This document shows, one piece after another, positions 1 to 35,602 of a stretch of DNA of 35,602 nucleotides. Location: contig NZ_NEDJ01000033.1 in assembly GCF_002114285.1 (NCBI RefSeq), forward strand, positions 1 through 35,602. The letters run 5' to 3'. Each line of letters begins with the position of its first letter. Within the stretch, counting starts at the first letter, position 1. The position numbers and the translations under genes were made by a program. Source of the DNA: Halorubrum ezzemoulense DSM 17463 (GTDB taxonomy: Archaea; Halobacteriota; Halobacteria; Halobacteriales; Haloferacaceae). The notes under the pieces were generated by a model. That model had not been told where the DNA came from, made no database searches, and saw only the letters and a list, made by a program, of their open reading frames with translations.

Positions 1-97
1 GCTCGTGGTACCGGCCGAACTGGGCCGGGAAGCGGGCGTACAGCTGGTCGAGCAGCTGGCGCTTCCCGCCGGCCCACTTCAGGATCGGCTCGGCCAT
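1..97 (-). CDS. Dam-type (D12 class) DNA adenine N6-methyltransferase, N-terminal fragment
   Basis: Only the first 32 codons lie in the window and the rest runs off its left edge. The start reads [16 protein letters not shown]. This is the hallmark opening of D12-class (Dam/DpnM-like) adenine methyltransferases, in which the KWAGGK segment is the SAM-binding FxGxG-type motif I. The enzyme would transfer a methyl group from SAM to adenine N6 in DNA. The ATG at 97 is the natural start because the motif normally sits within the first 10-15 residues. Whether it is a solitary regulator, part of a restriction-modification system or phage-derived cannot be judged without the neighbouring sequence. 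Family call good; partner and target sequence unknown. Confidence 0.85.
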
Positions 98-243
98 CGC
101 TGTCGGGTGTCGCCCGCGCCCGGGGATAAACGTCTCGGGCCGCGTCCGCGGCAGTCGCTCTCGGGCCGCCACGCGCGCTCGACCGTCCCGCCGGAGCCGC
201 CGACAGAGCGGTCAGCCGTCGGAGCGATCGGTCGGCGGAGCGG

Positions 244-543
244 TCAGTCGTCGGAGGGCTCGCCGTCCGGCATCGGGAGGTCGTCGACGTGAGCCGCGGC
301 CTCCTCGAAGTTCGGGCCGGGTTCGATGGTCCCGGCCTCGCGGTCCCACTCGATGTAGCCGGCCGCCTCCAGCGCCGGGAGGTGCGTCTCGCGGAGTTCG
401 GCGGCGATCTCTTCGGCCCGCCCGCGCACGCGGAGGTCCGCGACGGTCTCGACGGCCTCGTCTGCGAGACCGGCGACCACGCGCCTGCGCTCCGGCGCCG
501 CGACGACGACCGTCGGATCGGTGGTGGGTGTGTCGAGTGTCAT
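244..543 (-). CDS. Small haloarchaeal winged-helix protein (DUF7344-like)
   Basis: This 99-residue acidic protein contains one predicted winged helix at about residues 18-75. A helical start (RRRVVAGLADEAVETVADL) is followed by a recognition region (LRETHLPALEAAGYIEWDRE) and a wing leading to GTIEPGPNFEE. The pattern matches the small halobacterial DUF7344-type putative regulators. It lacks an effector domain and is probably a DNA-binding protein. The start is the ATG at 543. An A/T-rich box on the minus strand (about 579-588, CTTTTATTCC) lies some 40 nt upstream, so a short leader is likely. The regulated target is unknown. The neighbours (methylase and small membrane protein) give no firm hint. 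Confidence 0.7.
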   Translation of the reverse strand: MTLDTPTTDPTVVVAAPERRRVVAGLADEAVETVADLRVRGRAEEIAAELRETHLPALEAAGYIEWDREAGTIEPGPNFEEAAAHVDDLPMPDGEPSDD

Positions 544-876
544 CGTGTCTGTCCGTATCTACGGAAGTCGGTGGAGCGGAATAAAAGCACCGCCGACCCG
601 TCGCACCACCGGAATCGCCGCCGGGGGGACGAGCCGCCCGCCGCCGAGACCGCGACCGCCGTCCGTCTCTGTCGAGGCCCCGGCGACCGGAGTCGTCGAC
701 GCGGACGACGGGACTCCTCACAGAAATATGAGAAGTGTACCAACGAGTAGCATGGTACGACTTACACCGCATTAACGACCGTTTCAGTTGATTTACGGAT
801 ATGTGACATGGTACCGTTTCTCAAAACCTATTTGGAAAGTGAAAGTTTTTAGTCGCCCGAGCGTGTACAGTGAGAT
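544..876. other. 333-bp intergenic region with divergent promoters and inverted-repeat cluster
   Basis: I see no credible gene here. The left part holds the TATA-like box of the leftward winged-helix gene. From about 720 the sequence becomes AT-rich, unlike the surrounding coding DNA. It carries an imperfect inverted repeat (729-742 and 809-823) and a CATGGTAC direct repeat (751-758 and 807-814). A TATA-like box at 846-852 sits about 27 nt before the ATG at 877. Confidence 0.5.
729..823. promoter_or_regulatory. Inverted-repeat cluster upstream of 877, possible operator
   Basis: The left arm TGAGAAGTGTACCA (729-742) mirrors TGGTACCGTTTCTCA (809-823), sharing TGAGAA and TACCA with a one-base length difference. 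A further CATGGTAC copy lies between them at 751-758. Three related half-sites in AT-rich DNA just before a small membrane-protein gene suggest binding of a dimeric regulator. The neighbouring winged-helix protein is a candidate, by position only. Confidence 0.35.
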
Positions 877-1164
877 ATGTATCAAGGTTACATCACGCCG
901 GCCGAGGAACACCGACCGATCGGCTCGGGCTCGCCGCCGGGCAGCCGCTCGCCGCTGGGGACGCTCGCGTTCCTCGCGCTCGTCGTCGCACCGTTCGTCG
1001 CGTTTTCCTACCCCGTCGCGACCGTCGCGGTCCTGACCGGCACCGTCGCGCTCGCCGTCCTCTCGCGGTCCGTCCTGCGGACCCTGCGCCGGCGCAGCGG
1101 TCGGGTCCAGACGTTCACGCTCCCCGGGCTGGGGACCGTCGAGTACCGCATCACGACGAACTGA
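877..1164 (+). CDS. Small membrane protein, unknown function
   Basis: This 95-residue protein has a polar N-terminus (about 1-26, Gly/Ser/Pro-rich) and two hydrophobic spans at about 28-45 and 46-64. A basic patch RTLRRRSGR and a short C-terminal segment ending in EYRITTN follow. The basic patch after the second span fits an in-facing loop by the positive-inside rule. The start is the ATG at 877, about 27 nt after a TATA-like run (846-852), consistent with a leaderless transcript. I do not recognise the family. Codon use is typically haloarchaeal (GC at third positions), which supports it as a real gene. Confidence 0.6.
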   Translation: MYQGYITPAEEHRPIGSGSPPGSRSPLGTLAFLALVVAPFVAFSYPVATVAVLTGTVALAVLSRSVLRTLRRRSGRVQTFTLPGLGTVEYRITTN

Positions 1165-1256
1165 CGCCGCCGCTCGGCGCGCCGTCGAACCGCTTCACAA
1201 CCCGACCACTTCTCCGGTGACAGCGCCTCGGACCGGCCGACGCCGTCTCCGCCCTC

Positions 1257-2300
1257 TCAGATCCGATACGCGACGCGCTCGCCGACGTCGAGCCCGTTCG
1301 CGATTGCGGCGTGGAGCCGTCCCTCGCCCGCGACCCAGTCGCCGAGCAGGTACAGCCCCGCGTCGCGGGCCGAGTCGACGGGGCCGCCGTCAACGCCCGC
1401 CTCGGGGAGCGCATAGCGCCACCCCTGGTGGTCCGTCCACGCGGGGTCGGCCAGCCGGTCGTCGCCGATGATGTCGGCGGCGTGGTCGGCGAGCGCGGCG
1501 ACGTTCCCCGCGGGGTCGTCTTCGTAGTGCTCGGTCGACCACGCGCCGTTCGCCTGGACGACGAGCAGCGTCTCGCCGTCCGGGACGTGCCCGGCCTTAC
1601 ACTCTTCGCGCGAGATCCACCCGACCGCGTGCTCCTTGTCGGTGTTCACGAGCGCGTAGTAGGGCACGTCGAGCTCGAACGGGTAGCGCAACACCGCGGT
1701 CCAGACGCTGCCGTACTCGACCCCGCCGACAGCGTCGACCAGCGTCTCGCGGAGCGGGTCGTCCCACTCGGCCGTCCGGAGCAGCTCCGCGGTCTGGGGG
1801 GCCGGCGGATTCATGAGGAGGCGGTCGAACGGCCCGTGCGTCTCGCCGTCCGCGTCGTCGAGTTCCCACGCGTCCTCGGCGCTCGTCCGTCGAACCGTCT
1901 CGACCCGGGTGCGCCGGTGGACCGTGGCGTCCGTGCGGCCGAACAGCCGCTTCGCGATCTGTGTAAGCCCCTGCCGGTAGCTCCACTTGTGCTCGTCGGC
2001 GTCGCGGCCCGGGGACACCGCCCCGTCGACGTCGAAGGTGTACACCGGCTCCGTCACCTCGACGAGCCCCTCGTCGTCGAGCGTCTCGGTGATCAGCTCG
2101 ACGACGCGGTCGTCGTCGCTCTTCAGGTAGTTCGCCCCGTAGTCGTACGTGAGGTCGTCGTGGCGGCGGGTCGCCGCGCGCCCACAGAGGCCGCCCGACT
2201 TCTCCAGCACGGTCACGTCCGCCTCCGGCACGGTCCGGTCGATGACGAACGCCGCCGCGGCCGCCCCCGCGCCCGCGCCGACGATGCCTACGTCTGTCAC
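1257..2300 (-). CDS. FAD-dependent amine oxidase/renalase-like oxidoreductase
   Basis: The protein opens with the Rossmann dinucleotide motif VGIVGAGAGAAAAAF. A second FAD contact region follows at EKSGGLCGRAATRR, then a YDYGANYLKS segment. Near the C-terminus, YLLGDWVAGEGRLHAAIANG matches the third conserved FAD region of the NAD(P)-binding amine-oxidase/renalase group (COG3380-like). It would be a soluble flavoprotein, substrate unknown. I chose the GTG at 2300 (MTDVGIVGAG) because the Rossmann strand normally begins within a few residues of the start. A GTG at 2324 would add eight unconserved residues. It is followed by an unrelated stress-protein gene on the same strand, 66 bp upstream. 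Confidence 0.8.
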   Translation of the reverse strand: MTDVGIVGAGAGAAAAAFVIDRTVPEADVTVLEKSGGLCGRAATRRHDDLTYDYGANYLKSDDDRVVELITETLDDEGLVEVTEPVYTFDVDGAVSPGRDADEHKWSYRQGLTQIAKRLFGRTDATVHRRTRVETVRRTSAEDAWELDDADGETHGPFDRLLMNPPAPQTAELLRTAEWDDPLRETLVDAVGGVEYGSVWTAVLRYPFELDVPYYALVNTDKEHAVGWISREECKAGHVPDGETLLVVQANGAWSTEHYEDDPAGNVAALADHAADIIGDDRLADPAWTDHQGWRYALPEAGVDGGPVDSARDAGLYLLGDWVAGEGRLHAAIANGLDVGERVAYRI

Positions 2301-2366
2301 ACCGATCGTTAGGGCCGGGCCCACTTAACCGGTCGCGTGCGGCGCCTCCGATGGCGCGAGACGGGC

Positions 2367-2864
2367 TCAGCCGTCGTCCGGTCCGACGACCATGACCGGG
2401 ACGTCGGCGCCGCGCCGGACGCGGGCCGGGACCGGGTCGGGACGGAGGAGCCGGTCGAGCCCGGTCCGGCGCGCGGAGCCGACAACCACGAGGTCGGCGT
2501 CGTGCGCGGCGGCGAAGTCGACCGCCTCCCGGTGGGTGGTCCCGTAGCGGAACCACTTCTCGACGTCGACGCCGACCGCGGCGCCCGCGTCCTCGGCGGC
2601 CTCGACGAGCTCCTCGCCGGTCCGCTCGCGGCGCTCGACGACCACGTCCCACGCCTCTGCCGTGTCGACGACGTACAGCGCGTCGACGACCGCTCCGTGC
2701 GTCGCCGCGAGGTCGACGGCCGTCGACACCGCCGCCCGTCCGGCCGGATCGTCGGTCGCGACGACCAGCACGCGCTCGAAGCGTCCCGTCGCTGCGGCGT
2801 CGGCCTCCGGAGACACGGCCGCGGTCTCGCCCGTCGCGTCGGTGGCGTCGATATCGGTGGACAT
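2367..2864 (-). CDS. Universal stress protein (UspA family)
   Basis: This 165-residue single Usp domain follows a 30-residue acidic N-terminal tail. The first strand is RVLVVATDDP, and the domain ends with DLVVVGSARR and VPVMVVGP. The usual ATP-binding pattern G-2X-G-9X-G(S/T) is not intact after VVVGS (the sequence runs SARRTGLDRLLRPDP), so nucleotide binding is doubtful and it may belong to the non-ATP-binding group. The start is the ATG at 2864. A longer upstream reading frame exists but runs through AT-rich promoter-like DNA and lacks family similarity. It is one of three Usp genes scattered in the window and not in an evident operon. Confidence 0.85.
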   Translation of the reverse strand: MSTDIDATDATGETAAVSPEADAAATGRFERVLVVATDDPAGRAAVSTAVDLAATHGAVVDALYVVDTAEAWDVVVERRERTGEELVEAAEDAGAAVGVDVEKWFRYGTTHREAVDFAAAHDADLVVVGSARRTGLDRLLRPDPVPARVRRGADVPVMVVGPDDG

Positions 2865-3112
2865 GAATTGCGAAAAAGGTCGGATAGCTACCGGCCTGTT
2901 GTTCGGATTTGGATAAGATCTGGCTGTTCTTAACATTTTTCGACAGGATAAACGATTATCATAATTTATTAGTCGGGCGGCCGCGGACCGACCCCAACGA
3001 CGCGTTTTAGTCGGCGAGCGCGGTGGGTGGAAACGAGACGGCCGCAGCGGGTCGGCGGGGAGTCGACGGGGAGTCGGCAGCGCGCCGCGGTCCGACGAGG
3101 GACGGAGACCAC

Positions 3113-3157
3113 ATGACACAGACCGACAGCACGCGGACGACGGACGACGATGGCTGA
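3113..3157 (+). CDS. Possible 14-codon upstream ORF overlapping the MFS gene start
   Basis: An ATG at 3113, preceded closely by a GGAG Shine-Dalgarno-like run (about 3102-3105), opens a short frame MTQTDSTRTTDDDG. Its stop lies at 3155-3157, just past the out-of-frame ATG of the transporter at 3150. It could be a leader peptide or chance. There is no similarity support. Confidence 0.2.
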   Translation: MTQTDSTRTTDDDG

Positions 3158-4484
3158 GGACGAGTCGGCGGAGGCGGCCGCCGAGGAGGGGGCGGCGGGC
3201 GGCGTCGACTACGCCGCGCGCGCGGCCGACATTCTCGGGTTCTCGCGATGGTGGCAGATCGCCGCGGCGGCCGGGATGATGGCGGCGGTGAGCCCGTACC
3301 AGTACGTCTGGTCGTCGATCGAGCAGCCGCTCGCGAACAGCCTCGACATCGCGCTGCCGGCGCTGGGCGCGGTGTTCTCGTTTTACGTGGTGTTCCAGTC
3401 GCTCTCGCAGTTCCCCGCGGGCAAGTGGCGAGACAGCCGCGGCCCGGGGACGCTCACGTTCCTCGCGGCGATCCTCGCCGGCGGCGGGTACATCGGACTG
3501 GCGTACGCGACGAGCCTCTGGCAGCTGTACCTCCTGTACTCGCTCGGCGCGGTCGGCGTCGGCATCGTGTACACCGTCGCGGTCAACACCGCGGTCAAGT
3601 GGTTCCCCGACCGCACGGGGCTGACGACCGGCGTCGGGACGATGGCGTTCGCGGCCGGAAGCGCCCTCGTCGTCCCGTACGTCCGGGCGAACGCGACCGT
3701 GGCGGGGTACGGCGACGTGCTCCGCAACATCGGGATCGGAATCTTACTCGTGACGCTCGTCGGGTCGTTCCTCCTCCGTGACCCGCCGAAAGACTGGCTG
3801 GACCGGACGGACGACGCCGACGGCGGGGACGGCGACGAGGGGCTCGCGGCGTCGATCCGCGGCCGCGACTACTCGACGCGCGAGATGCTCTCGACGTGGC
3901 AGTTCTGGCTGCTGTACGCGATGTTCATCGCGACGGCGAGCGCGGACCTCCTCGTGATCGCCAACGTGGTCCGGTTCGCGGAGAACTTCGGGCTCGCGGC
4001 GCTGATCGCGACGCTCTCCGCGACGCTCCTCCCCATCGCCGCCGGGGTGTCGCGGCTGATCCTCGGCGAGGCGACCGACCGGTTCAGCCGCAAGCGCGTG
4101 ATGGCGGGCTCGTTCCTCCTCGCCGGGCTGTTCCGGGTCGGGCTGGTGGCCGCCGGCGAGGCCGGTAACGGCGCGGTCTTCGTCGCGTTCGTCCTCGGCG
4201 CGATGTTCTTCTCCTCGCCACTGTACGTCTACTTCCCGTCCCTGCTGGCCGACTACTACGGCTCGGCCAACTCCTCCGGCAACTACGCGGTCCTGTACAC
4301 CGCGAAGGTCGGCGGCGGCGTCTTCTCCGGCACCGTCGCCGGCTACCTCGTCGCGACGCTCGGCTGGACACCGACGTTCGCCCTCGGCGGCGCGCTCGCG
4401 GTCGCCGCGGGACTGGCGGTGTTCGTCCTCCGGCCGCCGAGCGGCTCGGGGCTGGAAGCGGCCGAGTCGGCGGCGGCGGACTGA
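3150..4484 (+). CDS. MFS transporter, OFA (oxalate/formate antiporter-like) family
   Basis: This 444-residue protein has a short acidic cytoplasmic N-terminus, then about 12 hydrophobic spans. The first begins at WWQIAAAAGMMAAVSPYQYVW, and a polar central loop (about 215-250, DDADGGDGDEG) divides two six-helix halves. The features are those of the OFA branch of the major facilitator superfamily: YQYVWSSIEQPL in helix 1, AVKWFPDRTGLTTGVGTMAFAAGSA in helix 5, and the STWQFWLLYAMF opening of the second half. Substrates of this branch include small monocarboxylates and oxalate, but specificity cannot be read here. The ATG at 3150 is the only good start near helix 1. It is divergent from the Usp gene, with a 285-bp AT-containing gap between. 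Confidence 0.85.
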   Translation: MAEDESAEAAAEEGAAGGVDYAARAADILGFSRWWQIAAAAGMMAAVSPYQYVWSSIEQPLANSLDIALPALGAVFSFYVVFQSLSQFPAGKWRDSRGPGTLTFLAAILAGGGYIGLAYATSLWQLYLLYSLGAVGVGIVYTVAVNTAVKWFPDRTGLTTGVGTMAFAAGSALVVPYVRANATVAGYGDVLRNIGIGILLVTLVGSFLLRDPPKDWLDRTDDADGGDGDEGLAASIRGRDYSTREMLSTWQFWLLYAMFIATASADLLVIANVVRFAENFGLAALIATLSATLLPIAAGVSRLILGEATDRFSRKRVMAGSFLLAGLFRVGLVAAGEAGNGAVFVAFVLGAMFFSSPLYVYFPSLLADYYGSANSSGNYAVLYTAKVGGGVFSGTVAGYLVATLGWTPTFALGGALAVAAGLAVFVLRPPSGSGLEAAESAAAD

Positions 4485-4523
4485 CCGGGGCCGCCGTCGG
4501 TCCCGGCTCCTGTTCCGGGCCGG

Positions 4524-4937
4524 CTACGCTCCCGTCCGCGCCGCGCGACGGACCCCGAGTGACCAGAGCCCGACCGCGACACCCCCGGCCGCGAGCGCCG
4601 CGTTGACGCCGGCCGGTTCGAGGCCGAAGGGCGTGAACGCGGGCGCCACGGCGGCGTGGAGCAGGAACCCGACGCCGAACGCGGCGGCGGTTCGACGCGG
4701 CCCCCACGCCCGCGAGTCGGGCCGTCGCTCCGTCGCGGCGGAGACGCGGTCGCCGGAGGCGACGACGAGGTGGCCGACGGCGAACACGACCCCGAGGGCG
4801 ACCGAGCCGGCGAGGTCGACGGGGACGCTCGTCGCGAAGGCGCGGTACCAGTAGACGTGCGCGAGGCGTGCGGCCGCGCCGAGCGCCAGCGCGAGTCCGA
4901 TGTCGACGACGGCGGCCGCGGCGCGGCGGGGGGTCAC
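4524..4937 (-). CDS. Small membrane protein coupled to the methyltransferase gene
   Basis: This 137-residue protein has about four hydrophobic spans: AAAAVVDIGLALALGAAARL, VPVDLAGSVALGVVFAVGHL, AAAFGVGFLLHAAVAPAF and NAALAAGGVAVGLWSLGV. The GTG start at 4937 overlaps the TGA stop of the upstream methyltransferase (GTGA, 4934-4937), so the two are almost certainly co-transcribed and translationally coupled. I do not recognise the family. Pairing of a soluble SAM enzyme with a small integral membrane protein could mean a lipid or quinone substrate, but this is inference only. It ends convergently with the MFS gene, only 39 bp apart. Confidence 0.65.
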   Translation of the reverse strand: MTPRRAAAAVVDIGLALALGAAARLAHVYWYRAFATSVPVDLAGSVALGVVFAVGHLVVASGDRVSAATERRPDSRAWGPRRTAAAFGVGFLLHAAVAPAFTPFGLEPAGVNAALAAGGVAVGLWSLGVRRAARTGA

Positions 4938-5542
4938 GGGAGCGTTCCGACCACGGCGTAGAAGGGGTCCTGACCCGGGCGCTCCGCGATCCGGTCCGTC
5001 ACGTCGAAGCCGCCGGCGTCGAGGTACCGCTCGACGAGGTCGGCGCGCTCGTCCATCGAGGCGGCCCGCCACGCGCGGACGGCCTTCGTCGGGAACATCC
5101 GGTTCGAGAAGCTGACGACTATCGTTCCGCCGGGCGCGAGGACCCGGGCGAACTCCTCGAACACGGGGCCGGGGTACTGGAGGTACTGGACCGACAGCGC
5201 ACAGCAGACGGCGTCGAACGCGTCGTCGGCGAACGGGAGCGACTGATCTTGGTTGAAGTTGCGCACGACGAACTCGTCGAGCCGGTCGTTCTCGGCCAGC
5301 TCGGCGTCGTTGAGCCCGTGACCGACCACGCGCTGGTAGTCGGTGTCGGGCAGGTGCGAGACCCAACTGCTCATCGCGTCGAGGACGCGGTCGCCGGGAT
5401 CGGTCACGGACGCGTACAGCGCGGTCAGCCGGTCGAGGAACGCGTCGTCGGCGTGGGTGACGAACCGCGGGTCGGCGTAGAACGTCCCGTCGGGGCGGTC
5501 GTCCCGCTTGCGCCGGTCGCGGTCCGAGAGGACGGTCGTCAC
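4934..5542 (-). CDS. Class I SAM-dependent methyltransferase (type 11-like)
   Basis: This 202-residue protein carries the methyltransferase-11 layout: motif I strand RVLDAMSSWVSHLP (about 52-65), VVGHGLNDAEL (motif II region), DQSLPFADDAFDAVCCALSVQYL (motif III/IV, the most diagnostic part), and EFARVLAPGGTIVVSFSNR (motif V-VI). The glycine-rich loop of motif I (usually DxGxGxG) is replaced by DAMSSWVSHLP. This SSWVSH variant occurs in a subgroup of this superfamily as I recall it, so the enzyme may still be active. The start is the GTG at 5542 (TTVLSDRDRRK). The substrate is unknown. It overlaps the downstream membrane-protein gene by GTGA and is divergent from pirin. Confidence 0.8.
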   Translation of the reverse strand: MTTVLSDRDRRKRDDRPDGTFYADPRFVTHADDAFLDRLTALYASVTDPGDRVLDAMSSWVSHLPDTDYQRVVGHGLNDAELAENDRLDEFVVRNFNQDQSLPFADDAFDAVCCALSVQYLQYPGPVFEEFARVLAPGGTIVVSFSNRMFPTKAVRAWRAASMDERADLVERYLDAGGFDVTDRIAERPGQDPFYAVVGTLP

Positions 5543-5626
5543 GATATCGGATCGAGGGGTCCGGGGAGTAAGAGGGCGTCGCCCCCACCGGACGGCTTTT
5601 GCTCGACGGGACTTTACGGGCTGGTA

Positions 5627-6391
5627 ATGGATTCCGCCGCCGCGGCCGACCGCGACCTCTTCCCCGCGCCTCGCTCCGAGGTCTTTCGAGATCAGGGCAA
5701 GTTCCGCACGCGATTCAACTTCCCCGGGCGGAACCTCCCGGACCACGACGACCACGGGTACGGCCCGCTCTCGACGGTCGTCGAGTCGTTCATGGACCCC
5801 GGCACGCTGATCCGGATGCACCAGCACCGCGACGAGGAGATCGTCTCGTGGGTGCCCGCGGGGGTGATGCGCCACGACGACCGCGAGGGGAACGAACTCG
5901 TCACCGACGCGGAGCACCTCCTCGTGATGAACGCCGGATCGGGCTTCTGGCACGCCGAGGAGACGCTCGCGAACGACCCGCCGCTCCGGATGCTCCAGAT
6001 ATTCGTTCGCCCGCACGACCTCGGTCTGGAGCCCGGGATCCAGCACGGCCCGCTCCCGGACCCCGAACCGGACGAGTGGCGTCGCGTGTTCGCGCCCGCG
6101 GGGTCGGACCACCAGTTCACCGTGCGCAACGCGGTCGACTGCCACGACGTTCGGCTCGACGCCGGCGCGGGCGCGACGCTCCCCGACGTCGAGGGGCGGG
6201 ACGCCTACGTGTACGTCTTCGAGGGGTCGGCCGAGGTCGGCGACGCCGCGCTCTCGGAGACGGAGAGCGCCCTGTGGACCGGCGAGGGCGCCCCGCCGAC
6301 CGTGACCGCGGGCGACGAGGGCGCGACCGTCGTGGCGTTCCTCGTCGACCCCGACGCGCCGGTGACGCGGCAGGGGACGATCGGGCGGTAG
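5627..6391 (+). CDS. Pirin family bicupin protein
   Basis: This 254-residue protein has the two-cupin architecture of pirins. The N-terminal domain carries the metal-site motif MHQHRDEEIVSWVPAGVMRHDD (two His close together) and GFWHAEET (the later His and Glu), matching the His-His-His-Glu iron site of the family. QIFVRPHDLGLEPGIQH corresponds to the conserved linker region before the C-terminal cupin. Some pirins have quercetinase activity and others act as redox-sensitive cofactors of regulators, so the role here is open. The ATG at 5627 fits a leaderless or very short-leader start. It is divergently transcribed from the methyltransferase across an 84-bp gap. Confidence 0.88.
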   Translation: MDSAAAADRDLFPAPRSEVFRDQGKFRTRFNFPGRNLPDHDDHGYGPLSTVVESFMDPGTLIRMHQHRDEEIVSWVPAGVMRHDDREGNELVTDAEHLLVMNAGSGFWHAEETLANDPPLRMLQIFVRPHDLGLEPGIQHGPLPDPEPDEWRRVFAPAGSDHQFTVRNAVDCHDVRLDAGAGATLPDVEGRDAYVYVFEGSAEVGDAALSETESALWTGEGAPPTVTAGDEGATVVAFLVDPDAPVTRQGTIGR

Positions 6392-6439
6392 CGACGGCGG
6401 CAGGGAAACGGGTTTTACCGGGGGGCGCGACGCCTCCGT

Positions 6440-7801
6440 ATGACCCAGTCGCGGACCGTCGAGCTGGAGGGACACCTCATCGACAGCGGGACGATGCAGC
6501 GCTGCTTCGGCGCGGTGATGGACCTTGGCGGCTCGTTCGACGTCGAGCGGTTCGACGTCGGGAAACACGAGACCGAGGAGTCGTACTGCCGGCTGGCCGT
6601 CTCGGCCGACGACCCCGAGACGCTGCGCGCGATCCTCCACGAGCTCCACCAGAACGGCGCGGTCTTGGAGGACCCGTCCGACGTGGAGCTCGTCCCCGCG
6701 CCCGCGGACAAGGTGGTGCCGCCGAACTTCTACTCGACGACGAACCACCCGACCGAGGTGCTGTACGACGGCGAGTGGATCGACGTGGAGGGGATCGAGA
6801 TGGACTGCGCGCTGGTGGTGGAACCCGAGCCGGCAGCGGACGCCGGCGAGGGAGACCGAGCGGACGCATCGGACGCGGGCAACGACGGGGCGGCGCGCGC
6901 CCGCACCAAGACGCTCAGCACGGTCGAGGCGGGCGACCTCGTCGCGACCGACCAGTCCGGGATCCGGGTGAACCCGCCGGAGCGCCCCCGGAGCGGCGGC
7001 GGCGCGTTCGGCTTCATGCAGGGCGGCGTCTCCGCGGAGCGCCCCTCCGAGTCGACGATCCGTGAGGTCGCCGCGGAGCTCCGCGCCGTCGAGGCGGACG
7101 GCGGGACCGTGATGGTGGTCGCCGGCCCCGCGGTGATCCACTCCGGCGCGGGCGACGCGCTCGCCGACCTCGTCGCCGCGGGCTACGTCGACGCGCTCTC
7201 CGCGGGCAACGGCTTCGCCACCCACGACCTGGAGCGCTCGATCTACGGCACCTCGCTCGGGATGGACGTTGAGACGCTCGAACACCCGCGGAAGGGACAC
7301 AAACACCACATCTGGACCATCTCGGAGATCATCCGCGCCGGCGGGATCGAGGCAGCCGTCGAGGACGGGGTCGTCACGGAGGGGGTGATGTACGAGTGCG
7401 TCGAGAACGGCGTCGACACCGTCCTCGCGGGGTCGATCCGCGACGACGGCCCCCTGCCGGACACGATCACGGACGCGGTCGAGGCGCAGGACGCGATCCG
7501 CGAGCAGGCCCGCGACGCCGACATCGTGCTCATGCTCGCCACGCTGCTCCACTCCGTCGCGGTCGGCAACTGCCTCCCGTCGACGACGAAGACCGTCTGC
7601 GTCGACATCAACCCCGCCACGGTCACCCAGCTGCTCGACCGCGGCTCTGCGCAGGCGGTCGGCATGGTCACCGACATCGGCACGTTCGTCCCGACGCTCG
7701 CGGAGTACGTGCTGGAGGGCGAGGAGGGTGGAGGCGCGGAGACCGGGGGCGACGAGTCGGCGGGCGACGGGAGCGGAGGTTCCGCGGAGGGCGACGCGTG
7801 A
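6440..7801 (+). CDS. TIGR00300 family LOR/SDH-domain protein (archaeal ornithine cyclodeaminase-like)
   Basis: The N-terminal part (about 1-125) is the LOR/SDH conserved domain, with SRTVELEGHLIDSGTMQRCF and KVVPPNFYSTTNHPTEV. After an acidic, low-complexity insertion (about 134-157), the C-terminal part (about 160-430) contains GGGAFGFMQGG, LSAGNGFATHDLE, GTSLGMD and VLMLATLLHSVAVGNCLPSTTK. These are features of the TIGR00300 family, one methanogen member of which has been assigned ornithine cyclodeaminase activity (ornithine to proline plus ammonia). The activity here is inferred from family. The GTG of the following GNAT gene overlaps its stop (GTGA, 7798-7801), marking a two-gene operon. 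The C-terminal tail is Gly/Glu/Asp-rich. Confidence 0.82.
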   Translation: MTQSRTVELEGHLIDSGTMQRCFGAVMDLGGSFDVERFDVGKHETEESYCRLAVSADDPETLRAILHELHQNGAVLEDPSDVELVPAPADKVVPPNFYSTTNHPTEVLYDGEWIDVEGIEMDCALVVEPEPAADAGEGDRADASDAGNDGAARARTKTLSTVEAGDLVATDQSGIRVNPPERPRSGGGAFGFMQGGVSAERPSESTIREVAAELRAVEADGGTVMVVAGPAVIHSGAGDALADLVAAGYVDALSAGNGFATHDLERSIYGTSLGMDVETLEHPRKGHKHHIWTISEIIRAGGIEAAVEDGVVTEGVMYECVENGVDTVLAGSIRDDGPLPDTITDAVEAQDAIREQARDADIVLMLATLLHSVAVGNCLPSTTKTVCVDINPATVTQLLDRGSAQAVGMVTDIGTFVPTLAEYVLEGEEGGGAETGGDESAGDGSGGSAEGDA

Positions 7802-8337
7802 CACCCGAAATCCGGCCCTACGACCGCGAGCGCGACGCCGACGGGCTCTACGCGGCGAAGGTCGCCTTCGAGCGCGGCCTCGGCGAGAGCACCGGCGGCG
7901 ACGGGAAGGCGGCCGCCTACGCGGAGAAGCTCACCGACACGTACCGCGAGCGGTGGCTCGACTGGGTCGACCGCTGCGTCGCCGCCGACCCCCGGTGCGT
8001 GACCGTCGCGGTCGACGGGAGCGCCGACGGGCCCGGTGACGAAGCGGCGGCCGACGGCGCGGTCGTCGGCTACGTCTTCGTCCTCCCAGAACGGCTGGCG
8101 GTGATATGGGACGCGGCGGTGCTGAACGAGCTCTACGTCGCGCCCGAGCACCGCGGGACCGGCGTCGCCGACGACCTGCTGGGCGCCGCGCTCGACCTCG
8201 CGGCCGACCAGGAGCTCCCGCTCGACCGACTGGTCCTCGACGTTGACCCGGCGAACGACCGCGCGAGGGGGTTCTACGACCGCCACGGCTTCGAGCCGTG
8301 GGGCGAGATGGTCGCGCGGCCGCTGGACGACTCCTGA
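7798..8337 (+). CDS. GNAT family N-acetyltransferase
   Basis: This 179-residue GNAT domain shows the acetyl-CoA pyrophosphate loop at YVAPEHRGTGVADDLL (R/Q-x-x-G-x-G/A pattern in HRGTGV). The C-terminal motif B region is VLDVDPANDRARGFYDRHGFEPWGEM. An acidic insertion (SADGPGDEAAADG) separates the first strands. The start is the GTG at 7798, which overlaps the stop of the TIGR00300 gene by four bases. The shared operon may mean an amino-acid or amine substrate, but the sequence does not show it. Confidence 0.85.
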   Translation: MTPEIRPYDRERDADGLYAAKVAFERGLGESTGGDGKAAAYAEKLTDTYRERWLDWVDRCVAADPRCVTVAVDGSADGPGDEAAADGAVVGYVFVLPERLAVIWDAAVLNELYVAPEHRGTGVADDLLGAALDLAADQELPLDRLVLDVDPANDRARGFYDRHGFEPWGEMVARPLDDS

Positions 8338-8418
8338 GGCGGTCGGGACCGGCCGAAGGCGGCCCGGGTCGAGTCCGGCTCCCGAAGCTACAAGCGCGTC
8401 CGCCCGCTCTCGTCGGGC

Positions 8419-9408
8419 GTGATACAGATCGGCATCGTCGGCTGCGGCGTCATCGGGAACCGCCTCGCGGGCGTCATAGCGGACCACGACCGGTTCGAGC
8501 TGGCGGCCGCCTGCGACCTCGACGCCGACCGCGCCGCGTCGCTCGCGGCCGACCACGGGACCGACCGCACCGCGACGACGACGGACCACGAGGCGCTCGT
8601 CGAGACGGACGGCCTCGACGCCGTCTACGTCGGCGTCCCGCCGCTCGCGCACCGGAAGGTTGTCGCCGACGCGCTCGCGGCCGACAAACACGTGATCTGC
8701 GAGAAGCCCATCGCGGCGGACGCGGAGACGGGCCGCGAACTCGTCGCGCTCGCCGAGGAGACCGACCGCGTCACGGCCGTGAACCTCCCGTTCCGCTACA
8801 CCCCCGGCTTCGTCCGGCTCCGGGAGGCGGTCGAAGCGGGCGAGGTCGGCGACCCGCGTCGGGTCGAACTCCGGTTCCGGTTCCCCGAGTGGCCCCGCGA
8901 GTGGCAGGACGTGGCGTGGCTGGAGTCGCGCGAGCAGGGCGGCCCGCTCCGGGAGGTGGGGACGCACTTCCTGTTCGGCGTCCGTGAGCTGTTCGGCCCG
9001 GTCGAGACCGTCTCGGCGGACGTGGGGTACTCCGGACCCGACACCTATGAGGACGACGCGGTCGCGACGTTCCGGGCCGGCGGGGTCCGCGGGACGCTCG
9101 ACCTGCTGTGCGACCACGAGGGCGAAGAAGAGAACAGCGTCACCGTCGTCGGCGACGACGCGTCGCTGTCGCTGACGGAGTGGTACCGGCTCGTTCGCGA
9201 CCGCGGCCGCGAGACCGAGGCGACGCTCGTCGACGAGCGCGGCGACAGCGTGCGCGCGCTACTGACTGAGTTCGCGAGCGCGCTCGACGGCGACGACGGC
9301 GACCTCGTCTCGTTCGCGGAGGCGACCCGCGTTCAGGAGGTGCTCGACGCGATCCACGCCTCCGAGGGCGACTCGGTCCGGCCGGGAGCGAACGCCGGCG
9401 GACGGTAA
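8419..9408 (+). CDS. Gfo/Idh/MocA family NAD(P)-dependent oxidoreductase
   Basis: This 329-residue protein begins with the Rossmann motif IGIVGCGVIGNRLA (about 3-16). The family signature VICEKPIAADAETGRELV (about 93-110) follows, in which Lys of EKP is the conserved catalytic lysine. The C-terminal alpha/beta domain contains LREVGTHFLFGVRELFGPVE, matching the GxH region (Gly-Thr-His) that contributes the active-site histidine. Members oxidise or reduce sugars, inositols or related polyols, and the substrate here is not identifiable. The start is the GTG at 8419. Upstream, the box around 8390 is weak. It stands as a single gene between the GNAT and a stress-protein gene. Confidence 0.88.
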   Translation: MIQIGIVGCGVIGNRLAGVIADHDRFELAAACDLDADRAASLAADHGTDRTATTTDHEALVETDGLDAVYVGVPPLAHRKVVADALAADKHVICEKPIAADAETGRELVALAEETDRVTAVNLPFRYTPGFVRLREAVEAGEVGDPRRVELRFRFPEWPREWQDVAWLESREQGGPLREVGTHFLFGVRELFGPVETVSADVGYSGPDTYEDDAVATFRAGGVRGTLDLLCDHEGEEENSVTVVGDDASLSLTEWYRLVRDRGRETEATLVDERGDSVRALLTEFASALDGDDGDLVSFAEATRVQEVLDAIHASEGDSVRPGANAGGR

Positions 9409-9520
9409 GGTCGGCTCCGACCGGTGGCGGGTGCCGGCGGCCGATGGAATCCGCCGTCGCCGCCCGCGGCGCGACGCGGAGTCGCCGCCGGCAGAGCCGC
9501 AGACCGGGAACGCCCGACAG

Positions 9521-9530
9521 GAATTATGTG
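9521..9530 (+). promoter_or_regulatory. TATA box of the universal stress protein gene at 9553
   Basis: GAATTATGTG lies in GC-rich DNA with its centre about 27 nt before the ATG at 9553. This is the spacing of archaeal leaderless promoters. Confidence 0.5.
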
Positions 9531-9552
9531 TCCGTCGGACGCATCTCCGCGT

Positions 9553-9975
9553 ATGAGCTACCTCGTTGCGACCGACGGATCGACGGAGGGGGACGAGGCG
9601 GTCCGGTACGCGGCGCGACAGGCGGTCGCGTTCTACGAGACGCTGGAGATCGCCCACGTGTTAACGCCGGACTCGGAACTGGTCGACGGCACGATCATCC
9701 TCCCGGGCGAGGACGCGGCCGTCGAGGCCGGGCAGGGGGTCTTAGACAGCGCCCGCGCCATCGCCGAGGAGGCGGTCGACGAGCCGATCACCGTGGAGAC
9801 CCAACTGCTCACGGGCCGGCCGGCCGACGCGATCACCGAGTACGCGGCCGAAGAGACGGTCGACGCGATCTACGTCGGTCACCGCGGGCTCTCCGAGGAG
9901 CGCGAGCAGGTCGTGGGCAGCGTCGCCAAGAGCGTCGTCGACAAGGCGGACGTGCCAGTGACGGTGATCCGGTAG
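9553..9975 (+). CDS. Universal stress protein (UspA family), ATP-binding type
   Basis: This 140-residue single Usp domain starts MSYLVATDGSTEGDEAV. It contains GRPADAITEYA and IYVGHRGLSEEREQVVGSVA, and ends VPVTVIR. The stretch GHRG-LSEEREQVV-GS is an exact G-2X-G-9X-G-S pattern, so ATP binding is expected, unlike the Usp at 2367-2864. The start at ATG 9553 is supported by the family's conserved first strand and by a TATA box 27 nt upstream. A longer in-frame extension to 9424 is not conserved in type. It is a single gene, probably a cytoplasmic stress-response or signalling protein. Confidence 0.9.
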   Translation: MSYLVATDGSTEGDEAVRYAARQAVAFYETLEIAHVLTPDSELVDGTIILPGEDAAVEAGQGVLDSARAIAEEAVDEPITVETQLLTGRPADAITEYAAEETVDAIYVGHRGLSEEREQVVGSVAKSVVDKADVPVTVIR

Positions 9976-10113
9976 GTGTCAGCCGGAATAAACGAGCGAG
10001 CGCGCTCGAGGCGGTCGAAATCCGGCGTTTCGGCCGGCTGCCGGTCGTCACAGGCGCCGGAAAGAACCGCCATTATCGGACGTTCAAAGCGGGCTTAGGC
10101 CATACTACGGGTG

Positions 10114-10986
10114 ATGTCCGAAGACGTACTCGTCACGGCGGACTGGGTCGAAGAGCGCCTCGACACCTTTCAGGACGACGACGCCGACCACCGGCTCGTC
10201 GAGATCAACAACCCGACCGTCACCGACGAGTCGGAGTACACGCCCTACGAGGAGGGCCACATACCCGGCGCGTTGAACTTCGAGTGGGACGCGGTCTTCA
10301 CCGACGAGACAGAGCGCGATATCGTCTCGAAGGCGGATTTCGCGGCGCGAAACGGTGAGGGCGGCATCGACGCCGACACCACCGTCGTCGTGTACGGCGG
10401 CGGCCGCGTGCCGAACTGGTTCGCGCTGTTCGGCTACTGGATCTACAAGTACTACGGTCACGACGACATCCGCGTGGTCGACGGCGGGAAGGGGTACTGG
10501 GTCGAGAACGACTACCCGCTCTCCACGGAGGAGCCCGACTTCACGCCCCGCGATTACGAGGCCCGCGGTCCCTTCGAGAGCGTCCGCGCGTACAAGGACG
10601 ACATCGACAAGGCGATCGAGGAGGGGATCCCGATGGTCGACGTCCGCTCGCCCGAGGAGTTCTCCGGCGAGGTCATCGCCCCCGAGGGGCTCAACGAGAC
10701 CGCCCAGCGCGGCGGTCACATCCCCGGTGCGAGCAGCGTCCCGATCGGCACGACGCTGAACGAGGACGGGACGTTCAAGAGCGCGGACGAGCTCCGCGAG
10801 GTGTATAGCGACGCCGGCGTCGACGGCGACGAGTCGACGATCACCTACTGCCGCGTCGGCGAGCGCTCGTCGATCGAGTGGTTCCTCCTCCACGAGCTGC
10901 TCGGCTACGACGACGTGCGGAACTACGACGGCTCGTGGACCGAGTGGGGGAACCTCGTCGGCGCGCCGATCGAGACGGGCGAGTAA
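10114..10986 (+). CDS. Thiosulfate/3-mercaptopyruvate sulfurtransferase (two-domain rhodanese)
   Basis: This 290-residue protein has two tandem rhodanese domains. The N-terminal one carries LVEINNPT, EGHIPGALNFEWD and VVVYGGGRVPNWFA, with Gly where the active Cys would be, so it is inactive as usual in this family. The C-terminal one carries MVDVRSPEEFSGE, GGHIPGASSVPIGTT and ITYCRVGERSS. Cys246 heads the six-residue catalytic loop (CRVGER) that accepts the persulfide sulfur. It would move sulfane sulfur to a thiophilic acceptor such as cyanide or a thiol. The ATG at 10114 directly follows an in-frame GTG at 10111; the two differ by one residue. Monocistronic; it converges with the SDR gene, 15 bp away. 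Confidence 0.92.
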   Translation: MSEDVLVTADWVEERLDTFQDDDADHRLVEINNPTVTDESEYTPYEEGHIPGALNFEWDAVFTDETERDIVSKADFAARNGEGGIDADTTVVVYGGGRVPNWFALFGYWIYKYYGHDDIRVVDGGKGYWVENDYPLSTEEPDFTPRDYEARGPFESVRAYKDDIDKAIEEGIPMVDVRSPEEFSGEVIAPEGLNETAQRGGHIPGASSVPIGTTLNEDGTFKSADELREVYSDAGVDGDESTITYCRVGERSSIEWFLLHELLGYDDVRNYDGSWTEWGNLVGAPIETGE

Positions 10987-11001
10987 CGCGCGCCAAACTG
11001 C

Positions 11002-11760
11002 CTACCGCGTCGCGGACTTCCACTCCCGTAACCCGAGGCGACCGCCGTTCAGGTCCCCGGCCGGCGCCTCGGTGGCGGCCCAGACGAACAGCGGCGCGAC
11101 GCTCTCGGGGTCGCGGGCGCGCTCTTTCCCCGTGAGGTCGGTCGCGACGAGCCCGGGGTCGACGACGCCGACCGTCGCGTCGAGGTCGGCGGCGAACCCG
11201 CGCGCGACCCCCTCGGCGGCCGCCTTCGACACCGCGTACGCGCCCATCCCGGGCTTCGACTCGGCAGCGACCGCGCCCGACGGGACGAGGACGCGCGCGT
11301 CGTCGGCCAGGTGCGGGACGGCCTCGCGGATCGTCGCGAACACGCCGCGCGCGTTCGTGCGCATCGTGTCGTCGTAGTCGGCGTACGTGACCTCGGTCGT
11401 CGGCCGCTCGCCCGGCGCGCCGTGGAACACGCCGGCGTTCGCGAACACGACGTCGACCGGGCCGGCCTCGCGGGCGACGCGCTCGAAGAAGCGTTCGAGG
11501 TCGAACTCGTCGCGCACGTCGACGCGGTCGCCCCACGCGGTCCCGCCGTCGTCCGCCGGCGAGCCGTCCCCGGCGTCTGCGTCGCCCTCGGCGTCGCCGT
11601 CCGGGTCGTCGCCCGCGCCGTTCAGTGCCGCGACGGTCCGATCGACGGCCGCGCCGTCGCGTCCGGAGACGGCGACGAACGCCCCCTCGTCGACGAACGC
11701 CTCGGCGACGGCCCGCCCGATCCCACTCGTTGCTCCGGTGATCGCGACCGTCAGATCCAT
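11002..11760 (-). CDS. Short-chain dehydrogenase/reductase (SDR family)
   Basis: This 252-residue classical SDR has the NAD(P)-binding TGATSGIG (8-15), NAG of VVFANAGVF, the catalytic Ser in VLVPSGAVAAE and the YAVSK catalytic Tyr/Lys motif. After these comes DPGLVATDLTG. A highly acidic low-complexity insertion (GDDPDGDAEGDADAGDG) lies at about residues 50-66, after the second strand where the cofactor 2'-position is read. It is probably a haloadaptive surface loop. The substrate is unknown. The ATG at 11760 has a TATA-like ACTAAG (minus strand, about 11785-11790) near the leaderless distance. The intergenic region to 11952 is shared with the divergent carotenoid operon. Confidence 0.88.
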   Translation of the reverse strand: MDLTVAITGATSGIGRAVAEAFVDEGAFVAVSGRDGAAVDRTVAALNGAGDDPDGDAEGDADAGDGSPADDGGTAWGDRVDVRDEFDLERFFERVAREAGPVDVVFANAGVFHGAPGERPTTEVTYADYDDTMRTNARGVFATIREAVPHLADDARVLVPSGAVAAESKPGMGAYAVSKAAAEGVARGFAADLDATVGVVDPGLVATDLTGKERARDPESVAPLFVWAATEAPAGDLNGGRLGLREWKSATR

Positions 11761-11920
11761 GTGAACGGGAGTACGCGCGTCGGCGACTTAGTGGTATCCA
11801 CTCCGGCCGCCCCCGCCGCTCCGCTCGCGCGCTCCCGTCGCCGTGGCGGACCGCTGCGATGCCGTCGCGAGCCCCGCCGACCGAACGTGTCAGGGACCTC
11901 CCCGCGACGCGTCTGACCGG

Positions 11921-11929
11921 ATTTATACC
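11921..11929 (+). promoter_or_regulatory. TATA box of the carotenoid operon
   Basis: ATTTATACC, flanked by CCGG on both sides, is centred about 27 nt before the ATG at 11952. It is the only AT-rich run in the region, which supports a leaderless crtD-lyeJ-cruF transcript. Confidence 0.6.
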
Positions 11930-11951
11930 GGAGCCGTCCCTAGGATCGCGT

Positions 11952-13454
11952 ATGGACGTGGTCCCGGACATCGACGGCGTTGCCGGCGAGTCCGTCGTCG
12001 TTATCGGCGGCGGATTCGGCGGACTCTCGACGGCCTGTTACCTCGCGGACGCCGGCGCGGACGTCACGCTGTTGGAAAAGAACGAACAGCTCGGCGGCCG
12101 CGCCAGCCGGCTCGAAGTCGACGGCTTCCAGTTCGACATGGGGCCGTCGTGGTACCTGATGCCCGACGTCTTCGAGCGCTTCTTCGGGCACTTCGGGCGG
12201 TCGCCGGACGAGTTCTACGAGCTGGAGCGGCTCGACCCACACTACCGCGTGTTCTGGAAGGACGGAGATCAGGTCGACGTGCTGCCGGACCGCGATGCGA
12301 ACCGGGAGATCTTCGAGTCGTACGAGCCGGGCGCGGGCGAGGCGTTCGACGCGTACCTCGAGGAGTCCAAGCGGACCTACGAGATCGGGATGGAACACTT
12401 CGTGTACGAGGACCGCCCGCGGCTGCGCGACTACGTGGACACCGACGTGATGCGCTACTCGTGGGGGCTCTCGCTGCTCGGTAAGATGCAGGGGCACGTC
12501 GAGGACTACTTCGACCACCCGAAGCTCCAGCAGCTGATGCAGTACACGCTCGTGTTCCTCGGCGGCTCGCCGACGAACACGCCGGCGCTGTACAACCTGA
12601 TGAGCCACGTCGACTACAACATGGGCGTCTACTACCCCGACGGCGGGATCGGCGCGGTCGTCGACGGCATCGTCGAACTCGCCGAAGACCTCGGCGTCGA
12701 CTTCGTCACCGACGCCGAGGTGACGGGGATCGAGGGGCGGTACGGCGCGTTCGCGGTCGACACCGAGAACGGCGAGCGCTACCTCGCCGACCGCGTCGTC
12801 TCCGACGCCGACTACGCGCACACCGAACAGGAACTGCTGCCCGAGCGCAAGCGGCAGTACACCGAGGAGTACTGGGAGTCGCGGACGTACGCGCCCTCCG
12901 CGTTCCTACTGTACCTCGGCGTCGAGGGCGACGTGCCGAACCTCGAACACCACACGCTCGTCCTCCCGACTGACTGGGACGAACACTTCGAACAGATATT
13001 CGACGATCCCGAGTGGCCCGACGACCCCGCCTACTACCTCTGCGTCCCCTCGAAGACCGACGACACGGTGGCGCCGGAGGGCCACAGCAACCTCTTCGCG
13101 CTCGTCCCGATCGCGCCCGGGATCCGTGACACCCCCGAGATCCGCAACCGGTACCGCGACCTCGTGATCGACGACATCGCGGAGAACACCGGGACCGACC
13201 TCCGCGGCCGGGTCGTCGTCGAGGAGACGTTCTCGGTCGACGACTTCGCGGACCGGTACAACAGCTACGCGGGCAGCGCGCTGGGGCTGGCGCACACGCT
13301 CACGCAGACCTCGCTGCTCCGGCCCGGGCATACCTCGGACGCGGTCGACGGGCTGTACTTCACCGGATCGACGACGACGCCCGGTATCGGCGTCCCGATG
13401 TGTCTCATCAGCGGGGGGCTGACCGCGGAAGCGATGGCCGACGACGACGTGTGA
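11952..13454 (+). CDS. crtD: Carotenoid 3,4-desaturase (CrtI/CrtD family)
   Basis: This 500-residue FAD enzyme has the Rossmann motif VVVIGGGFGGLSTACYLADAG (start about residue 15). Next come EKNEQLGGRAS, the CrtI-family FDMGPSWYLMPDVFERFF region and the C-terminal FAD signature GLYFTGSTTTPGIGVPM. The family covers phytoene desaturase (CrtI) and carotenoid 3,4-desaturase (CrtD). Haloarcula japonica has the order crtD-lyeJ-cruF for bacterioruberin synthesis, and the same two partners follow here. On that basis I favour CrtD, which introduces the terminal double bonds after lycopene elongation, over phytoene desaturase. The start is the ATG at 11952 with a TATA box 27 nt upstream. Its stop overlaps the GTG of lyeJ (GTGA). 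Confidence 0.85.
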   Translation: MDVVPDIDGVAGESVVVIGGGFGGLSTACYLADAGADVTLLEKNEQLGGRASRLEVDGFQFDMGPSWYLMPDVFERFFGHFGRSPDEFYELERLDPHYRVFWKDGDQVDVLPDRDANREIFESYEPGAGEAFDAYLEESKRTYEIGMEHFVYEDRPRLRDYVDTDVMRYSWGLSLLGKMQGHVEDYFDHPKLQQLMQYTLVFLGGSPTNTPALYNLMSHVDYNMGVYYPDGGIGAVVDGIVELAEDLGVDFVTDAEVTGIEGRYGAFAVDTENGERYLADRVVSDADYAHTEQELLPERKRQYTEEYWESRTYAPSAFLLYLGVEGDVPNLEHHTLVLPTDWDEHFEQIFDDPEWPDDPAYYLCVPSKTDDTVAPEGHSNLFALVPIAPGIRDTPEIRNRYRDLVIDDIAENTGTDLRGRVVVEETFSVDDFADRYNSYAGSALGLAHTLTQTSLLRPGHTSDAVDGLYFTGSTTTPGIGVPMCLISGGLTAEAMADDDV

Positions 13455-14389
13455 TCTCCGCCGTGAGCGACCAGAATCGACCGGCGACCGACGGCGAGCG
13501 AGCCACCGCCGAGGGCGGGGACCGGCCCGCGAGAAGCGGCGGCGAGGGGCTCCGGTACCTGCTGGTGCTGTCGCGGCCGCGGTTCTGGCTCTACCTCGCC
13601 GGGCCGGTCGCCGTCGGCGTCACCTACGGGATCGGCGACGTGAGCGGGCTGTTCACGCCCGTCACGGTCGCGCTCGCGGCGTACTTCCTCGTGCCGGCCA
13701 ACGTCTTCCTCTACGGCGTCAACGACGTGTTCGACGCCGACATCGACGAGCTGAATCCGAAGAAGGAGGGCCGCGAGGCGCGCTGGCGAGGGAGCCGGTT
13801 CGTCTCGGTCGCCGTCGTCGCGTCCGGCGCGCTGGGGCTCGCGACGCTCGCGATCACCCCGCGGGTCGCGTGGCCGTACCTGCTCGGCTTCCTCGCCCTG
13901 GCGGTCGGCTACAGCGCGCCGCCGGCCCGGTTCAAGACGACGCCGTTCCTCGACTCGCTGTCGAACGGGTTGTACGTCCTCCCCGGCGCGGCGGCGTACG
14001 CGACGGTTGCGGGCGCGCACCCGCCGCTCGCGGCGCTCGCGGGCGCGTGGCTCTGGACGATGGGGATGCACACGTTCTCCGCGATCCCGGACATCGAGCC
14101 GGACCGCGCGGCGGGGATCGACACGACCGCGACCGTCCTCGGCGAGGCGCGCACGTACGCCTACTGCTTCGGGGTGTGGACCGCCGCGGCCGCCGCGTTC
14201 TGGCTCGTCGACCCGCGGCTGGGCGCCCTGCTCGGCGTGTACCCGCTGTTCGTCGCGTGGGTCGCGCGCTCGTCGGTCTCGGTCGACCGCGCGTACTGGT
14301 GGTTCCCGGCGCTGAACACCGTCGTCGGCACGCTGCTGTCGATGGGCGGCCTCTGGCGGGTGTACCCGCTCTGGGAGGCGCTACCGTGA
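13451..14389 (+). CDS. lyeJ: Lycopene elongase/hydratase, UbiA-type prenyltransferase
   Basis: This 312-residue integral membrane protein has about eight or nine spans. It carries the two Asp-rich UbiA motifs: NDVFDADIDELNPKKEGRE (first NDxxDxxxD) and IPDIEPDRAAGIDTTAT (second). These bind the Mg-diphosphate of the prenyl donor. Flanked by crtD and cruF, it fits LyeJ. That enzyme adds C5 units from DMAPP to both ends of lycopene and hydrates them, giving dihydroisopentenyldehydrorhodopin and then the C50 skeleton. The GTG at 13451 overlaps the crtD stop. A second GTG at 13463 is an equally possible start, and the first 30 residues are variable and hydrophilic. Confidence 0.88.
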   Translation: MISAVSDQNRPATDGERATAEGGDRPARSGGEGLRYLLVLSRPRFWLYLAGPVAVGVTYGIGDVSGLFTPVTVALAAYFLVPANVFLYGVNDVFDADIDELNPKKEGREARWRGSRFVSVAVVASGALGLATLAITPRVAWPYLLGFLALAVGYSAPPARFKTTPFLDSLSNGLYVLPGAAAYATVAGAHPPLAALAGAWLWTMGMHTFSAIPDIEPDRAAGIDTTATVLGEARTYAYCFGVWTAAAAAFWLVDPRLGALLGVYPLFVAWVARSSVSVDRAYWWFPALNTVVGTLLSMGGLWRVYPLWEALP

Positions 14390-15294
14390 GCGACGGCGAC
14401 CGGGCGGGATCGGCCGGGACGACCGCCGCCGCGACGACCGGCTCTCGGCTCGACGCGCTCCGCGAGCGCGCGCCGGACACGCGCAACGAGGCCGAGGCGC
14501 TGCTGGACCGGCTCGTCCGTGAGAACCGCTTCACCATCGCGGTCGTCTTCCCGCTCGTCGGGGCGATCGCGCTCGTCGGCAGCGCCGAGGGGTGGGTGCC
14601 CGAGCCGTTCGCGTTCCACCCGTGGTTCGTGCTGTTCGGCGTGATCGTGATGCGCTCGCCGCTGGTCGTCGGCGTGCTGCCGACGATCGACCGCCGCGCG
14701 CTCGGCTGGATCGGCGTCCTAATGGCGTACACGTACCTCATCGAGTCGGTCGGCGTCGCCACCGGGTGGCCGTACGGGGAGTTCGCGTACACGGTCGACC
14801 TCGGACCGATGCTCGGCGGGGTCCCGGTCGCGCTTCCCGTCTTCTTCATCCCGCTCGTGATGAACGCCTACCTGCTGTGTCTGCTGCTGCTCGGCCCGCG
14901 TGCCGACAGCGTGTGGGTTCGACTGGCAACGGTGATCCCGGTCGTCGTCGCGATGGACGTCGTGTTGGACCCCGGCGCAGTGTCGCTCGGCTTCTGGAAC
15001 TTCGGCGGCGGACCGTTCTACGGCGTGCCCCTCTCGAACTACGCCGGGTGGGTGCTGTCGGCGATCGTCGCCGTCGTCACGCTCGACCGCGCCTTCGCGG
15101 CGGTCGGGATCCGCGACCGGCTGCGCGACTGCGAGTTCATGCTCGACGACATGGTGAGCTTCGTGATCCTCTGGGGCGGGATCAACGTCTGGTTCGGGAA
15201 CCTCCTGCCCGCGGCGGTCGCGGCCGCGTTCGGCGTCGGCCTCGTCCGCGCCGACCGGTTCGACACGCGACTGTTCACGGAGTGGCGGCGATAG
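14386..15294 (+). CDS. cruF: Bisanhydrobacterioruberin hydratase CruF
   Basis: This 302-residue membrane protein has about seven spans after a polar N-terminus of roughly 45 residues. Typical CruF segments are YLIESVGVATGWPYGEFAYT, PVFFIPLVMNAYLLCLLLLG, MDVVLDPGAVSLGFWNF and GGPFYGVPLSNYAGWVL. CruF hydrates the terminal double bonds of bisanhydrobacterioruberin to give bacterioruberin, the red C50 membrane carotenoid of haloarchaea. The GTG at 14386 overlaps the lyeJ stop (GTGA), so the three genes form a tightly coupled operon. The upstream genes for lycopene itself (crtB, phytoene desaturation) are not in this window. Confidence 0.9.
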   Translation: MSDGDRAGSAGTTAAATTGSRLDALRERAPDTRNEAEALLDRLVRENRFTIAVVFPLVGAIALVGSAEGWVPEPFAFHPWFVLFGVIVMRSPLVVGVLPTIDRRALGWIGVLMAYTYLIESVGVATGWPYGEFAYTVDLGPMLGGVPVALPVFFIPLVMNAYLLCLLLLGPRADSVWVRLATVIPVVVAMDVVLDPGAVSLGFWNFGGGPFYGVPLSNYAGWVLSAIVAVVTLDRAFAAVGIRDRLRDCEFMLDDMVSFVILWGGINVWFGNLLPAAVAAAFGVGLVRADRFDTRLFTEWRR

Positions 15295-15347
15295 CGAGCG
15301 CCCGGGGCGAGCGCGGCGGCCGTGCGACGCCGCCCCACTCGGTGGCT

Positions 15348-15357
15348 CTTATATACC
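15348..15357 (+). promoter_or_regulatory. TATA box of the dacZ transcript
   Basis: CTTATATACC is a near-ideal archaeal TATA element. Its centre lies about 26 nt before the GTG at 15378 but about 79 nt before the dacZ ATG. Transcription therefore probably begins at or near 15378, giving either a leaderless short ORF or a leader of about 50 nt before dacZ. Confidence 0.6.
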
Positions 15358-15377
15358 GGGGACTCGTTTGCTCGACC

Positions 15378-15434
15378 GTGACCGACGGCGGCAATCGCGG
15401 CGGGCGACCGAACCGGGAGGACCGACGGCGATGA
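15378..15434 (+). CDS. Possible 18-residue leader peptide coupled to dacZ
   Basis: A GTG placed at the expected transcription start of the TATA box at 15348-15357 opens an 18-codon frame. It encodes VTDGGNRGGRPNREDRRR, and its TGA overlaps the dacZ ATG (ATGA, 15431-15434). The peptide is basic (six Arg, against an acidic proteome), which is unusual here. The Shine-Dalgarno-like GGGAGG at 15415-15420 that could serve dacZ lies inside this frame. It may be a regulatory leader peptide with termination-reinitiation. Equally, it may be an untranslated leader that happens to be open. Confidence 0.35.
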   Translation: MTDGGNRGGRPNREDRRR

Positions 15435-15988
15435 GCGACCTCGCCATCGACTACGGCGACCACGAGCGCGTGTGCGAAGTCGTCGACCGGCTGATGTACT
15501 GCGCCGAACACGTCAGCGTCTCCTTCGACGGGTGGGAGGAACCGCACGTGAAGGGGCCGGGACTGTACTTCGCCGTCATCGGCGACAGCGACTACGGGGC
15601 GTACGCCGACCCGATGGGGGACAACCGCTGGCCCCGCGACACCGCCCCATCCGTCTTCGACGGGGGCGCGCTCGCGACGGCGGCGGAGTCGGTGAGCGTC
15701 GCGCAGGACGGCGGCGTCGTCGTCGCGGTCGACGGCGAGATCGAGGCCCAGATGGTCCGCTTCCGCGACCTGGGCACCCGCGACGAGGAGACCGATCTCG
15801 TCGACGACGTGAGCTACGAGCCGTGGATGGGGTCGCGGCACATGAGCGCCATCGAGACCTCGGTCCGCCCGGAGGTCGTGGCGACGGTGACGCTGAGCGA
15901 GGAGACCGGCCGCGTCAGCGTCTTCCGCGACGGCGAGGCGAACAGCATGCGGCGCGAGGAGATCGGCGGCCGCTGGCGCGGTGAGTAG
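15431..15988 (+). CDS. dacZ: Diadenylate cyclase DacZ
   Basis: This 185-residue protein has VKGPGLYFAVIGDSDYG at about 40-56. Its DAC-type core starts at DGGVVVAVDGEIEAQMVRF (93-111), and GSRHMSAIETS and VTLSEETGRVSVFRDGE (about 134-169) follow. These align with the bacterial DAC motifs DGA, GTRHRAA and SEETG, but with DGG (93-95) and RHM (136-138). I believe these are usual in haloarchaeal DacZ. The enzyme would condense two ATP into the second messenger c-di-AMP, which in Haloferax volcanii is essential and tightly controlled. The ATG at 15431 is preceded at 10 nt by GGGAGG and overlaps a possible leader ORF. No phosphodiesterase or mechanosensitive channel gene is adjacent. Confidence 0.8.
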   Translation: MSDLAIDYGDHERVCEVVDRLMYCAEHVSVSFDGWEEPHVKGPGLYFAVIGDSDYGAYADPMGDNRWPRDTAPSVFDGGALATAAESVSVAQDGGVVVAVDGEIEAQMVRFRDLGTRDEETDLVDDVSYEPWMGSRHMSAIETSVRPEVVATVTLSEETGRVSVFRDGEANSMRREEIGGRWRGE

Positions 15989-16083
15989 CGCGCTTCGCGC
16001 CCGGCAGTTAGCACGGGCGCGGCGCTCCCGGAGTCCGGCCCCGAGGCCCCACGGTTAAGCCTCGGCCGGGCGAACGACGACGC

Positions 16084-16509
16084 ATGTACGACGAGATACT
16101 GGTTCCGACCGACGGGAGCGAGGCGGTCGACCGCGCGCTCGAACACGCGGTCCGGCTCGCGACGGACCACGACGCGACGCTCCACGCGCTGTACGTCGTC
16201 GACCGGCGGATCGCGGCCGCCAACTCGGGCGACCTCCACGACGAGGTCGTCGAGGACCTCGAATCGCAGGGCGAGGCCGCCGTCGCGGCGGTCGCCGACG
16301 CGGCCGCCGAGGCCGGGCTGGACGCCGAGACGCACGTCGCGCACGGGACGCCCGACACGGAGATCGTCGGGTACGCCGACGAGGCCGGCATCGACGTGAT
16401 CGTGATGAGCCCGGAGGGGAAGTCGCCGCGCGAGCGGATTCGGTCGCTCGGGAGCGTCTCAGACCGCGTCGCCGACGACGCGTCGGTTCCGGTGTTCCTC
16501 ATCAAGTGA
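16084..16509 (+). CDS. Universal stress protein (UspA family)
   Basis: This 141-residue single Usp domain starts MYDEILVPTDGSEAVDRALEHA and ends SVPVFLIK. The nucleotide-binding segment reads SPEGKSPRERIRSLGSVSDRV. The first Gly of G-2X-G is Ser and the spacing to GS is one residue longer than the 9X consensus, so ATP binding is uncertain. The TATA-like GGTTAAGCC at about 16051-16059 precedes the ATG at 16084 by about 29 nt. It is a single gene between dacZ and the MBL hydrolase. The placement next to a c-di-AMP synthase is suggestive of stress physiology but proves no link. Confidence 0.9.
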   Translation: MYDEILVPTDGSEAVDRALEHAVRLATDHDATLHALYVVDRRIAAANSGDLHDEVVEDLESQGEAAVAAVADAAAEAGLDAETHVAHGTPDTEIVGYADEAGIDVIVMSPEGKSPRERIRSLGSVSDRVADDASVPVFLIK

Positions 16510-16606
16510 CCCGCCCCTCGGAGCGAGTCCGATCGGACCGGAGCCGACCACGGTCGACCGCCGCGCGGCCGAGCCAATTAGGTGGGTGGGGCCGCGACCC
16601 GTCGGC

Positions 16607-17374
16607 ATGGAACTCACCGTGCTCGGGTCCGGCAGCGCGATGCCGGTCCCGGACCGCGCGCAGGCCGGCTACCTCCTCGACGACGGCGACCGATCGCTGC
16701 TCGTCGACTGCGGCAGCGGCGTCCTCCAGCGGCTCGCGGGGACCGACACGGGCTACGAAGGCGTCTCGACGGTCCTCCTGACCCACCACCACCTCGACCA
16801 CGTCGCGGCGCTGTTGCCGCTCCTGAAGGCCCGCTGGCTCGCCGGCGAGGAACACCTCGAAGTCGTCGGGCCCGCGGGCACGAAGTCGCTCGTCGACGGC
16901 CTGCTCGGCGTTCACGACTACCTCGACGGCCGGATCGACCTCGCCGTCCGCGAGGTGTCGAGCGCGCGCCCGTTCGCCGCCGGCGGGTTCGACGTGACGG
17001 CCCGGGAGACGCGCCACTCGATGGACGGGTTCGCCTACCGCTTCTCGCCGCCGAGTTCGGACGCCGCGGCCGCTGACGGCCCGCTCGCGCTCTCCGGAGA
17101 CACCGAGGCGTTCGCGGGCATGGCGCGGTTCGCGGACGGCGCCGACTGCCTCGTCCACGACTGCTCGTTCCCAGATGACGTCGACGTGTCGAATCACCCG
17201 ACGCCGACGAGCCTCGGCGAGTCGCTGGCGGACGTCGAGGTCGGGACGCTCCTGCTCTCGCACCTCTACCCGCACACCGGCGGCCGCGAGCGCGAGATGA
17301 CGGAAAGCGTCCGCGAGGCGGGGTTCGACGGCGAGGTACGGGCCGCCGCCGACGGACTGCGCGTGTCGCTGTGA
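16607..17374 (+). CDS. MBL-fold metallo-hydrolase (RNase Z-like group)
   Basis: This 255-residue metallo-beta-lactamase fold shows [24 protein letters not shown] at the N-terminus and the [13 protein letters not shown] strand. The metal site is [12 protein letters not shown] (HxHxDH), with LALSGDTEA (metal Asp) and LLSHLYPH (late His). The overall order resembles RNase Z and the arylsulfatase-like tRNase Z relatives, without the long exosite arm of true RNase Z. It is probably a phosphodiesterase or hydrolase of unknown substrate. The ATG at 16607 fits the conserved first strand, and a TATA-like CCAATTAGG (about 16574-16582) lies about 29 nt upstream. Confidence 0.88.
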
Positions 17375-17396
17375 CCGCCGCGCGGACTCGGACCGC

Positions 17397-17462
17397 AACC
17401 GTCGGTCGGCCGCTCACCGGTCTCGACGTAACCGTCGGTCGGCCGCACGTCGGCTTGGACGT
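17397..17462. repeat. 33-bp tandem direct repeat (two copies) upstream of moaA
   Basis: Two 33-bp units (17397-17429 and 17430-17462) begin with AACCGTCGGTCGGCCGC and end in GACGT. They differ only in a few central bases, and a third partial start (AACC) follows. They lie in the 158-bp gap before moaA, upstream of its TATA box. This is a recent slippage duplication or a tandem binding site. Confidence 0.75.
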
Positions 17463-17499
17463 AACCAGCAAACGTTACCTATCCGCACGAACGACCCGG

Positions 17500-17507
17500 A
17501 TATTTAA
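17500..17507 (+). promoter_or_regulatory. TATA box of moaA
   Basis: ATATTTAA is a strong archaeal TATA box centred about 29 nt before the ATG at 17533, giving a leaderless or near-leaderless transcript. The tandem 33-bp repeat ends about 38 bp upstream of it, where activators typically bind. Confidence 0.6.
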
Positions 17508-17532
17508 GCGCGCGTGGTCGTTCCTGTCTTCC

Positions 17533-18537
17533 ATGGCCGGCCCACTCGCGGACGACTTCGGACGGGAGGTGACGGGGGTGCGGATCTCGCTTACCGACCG
17601 GTGTAACTTCGACTGCGTCTACTGTCACAACGAGGGGTTAGGCGATACGCGCGGGCCGATGGAGCCGAGCGACGCGGAGATGAGCGCCGACGACGTGGTC
17701 CGGTTCCTCGAGGTCGTCGAGGGATACGGCGTCGACGCTGTGAAGTTCACCGGCGGCGAGCCGATGCTCCGGCAGGACCTGGAGGAGATCATCGAGCGCA
17801 CGCCAGATTCGATGGAGGTGTCGATGACGACGAACGGCACGTTCCTCCCCGGGCGCGCCGCGGACCTGAAGGCCGCCGGCCTCGACCGCGTCAACGTCTC
17901 GCAGGACGCGCTCGACCCGGACGACTTCGCCGAGGTGACGAAGTCCGGCGCCTACGAGCAGGTCCTCGAAGGCGTGAAGGCGGCGGTCGAGGCCGGGCTC
18001 GACCCCGTGAAGCTCAACATGGTCGTGTTCACGCACACCGCGGGCTACGTCGAGGAGATGGTCGAGCACGTCGCCGACAACGAGGGGCTCCAGCTCCAGC
18101 TCATCCAGTACATGCCGGAGCTGACCGGCAAGCCGGAGTGGAACGTCGACATCGGGCGCGTCCACGACTGGCTCGCCGAGAAGGCGGACCGCGTCGAACA
18201 CCGCGAGATGCACGACCGGAAGCGCTACTTCGTCGGCGAGGCGAGCGACGACGAGACGGGCGGCATGGTCGAGATCGTCGACCCCGTCGAGAACGAGGAC
18301 TTTTGCGCCAACTGCGGCCGCGTCCGCGTCACCCACGAGGGGTACCTGAAGGGGTGTCTCAACCGCAACGACGACCTCCGGTCGATGGGCGAGATGACCC
18401 GCGAAGAGATCGCGGACACCTTCGAGGAGGTGGTGGCCAATCGGGTTCCTTACTACGGCGAGTACCTCGTCGAGGGCGACGACGGCGAGTACGAACTCAA
18501 CGAGAAGTACCTCGGGACGCCGCCCGCCGCGGACTGA
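17533..18537 (+). CDS. moaA: GTP 3',8-cyclase MoaA (molybdenum cofactor)
   Basis: This 334-residue radical SAM enzyme has the N-terminal cluster motif [10 protein letters not shown] (Cys24, Cys28, Cys31). TGGEPMLR binds SAM (about 73-80), and MTTNGTFL follows. The C-terminal cluster region is [21 protein letters not shown] (Cys258, Cys261, Cys275), which binds the second Fe4S4 that contacts GTP. It converts GTP to 3',8-cyclo-GTP, the first step of molybdopterin synthesis. The usual C-terminal Gly-Gly is not evident (it ends LGTPPAAD). The ATG at 17533 directly precedes the family's start region, and a longer in-frame extension to 17371 runs through repeat and promoter DNA. No other moa gene is adjacent. 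Confidence 0.93.
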
Positions 18538-18555
18538 GGCACGGGCCGATGGGCG

Positions 18556-18607
18556 CGGAGCGCGCCGCGATCGCCGACGGTCGGAGCGCGCCGCGATCGC
18601 CGACGGT
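18556..18607. repeat. 26-bp perfect tandem repeat between convergent genes
   Basis: Two identical 26-bp units (18556-18581 and 18582-18607) begin CGGAGCGCGCCGCGATCGCC and end GACGGT, and a third unit starts with CGG. They lie in the 88-bp gap between the moaA stop and the end of the S9 peptidase gene. Each unit is rich in short palindromes (GCGCGC, CGATCG), so the transcript ends may fold. Confidence 0.8.
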
Positions 18608-18625
18608 CGGCGCGCCGGTCGGGGC

Positions 18626-20539
18626 CTACTCCGGCGGCTCGTACGGCCGACTGCTCCCATCGTCCGGGAGCCGACGCAGGTACTTCGCGAACAGGTCCGC
18701 CACACGGGTGTACGCGTCGAGGACGTGATCCAGTTCGCCGAACCCGTGCGGCTCGCCCTCGTACCGGCGGAGCTCGTGGCGGGCGTCGTGTTTCTCCAGC
18801 TCGGCGACGAGCTGCCCCGACTGGCTGATCGGGACGCGGGCGTCCTCCTCGCCGTGGAGCACCATGAGCGGGTCGTCGATGTCGGGGACGGCCCGGATCG
18901 GGCTCGCGTCGCGGTAGGCGTCGAGGTCGGCGACGAAGTCGCCCAGCTCGCGCTTGAGTAGTTGCCACCCCACGTCGTCGGTGTCGTCGACGAACGACTC
19001 GTAGTCGTACACGCCGTAGAAGGCGGCGCCGGCGCGGAACCGGTCGCTGTTGCCGAGCGCGTTCACGGTCATCAGCCCACCGCCGGAGCCGCCGAATATC
19101 CCGACGCGGTCGCCGTCGACGGCGTCGTAGCGCGCCGCCGTCGCGTCCGCGGCGCGGATCACGTCGTCGAGGTCGCCGCCGCCCCAGTCGCCGTCGTTCG
19201 CCATGCGGAACGCCCGACCGAACCCGTCGGAGCCGCGGTAGTTGGGGCGGACGACCGCGTAGCCGAGCGCCGCGAAGTACGCCGCCCGGTGGTCGAAACC
19301 GAAGCCGTCGAAGGCGGTCGGACCGCCGTGCGGCTTCACGAGGAGCGGGACGGAGTCCGGCTCGGCGGCCGACGCGGGCGGGTGGACCACCGCGTTGACC
19401 CCGGTCCCGTCGGAGTCGTAGGTGAACGCCTCCGGGGCCGGAAGCCGGTCCGACAGCCCCGCCGTCGCCGTCGGCGTGCGTCGCTCGCCGGTCGCCGCGT
19501 CGACCGCGGTCGGCGGCTCGGTCGGCGTCTCCCGGACCGACAGCACGCGGTCGCCGTCCCACCGCGGTGCGCCGTGGATCGCGTCGCCGGTCGCGGGGGC
19601 GGTCGCGTCGGCGGCCGCGTCGGGGTCGGCGCCCGTCCCGGGGCCGGCGTCCGCGAGCGCGCCGTCGACGTCGACCGCGTGGACGTGCGTTCGGCCGCCC
19701 GCGGTGGCGGTCACGGCGAGCCTGTCGCCCGCGTCGTTCCACTCGGGCGCGGCGATCTCGGTCTCCGGGACGCCGTAGATCGGCGTCGGCGAGTCGCTCC
19801 CGTCGGCCGCGGGTTCGTCGCCGCCGACGCCGTACACCGCGTCGTATCCGCTGCCGTCGTGGACGAACGCGACCGCCTCGTCGTCGCCGGGTCGCGGGCG
19901 CGGACAGGCCGCCCGGACGCCCGGTTCGGCGAACAGTTCGGTGACGGCCCCGCTGCCGTCGCCACCGAACGGGACGCGGACGAGCGCGGCCTCGTAGTCG
20001 AACAGGTCGGCGTGTGCCGAGCGCGTCGCGACGACGCTGTCGCCCTGCCAGTGCGGGTCGGCGTAGAGGTACTCGCCGGTCGCGATCGCCTCGATCCGGT
20101 CGCCGTCGGGGGAGACGACCGCGAGGCTCGCCCGCGAGAAGGCGTCGGTGACGATCGCGATCCCGGGCTCGCCCCACGCGAGGCCGGAGATGCCGCCCTC
20201 CAAGTCGGTCAGCACCTCGACCGCGCCGGTGTCGGCGTCGACGGTCGCCAGCTCGGCGTCGCCGGTGACGAAGGCGATCCGGTCGCCGTCGGGGCTCCAG
20301 TCGAGCCACCGCGCGTCGGTGCGCCCGTAGCGCATGGCCGACGCCCCCCGGCTCGTGAGCCGGCGGTCCTCGCCGTCGGTCGCCAGCCAGACGTCGGTGG
20401 TCAGCTCGCGGTTCTTCGCGTACGCGATCCGCCCGTCGGGTCCAACCGTGGCTTGGACAACGCGGTCTGCGACGGCCATGTCGGCGAGCAGCCCGTCGTA
20501 GTCGGTGTCTCTGAGGTCTCGTCGGTACACGCGTGTCAC
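18626..20539 (-). CDS. S9 family peptidase (prolyl oligopeptidase/acylaminoacyl-peptidase type)
   Basis: This 637-residue protein has an N-terminal beta-propeller of WD/TolB-like repeats (about 40-370; repeated WSPDGDRIAF-type strands such as PRWDGDRVLSV). The C-terminal alpha/beta hydrolase domain carries the oxyanion-region HGGPTAFDGF, the nucleophile elbow GIFGGSGGGLM (Ser485), HGEEDARVP (Asp566) and GEPHGFG (His598). The triad is therefore complete. It would cleave short peptides, removing acyl-amino acids or cutting after Pro, in the cytoplasm (no signal peptide). A low-complexity acidic insertion interrupts the propeller at about 295-325. The start is the GTG at 20539. It converges with moaA. 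Confidence 0.92.
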   Translation of the reverse strand: MTRVYRRDLRDTDYDGLLADMAVADRVVQATVGPDGRIAYAKNRELTTDVWLATDGEDRRLTSRGASAMRYGRTDARWLDWSPDGDRIAFVTGDAELATVDADTGAVEVLTDLEGGISGLAWGEPGIAIVTDAFSRASLAVVSPDGDRIEAIATGEYLYADPHWQGDSVVATRSAHADLFDYEAALVRVPFGGDGSGAVTELFAEPGVRAACPRPRPGDDEAVAFVHDGSGYDAVYGVGGDEPAADGSDSPTPIYGVPETEIAAPEWNDAGDRLAVTATAGGRTHVHAVDVDGALADAGPGTGADPDAAADATAPATGDAIHGAPRWDGDRVLSVRETPTEPPTAVDAATGERRTPTATAGLSDRLPAPEAFTYDSDGTGVNAVVHPPASAAEPDSVPLLVKPHGGPTAFDGFGFDHRAAYFAALGYAVVRPNYRGSDGFGRAFRMANDGDWGGGDLDDVIRAADATAARYDAVDGDRVGIFGGSGGGLMTVNALGNSDRFRAGAAFYGVYDYESFVDDTDDVGWQLLKRELGDFVADLDAYRDASPIRAVPDIDDPLMVLHGEEDARVPISQSGQLVAELEKHDARHELRRYEGEPHGFGELDHVLDAYTRVADLFAKYLRRLPDDGSSRPYEPPE

Positions 20540-20868
20540 TGCGGTGAGCGAGCACTTGGGCGTATGGCTCCCGGGAGGGGTAGCTCACGAGACGTTGGAC
20601 TCGTTATCACGGCGCAATTGAACCCTCTCCCGCTGAGAGTCCGCTGAGCGCGTGCCGAACGCAGAACGCAAGCGTTGTACTCTCCCGTGTTCTGCGGGGC
20701 GATCTGCCGTGTGAATCTGGACGGAGACCGTCTCGGCGCTTAATTCGCGCAGTGAGAAGCGGGTATCGGGCGTCCACTCGTGCGTCTCGTGCCAGTCTCC
20801 CGATTATTCCTGATACTGCGGCACACGGGTGAATAAAAGATATATGACGCCCTTCGTAGATCCCAGTC
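20540..20868. other. 329-bp intergenic region with divergent promoters
   Basis: No credible gene. The sequence is markedly less GC-rich than the flanking S9 gene. The left end should hold the promoter of the leftward S9 gene, and the right end the TATA box of the S66 gene (20838-20846). A short leftward open frame covering 20607-20885 has no family features and would overlap the S66 start, so I do not call it. Confidence 0.5.
20838..20846 (+). promoter_or_regulatory. TATA box of the S66 peptidase gene
   Basis: AGATATATG, within a longer AT-rich run beginning GAATAAAAG, is centred about 27 nt before the GTG at 20869. It is one of the strongest promoter elements in the window. Confidence 0.6.
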
Positions 20869-21921
20869 GTGTCTGAGTTCCTCACTCCGCCCCCTGTCGA
20901 ACCCGGCGATCGGGTCGCGGTCGTCGCGCCGGCGTCGAACGCACCCGAGTCTGCGCGGTTCGTCTACGAACTCGGTCTCGAGCGAATGCGCGACGTTTTC
21001 GACCTCGATCCGGTGGAGTATCCGACCGCGACCGCCGACCCGGAGTGGCTTGCGGACAATCCGGAGGCACGCGCCGAGGAGGTTATGAACGCATTCCGCG
21101 ACCCGGACGTCTCAGCCGTGATCGCAAACATCGGAGGCCACGACCAGATCACGATCCTCCCGTATCTCGACGGAGATGTACTCCGTGAACACCCGACCCG
21201 GTTCTACGGGTACTCAGACAACACGAACCTGGCCCTGTTCCTCTGGAACCAGGGGATCGTCTCGTACTACGGCGGATCGACGCTGCTCGAATACGCGATG
21301 GACGGAGAGATGTTCGATTACACGGAGGAGTACCTGCGGCGTGCGCTCTTCGAGGACTCGATCGGCGACTGGACCGAAGCAGAGGTGTTCACTGACGAGG
21401 CCGGGGACTGGGAAGATCCGGAGTCGGTCGAGACTACTCGCGAGATCGAACAATCCGACGGCCGGATCTGGCGCGGCGGTGAAGAGGCGGTCTCGGGTCG
21501 GATCTGGGGCGGTTGCTACGCAGTCCTCGTCGAACAGTTCCTCGCCGATCGGTACCTGCCCGACCCCGACGCGCTGACCGGTACTGTCCTCGCGCTAGAG
21601 ACGAGCGAATTGGTCCCTGACCCGGCCGTCGTCGGTGCGAACCTTCGCGCACTCGGCGAGCGCGGCCTTCTCGAACGATTCGACGGTGTGCTTGTCGGAC
21701 GCCCCGCCGCCCGCTCACACATCGAAGAGAATCCGCGAGAGTGGCGGGCGGAGTATCGGGAGCGCCAGCGCGAGGCGATTAGTGACGCGTTCGAGACGTA
21801 CAATCCGAACGCTCCCGTTGTCTTCAATTGCGAGTTCGGACACACGTACCCGACGTGTCCCATCCCGATCGGCGGTGAGGTCGAAATCGACCCCTCGACC
21901 GCATCCATTCGCCTTCTTTGA
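20869..21921 (+). CDS. S66 family peptidase (LD-carboxypeptidase/MccF-like)
   Basis: This 350-residue protein has the S66 fold markers: PGDRVAVVAPAS at the N-terminus, IANIGGHDQITILPYLD, nucleophile Ser116 in FYGYSDNTNL, the Glu of VLALETSE and the His of FNCEFGHTYPTCPIPIG. The Ser-Glu-His set is complete. LdcA trims murein tetrapeptides, and MccF-type relatives detoxify microcin C by cutting acyl-aminoacyl nucleotides. Haloarchaea have no murein, so an MccF-like or other amide-hydrolase role is more likely. Third codon positions are visibly less GC-rich than in neighbours, a hint of transfer. The start is the GTG at 20869 after a strong TATA box. Confidence 0.9.
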   Translation: MSEFLTPPPVEPGDRVAVVAPASNAPESARFVYELGLERMRDVFDLDPVEYPTATADPEWLADNPEARAEEVMNAFRDPDVSAVIANIGGHDQITILPYLDGDVLREHPTRFYGYSDNTNLALFLWNQGIVSYYGGSTLLEYAMDGEMFDYTEEYLRRALFEDSIGDWTEAEVFTDEAGDWEDPESVETTREIEQSDGRIWRGGEEAVSGRIWGGCYAVLVEQFLADRYLPDPDALTGTVLALETSELVPDPAVVGANLRALGERGLLERFDGVLVGRPAARSHIEENPREWRAEYRERQREAISDAFETYNPNAPVVFNCEFGHTYPTCPIPIGGEVEIDPSTASIRLL

Positions 21922-22512
21922 GTTCACGGCGGGCTAGAATCCGGTGCCAGATAGATTCTCTGTGTCCAGACGGAATGAGACCGGGATTCACGCGCAAGGT
22001 GTGCCGGCCACCGCTGACCGGGGGTGGTGTACAGGCGCAGGTCATTCTGAGGCCGCAGCTACCTGTTCCACCAACAGTCTTCGACGACGAGGGATCGATC
22101 GAGGACGCCGAGGTCCGTGATTCCGCTTTGGCGAGGTTGCGGGCGATGCCGTCCGGGTCGTGGCGGGGGCGAGCGTGCCCGATACTGCTCCGTATCGGTG
22201 GTTCGAGAGACGTCGTGTCGACACCGCCGGGCTCGGTATCGTTTCCGTCGCGGTCGACGGTCGATTTCGGATCCTGCCGGACGAGGGTCCCGCCGAGCCG
22301 GTTCCGGTCGACGGTCCACGGAGAACCGCACACGGGTAGGCGATCTCGGCGCCGCGTCCAGTGAAAGTCGGATGCGTGCGAGGGACCCGTTAATCTGCTG
22401 AACGGGACCCGAACCGCAGTGTCTCGGACGATTTAACGATCCGATCGCAGAGAATCGATCGACCCCAAATTCGGGTGTTTGACAGACGACCCGAGAACCG
22501 ACGGGTTCGAAG
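21922..22512. other. 591-bp gap with no intact gene, next to tRNA-Arg
   Basis: It holds no intact recognisable gene. The middle (about 22045-22339) looks like a broken coding sequence. Near 22382-22411 there is a short compound repeat: GGGACCCG occurs twice (22382-22389 and 22404-22411), and CCCGTT pairs with AACGGG across nine bases (22386-22406). The stretch nearest the tRNA (about 22430-22500) is relatively AT-rich. Together with the S66 gene this region differs in composition from its surroundings. Confidence 0.5.
22045..22339 (+). pseudogene. Possible frameshifted coding remnant, unknown family
   Basis: Two reading frames on the plus strand each look coding for part of the way. One frame gives PPTVFDDEGSIEDAEVRDSA (about 22062-22126). 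After a switch near 22130 another frame gives VAGDAVRVVAGASVPDTAPY, continuing to WFERRRVDTAGLGIVSVAVD and a TAG at 22337-22339. Both halves have haloarchaeal amino-acid composition and neither has a proper start-to-stop gene. The simplest reading is the tail of a gene with a frameshift. I do not recognise the family. Confidence 0.3.
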
Positions 22513-22587
22513 CGAGCACGGTGGGATTCGAACCCACGGCCATCGGATTAGAAGTCCGACGCTCTATCCTAGCTGAGCTACGTGCCC
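22513..22587 (-). tRNA. tRNA-Arg (anticodon UCU)
   Basis: On the minus strand the cloverleaf is complete. The acceptor stem GGGCACG pairs with CGTGCTC (one G-U). The D arm is GCTC/GAGC. The anticodon stem TCGGA/TCCGA encloses the loop CTTCTAA, anticodon TCT. The T arm is GTGGG-TTCGAAT-CCCAC. The discriminator is G at 22513, CCA is not encoded and there is no intron. It reads AGA (and possibly AGG) codons, which are rare in such a GC-rich genome. A T-rich run at about 22610-22615 (minus strand TTTTTTAG) lies at the expected promoter distance. Confidence 0.95.
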
Positions 22588-22695
22588 TCACTCGACTCTG
22601 ATCCGCCGCGTCTAAAAAACGCCCGCGGTTCGCGGCGGGCCGCTCAGCACCGGCCAACAGCAGACCTAAGTCCGCGAGCGGAGTAGCGACCGGTA

Positions 22696-23313
22696 ATGAA
22701 CGTCATCGGAACCGTCGGCCTCCCCGGCAGCGGGAAGGGGGAGGCGGCAAACGTGGCCGAGGCGGCTGGCATCCCCGTCGTCGTCATGGGCGACGTGGTC
22801 CGCGCCGAGTGTCGCCGCCGCGGGCTCGACCCGGCGCAACACCACGGCCGGATGGCCGGCACGCTCCGCGAGGAGGAGGGCGACGACGCCATCGCCGCTC
22901 GGACGCTCCCGCGCATCCGGGAGGCGGCGGCCGAGAGCGAGCGCGGCGAGACCGTCGTCGTCGACGGTCTCCGCTCGACCGTCGAGCTCGAACGCTTCCG
23001 CGAGGCGTTCGGCGACGACTTCACGCTCGTCGCGATCCGCGCGCCCTTCGAGCTCCGCGCCGAGCGGCTGGGCGAGCGCGGCCGCGACGACTCCGACTCG
23101 GACCTGGCGTCGCTCCGCAGGCGCGACGCCCGCGAGATCGACCTCGGACTCGGCGAGACGTTGGAGCGCGCCGACGTCGAGATCGACAACACCGACAGCC
23201 TCGCGGCGTTCCGCGAGCGCGTCCGCGAAGTGCTGGGCGTCGACGGTGAGGGCGCGGACCGCTCGGACGGCGACGCCGCCGAGGCGGCCGAGGCCGGGGG
23301 TGACGGCGCGTGA
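22696..23313 (+). CDS. UPF0200 family P-loop nucleotide kinase-like protein
   Basis: This 205-residue protein starts MNVIGTVGLPGSGKGEAANV, with a clear Walker A (GLPGSGKG). It has an adenylate-kinase or dephospho-CoA-kinase style layout: VVVMGDVVRAECRRRG, TVVVDGLRSTVELERF (Walker B-like) and a lid-like RLGERGRDDSDSDLASLRRRD. It matches archaeal UPF0200, sometimes annotated as dephospho-CoA kinase-like, though the substrate is not established. The last 25 residues are an acidic, Ala/Gly-rich tail. The ATG at 22696 has a TATA-like CCTAAG about 27 nt upstream. Its TGA overlaps the GTG of the UPF0201 gene, a pairing conserved in archaea as I recall. Confidence 0.88.
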   Translation: MNVIGTVGLPGSGKGEAANVAEAAGIPVVVMGDVVRAECRRRGLDPAQHHGRMAGTLREEEGDDAIAARTLPRIREAAAESERGETVVVDGLRSTVELERFREAFGDDFTLVAIRAPFELRAERLGERGRDDSDSDLASLRRRDAREIDLGLGETLERADVEIDNTDSLAAFRERVREVLGVDGEGADRSDGDAAEAAEAGGDGA

Positions 23314-23762
23314 TCTACAGCGTCGACGTTCGGATCGAGGTGCCGGTCCACGACACGGAGGTGACCGACCGGGTCGCCGACGCGGTCGAGAACGTCTTCC
23401 CGGACGCGGAGCCGGTCCACGAGGACGGGCGGCCCGTCTCCGAGACGCACAGCCTCGACGCGTTCTCCGACGTGCTCCACGCGCAGGAGATCCTCGACAC
23501 CGCCCGCCGCGTCTTCCGACAGAACCGCACCGACGACGGGTTCGCCTTCTCGTTGAAGAAGCAGGCGGCGCTCGAAGGCGTCGTCAACTTCGCGGTCGGC
23601 GATCCGGACGAACTCGGTGAGATCGACGTCGAGGTGCGCGTCCGCGAGCCGGACGTCGAGTCGTTCATCGACTACGTCGCGCCCGAGACCGACGGGGGGC
23701 AGCCGGTCGACCCCGTCCGCGAGTACGGCGACCGGTTCGACCCCGAGGACGAGGCGTACTGA
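23310..23762 (+). CDS. UPF0201 family protein (COG1325, predicted RNA-binding)
   Basis: This 150-residue acidic protein has the family's segments: VDVRIEVPVHDTEVTDRVADAV, LHAQEILDTARRVFRQNR, FSLKKQAALEGVVNFAV and IDVEVRVREPDVESFIDYVAP. UPF0201 (COG1325, related to exosome-associated archaeal proteins with an RNA-binding ferredoxin-like fold) has no proven function. The GTG at 23310 overlaps the stop of the UPF0200 kinase-like gene (GTGA), so the two are translated together. This argues for a shared role, possibly nucleotide or RNA related. Confidence 0.88.
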   Translation: MIYSVDVRIEVPVHDTEVTDRVADAVENVFPDAEPVHEDGRPVSETHSLDAFSDVLHAQEILDTARRVFRQNRTDDGFAFSLKKQAALEGVVNFAVGDPDELGEIDVEVRVREPDVESFIDYVAPETDGGQPVDPVREYGDRFDPEDEAY

Positions 23763-23829
23763 GGCGCCGACCCGGCGCGCCCGTCGCCGCTCTCCCGGTC
23801 ACTCGGCCCGTCGCTCACTGATCCACCAG

Positions 23830-24435
23830 TCACTCGGCCGTGGCGCCGGCCGCGGCCCCGCCGACCGCGCCGAAGACGACCGGATAGACGAGCCCCGCGA
23901 GCAGCGCCGCCGTGACGAGCGTCGGGGCGACGCTGCCGCCGTCACCGACGGCGTACCGGAACAGGAAGGCGCCGATCACCGCGAGCGGGAGGTAGCCGAC
24001 GACGGCGAGCGCGCCGGACTGCGCGCCGTCGACCGGCGTCGCCGCGCCGGCCGCGCGCGCTATCCCGACCCCGGCGACGACGAGCAGCAGCGGCGGCACG
24101 GCGTACAGGAACGTCAGCCCGGCGTCGCTCTGCGCGACGAAGTTCACCGAGCGGGCGGCGCCGATCAGCGAGGGCACGTTCACGTCCACGAAGTGCGCGT
24201 TGTAGAACACCCAGCCGACGCCGCGCCACACCGAGATGGTGTCGCCGCCGAACAGGTCGGCGAAGAAGTTGATCCCGGAGAGCCCCTCCTCGACCCGGCC
24301 GCTCTGCGTGACGTAGACGACCAGGTAGCCGAGGACGTACGAGACCGCGCCCGCGACCGCCCCGACGACCGCGCCGCGGCCGAGGCTCCTTTCCGCCCCT
24401 GTCGCGCTCGATCCGCCGCTGGTTGTCGAAGACAT
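23830..24435 (-). CDS. Haloarchaeal integral membrane protein, unknown function
   Basis: This 201-residue protein has a Ser/Gly/Thr-rich N-terminus and about five hydrophobic spans: AVVGAVAGAVSYVLGYLVVY, a re-entrant-like GWVFYNAHFVDV, LTFLYAVPPLLLVVAGVGIA, ALAVVGYLPLAVIGAFLFRY and APTLVTAALLAGLVYPVVFG. The polar loop after span 1 (VEEGLSGINFFADLFGGDT) is probably extracellular. Proteins like this are common in haloarchaea, often annotated loosely as transporters, but I see no transporter motif. The ATG at 24435 is the only plausible start. The downstream end converges with the UPF0201 gene. Confidence 0.7.
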   Translation of the reverse strand: MSSTTSGGSSATGAERSLGRGAVVGAVAGAVSYVLGYLVVYVTQSGRVEEGLSGINFFADLFGGDTISVWRGVGWVFYNAHFVDVNVPSLIGAARSVNFVAQSDAGLTFLYAVPPLLLVVAGVGIARAAGAATPVDGAQSGALAVVGYLPLAVIGAFLFRYAVGDGGSVAPTLVTAALLAGLVYPVVFGAVGGAAAGATAE

Positions 24436-24543
24436 GCGCCCGGTATCGTTTCGGCGGGCGTAAGTGTTTGTTGGGTCGGATCGGGACGCGAAACGATCGC
24501 ATCGACGGCCGCAGGAGTGCGTCTATCGGCGGACACCGTCGGA

Positions 24544-25137
24544 TCAGGTCGTCGCCTTGCGCCACTCCGACTGCGAGATCGTGTACCGGACCTCGTCGTG
24601 GACGGTGCCGTCCGCGTAGACCAGCTCGTTGCGGAGCCGCCCCTCGCGTCGCCCGCCGAGACGGTCGACGTACCGTTCGATCGCGCGCCGCGACTTCTCG
24701 TTGTCGGGGTGGTGGCCCACGGCGACGACATCCAGGTCGAGGTCCGCGAACGCGACCTCGGCGAGCGCGGCGGCGCGCTCGCCGGAGTAGCCGCGGCCCC
24801 AGAGCCGCTTGCGGAGCCACGTGCCGAGCGTCGCAGTCCGCTTTTCCCAGTCGACCCCGAAGCCGCCGAAGCCGGCTATCTCGCCCGCACCGTCCTCGCC
24901 CTCGCGGGGGTAGATCACGTACGTCGCCGCCTCGCCCTCCTCGAAGCGCTCGCGCCCGCGTTCGAGGAACTCTAGCGTCTCCTTCTTCGTCTCGTGGGGG
25001 TCCCACGTGACGAACTCGGTCACCTCGTCGATGCCGGGATCGGACGAGCAGATCCGATAGCACTCGTCGAGGTCGACGTGTTCGGGACTCCGCACCTCCA
25101 GCCGAAGCCGGTCCGTCTCGATGGTCTCGGGGAACAC
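24544..25137 (-). CDS. GNAT family acetyltransferase (RimJ/RimL type)
   Basis: This 197-residue protein opens with the RimJ/L signature ETIETDRLRLEVRSPEHVD. It continues IAGFGGFGVDWEKRTATLGTWL and has the acetyl-CoA loop KRLWGRGYSGERAAAL (R-x-x-G-x-G/A) and VAVGHHPDNEKSRRAIERYV. The C-terminus (LRNELVYADGTVHDEVRYT) matches the end of ribosomal-protein-type acetyltransferases, though such proteins also modify small molecules. The start is the GTG at 25137. A TATA box on the minus strand (GGAATTTATT, 25161-25170) lies 28 nt upstream, giving a leaderless message. A 108-bp gap with its own weak promoter separates it from the membrane-protein gene downstream. Confidence 0.85.
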   Translation of the reverse strand: MFPETIETDRLRLEVRSPEHVDLDECYRICSSDPGIDEVTEFVTWDPHETKKETLEFLERGRERFEEGEAATYVIYPREGEDGAGEIAGFGGFGVDWEKRTATLGTWLRKRLWGRGYSGERAAALAEVAFADLDLDVVAVGHHPDNEKSRRAIERYVDRLGGRREGRLRNELVYADGTVHDEVRYTISQSEWRKATT

Positions 25138-25160
25138 GTCGTGAGCGTCGTCGCCCGCCG

Positions 25161-25170
25161 AATAAATTCC
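25161..25170 (-). promoter_or_regulatory. TATA box of the RimJ/L-type GNAT gene
   Basis: Read on the minus strand the element is GGAATTTATT, centred about 28 nt before the GTG at 25137. The surrounding DNA is GC-rich, so the element stands out. Confidence 0.55.
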
Positions 25171-25228
25171 ACCGGCGCCCTGCGACGGGTTGTCACGGGC
25201 ACCGACCGCCGTCGGTCGTCGAACGCCG

Positions 25229-26203
25229 TCAGTCGCCGAAGGCGTCGGCGAGGTCGCCGCCGACGCTCGCGATCGCGTCGCGCGCCCGGTCGACCTCCGG
25301 CATCGTCATGAACCCGTGGACCATCGCGGGGTAGTTCTCGTATCGGGTTGCGACGCCGTCGGCGACGAGCTGCTCCGCGTACGCCCTCCCGCCGTCCCGG
25401 AGCGGGTCGAAGCCCGCTGTGACGACCGTCGCGGGCGCGACGCCGGAGAGGTCGCCGGCGTTGATCGGGTCGGCGTACGGGTTCCGACGGTGGATGTCGC
25501 TCCGGTAGTAGGCCGCCGAGAACCACTCGATGTCCGCCCGGGAGAGGACGGTCCCGGCGTGTTCCCGCATCGACTCCTGGTCGGGGTCGACGCCGATCCC
25601 CGGGTACAGGAGCGCCTGTCGGGCGATGTCGGGGCCGTCCCGCTCGGCGGCCATGAGGGCGGTCACCGCGGCGAGGGTGCCGCCGGCGGAGTCGCCCGCG
25701 ACCGCGAGGTCGCCGGTCCCGCGGAGCCGCTCGGTCGCGTCCGCGGCCCGCTCGACGGCGGCGTACGCGTCCGCGACCGCGGCCGGGAAGGGGTGTTCAG
25801 GCGCGAGCCGGTACTCGACCGAGAGGACGGCGCACCCGCTCTCCCGGGTCAGGTGCCGACAGAGCCAGTCGTGGGTCTCGACGCTGCCGAGGACGAACCC
25901 CCCGCCGTGGAAGAAGACGACCGTCGGGTAGGGGGGCGCGGCGGCGGGGAGGTAGAGCCGCGCGTCGAGGTCGCCGACCGTCGCCCGGTCGCCGAGGGCG
26001 CGCCGCGCCTCGTCGTCTTCGGGTCCGGGAAGGGTCAGCGACTCGGTTGCGCCTACGCTCGGCGGGTCGCGGTTCCGGATCCGCATCAGCGGGTCGGTCA
26101 GGCGACGGAGGAGCTTCAGCCGGTAGCGACCGTGCGGAAGCGGGACCCGCGACTGTCGGGCGGCGACGCGCTCCGCCTGGGGGTCGATCTGTTCGGCGCT
26201 CAC
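25229..26203 (-). CDS. Alpha/beta hydrolase, hormone-sensitive-lipase family esterase
   Basis: This 324-residue protein has the HSL (family IV) oxyanion motif VVFFHGGGFVLGS (His99-Gly102) and the EYRLAPEHPFPAA segment. Its nucleophile elbow is VAGDSAGGTLA (Ser172), and ATVVTAGFDPLRDGG (Asp) and YPAMVHGFM (His) follow. The complete triad and cap-region N-terminus (about 1-70) make an active carboxylesterase with medium- or short-chain esters likely, and no signal peptide is visible. It starts at the ATG at 26203. The EamA transporter gene lies upstream on the same strand with an 84-bp gap. Confidence 0.92.
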   Translation of the reverse strand: MSAEQIDPQAERVAARQSRVPLPHGRYRLKLLRRLTDPLMRIRNRDPPSVGATESLTLPGPEDDEARRALGDRATVGDLDARLYLPAAAPPYPTVVFFHGGGFVLGSVETHDWLCRHLTRESGCAVLSVEYRLAPEHPFPAAVADAYAAVERAADATERLRGTGDLAVAGDSAGGTLAAVTALMAAERDGPDIARQALLYPGIGVDPDQESMREHAGTVLSRADIEWFSAAYYRSDIHRRNPYADPINAGDLSGVAPATVVTAGFDPLRDGGRAYAEQLVADGVATRYENYPAMVHGFMTMPEVDRARDAIASVGGDLADAFGD

Positions 26204-26287
26204 GGTCCGGAAGTCGTCGCCCCGCCGACAAGACGGTTGCGGCGGGGTCGGCTGTCGGGCGGTCGGTGGGGCCGTCGGGGTCCCGAC

Positions 26288-27208
26288 TCAGCCCGCGACG
26301 CCGACCGCCCGCAGCTCCTCGCGGATCGCGTCGCGTTTCACCAGCGCGAAGCCGACACAGATGGTGAGGAAGCCCGCGACCGTCGTCGGGGTGATCCCCT
26401 CGTCGAGGACGAGCCAGCCGACGGCGGCCGCGAACACCGGCGCGACGTAGGAGACGAGGTTGATCTCGATCGGGCCGAGCCGGTCGAGCAGGTCGAAGTA
26501 GATGAGGAAGCCGATCCCGCTGGCGACGACCGAGAGGTAGCCCAAGGCGAGCAGCGACTCCGTCGTCCAGGTCGCGTCGGCGACCGACTCGCCGAGCGCG
26601 AGCGCGAGCAGATGGGTGAGCCCCGCGCCGAGGAGCATCGACCACGCCTCCATCGTCTCGATGGCGATGTCGGCCTCCGAGGCCCGCGAGAGGACGGAGC
26701 CGAGCGCGAACGAGGTCGCCGCGAGCAGCACGAGCAGCTTCGCGACGGTGCCGCCGCCGGTCAGGTTGGCGGGGTCGGGGTTCGCGAGGACGACCGCCCC
26801 GGCGAGGCCGATCCCAAGGCCGAGCGCGCCGACCGCGGTCAGCCGCTCCGCCGGCAGGAGGGCGCGGGCGAACACCGTGGTCAACACCGGCGAAAGGCTG
26901 ACGATAACGGCCGCGACGGCGCTCGTCACCGCCGGGTCGCTCTCCCCGACGAACAGGAAGGCGTGGTAGGCGGCGATGATGAACACGGCGCCGGAGACGA
27001 CCTCGAGCCACTGGTCCCGGCCGCGCGGGACCGGGTCGTCGACCGCGTACGCCGCGTACGCGAGCATGACGACGCCGGCGACGTCGAACCGGAACGCCGC
27101 GAACAGCACGGGCGGGAAGTACGCCAATCCCGCGTTGATCGCGACGAACGCGGAGCCCCACGCGGCGGCGAGGACGAGGAACAGCGAGAGGTTTCTGAGA
27201 CGGCTCAC
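26288..27208 (-). CDS. EamA/DMT family transporter
   Basis: This 306-residue protein has ten predicted membrane spans in two EamA repeats. The first begins LFLVLAAAWGSAFVAINAGL with the typical RFDVAGVVML. The second begins LLVLLAATSFALGSVLSRAS and includes GFLIYFDLLDRLGPIEINLVSYVAPVFAAAVGWLVLDE, which is the strongest family signature. Such carriers usually export amino acids or metabolites, and substrate is not predictable. I chose the GTG at 27208 (VSRLRNLSLFL), just before helix 1. A TTG at 27235 would add nine unconserved residues. It lies upstream of the esterase gene on the same strand. Confidence 0.88.
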   Translation of the reverse strand: MSRLRNLSLFLVLAAAWGSAFVAINAGLAYFPPVLFAAFRFDVAGVVMLAYAAYAVDDPVPRGRDQWLEVVSGAVFIIAAYHAFLFVGESDPAVTSAVAAVIVSLSPVLTTVFARALLPAERLTAVGALGLGIGLAGAVVLANPDPANLTGGGTVAKLLVLLAATSFALGSVLSRASEADIAIETMEAWSMLLGAGLTHLLALALGESVADATWTTESLLALGYLSVVASGIGFLIYFDLLDRLGPIEINLVSYVAPVFAAAVGWLVLDEGITPTTVAGFLTICVGFALVKRDAIREELRAVGVAG

Positions 27209-27287
27209 GGTCGTCGTCTCCGGGCGGCGAGCCAAAAGGTTCCGGAAACGGTCGCGGTCGCCGGATCCGGTCGACGGGAGGGGGCCG

Positions 27288-27947
27288 TCAGCGGACCCGG
27301 TACCCGTCTGCGTCGCGGGCGACCACGCCCACGTCGGAGAGCCGCCGCAGGGCGTCCGCGACCGTCGACTCGCGCGCGCCGACCTCGTCGGCGACCGCCG
27401 CGGGCGTGCCGTCGGTCTCGACCACCGCGGCGATGACGGTCGCGAAGAAGCGGCTGTCGGCCTGCCCGCCGAGCCGCTCGTCGATCTCGGCGAGCGTGTC
27501 CTCGACGCGGCCCTGGACCCACCGCTGGGCGAGCGAGAGCTCCCGGTCGAGGTCTTGGAGGCGGGTGAACTCCTCCGCGAGCTCCGCGAGGTCGCCGGTC
27601 GTGCCCGACCCGTCGGGGCCCTCGATCGAGAGGTGCGGACAGCGACCGGACATGTCGAGGCTGTTCTTCGCCGGGTACGCGCTCTTCGCGCCGAAGCCGT
27701 ACGGCGAGACGCTCACCTCCAGCCGGAGGCTGCGCGCGATCCGGAAGTACTTCCGCCGCTGGTCGTCCGTCGTCGACTCGACGAGCCCGGCCTCCTCCAG
27801 CTTCCGCAGGTGGTCGATCACCGCCTTCGGGCTCACGTCCAGGTACTCCGAGATCTCCGTGACGTAACACGGCTTGGTGGCGAGAAGCCGGAGGATGCGC
27901 CGCCGGTTCTCGTTGCCGAGGAGATCGAGCAGTACCGCGGAGTCCAT
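27288..27947 (-). CDS. ArsR-type winged-helix transcriptional regulator with two DNA-binding-like domains
   Basis: This 219-residue protein has an N-terminal ArsR-like winged helix (about 5-70): LLGNENRRRILRLLATKPCYVTEISEYLDVSPKAVIDHL, with the recognition helix at SPKAVIDHLRKLEEAGLV. The middle (about 120-165) is helical and heptad-like, probably a dimer helix. The C-terminus (about 178-219) is a second predicted helix-turn-helix (TPAAVADEVGARESTVADALRRLSDVGVV). The ligand is unknown. It is divergent from cofH across 223 bp, with its own TATA box (27971-27979) giving a leaderless start at the ATG at 27947. It could therefore control itself or cofH. Confidence 0.85.
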   Translation of the reverse strand: MDSAVLLDLLGNENRRRILRLLATKPCYVTEISEYLDVSPKAVIDHLRKLEEAGLVESTTDDQRRKYFRIARSLRLEVSVSPYGFGAKSAYPAKNSLDMSGRCPHLSIEGPDGSGTTGDLAELAEEFTRLQDLDRELSLAQRWVQGRVEDTLAEIDERLGGQADSRFFATVIAAVVETDGTPAAVADEVGARESTVADALRRLSDVGVVARDADGYRVR

Positions 27948-27970
27948 TAACGTGTGGTTAGCGTCCAGCG

Positions 27971-27979
27971 GATAAAAGG
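27971..27979 (-). promoter_or_regulatory. TATA box of the ArsR-type regulator gene
   Basis: On the minus strand the sequence is CCTTTTATC, centred about 28 nt before the ATG at 27947. It fits a leaderless transcript. Confidence 0.6.
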
Positions 27980-28139
27980 TTGGCTTCTGTGACCGGTCGC
28001 GTTCCGCTCGGAGCGTCAGGGTACGGCGATTCGGTGCGAACGCGGACAGTCTGTGCCGCTCGTGTCCCCCCTTCGCTCGGCGGTAGCCGACGCGTCCGAA
28101 CGACCCGCCGGGGACGCATCGGCTGTCGCGACCCTCCCG

Positions 28140-28146
28140 TTTATCA
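28140..28146 (+). promoter_or_regulatory. TATA box of cofH
   Basis: TTTATCA is centred about 28 nt before the ATG at 28171, supporting that start over the internal GTG at 28231. Confidence 0.55.
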
Positions 28147-28170
28147 CGGTGGAACCGGGAACGTTAGGGG

Positions 28171-29628
28171 ATGAGTTCGGGGGGCAGTTCCGGCGCGAGC
28201 GGATCGAGCGGAGGCGGAGAGGGCGGGACCGTGAGCGGCGCGGAGGAGTTCGACTTCGCCGCGCCCGCGACCGACCAGTCGTTCGAGAACGCGCTCGCGA
28301 AGGCCCGCGACGGCGCTCGGCTGACGGTCGACGACGCCACCGAACTGCTCGCCACCGGCACGGGGGCGGCCGGGATCGACCCCGTCCGCAAGGAGGCGGT
28401 GTTAGAGGCCGCCGACCGGCGCCGGCGCGAGGAGGTGGGCGACGAGGTCACCTTCGTCGCCAACCTGAACAACAACGTCACCACCGCGTGTAACACCGGC
28501 TGCCTGTTCTGTAACTTCAAGGACTCCGCGCACGCGTTCGAGGCAGACAGCGACGTCGAGCACGCGGGGTTCACCAAGCCGCCCGCCGAGTCGCGCGCGG
28601 TCGTCGAAGACGCCCTCGACATGGGGATCTACGAGGTATGCTCCGTCTCGGGGCTCCACCCCGCGTTCGCGCTGAACGAGGAACATCACGAGATCCTCGC
28701 CGCGCACGACGACCCCGCGAGCGAGGTGAACTACAAGCCGCCAGAGCGGTACGCGACCGACCCGGGCACCTACGTCGAGCAGTTGGACGCGATGTCGGTC
28801 GGCGGCGTCCACCTCCACTCGATGACCCCGGAGGAAGCGTATCACGCCTCTCGGGGCACCGATTGGGAGTACGAGTCTGTGTACCGCGAGCTGGCGGCCG
28901 CCGGGCTCGACTCCGCACCGGGCACCGCCGCCGAGATCCTCGTCGACGAGGTCCGCGACGTGATCTGTCCGGGGAAGATCCGCACCGACGACTGGGTGGC
29001 GGCGATGGAGGGCGCGGCCGCCGCCGGCCTCGACGTCACCTCGACGATGATGTACGGCCACGTCGAGACGGTCGCGCACCGCGCGCAACACCTGAAGGTG
29101 ATCCGGGACCTCCAAGACCGCACGGGCGCGATCACGGAGTTCGTTCCGCTCTCCTTCATCCACCAGAACACCCCGCTCTACCGGCGCGGCGTCGTCGACT
29201 CCGGCCCCTCGCACGCCGAGGACGAGCTCGTGGTCGCGGTCGCGCGGCTCTTCTTAGACAACGTCGATCACGTCCAGGCGTCGTGGGTGAAGTCGGGCGA
29301 CGCCCACGGGCTCAAACTCCTCAACTGCGGCGCGGACGACTTCATGGGCACCATCCTCTCGGAGGAGATCACCAGCCGCGCGGGCGGCGAGTACGGCGAG
29401 TACCGCTCGTTCGACGACTACGTCGAGATGATCACGGCGATCGGCCGGACCCCGGTCGAGCGCTCGACCGACTACCGGACCCGGCGCCGGATCGACCCCG
29501 ACGACGGGCCGCACGGCCCGCGTCTCGGCCCCCGCGCCGACGGGACCCCACTGCTCGCGAACCGCTCGTCCGACGGCGGACGCGGCGGCGGCGCGGTCGG
29601 AACGCCGCCGGCCGACGCCGACGACTGA
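28171..29628 (+). CDS. cofH: FO synthase subunit CofH (coenzyme F420 biosynthesis)
   Basis: This 485-residue radical SAM protein has CNTGCLFCNF (Cys107, Cys111, Cys114) preceded by FVANLNNNVTTA. The CofH-type segments are YEVCSVSGLHPAFALNEEHH, VHLHSMTPEEAYHASRG, TSTMMYGHVET and VPLSFIHQNTPLY. It transfers the 4-hydroxybenzyl group of tyrosine to 5-amino-6-(D-ribitylamino)uracil, and CofG then closes the FO ring. The family core is about 370 residues. This copy has a Gly/Ser-rich N-terminal tail (about 1-20) and a polar C-terminal extension (about 440-485). The start is the ATG at 28171 by its TATA box. cofG is not in the window; a perfect hairpin follows the stop. Confidence 0.93.
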   Translation: MSSGGSSGASGSSGGGEGGTVSGAEEFDFAAPATDQSFENALAKARDGARLTVDDATELLATGTGAAGIDPVRKEAVLEAADRRRREEVGDEVTFVANLNNNVTTACNTGCLFCNFKDSAHAFEADSDVEHAGFTKPPAESRAVVEDALDMGIYEVCSVSGLHPAFALNEEHHEILAAHDDPASEVNYKPPERYATDPGTYVEQLDAMSVGGVHLHSMTPEEAYHASRGTDWEYESVYRELAAAGLDSAPGTAAEILVDEVRDVICPGKIRTDDWVAAMEGAAAAGLDVTSTMMYGHVETVAHRAQHLKVIRDLQDRTGAITEFVPLSFIHQNTPLYRRGVVDSGPSHAEDELVVAVARLFLDNVDHVQASWVKSGDAHGLKLLNCGADDFMGTILSEEITSRAGGEYGEYRSFDDYVEMITAIGRTPVERSTDYRTRRRIDPDDGPHGPRLGPRADGTPLLANRSSDGGRGGGAVGTPPADADD

Positions 29629-29648
29629 ACCGATCCCGACGGATCGGT
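29629..29648 (+). terminator. Perfect hairpin directly after the cofH stop codon
   Basis: ACCGATCC (29629-29636) pairs with GGATCGGT (29641-29648) around the loop CGAC. The eight-base-pair stem begins with the base after the TGA. There is no strong T tract, so it may be a terminator-associated or mRNA-stabilising hairpin rather than a classic terminator. Confidence 0.45.
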
Positions 29649-29714
29649 TAGCGGCCGAACACGTTCCGCCGGACCCCTGGCGACTCTCATCGAGTGGGAA
29701 CCCCCGGTACGCCC

Positions 29715-29722
29715 TTTATTAT
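29715..29722 (+). promoter_or_regulatory. TATA box of the winged-helix gene at 29745
   Basis: TTTATTAT is centred about 27 nt before the ATG at 29745. Its last bases overlap an alternative upstream ATG (29721), which argues that 29745 is the true leaderless start. Confidence 0.55.
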
Positions 29723-29723
29723 G

Positions 29724-29743
29724 TCACACGTCACCACGTGTGA
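29724..29743 (+). promoter_or_regulatory. Perfect 20-bp palindromic operator candidate over the start site
   Basis: TCACACGT (29724-29731), spacer CACC, then ACGTGTGA (29736-29743) form a perfect 8+8 inverted repeat. It lies between the TATA box and the start codon at 29745. A dimeric repressor bound here would cover the transcription start, and the encoded winged-helix protein is the natural suspect for autoregulation. Confidence 0.5.
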
Positions 29744-29744
29744 G

Positions 29745-30056
29745 ATGACCGCACCCGACGCACAGCCGGTCGGCCGCTTGGGAGAGAGCGACGGCGACGG
29801 CCGCGGAGAGAGCCTCGACGCGCCCTCGCTGACGCGCTCCGACGAGCGGCTGTTGGCGTACCTCGACGACGTGGGGACGGACTACCCGGCCTTCGTCGCG
29901 AGCAACACGGGACTGTACGCCGACCACGTCGAGTCGCGGCTGGAGGCGCTCGCGGCCGCGGGGCTCGTCGAGCGCGTGACCGGAGAGACCGTCTACCGTC
30001 TCACCGACGCGGGGCGGGCGGCGCTCCGCGACGACTGCCCGCGCTGGTCGGACTGA
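29745..30056 (+). CDS. Small winged-helix protein, probable transcriptional regulator
   Basis: This 103-residue protein has a polar acidic N-terminus (about 1-32) and a compact winged helix at about 33-95. The elements are LTRSDERLLAYLDDVGTDYP, AFVASNTGLYADHVESRLEALAAAGLVERV (the helix-turn-helix with LEALAAAGLV ending) and TVYRLTDAGRAALRDD (the wing and last helix). This is the common haloarchaeal small winged-HTH type. I chose the ATG at 29745 because the TATA box at 29715-29722 gives leaderless spacing. An ATG at 29721 would add eight residues but lies within the promoter. It converges with hmgA, 33 bp away. Confidence 0.78.
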   Translation: MTAPDAQPVGRLGESDGDGRGESLDAPSLTRSDERLLAYLDDVGTDYPAFVASNTGLYADHVESRLEALAAAGLVERVTGETVYRLTDAGRAALRDDCPRWSD

Positions 30057-30089
30057 GGCGGAGGGCGCTCTGCGGGCCGCGGCGCCCGA

Positions 30090-31313
30090 CTACCGCCCGA
30101 GTTCCGCGTGCGCCGACGAGAGGTGGCGGGAGCCGAGCGCCGCGAGCAGCGACAGTTCGCCGGCGAGCGCGCAGACCGCGATCGACTCCGCGAGCGCGTC
30201 GGCGTTGCTGCCGGCGGGATCGCCGCCGCCGGCGACGCCGAGGATTTCCAGGCTCGCCTGCTGGGTCGGGAGCTTCGTCCCGCCGCCGACCGTCCCCACT
30301 TCGAGACTTGCCAGCGAGACGGAGACGTAGAGGTCGCCGTCGGCGGTCGTCTCGGCGGTCGTGATCGCGTTCGCCCCCTCGACGACCTGCGCCTCGTCCT
30401 GCCCGGTGGCGAGGAACATCGCCGCGACCGCGTTGGCGACGTGGGCGTTGAAGCCGAGCGCGCCCGCCTTCGCGGAGCCGACGAGGTTCTTCCGGGTGTT
30501 GATCTCAGCGATCGCCTCCGGGGTCGTGTGGAGGCGCTCCTCGACGGTCTCGCGTGGGACCGTCGCGTCGGCGACGACCGAGCGCCCGCGCCCCTCGACG
30601 GCGTTGATCGCGGCCGGCTTCTTGTCCGAACAGAGGTTCCCCGACAGCGCGACCAGCGAGGCGTCCGTCTCCGCCTCGATAACGTCGCAGGCCTCTCGGG
30701 TCGCGATGGTTGCCATGTTCATCCCCATCGCGTCTTTCGTGTCGTAGCGGAACCGGCAGAACACGTTGTTGCCGACGACGTACGGCGTCACGTCGAGCAG
30801 TTCGCCGTGGCTCGTCGTCGACTCCGCGGCCTCGCGCAGCGCGGGGACGTTGTCGCGCAGCCACGCGACGAGCGCCTCGGCCTCGGCGACGCCAGCGACC
30901 TGGAAGACGGGCGCGCGCGTCATCCCGCTCTTCGTCACGCGCGCGGTCGCGCCGCCGGCGTCCTCGACGACGGAGCAGCCGCGGTTGATCGACGCGACCA
31001 GCGCGCCCTCGGTGGTCGCCAGCGGCAGGTAGCGCTCGGCCGTCCCCGCGCCGCCGTCGACGGTCACCGGACCGGCGACGCCGACGGGGACCTGGACCCC
31101 GCCGAGGGTGTTCTCGATGTTCGAGCCGTGGACCGCCGCGGCGTCGAACGCGTACTCGCCGAGCGGGTCGAGGTCGGCGTCGGTCGCCTCCGCGACGAGC
31201 AGCCGGCGCGCGGCGGCCGCGGCGTCGGCGTCGGCGTGGTCTTCCAGCTCGTGGAAGCGGAGGTCGCCGTCGCGGACCCGGGCCGCGAGGTCCGCGGGAG
31301 TCGGTTGCGACAT
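30090..31313 (-). CDS. hmgA: Hydroxymethylglutaryl-CoA reductase (NADPH), class I
   Basis: This 407-residue enzyme has the complete set of HMGR residues. These are ENTLGGVQVPVGVAGPV (about 67-83), TTEGALVASINRG with the catalytic Glu102, GNLCSDKKPAAIN with the DKK lysine, TGQDEAQVVEGAN with the catalytic Asp306, GTVGGGTKLPTQ, and AHAELGR with the catalytic His402. It reduces HMG-CoA with two NADPH to mevalonate for the isoprenoid lipids and carotenoids of the cell. It is the statin target in haloarchaea. The ATG at 31313 has a TATA-like GTAATTAG (minus strand, about 31338-31345) about 29 nt upstream. Monocistronic. Confidence 0.96.
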   Translation of the reverse strand: MSQPTPADLAARVRDGDLRFHELEDHADADAAAAARRLLVAEATDADLDPLGEYAFDAAAVHGSNIENTLGGVQVPVGVAGPVTVDGGAGTAERYLPLATTEGALVASINRGCSVVEDAGGATARVTKSGMTRAPVFQVAGVAEAEALVAWLRDNVPALREAAESTTSHGELLDVTPYVVGNNVFCRFRYDTKDAMGMNMATIATREACDVIEAETDASLVALSGNLCSDKKPAAINAVEGRGRSVVADATVPRETVEERLHTTPEAIAEINTRKNLVGSAKAGALGFNAHVANAVAAMFLATGQDEAQVVEGANAITTAETTADGDLYVSVSLASLEVGTVGGGTKLPTQQASLEILGVAGGGDPAGSNADALAESIAVCALAGELSLLAALGSRHLSSAHAELGR

Positions 31314-31396
31314 GCCGCCCTCTCCTCGCGGCGGGCGCTAATTACTGTCGGTTCGGCGGGCCTCCCGGGGCGAGCGGAGCGGACCGACTGGGCGAG

Positions 31397-31870
31397 CTAC
31401 CGGCCGACGAACCCCGAGAGCCGCTCGCGGAGCGACTCGCCGCCGAGCTTGAGGTAGTAGGCGTCCCCCCCGTCCTCGTAGTAGTCGTCGATGCGGCGGA
31501 TCACCTCGAAGCCGAGGTGCTCGTAGAAGCCGAGCGCCTGCCGGTTGGTCGTGCGGGCGTGACAGGTGACGGACCGGTGGTTCTCCGCGACGTCGGCGAT
31601 CAGGCGCTCGGCGTGGCCGCGGCGGCGGTGATCGGGGTGAACGGCGAGAAGGAGGATGTAGCCGTCGCGCCGGACGGAGGCGAACGCGACGAGCCGGTCG
31701 TTCTCGACGAGTAGGTGGCCGGTCGACCGGCGGTACGCGTCGACGAAGAAGCCGCGTCGCTGTCGGAGGACGCCCTCAGCGGACCGAATCTGCTCTTTGA
31801 GCTCCCACGCGGCGGTCGCGTAGTCGGACTCGCCGGGCGGGTCGGTCCGTTTCTCGACGTTGACGCTCAC
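31397..31870 (-). CDS. GNAT family N-acetyltransferase (RimI-like)
   Basis: This 157-residue GNAT domain shows the central strand and acetyl-CoA loop YILLLAVHPDHRRRGHAERLI (R-R-x-G-x-A). The motif B region is VTCHARTTNRQALGFYEHLGFEVIRRIDDYY, and the protein ends YYLKLGG plus a basic tail. The LGFEVIRR/YYEDGGDAYYL end resembles RimI-type N-terminal acetyltransferases, but the substrate is not proven. The start is the GTG at 31870 with a TATA box 28 nt upstream. The intergenic region of 191 bp separates it from the divergent DUF502 gene. Confidence 0.85.
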   Translation of the reverse strand: MSVNVEKRTDPPGESDYATAAWELKEQIRSAEGVLRQRRGFFVDAYRRSTGHLLVENDRLVAFASVRRDGYILLLAVHPDHRRRGHAERLIADVAENHRSVTCHARTTNRQALGFYEHLGFEVIRRIDDYYEDGGDAYYLKLGGESLRERLSGFVGR

Positions 31871-31893
31871 TGCGATGACCTAACACGCGGGCG

Positions 31894-31902
31894 GAATATA
31901 AC
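31894..31902 (-). promoter_or_regulatory. TATA box of the RimI-like GNAT gene
   Basis: On the minus strand the element reads GTTATATTC, centred about 28 nt before the GTG at 31870, consistent with leaderless transcription. Confidence 0.55.
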
Positions 31903-32061
31903 TCCACCGCCAGCGGGGACCGTTGCGGGCGGTAGCTCCGCTCTCAACGGGTCGGGACCGTATCGAAGGCCGGGTCCGAAGCGGGTGGGTACCCGGGGAC
32001 GCCGGCGCGGGCCGAGCGCTCGACGGAAACGTTTTGTCGCGGTCGCGCGTGGTCGCGATCA

Positions 32062-32979
32062 ATGACCGACGAGTCGTCGGGGGCCGAGCTGCTCCGACGG
32101 GCCTTCCTCACCGGCGTCGCCGTCATCGTCCCCGCCGTCATCACGCTGGCCGTGCTCGCGTTCGCGTTCAACGCGGTGTACGACTACCTCGACGCGTTCT
32201 CCTCGGCGGTCGTGGCCGTGACGCCGGGAGCCGGACTCCCGGTGATCGGCGCGGTCTCCCGCGAGACCGCGATCGAGGTCGCGACGCCGGTCGTGTTCGT
32301 GGCCGCGATCCTCCTCGTGGGCGCCGGCGTCGAGTCCTCGCGGTACGGCGAGCGCGCGGTCGACTACGTCGACGACGCGGTCGAGCGGGTCCCGGGCGTC
32401 GGCTCCGTCTACCAGGGGTTCCGACAGATGAGCGACGCGATGCTCGACTCGGAGGGCGGGAACTTCCGCGAGGTCGTCCTCGTCGAGTTCCCGACCGAGG
32501 AGACGTACACGCTCGCGTTCGTCACGAGCGAGACCCCCGATGTCATCGCGGACCACGCGGACGGCGATGGCGACGGGATGCGAACGCTGTTCATGCCGAT
32601 GGCCCCGAACCCGGTGATGGGCGGCCACGTCGTCTTCGTCCCCGACCGCCGGGTCGTCGACGTCGAACTGACCGTCGACGAGGGGATCCGCGCGCTGGTC
32701 ACGAGCGGGGTCGCGCTGGAGGAGGTCGCGGCCGACCTCGACGACGTCGACCCGGATGACCTCCGCCCCGGCGCGCCGGAGCGGACCATCGACGCCCGGT
32801 TCCCGGCGGACGGGCGACCGGAGAACGCGGAGGAGCCCCGCGACGAGAGCGGCGGAGAGGGTCGAAAGGGCGGTGGAGAGGGCCACAAGACCGGCGGAGA
32901 GGGCCACAAGACCGGCGGAGAGGGCCACAAGACCGGCGGAGAGAGCCGCGAGGGCGGCCGAAGCGTGGACGAGCGATGA
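32062..32979 (+). CDS. DUF502 family membrane protein with repetitive C-terminal tail
   Basis: This 305-residue protein has two hydrophobic spans at about 13-40 (FLTGVAVIVPAVITLAVLAF) and about 72-90 (VVFVAAILLVGAGVESS). The DUF502 core follows: VPGVGSVYQGFRQMSDAML, FREVVLVEFP, TLAFVTSET, TLFMPMAPNPVMGGHVVFV and GIRALVTSGVAL. Its function is not known. The last 45 or so residues are a Gly/Glu/Lys repeat tail built from GGEGHKT units encoded by 21-bp repeats. The ATG at 32062 follows a TATA-like CGTTTTGTC by about 29 nt. The stop overlaps the archease start (ATGA, 32976-32979), which places it in the RNA-ligase locus. Confidence 0.87.
   Translation: MTDESSGAELLRRAFLTGVAVIVPAVITLAVLAFAFNAVYDYLDAFSSAVVAVTPGAGLPVIGAVSRETAIEVATPVVFVAAILLVGAGVESSRYGERAVDYVDDAVERVPGVGSVYQGFRQMSDAMLDSEGGNFREVVLVEFPTEETYTLAFVTSETPDVIADHADGDGDGMRTLFMPMAPNPVMGGHVVFVPDRRVVDVELTVDEGIRALVTSGVALEEVAADLDDVDPDDLRPGAPERTIDARFPADGRPENAEEPRDESGGEGRKGGGEGHKTGGEGHKTGGEGHKTGGESREGGRSVDER
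32851..32955 (+). repeat. Five 21-bp tandem repeats inside the DUF502 gene
   Basis: Units start at 32851, 32872, 32893, 32914 and 32935. The second and third differ by one base and the third and fourth are identical (GGCGGAGAGGGCCACAAGAC plus C). The first and last are degenerate. Each encodes a GGEGHKT-type heptapeptide, so copy changes keep the frame. Confidence 0.9.
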
Positions 32980-33422
32980 CCTACGAGCTCCGCGACCACA
33001 CCGCCGACGTCGCCGTCGAGGCGACCGCCGAGACCCCCTCGGCGCTGTTCGCCGCGGTCGCCGACGGACTTACGGCCGCGAGCGCGGAGTCCGTTCCGGC
33101 GACGGGCGGCGAGCGGTTCGAGCTAACGGTCACCGCCGAGAGCCGCGAGGCGCTGCTGTTCGACTACCTCGACCGGCTGATATACGAGCGCGACGTGCGG
33201 CTCGTGCTCCCGGCCGATCACCGCTGTACGGTCGCCGAACCGGACGACGGGAACGGCGAGGACGACCCCGCGGAGCCGGGCGAGTGGCGGCTCGCGGCCA
33301 GCGCGCGCGGCGTCCCGCTCGGCGCGGTGGCCGCCCGAGAGATCAAGGCCGTCACCTACTCCGAGATGGCTCTCGAACGCCGCGGCGACGAGTGGTACGC
33401 GTACGTCGTGTTCGACGTGTGA
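32976..33422 (+). CDS. Archease (RtcB activator)
   Basis: This 148-residue protein starts MTYELRDHTADVAVEATAET, with the archease-defining DHTADVA motif. It continues LFDYLDRLIYERDV and LGAVAAREIKAVTYSEM, and ends YAYVVFDV with the conserved terminal Asp. The acidic residues near the N-terminus and at the end form the metal site through which archease stimulates guanylylation of RtcB. The usual His after KAVTY is Ser here. A small acidic insertion (DDGNGEDDPAEPG) replaces a loop. The ATG overlaps the DUF502 stop by four bases, and rtcB lies 0.7 kb downstream, fitting its role. Confidence 0.93.
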   Translation: MTYELRDHTADVAVEATAETPSALFAAVADGLTAASAESVPATGGERFELTVTAESREALLFDYLDRLIYERDVRLVLPADHRCTVAEPDDGNGEDDPAEPGEWRLAASARGVPLGAVAAREIKAVTYSEMALERRGDEWYAYVVFDV

Positions 33423-33460
33423 GGCCGTGCCCCCCGCCTCGGAGCCGGCCGTGAGGAACC

Positions 33461-33470
33461 ATTATAGTTA
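33461..33470 (+). promoter_or_regulatory. TATA box of the membrane-protein gene at 33490
   Basis: ATTATAGTTA is centred about 26 nt before the ATG at 33490. It shows that this gene has its own promoter although it sits between archease and rtcB. Confidence 0.55.
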
Positions 33471-33489
33471 TCGAGTACATTGGTAACGT

Positions 33490-34032
33490 ATGTCACACTC
33501 AGAGCGGAGCGACGGGATCGGATCGACGGTGGCGGAGCGGCGGTGGCGCGCGGGGGCGAGCGGCGGGCTCGTGGCCGGCGCCGCGATGGGCGCCGTGTTA
33601 CACTTCGGTCTCGGGCTCATGCCGACGATCGGCGCGCTGGTCGGGGTAGAGACGGTCCTCGTCGGGTGGGCCGTCCACCTGTTCAACAGCGCGCTGTTCG
33701 GTGCGCTGTTCGTCGCCGTCTTCGACCGCCCCTTCTTCGCGGAGCTCCGGGGAGATGTCGGCGGGTGCCTCTCGCTCGGCGTCGTCCACTCCGCGCTGCT
33801 GGGCGTGCTCACCGGCGGCCTGCTGTTGCCGGCCGCGATCGCGATCGAGGGCGCGACCGCGCTGCCGGTGCCGACGCTCCCGGTGCCGGGACTGACGGCC
33901 AGCTTCGAGTTCGGCGCGGTCATCGCGGTCGCGCACCTGCTGTACGGGCTCGTCCTCGGCCGAGTCTTCGCCGCGTTCACGCTCGCCGAGGGCGCGATCG
34001 GCTGGCTCCCGATCGACCCGCTCGACCAGTAG
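33490..34032 (+). CDS. Haloarchaeal membrane protein, unknown function
   Basis: This 180-residue protein has about four or five hydrophobic spans: AGASGGLVAGAAMGAVLHFG, WAVHLFNSALFGALFVAVF, LSLGVVHSALLGVLTGGLLL, FGAVIAVAHLLYGLVLGRVF and a final amphipathic FTLAEGAIGWLPI. Histidines recur within the spans (VLHFG, AVHLF, VVHSA, VAHLL), which could bind heme or metal, but no known motif is completed. I do not recognise the family. It has its own TATA box and a 67-bp gap from archease, so its place in the RNA-ligase locus may be incidental. rtcB starts 98 bp downstream. Confidence 0.68.
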   Translation: MSHSERSDGIGSTVAERRWRAGASGGLVAGAAMGAVLHFGLGLMPTIGALVGVETVLVGWAVHLFNSALFGALFVAVFDRPFFAELRGDVGGCLSLGVVHSALLGVLTGGLLLPAAIAIEGATALPVPTLPVPGLTASFEFGAVIAVAHLLYGLVLGRVFAAFTLAEGAIGWLPIDPLDQ

Positions 34033-34130
34033 GCGGTCGCGGTCGGGCGACGGGCGTCGATCTCGACGGACTCGCTCGCGTCGCCGCCCGCTGACGCAAC
34101 GCCCTTGCCTCCCCGCGTCGAACGCCGGGT

Positions 34131-35602
34131 ATGACAACGCGCGAGTTCGATGGGATCCGACTGGAGAAGGTGCGCGAGCACGTCTGGGAGATCCCCCGCG
34201 AGGGCGACATGAACGTCCCCGCCCGGGTCCTCGCCAGCGAGTCGCTGCTCGAGGAGATTGGCGACGACGACTCGCTCCAGCAGTTGAAAAACGCCACTCA
34301 CCTTCCCGGCATCGTCGAGCCCGCGCTCTGTATGCCCGACGGGCACCAGGGGTACGGCTTCCCGGTCGGCGGCGTGGGCGCTATCGACGCCCGAACCGGC
34401 TGTATTTCGCCGGGAGCGGTCGGCTATGACATCAACTGCGGCGTCAGAATGGTGCGAACGAATCTCACCTACGACGACGTGCGCGGCCGGGAGGAGGAGC
34501 TGGTCGACGCGCTGTTCGAGGCCGTCCCGTCGGGACTGGGCGGCGGCGGCGTGATAGACGGCGACGCCGACGCGATCGAGGGCGCGCTCGAACGGGGCGT
34601 CGAGTGGGCGGTCGAGGAGGGGTACGGGATCGAGAGCGACCTCGCGCGCTGCGAGGACGAGGGGCGTCGCCCCGACGCCCGGCCGGAGTACGTCTCCCAG
34701 AAGGCGATGGACCGCGGCCGGAACCAGATGGGGTCGCTCGGTTCGGGCAACCACTTCCTGGAGGTCCAGCGCGTCACCGACGTGTTCCGCGGGGACGTGG
34801 CCGAGGCGTACGGCCTCGAAGCGGACGGCATCGTCGTCTTAATCCACTGCGGGAGCCGCGGGCTGGGCCACCAGACCTGTAACGACTACCTCCGGCGGAT
34901 CGAGCAGGAGCACGACGACCTGCTCGCCGAGCTCCCCGACAAGGAGCTCGCGGCCGCGCCGGCCGGCTCCGACCTGGCCGACGAGTACTACGGCGCGATG
35001 GGCGCGTGTATCAACTTCGCGTGGGTGAACCGCCAGCTGATCACGCATCAGGCGCGCGAGACGTTCGGCCAGGTGTTCGGCGCCGACCCGATCGAGGACC
35101 TCGGGATGGAGCTGCTGTACGACGTGGCGCACAACATCGCCAAGAAGGAGACCCACGAGGTCGGCGTCGACGCCGAGGGGCGCCCGGCCGTCGGCGGCGC
35201 GGCCGTCGACCGCGCGGAGCGCGAGCTGTACGTCCACCGCAAGGGCGCGACGCGGGCATTTCCCGCCGGCAACGGGGACGTGCCCGAGGCGTACCGCGGG
35301 GTCGGCCAGCCCGTCATCATCCCCGGCAGCATGGGCGCGGGCTCGTACGTCCTCCGCGGCGGAGAGGAGTCGATGGGCGTCTCGTTCGGCTCGACCGCCC
35401 ACGGCGCGGGGCGGCTGATGAGCCGCACGCAGGCGAAACAGGAGTTCTGGGGCGGCGACGTACAGGACGACCTCGAAGACGGCCAACAGATCTACGTGAA
35501 GGCGCAGTCCGGTGCCACCATCGCCGAGGAGGCCCCCGGCGTCTACAAGGACATCGACGAGGTGATCCGCGTGAGCGACGAGCTCGGCATCGGCGACAAG
35601 GT
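34131..35602 (+). CDS. rtcB: RNA-splicing ligase RtcB, 3' end cut by window edge
   Basis: 490 codons are in the window with no stop, and only a few residues should be missing after DELGIGDK. The metal and active-site residues match the archaeal enzyme: GYDINCGVR (Asp100, Cys103), GSGNHFLE (His208), IHCGSRGLGH (His239), DVAHNIAKKE (His334) and STAHGAGR, whose His424 should carry GMP. The protein joins tRNA exon halves, or broken RNA with 2',3'-cyclic phosphate and 5'-OH ends, using GTP and Mn. There is no intein in the covered part, although some archaeal RtcB genes contain one. The start is the ATG at 34131. The archease gene lies upstream on the same strand. Confidence 0.95.
   Translation, partial: MTTREFDGIRLEKVREHVWEIPREGDMNVPARVLASESLLEEIGDDDSLQQLKNATHLPGIVEPALCMPDGHQGYGFPVGGVGAIDARTGCISPGAVGYDINCGVRMVRTNLTYDDVRGREEELVDALFEAVPSGLGGGGVIDGDADAIEGALERGVEWAVEEGYGIESDLARCEDEGRRPDARPEYVSQKAMDRGRNQMGSLGSGNHFLEVQRVTDVFRGDVAEAYGLEADGIVVLIHCGSRGLGHQTCNDYLRRIEQEHDDLLAELPDKELAAAPAGSDLADEYYGAMGACINFAWVNRQLITHQARETFGQVFGADPIEDLGMELLYDVAHNIAKKETHEVGVDAEGRPAVGGAAVDRAERELYVHRKGATRAFPAGNGDVPEAYRGVGQPVIIPGSMGAGSYVLRGGEESMGVSFGSTAHGAGRLMSRTQAKQEFWGGDVQDDLEDGQQIYVKAQSGATIAEEAPGVYKDIDEVIRVSDELGIGDK

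Follow-up and report, generated by a model that had tools for sequence, protein, structure and literature searches.

The window, a stretch of 35,602 nucleotides of Halorubrum ezzemoulense DSM 17463, carries a gene for a 103-residue protein (P0001) that lies downstream of cofH and is convergent with hmgA. Four sequence elements are found between the end of cofH and the ATG of this gene: a stem-loop dyad, an imperfect inverted repeat, a TATA-like element and a palindrome (Table 1). Taking the ATG (29745-29747) as position 0, the TATA-like element spans -30 to -23 and the palindrome -21 to -2, and a single base, G29744, separates the latter from the start codon. The sequence confirms what a previous sequence-only reading had described, namely a mismatch-free palindrome that fills the gap between TATA box and ATG and ends one base before the ATG. 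After one mismatch the palindrome extends by two outer pairs, giving arms of 11 nt (29721-29731 and 29736-29746) that are 91% complementary. The stem-loop dyad is possibly the 3′ end signal of cofH and does not belong to the candidate operator.

Table 1. Features at the cofH-hmgA locus, in coordinates of the window
Feature	Sequence	Position	Strand	Remarks
Stem-loop dyad	AACCGATCC-CGAC-GGATCGGTT	29628-29649	none	overlaps the final base of the cofH stop codon
Upstream inverted repeat	TCTCA-TCGAG-TGGGA	29685-29699	none	precedes the TATA box; one pair mismatched; within CTCTCATCGAGTGGGAAC (29684-29701)
TATA-like element	TTTATTAT	29715-29722	+	middle about 27 nt upstream of the ATG
Candidate operator palindrome	TCACACGT-CACC-ACGTGTGA	29724-29743	none	8+4+8, zero mismatches
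Palindrome, left arm	TCACACGT	29724-29731		
Palindrome, spacer	CACC	29732-29735		
Palindrome, right arm	ACGTGTGA	29736-29743		
Gene of the 103-residue winged-helix DUF2250 protein (P0001)		29745-30056	+	presumed self-regulator

P0001 matches DUF2250 (PF10007) with 31.1 bits, above the Pfam gathering cut-off of 24.4, and none of its 12 Pfam matches (up to E 1) is a MarR model. It shares phrog_2440 (E 7.2e-12) with RepR (E 2.4e-23), the repressor of the Halobacterium phage phiH, and a profile comparison of the two proteins with hhalign gave an E-value of 1.7e-6 with 28% identity over 67 columns. The protein used singly found nothing at E 0.01 by tblastn in a phage collection, had no convincing match in PADLOC (best E 0.013) and reached only 0.03 and 0.042 as best E-values among solved structures. 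The AlphaFold2 model (mean pLDDT 78.1, pTM 0.64) has a disordered start and a winged helix at about residues 31 to 90, where pLDDT is about 90 or more. Foldseek placed AspA bound to DNA first (5k5q, E 7.1e-4), followed by MarR proteins from 1.3e-3 and by the PhiH1 repressor-like structure 3b73 (6.6e-3), and VIA placed MarR proteins at the top (Z 13.1) and AspA (4rs8) at Z 11.4, with an rmsd of 2.0 over 70 aligned residues. Altogether, the DUF2250 match, the profile shared with RepR and the fold model with its Foldseek matches support the earlier identification of the product as a winged-helix protein, and they place it among the relatives of a phage repressor.

Three known systems resemble this arrangement in part. 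First, RepR is, like P0001, a small haloarchaeal protein of phrog_2440, and a passage of PMC6471424 terms it a coliphage-like repressor of lytic genes. P0001 differs from it by an identity of only 28% and by its chromosomal gene, which stands between cofH and hmgA with no lysogeny module; moreover, the two Pfam matches of RepR do not include DUF2250. No palindrome comparable to that of the window was found in the 341 bases searched upstream of repR, where the longest exact arms measure 7 nt. Second, AspA of the Sulfolobus plasmid pNOB8 (4rs8, 5k5q) provides the best Foldseek match to the P0001 model. A review (PMC5120986) describes AspA as a dimeric winged-helix protein whose binding site is a 23-bp palindrome upstream of the aspA gene; according to the same source, it is a plasmid segregation protein encoded beside parB and parA and it spreads along DNA. 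Unlike aspA, the gene of P0001 is not flanked by par genes, its neighbours being cofH and hmgA in the window and in 38 of the 40 Halorubrum loci. The sequence similarity between AspA and P0001 is insignificant (E 0.043), and VIA ranks MarR proteins above AspA. Third, the MarR-family autorepressors have the winged-helix fold found in the P0001 model. MarR proteins are dimers that repress from palindromic operators, and their dimerisation domains have long flanking helices. The P0001 model differs from them in having no such helices, and the resemblance is one of fold only.

In haloarchaea, a TATA box about 27 nt before an ATG points to a transcription start at or adjoining this ATG. From this spacing we infer a leaderless start for the 103-residue gene. 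The phiH phage record shows the same layout, with the first base of repR given as the start of its transcript. The position of the start bears on two other readings of the palindrome. In one of them, the palindrome would form an RNA hairpin, UCACACGU-CACC-ACGUGUGA, in a 5′ leader and hide the start codon. As RNA, positions 29715-29775 fold at -21.3 kcal/mol (z = -2.4), and 3 of 200 shuffles fold equally well, but a TATA box at -30 to -23 would leave the palindrome outside the RNA and most orthologs have not kept the symmetry, so that we regard such a hairpin as very improbable. In the other, the palindrome would lie inside an N-terminal coding extension read from an in-frame NTG at -24. Such a codon (ATG, GTG or TTG) is present at -24 in 29 of 31 aligned orthologs, and none of the 31 has an in-frame stop in -24 to -1. 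However, a start at -24 would fall within the TATA box or immediately after it. In clade A, the group of orthologs defined below, conservation is moreover highest at third codon positions, opposite to the pattern of coding constraint. The entropies of the three codon positions over -24 to -1 are 0.62/0.53/0.25 in clade A and mixed in group B (0.59/0.96/0.64), against 0.21/0.22/0.55 in the core of the gene. These data make a coding extension scarcely credible.

The sequence-only reading also held that so long a palindrome was improbable by chance at this place. We found that this is true of the place and not of the length. The window contains 24 perfect dyads with 8-bp arms and spacers of 0 to 8, compared with 24.1 +/- 4.2 in 20 dinucleotide shuffles; since such dyads are equally frequent in shuffled sequence, the length of the palindrome is no evidence by itself. 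The probability of finding such a dyad within the 46-nt promoter stretch 29705-29750 is 0.0056 (5000 shuffles). What is unusual about the palindrome is its place and its conservation, rather than its length.

Within the genus, the gene is present in 40 of 52 genomes, that of the window included, and no ortholog was found at E 1e-8 in the other 12 (for example G001, G005 and G016). These 12 genomes also have none of the three promoter patterns that were searched for, gene and element being missing together. The order cofH - gene - hmgA is found at 38 of the 40 loci, the exceptions being one with hmgA and no cofH (L050) and one at a contig end with neither (L057). A gap-free alignment from TATA box to ATG could be made for 31 of the 40 loci, own included, and in all 31 the spacing of these two elements is identical. 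They comprise 17 loci of clade A and 14 of group B, two sets drawn by eye. Clade A is supported in the protein tree (96/94), its deeper lines being G019, G000 together with H. coriense, and G006; group B does not resolve in this tree and was grouped by type of promoter, rather than being a proven clade. Nine loci that are divergent, shifted or truncated (L030, L041, L050, L052-L057) were left out of the gap-free counts, and seven of them were scored for palindrome pairs (L052 and L056 were not), with 1 to 3 pairs each.

The two arms of the palindrome are conserved very differently. Of the 17 clade-A orthologs, 14 have an unaltered right arm (ACGTGTGA), and mean identity to the window among the 16 others of this clade is 95% for the right arm, 72% for the left arm and 83% for the spacer (79% for the TATA stretch, 84% for the upstream repeat and 44% for -100 to -66). 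When the two orthologs with the most altered right arm are omitted, the values become 99% for the right arm and 73% for the left. These comparisons support a constraint at the level of DNA on the stretch from TATA box to ATG in one Halorubrum clade. The symmetry itself is much less widespread. All eight pairs are kept in three of 38 scored orthologs and seven pairs in three more; all six belong to clade A, where the remaining 11 orthologs have 2 to 6 pairs (two of them only 2), so that 14 of 17 have at least one broken pair. In 97 genomes the exact palindrome occurs in three (the window, G019 and G006), always at the 103-residue gene. In G006 all 16 arm bases are kept while two of the four spacer bases are changed. 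The group-B promoters carry a different, non-palindromic element close to GGTANNCRTTANCA in the same place, with 2 to 6 pairs on the palindrome axis; one of them, G044, has six of eight pairs on this axis in other letters. Judged from these alignments, perfect symmetry is lineage-specific. The conservation upstream of orthologs on which the sequence-only reading had proposed to check the palindrome is found in clade A for the right arm and the element, perfect symmetry being limited to three species and group B having another element, and the absence from orthologous promoters that it had named as contrary evidence is what most orthologs present for the perfect palindrome. In H. coriense (L024 / L086), the reading frame breaks at about residue 83, yet the promoter element is kept with seven of eight pairs.

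This asymmetric conservation is compatible with another reading, in which the right arm (CACGTGTGAG) would be an asymmetric half-site or part of a core-promoter or start-site element, and the perfect palindrome of three species would be coincidental. It is consistent with the loss of symmetry in most orthologs, with the number of 8-bp dyads in shuffles and with the rank of the palindrome axis among the dyad axes of the aligned promoters, which is only third in clade A (whether or not the three perfect species are counted) and only sixth for the group-B promoters. The local probability of 0.0056, the presence of at least seven of eight pairs in six of 17 clade-A orthologs, the unaltered arms around an altered spacer in G006 and the pairs kept in other letters in G044 argue against it, and we consider this explanation improbable. 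Across the 31 orthologs, pair coupling exceeds that of shuffles only weakly: in tests that make no correction for kinship, P < 0.05 was reached at 2 of 12 offsets.

Among all dyad axes in the clade-A alignment of promoters, the highest score belongs to that of the upstream inverted repeat, centred at -52.5. This repeat (TCYCA-N5-TGRGA) is kept in Halorubrum clade A and is weaker in group B. In Haloparvum sedimenti (L114), the region upstream of the TATA box reads TCCCG-N5-CGGGA, so that both members of a pair differ. The sequence CTCYCANNGANTGRGAAC of the upstream repeat has one exact place in the genome of the window; with up to two mismatches it was found there 6 times forward and 6 times in reverse, compared with 4 and 7 for the reversed control, and since these counts resemble the control, a regulon of the upstream repeat is unsupported. 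The repeat is a candidate upstream regulatory site, and its conservation suggests that at least one further factor acts on this promoter.

The link between palindrome and gene was examined by pattern searches. In the 3.6 Mb of the own genome, the palindrome pattern matches exactly at a single site; no site differs from it by one mismatch, one site differs by two and six differ by three, whereas the reversed control gave one site. When the flanks of the seven sites with two or three mismatches were inspected, none was clearly placed between a TATA box and a start; a GC3 filter applied to three of these loci retained ORFs in two (L002 and L003). A palindrome regulon in this genome was dropped, the near-matches showing no clear placement between TATA box and start, and the search for similar sites at promoters that had been proposed with the palindrome yielded no second site with at most one mismatch. 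Over the 52 Halorubrum genomes, all 11 sites of the clade-A pattern and nine of ten sites of the group-B pattern are at the 103-residue gene; both patterns were derived from these same promoters, and these counts inform only on the scarcity of sites elsewhere. In 145 haloarchaeal genomes, 16 exact TGTTATRTGGTANCA sites were found, 11 of them directly before a homolog of the gene, and none with the reversed control, in a test that is partly circular in that several of the scored promoters supplied the motif. The remaining five are located at other genes; two of them (L163 and L165, genomes G157 and G066, match near 1500) stand just before genes for universal stress proteins (Pfam Usp).

These searches also bear on the possibility that a different dedicated regulator uses the palindrome as its operator, in which case the DUF2250 protein would be the regulated product and would act elsewhere. 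The conserved upstream repeat, with the additional factor that it suggests, fits this possibility. It would nevertheless be unusual for a separate regulator to have only one close site genome-wide, and a site that stands almost exclusively before the gene of a DNA-binding protein fits autoregulation better; we judge the involvement of another regulator to be unlikely.

The explanation that we favour, and consider more likely than not, is that the palindrome acts as operator in an autoregulatory loop, in which initiation would be blocked at the gene's own promoter. This reading is based on the order of the elements, on the DNA-level constraint and on the link between site and gene. The 103-residue winged-helix protein would bind the palindrome as a dimer, with one subunit on each arm, the centres of the arms being 12 bp apart, or about one helical turn. 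Such a dimer would cover -21 to -2 of its own presumably leaderless gene, just behind the TATA box and up to the start point, and could keep RNA polymerase from loading or from starting, so that the level of the protein would stay low and self-limited. Dimerisation, binding by the gene's own product, repression and the leaderless start are what we infer from the promoter and the protein model. We count against this model that the perfect symmetry is confined to three related species, that the palindrome axis ranks low among the aligned promoters and pair coupling is weak, that the dyads of homologous promoters (below) are not significant, that five of the 16 cross-genus sites are at other genes and that the homologs tested with the cross-genus element fall short of the DUF2250 cut-off, so that their family link depends on the profile search.

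Outside Halorubrum, none of six genes tested, all with the TGTTATRTGGTANCA element, reaches the DUF2250 cut-off, and these genes are therefore described as homologs by profile search and not as DUF2250 genes. Twenty-nine homologous promoters were compared, 26 from other genera and three from divergent Halorubrum. Several promoters from other lineages look palindromic by eye, an impression not borne out by shuffles: the best dyads of the 29 promoters were not significant (P = 0.11), nor were those of the 26 from other genera (P = 0.10). The word TGGTANC is present in 11 of 25 homolog promoters, compared with at most 7 for the commonest word in 100 shuffled sets. The comparison thus retained a conserved sequence element, rather than symmetry.

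A broader proposal, which we put forward tentatively and would not yet favour, is that the gene and its homologs across Halobacteria represent an old and widely retained family of phage-type self-repressors with private operators between TATA box and start. Repressor and operator would have drifted together, yielding a natural series of co-evolved pairs, and the second upstream site (TCYCA-N5-TGRGA) would serve a partner factor. The operator would take the form of TGTTATRTGGTANCA in several families, of GGTANNCRTTANCA in Halorubrum group B and, in clade A, of a palindrome built around ACACGT-N4-ACGTGTGA.

The genomic context of the homologs is variable. At loci from other genera, cofH adjoins the gene in three of 18 (L059, L110 and L114), and the further neighbours differ among the nine that were read. 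We do not propose that the gene is functionally connected with cofactor F420 or hmgA, given that these neighbours are inconstant outside Halorubrum. Judging by eye from translations, two homologs from outside the family (L078 and L120) adjoin genes that resemble cytochrome oxidase subunits.

A full-text search of open-access papers found the name DUF2250 in only two, and in the title or abstract of neither, and among the matches listed for haloarchaeal winged-helix autoregulation, phiH and archaeal repressors, and Halorubrum palindromes, no title concerns the 103-residue gene. The palindrome is probably a fresh example of a common type of switch, the autoregulatory site, with no earlier description found in the open-access literature. 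If the proposed loop is correct, it would give a DUF2250 protein its first testable function, that of a self-repressing transcription factor, and provide an operator defined at the base level in culturable organisms. Moreover, the Halorubrum series, in which the element differs between related groups, would allow the joint change of repressor and operator to be tested in Archaea. A second winged-helix regulator gene, with an ArsR-type domain and HTH_Cmi2_C, lies on the other side of cofH in the window (27288-27947, minus strand).
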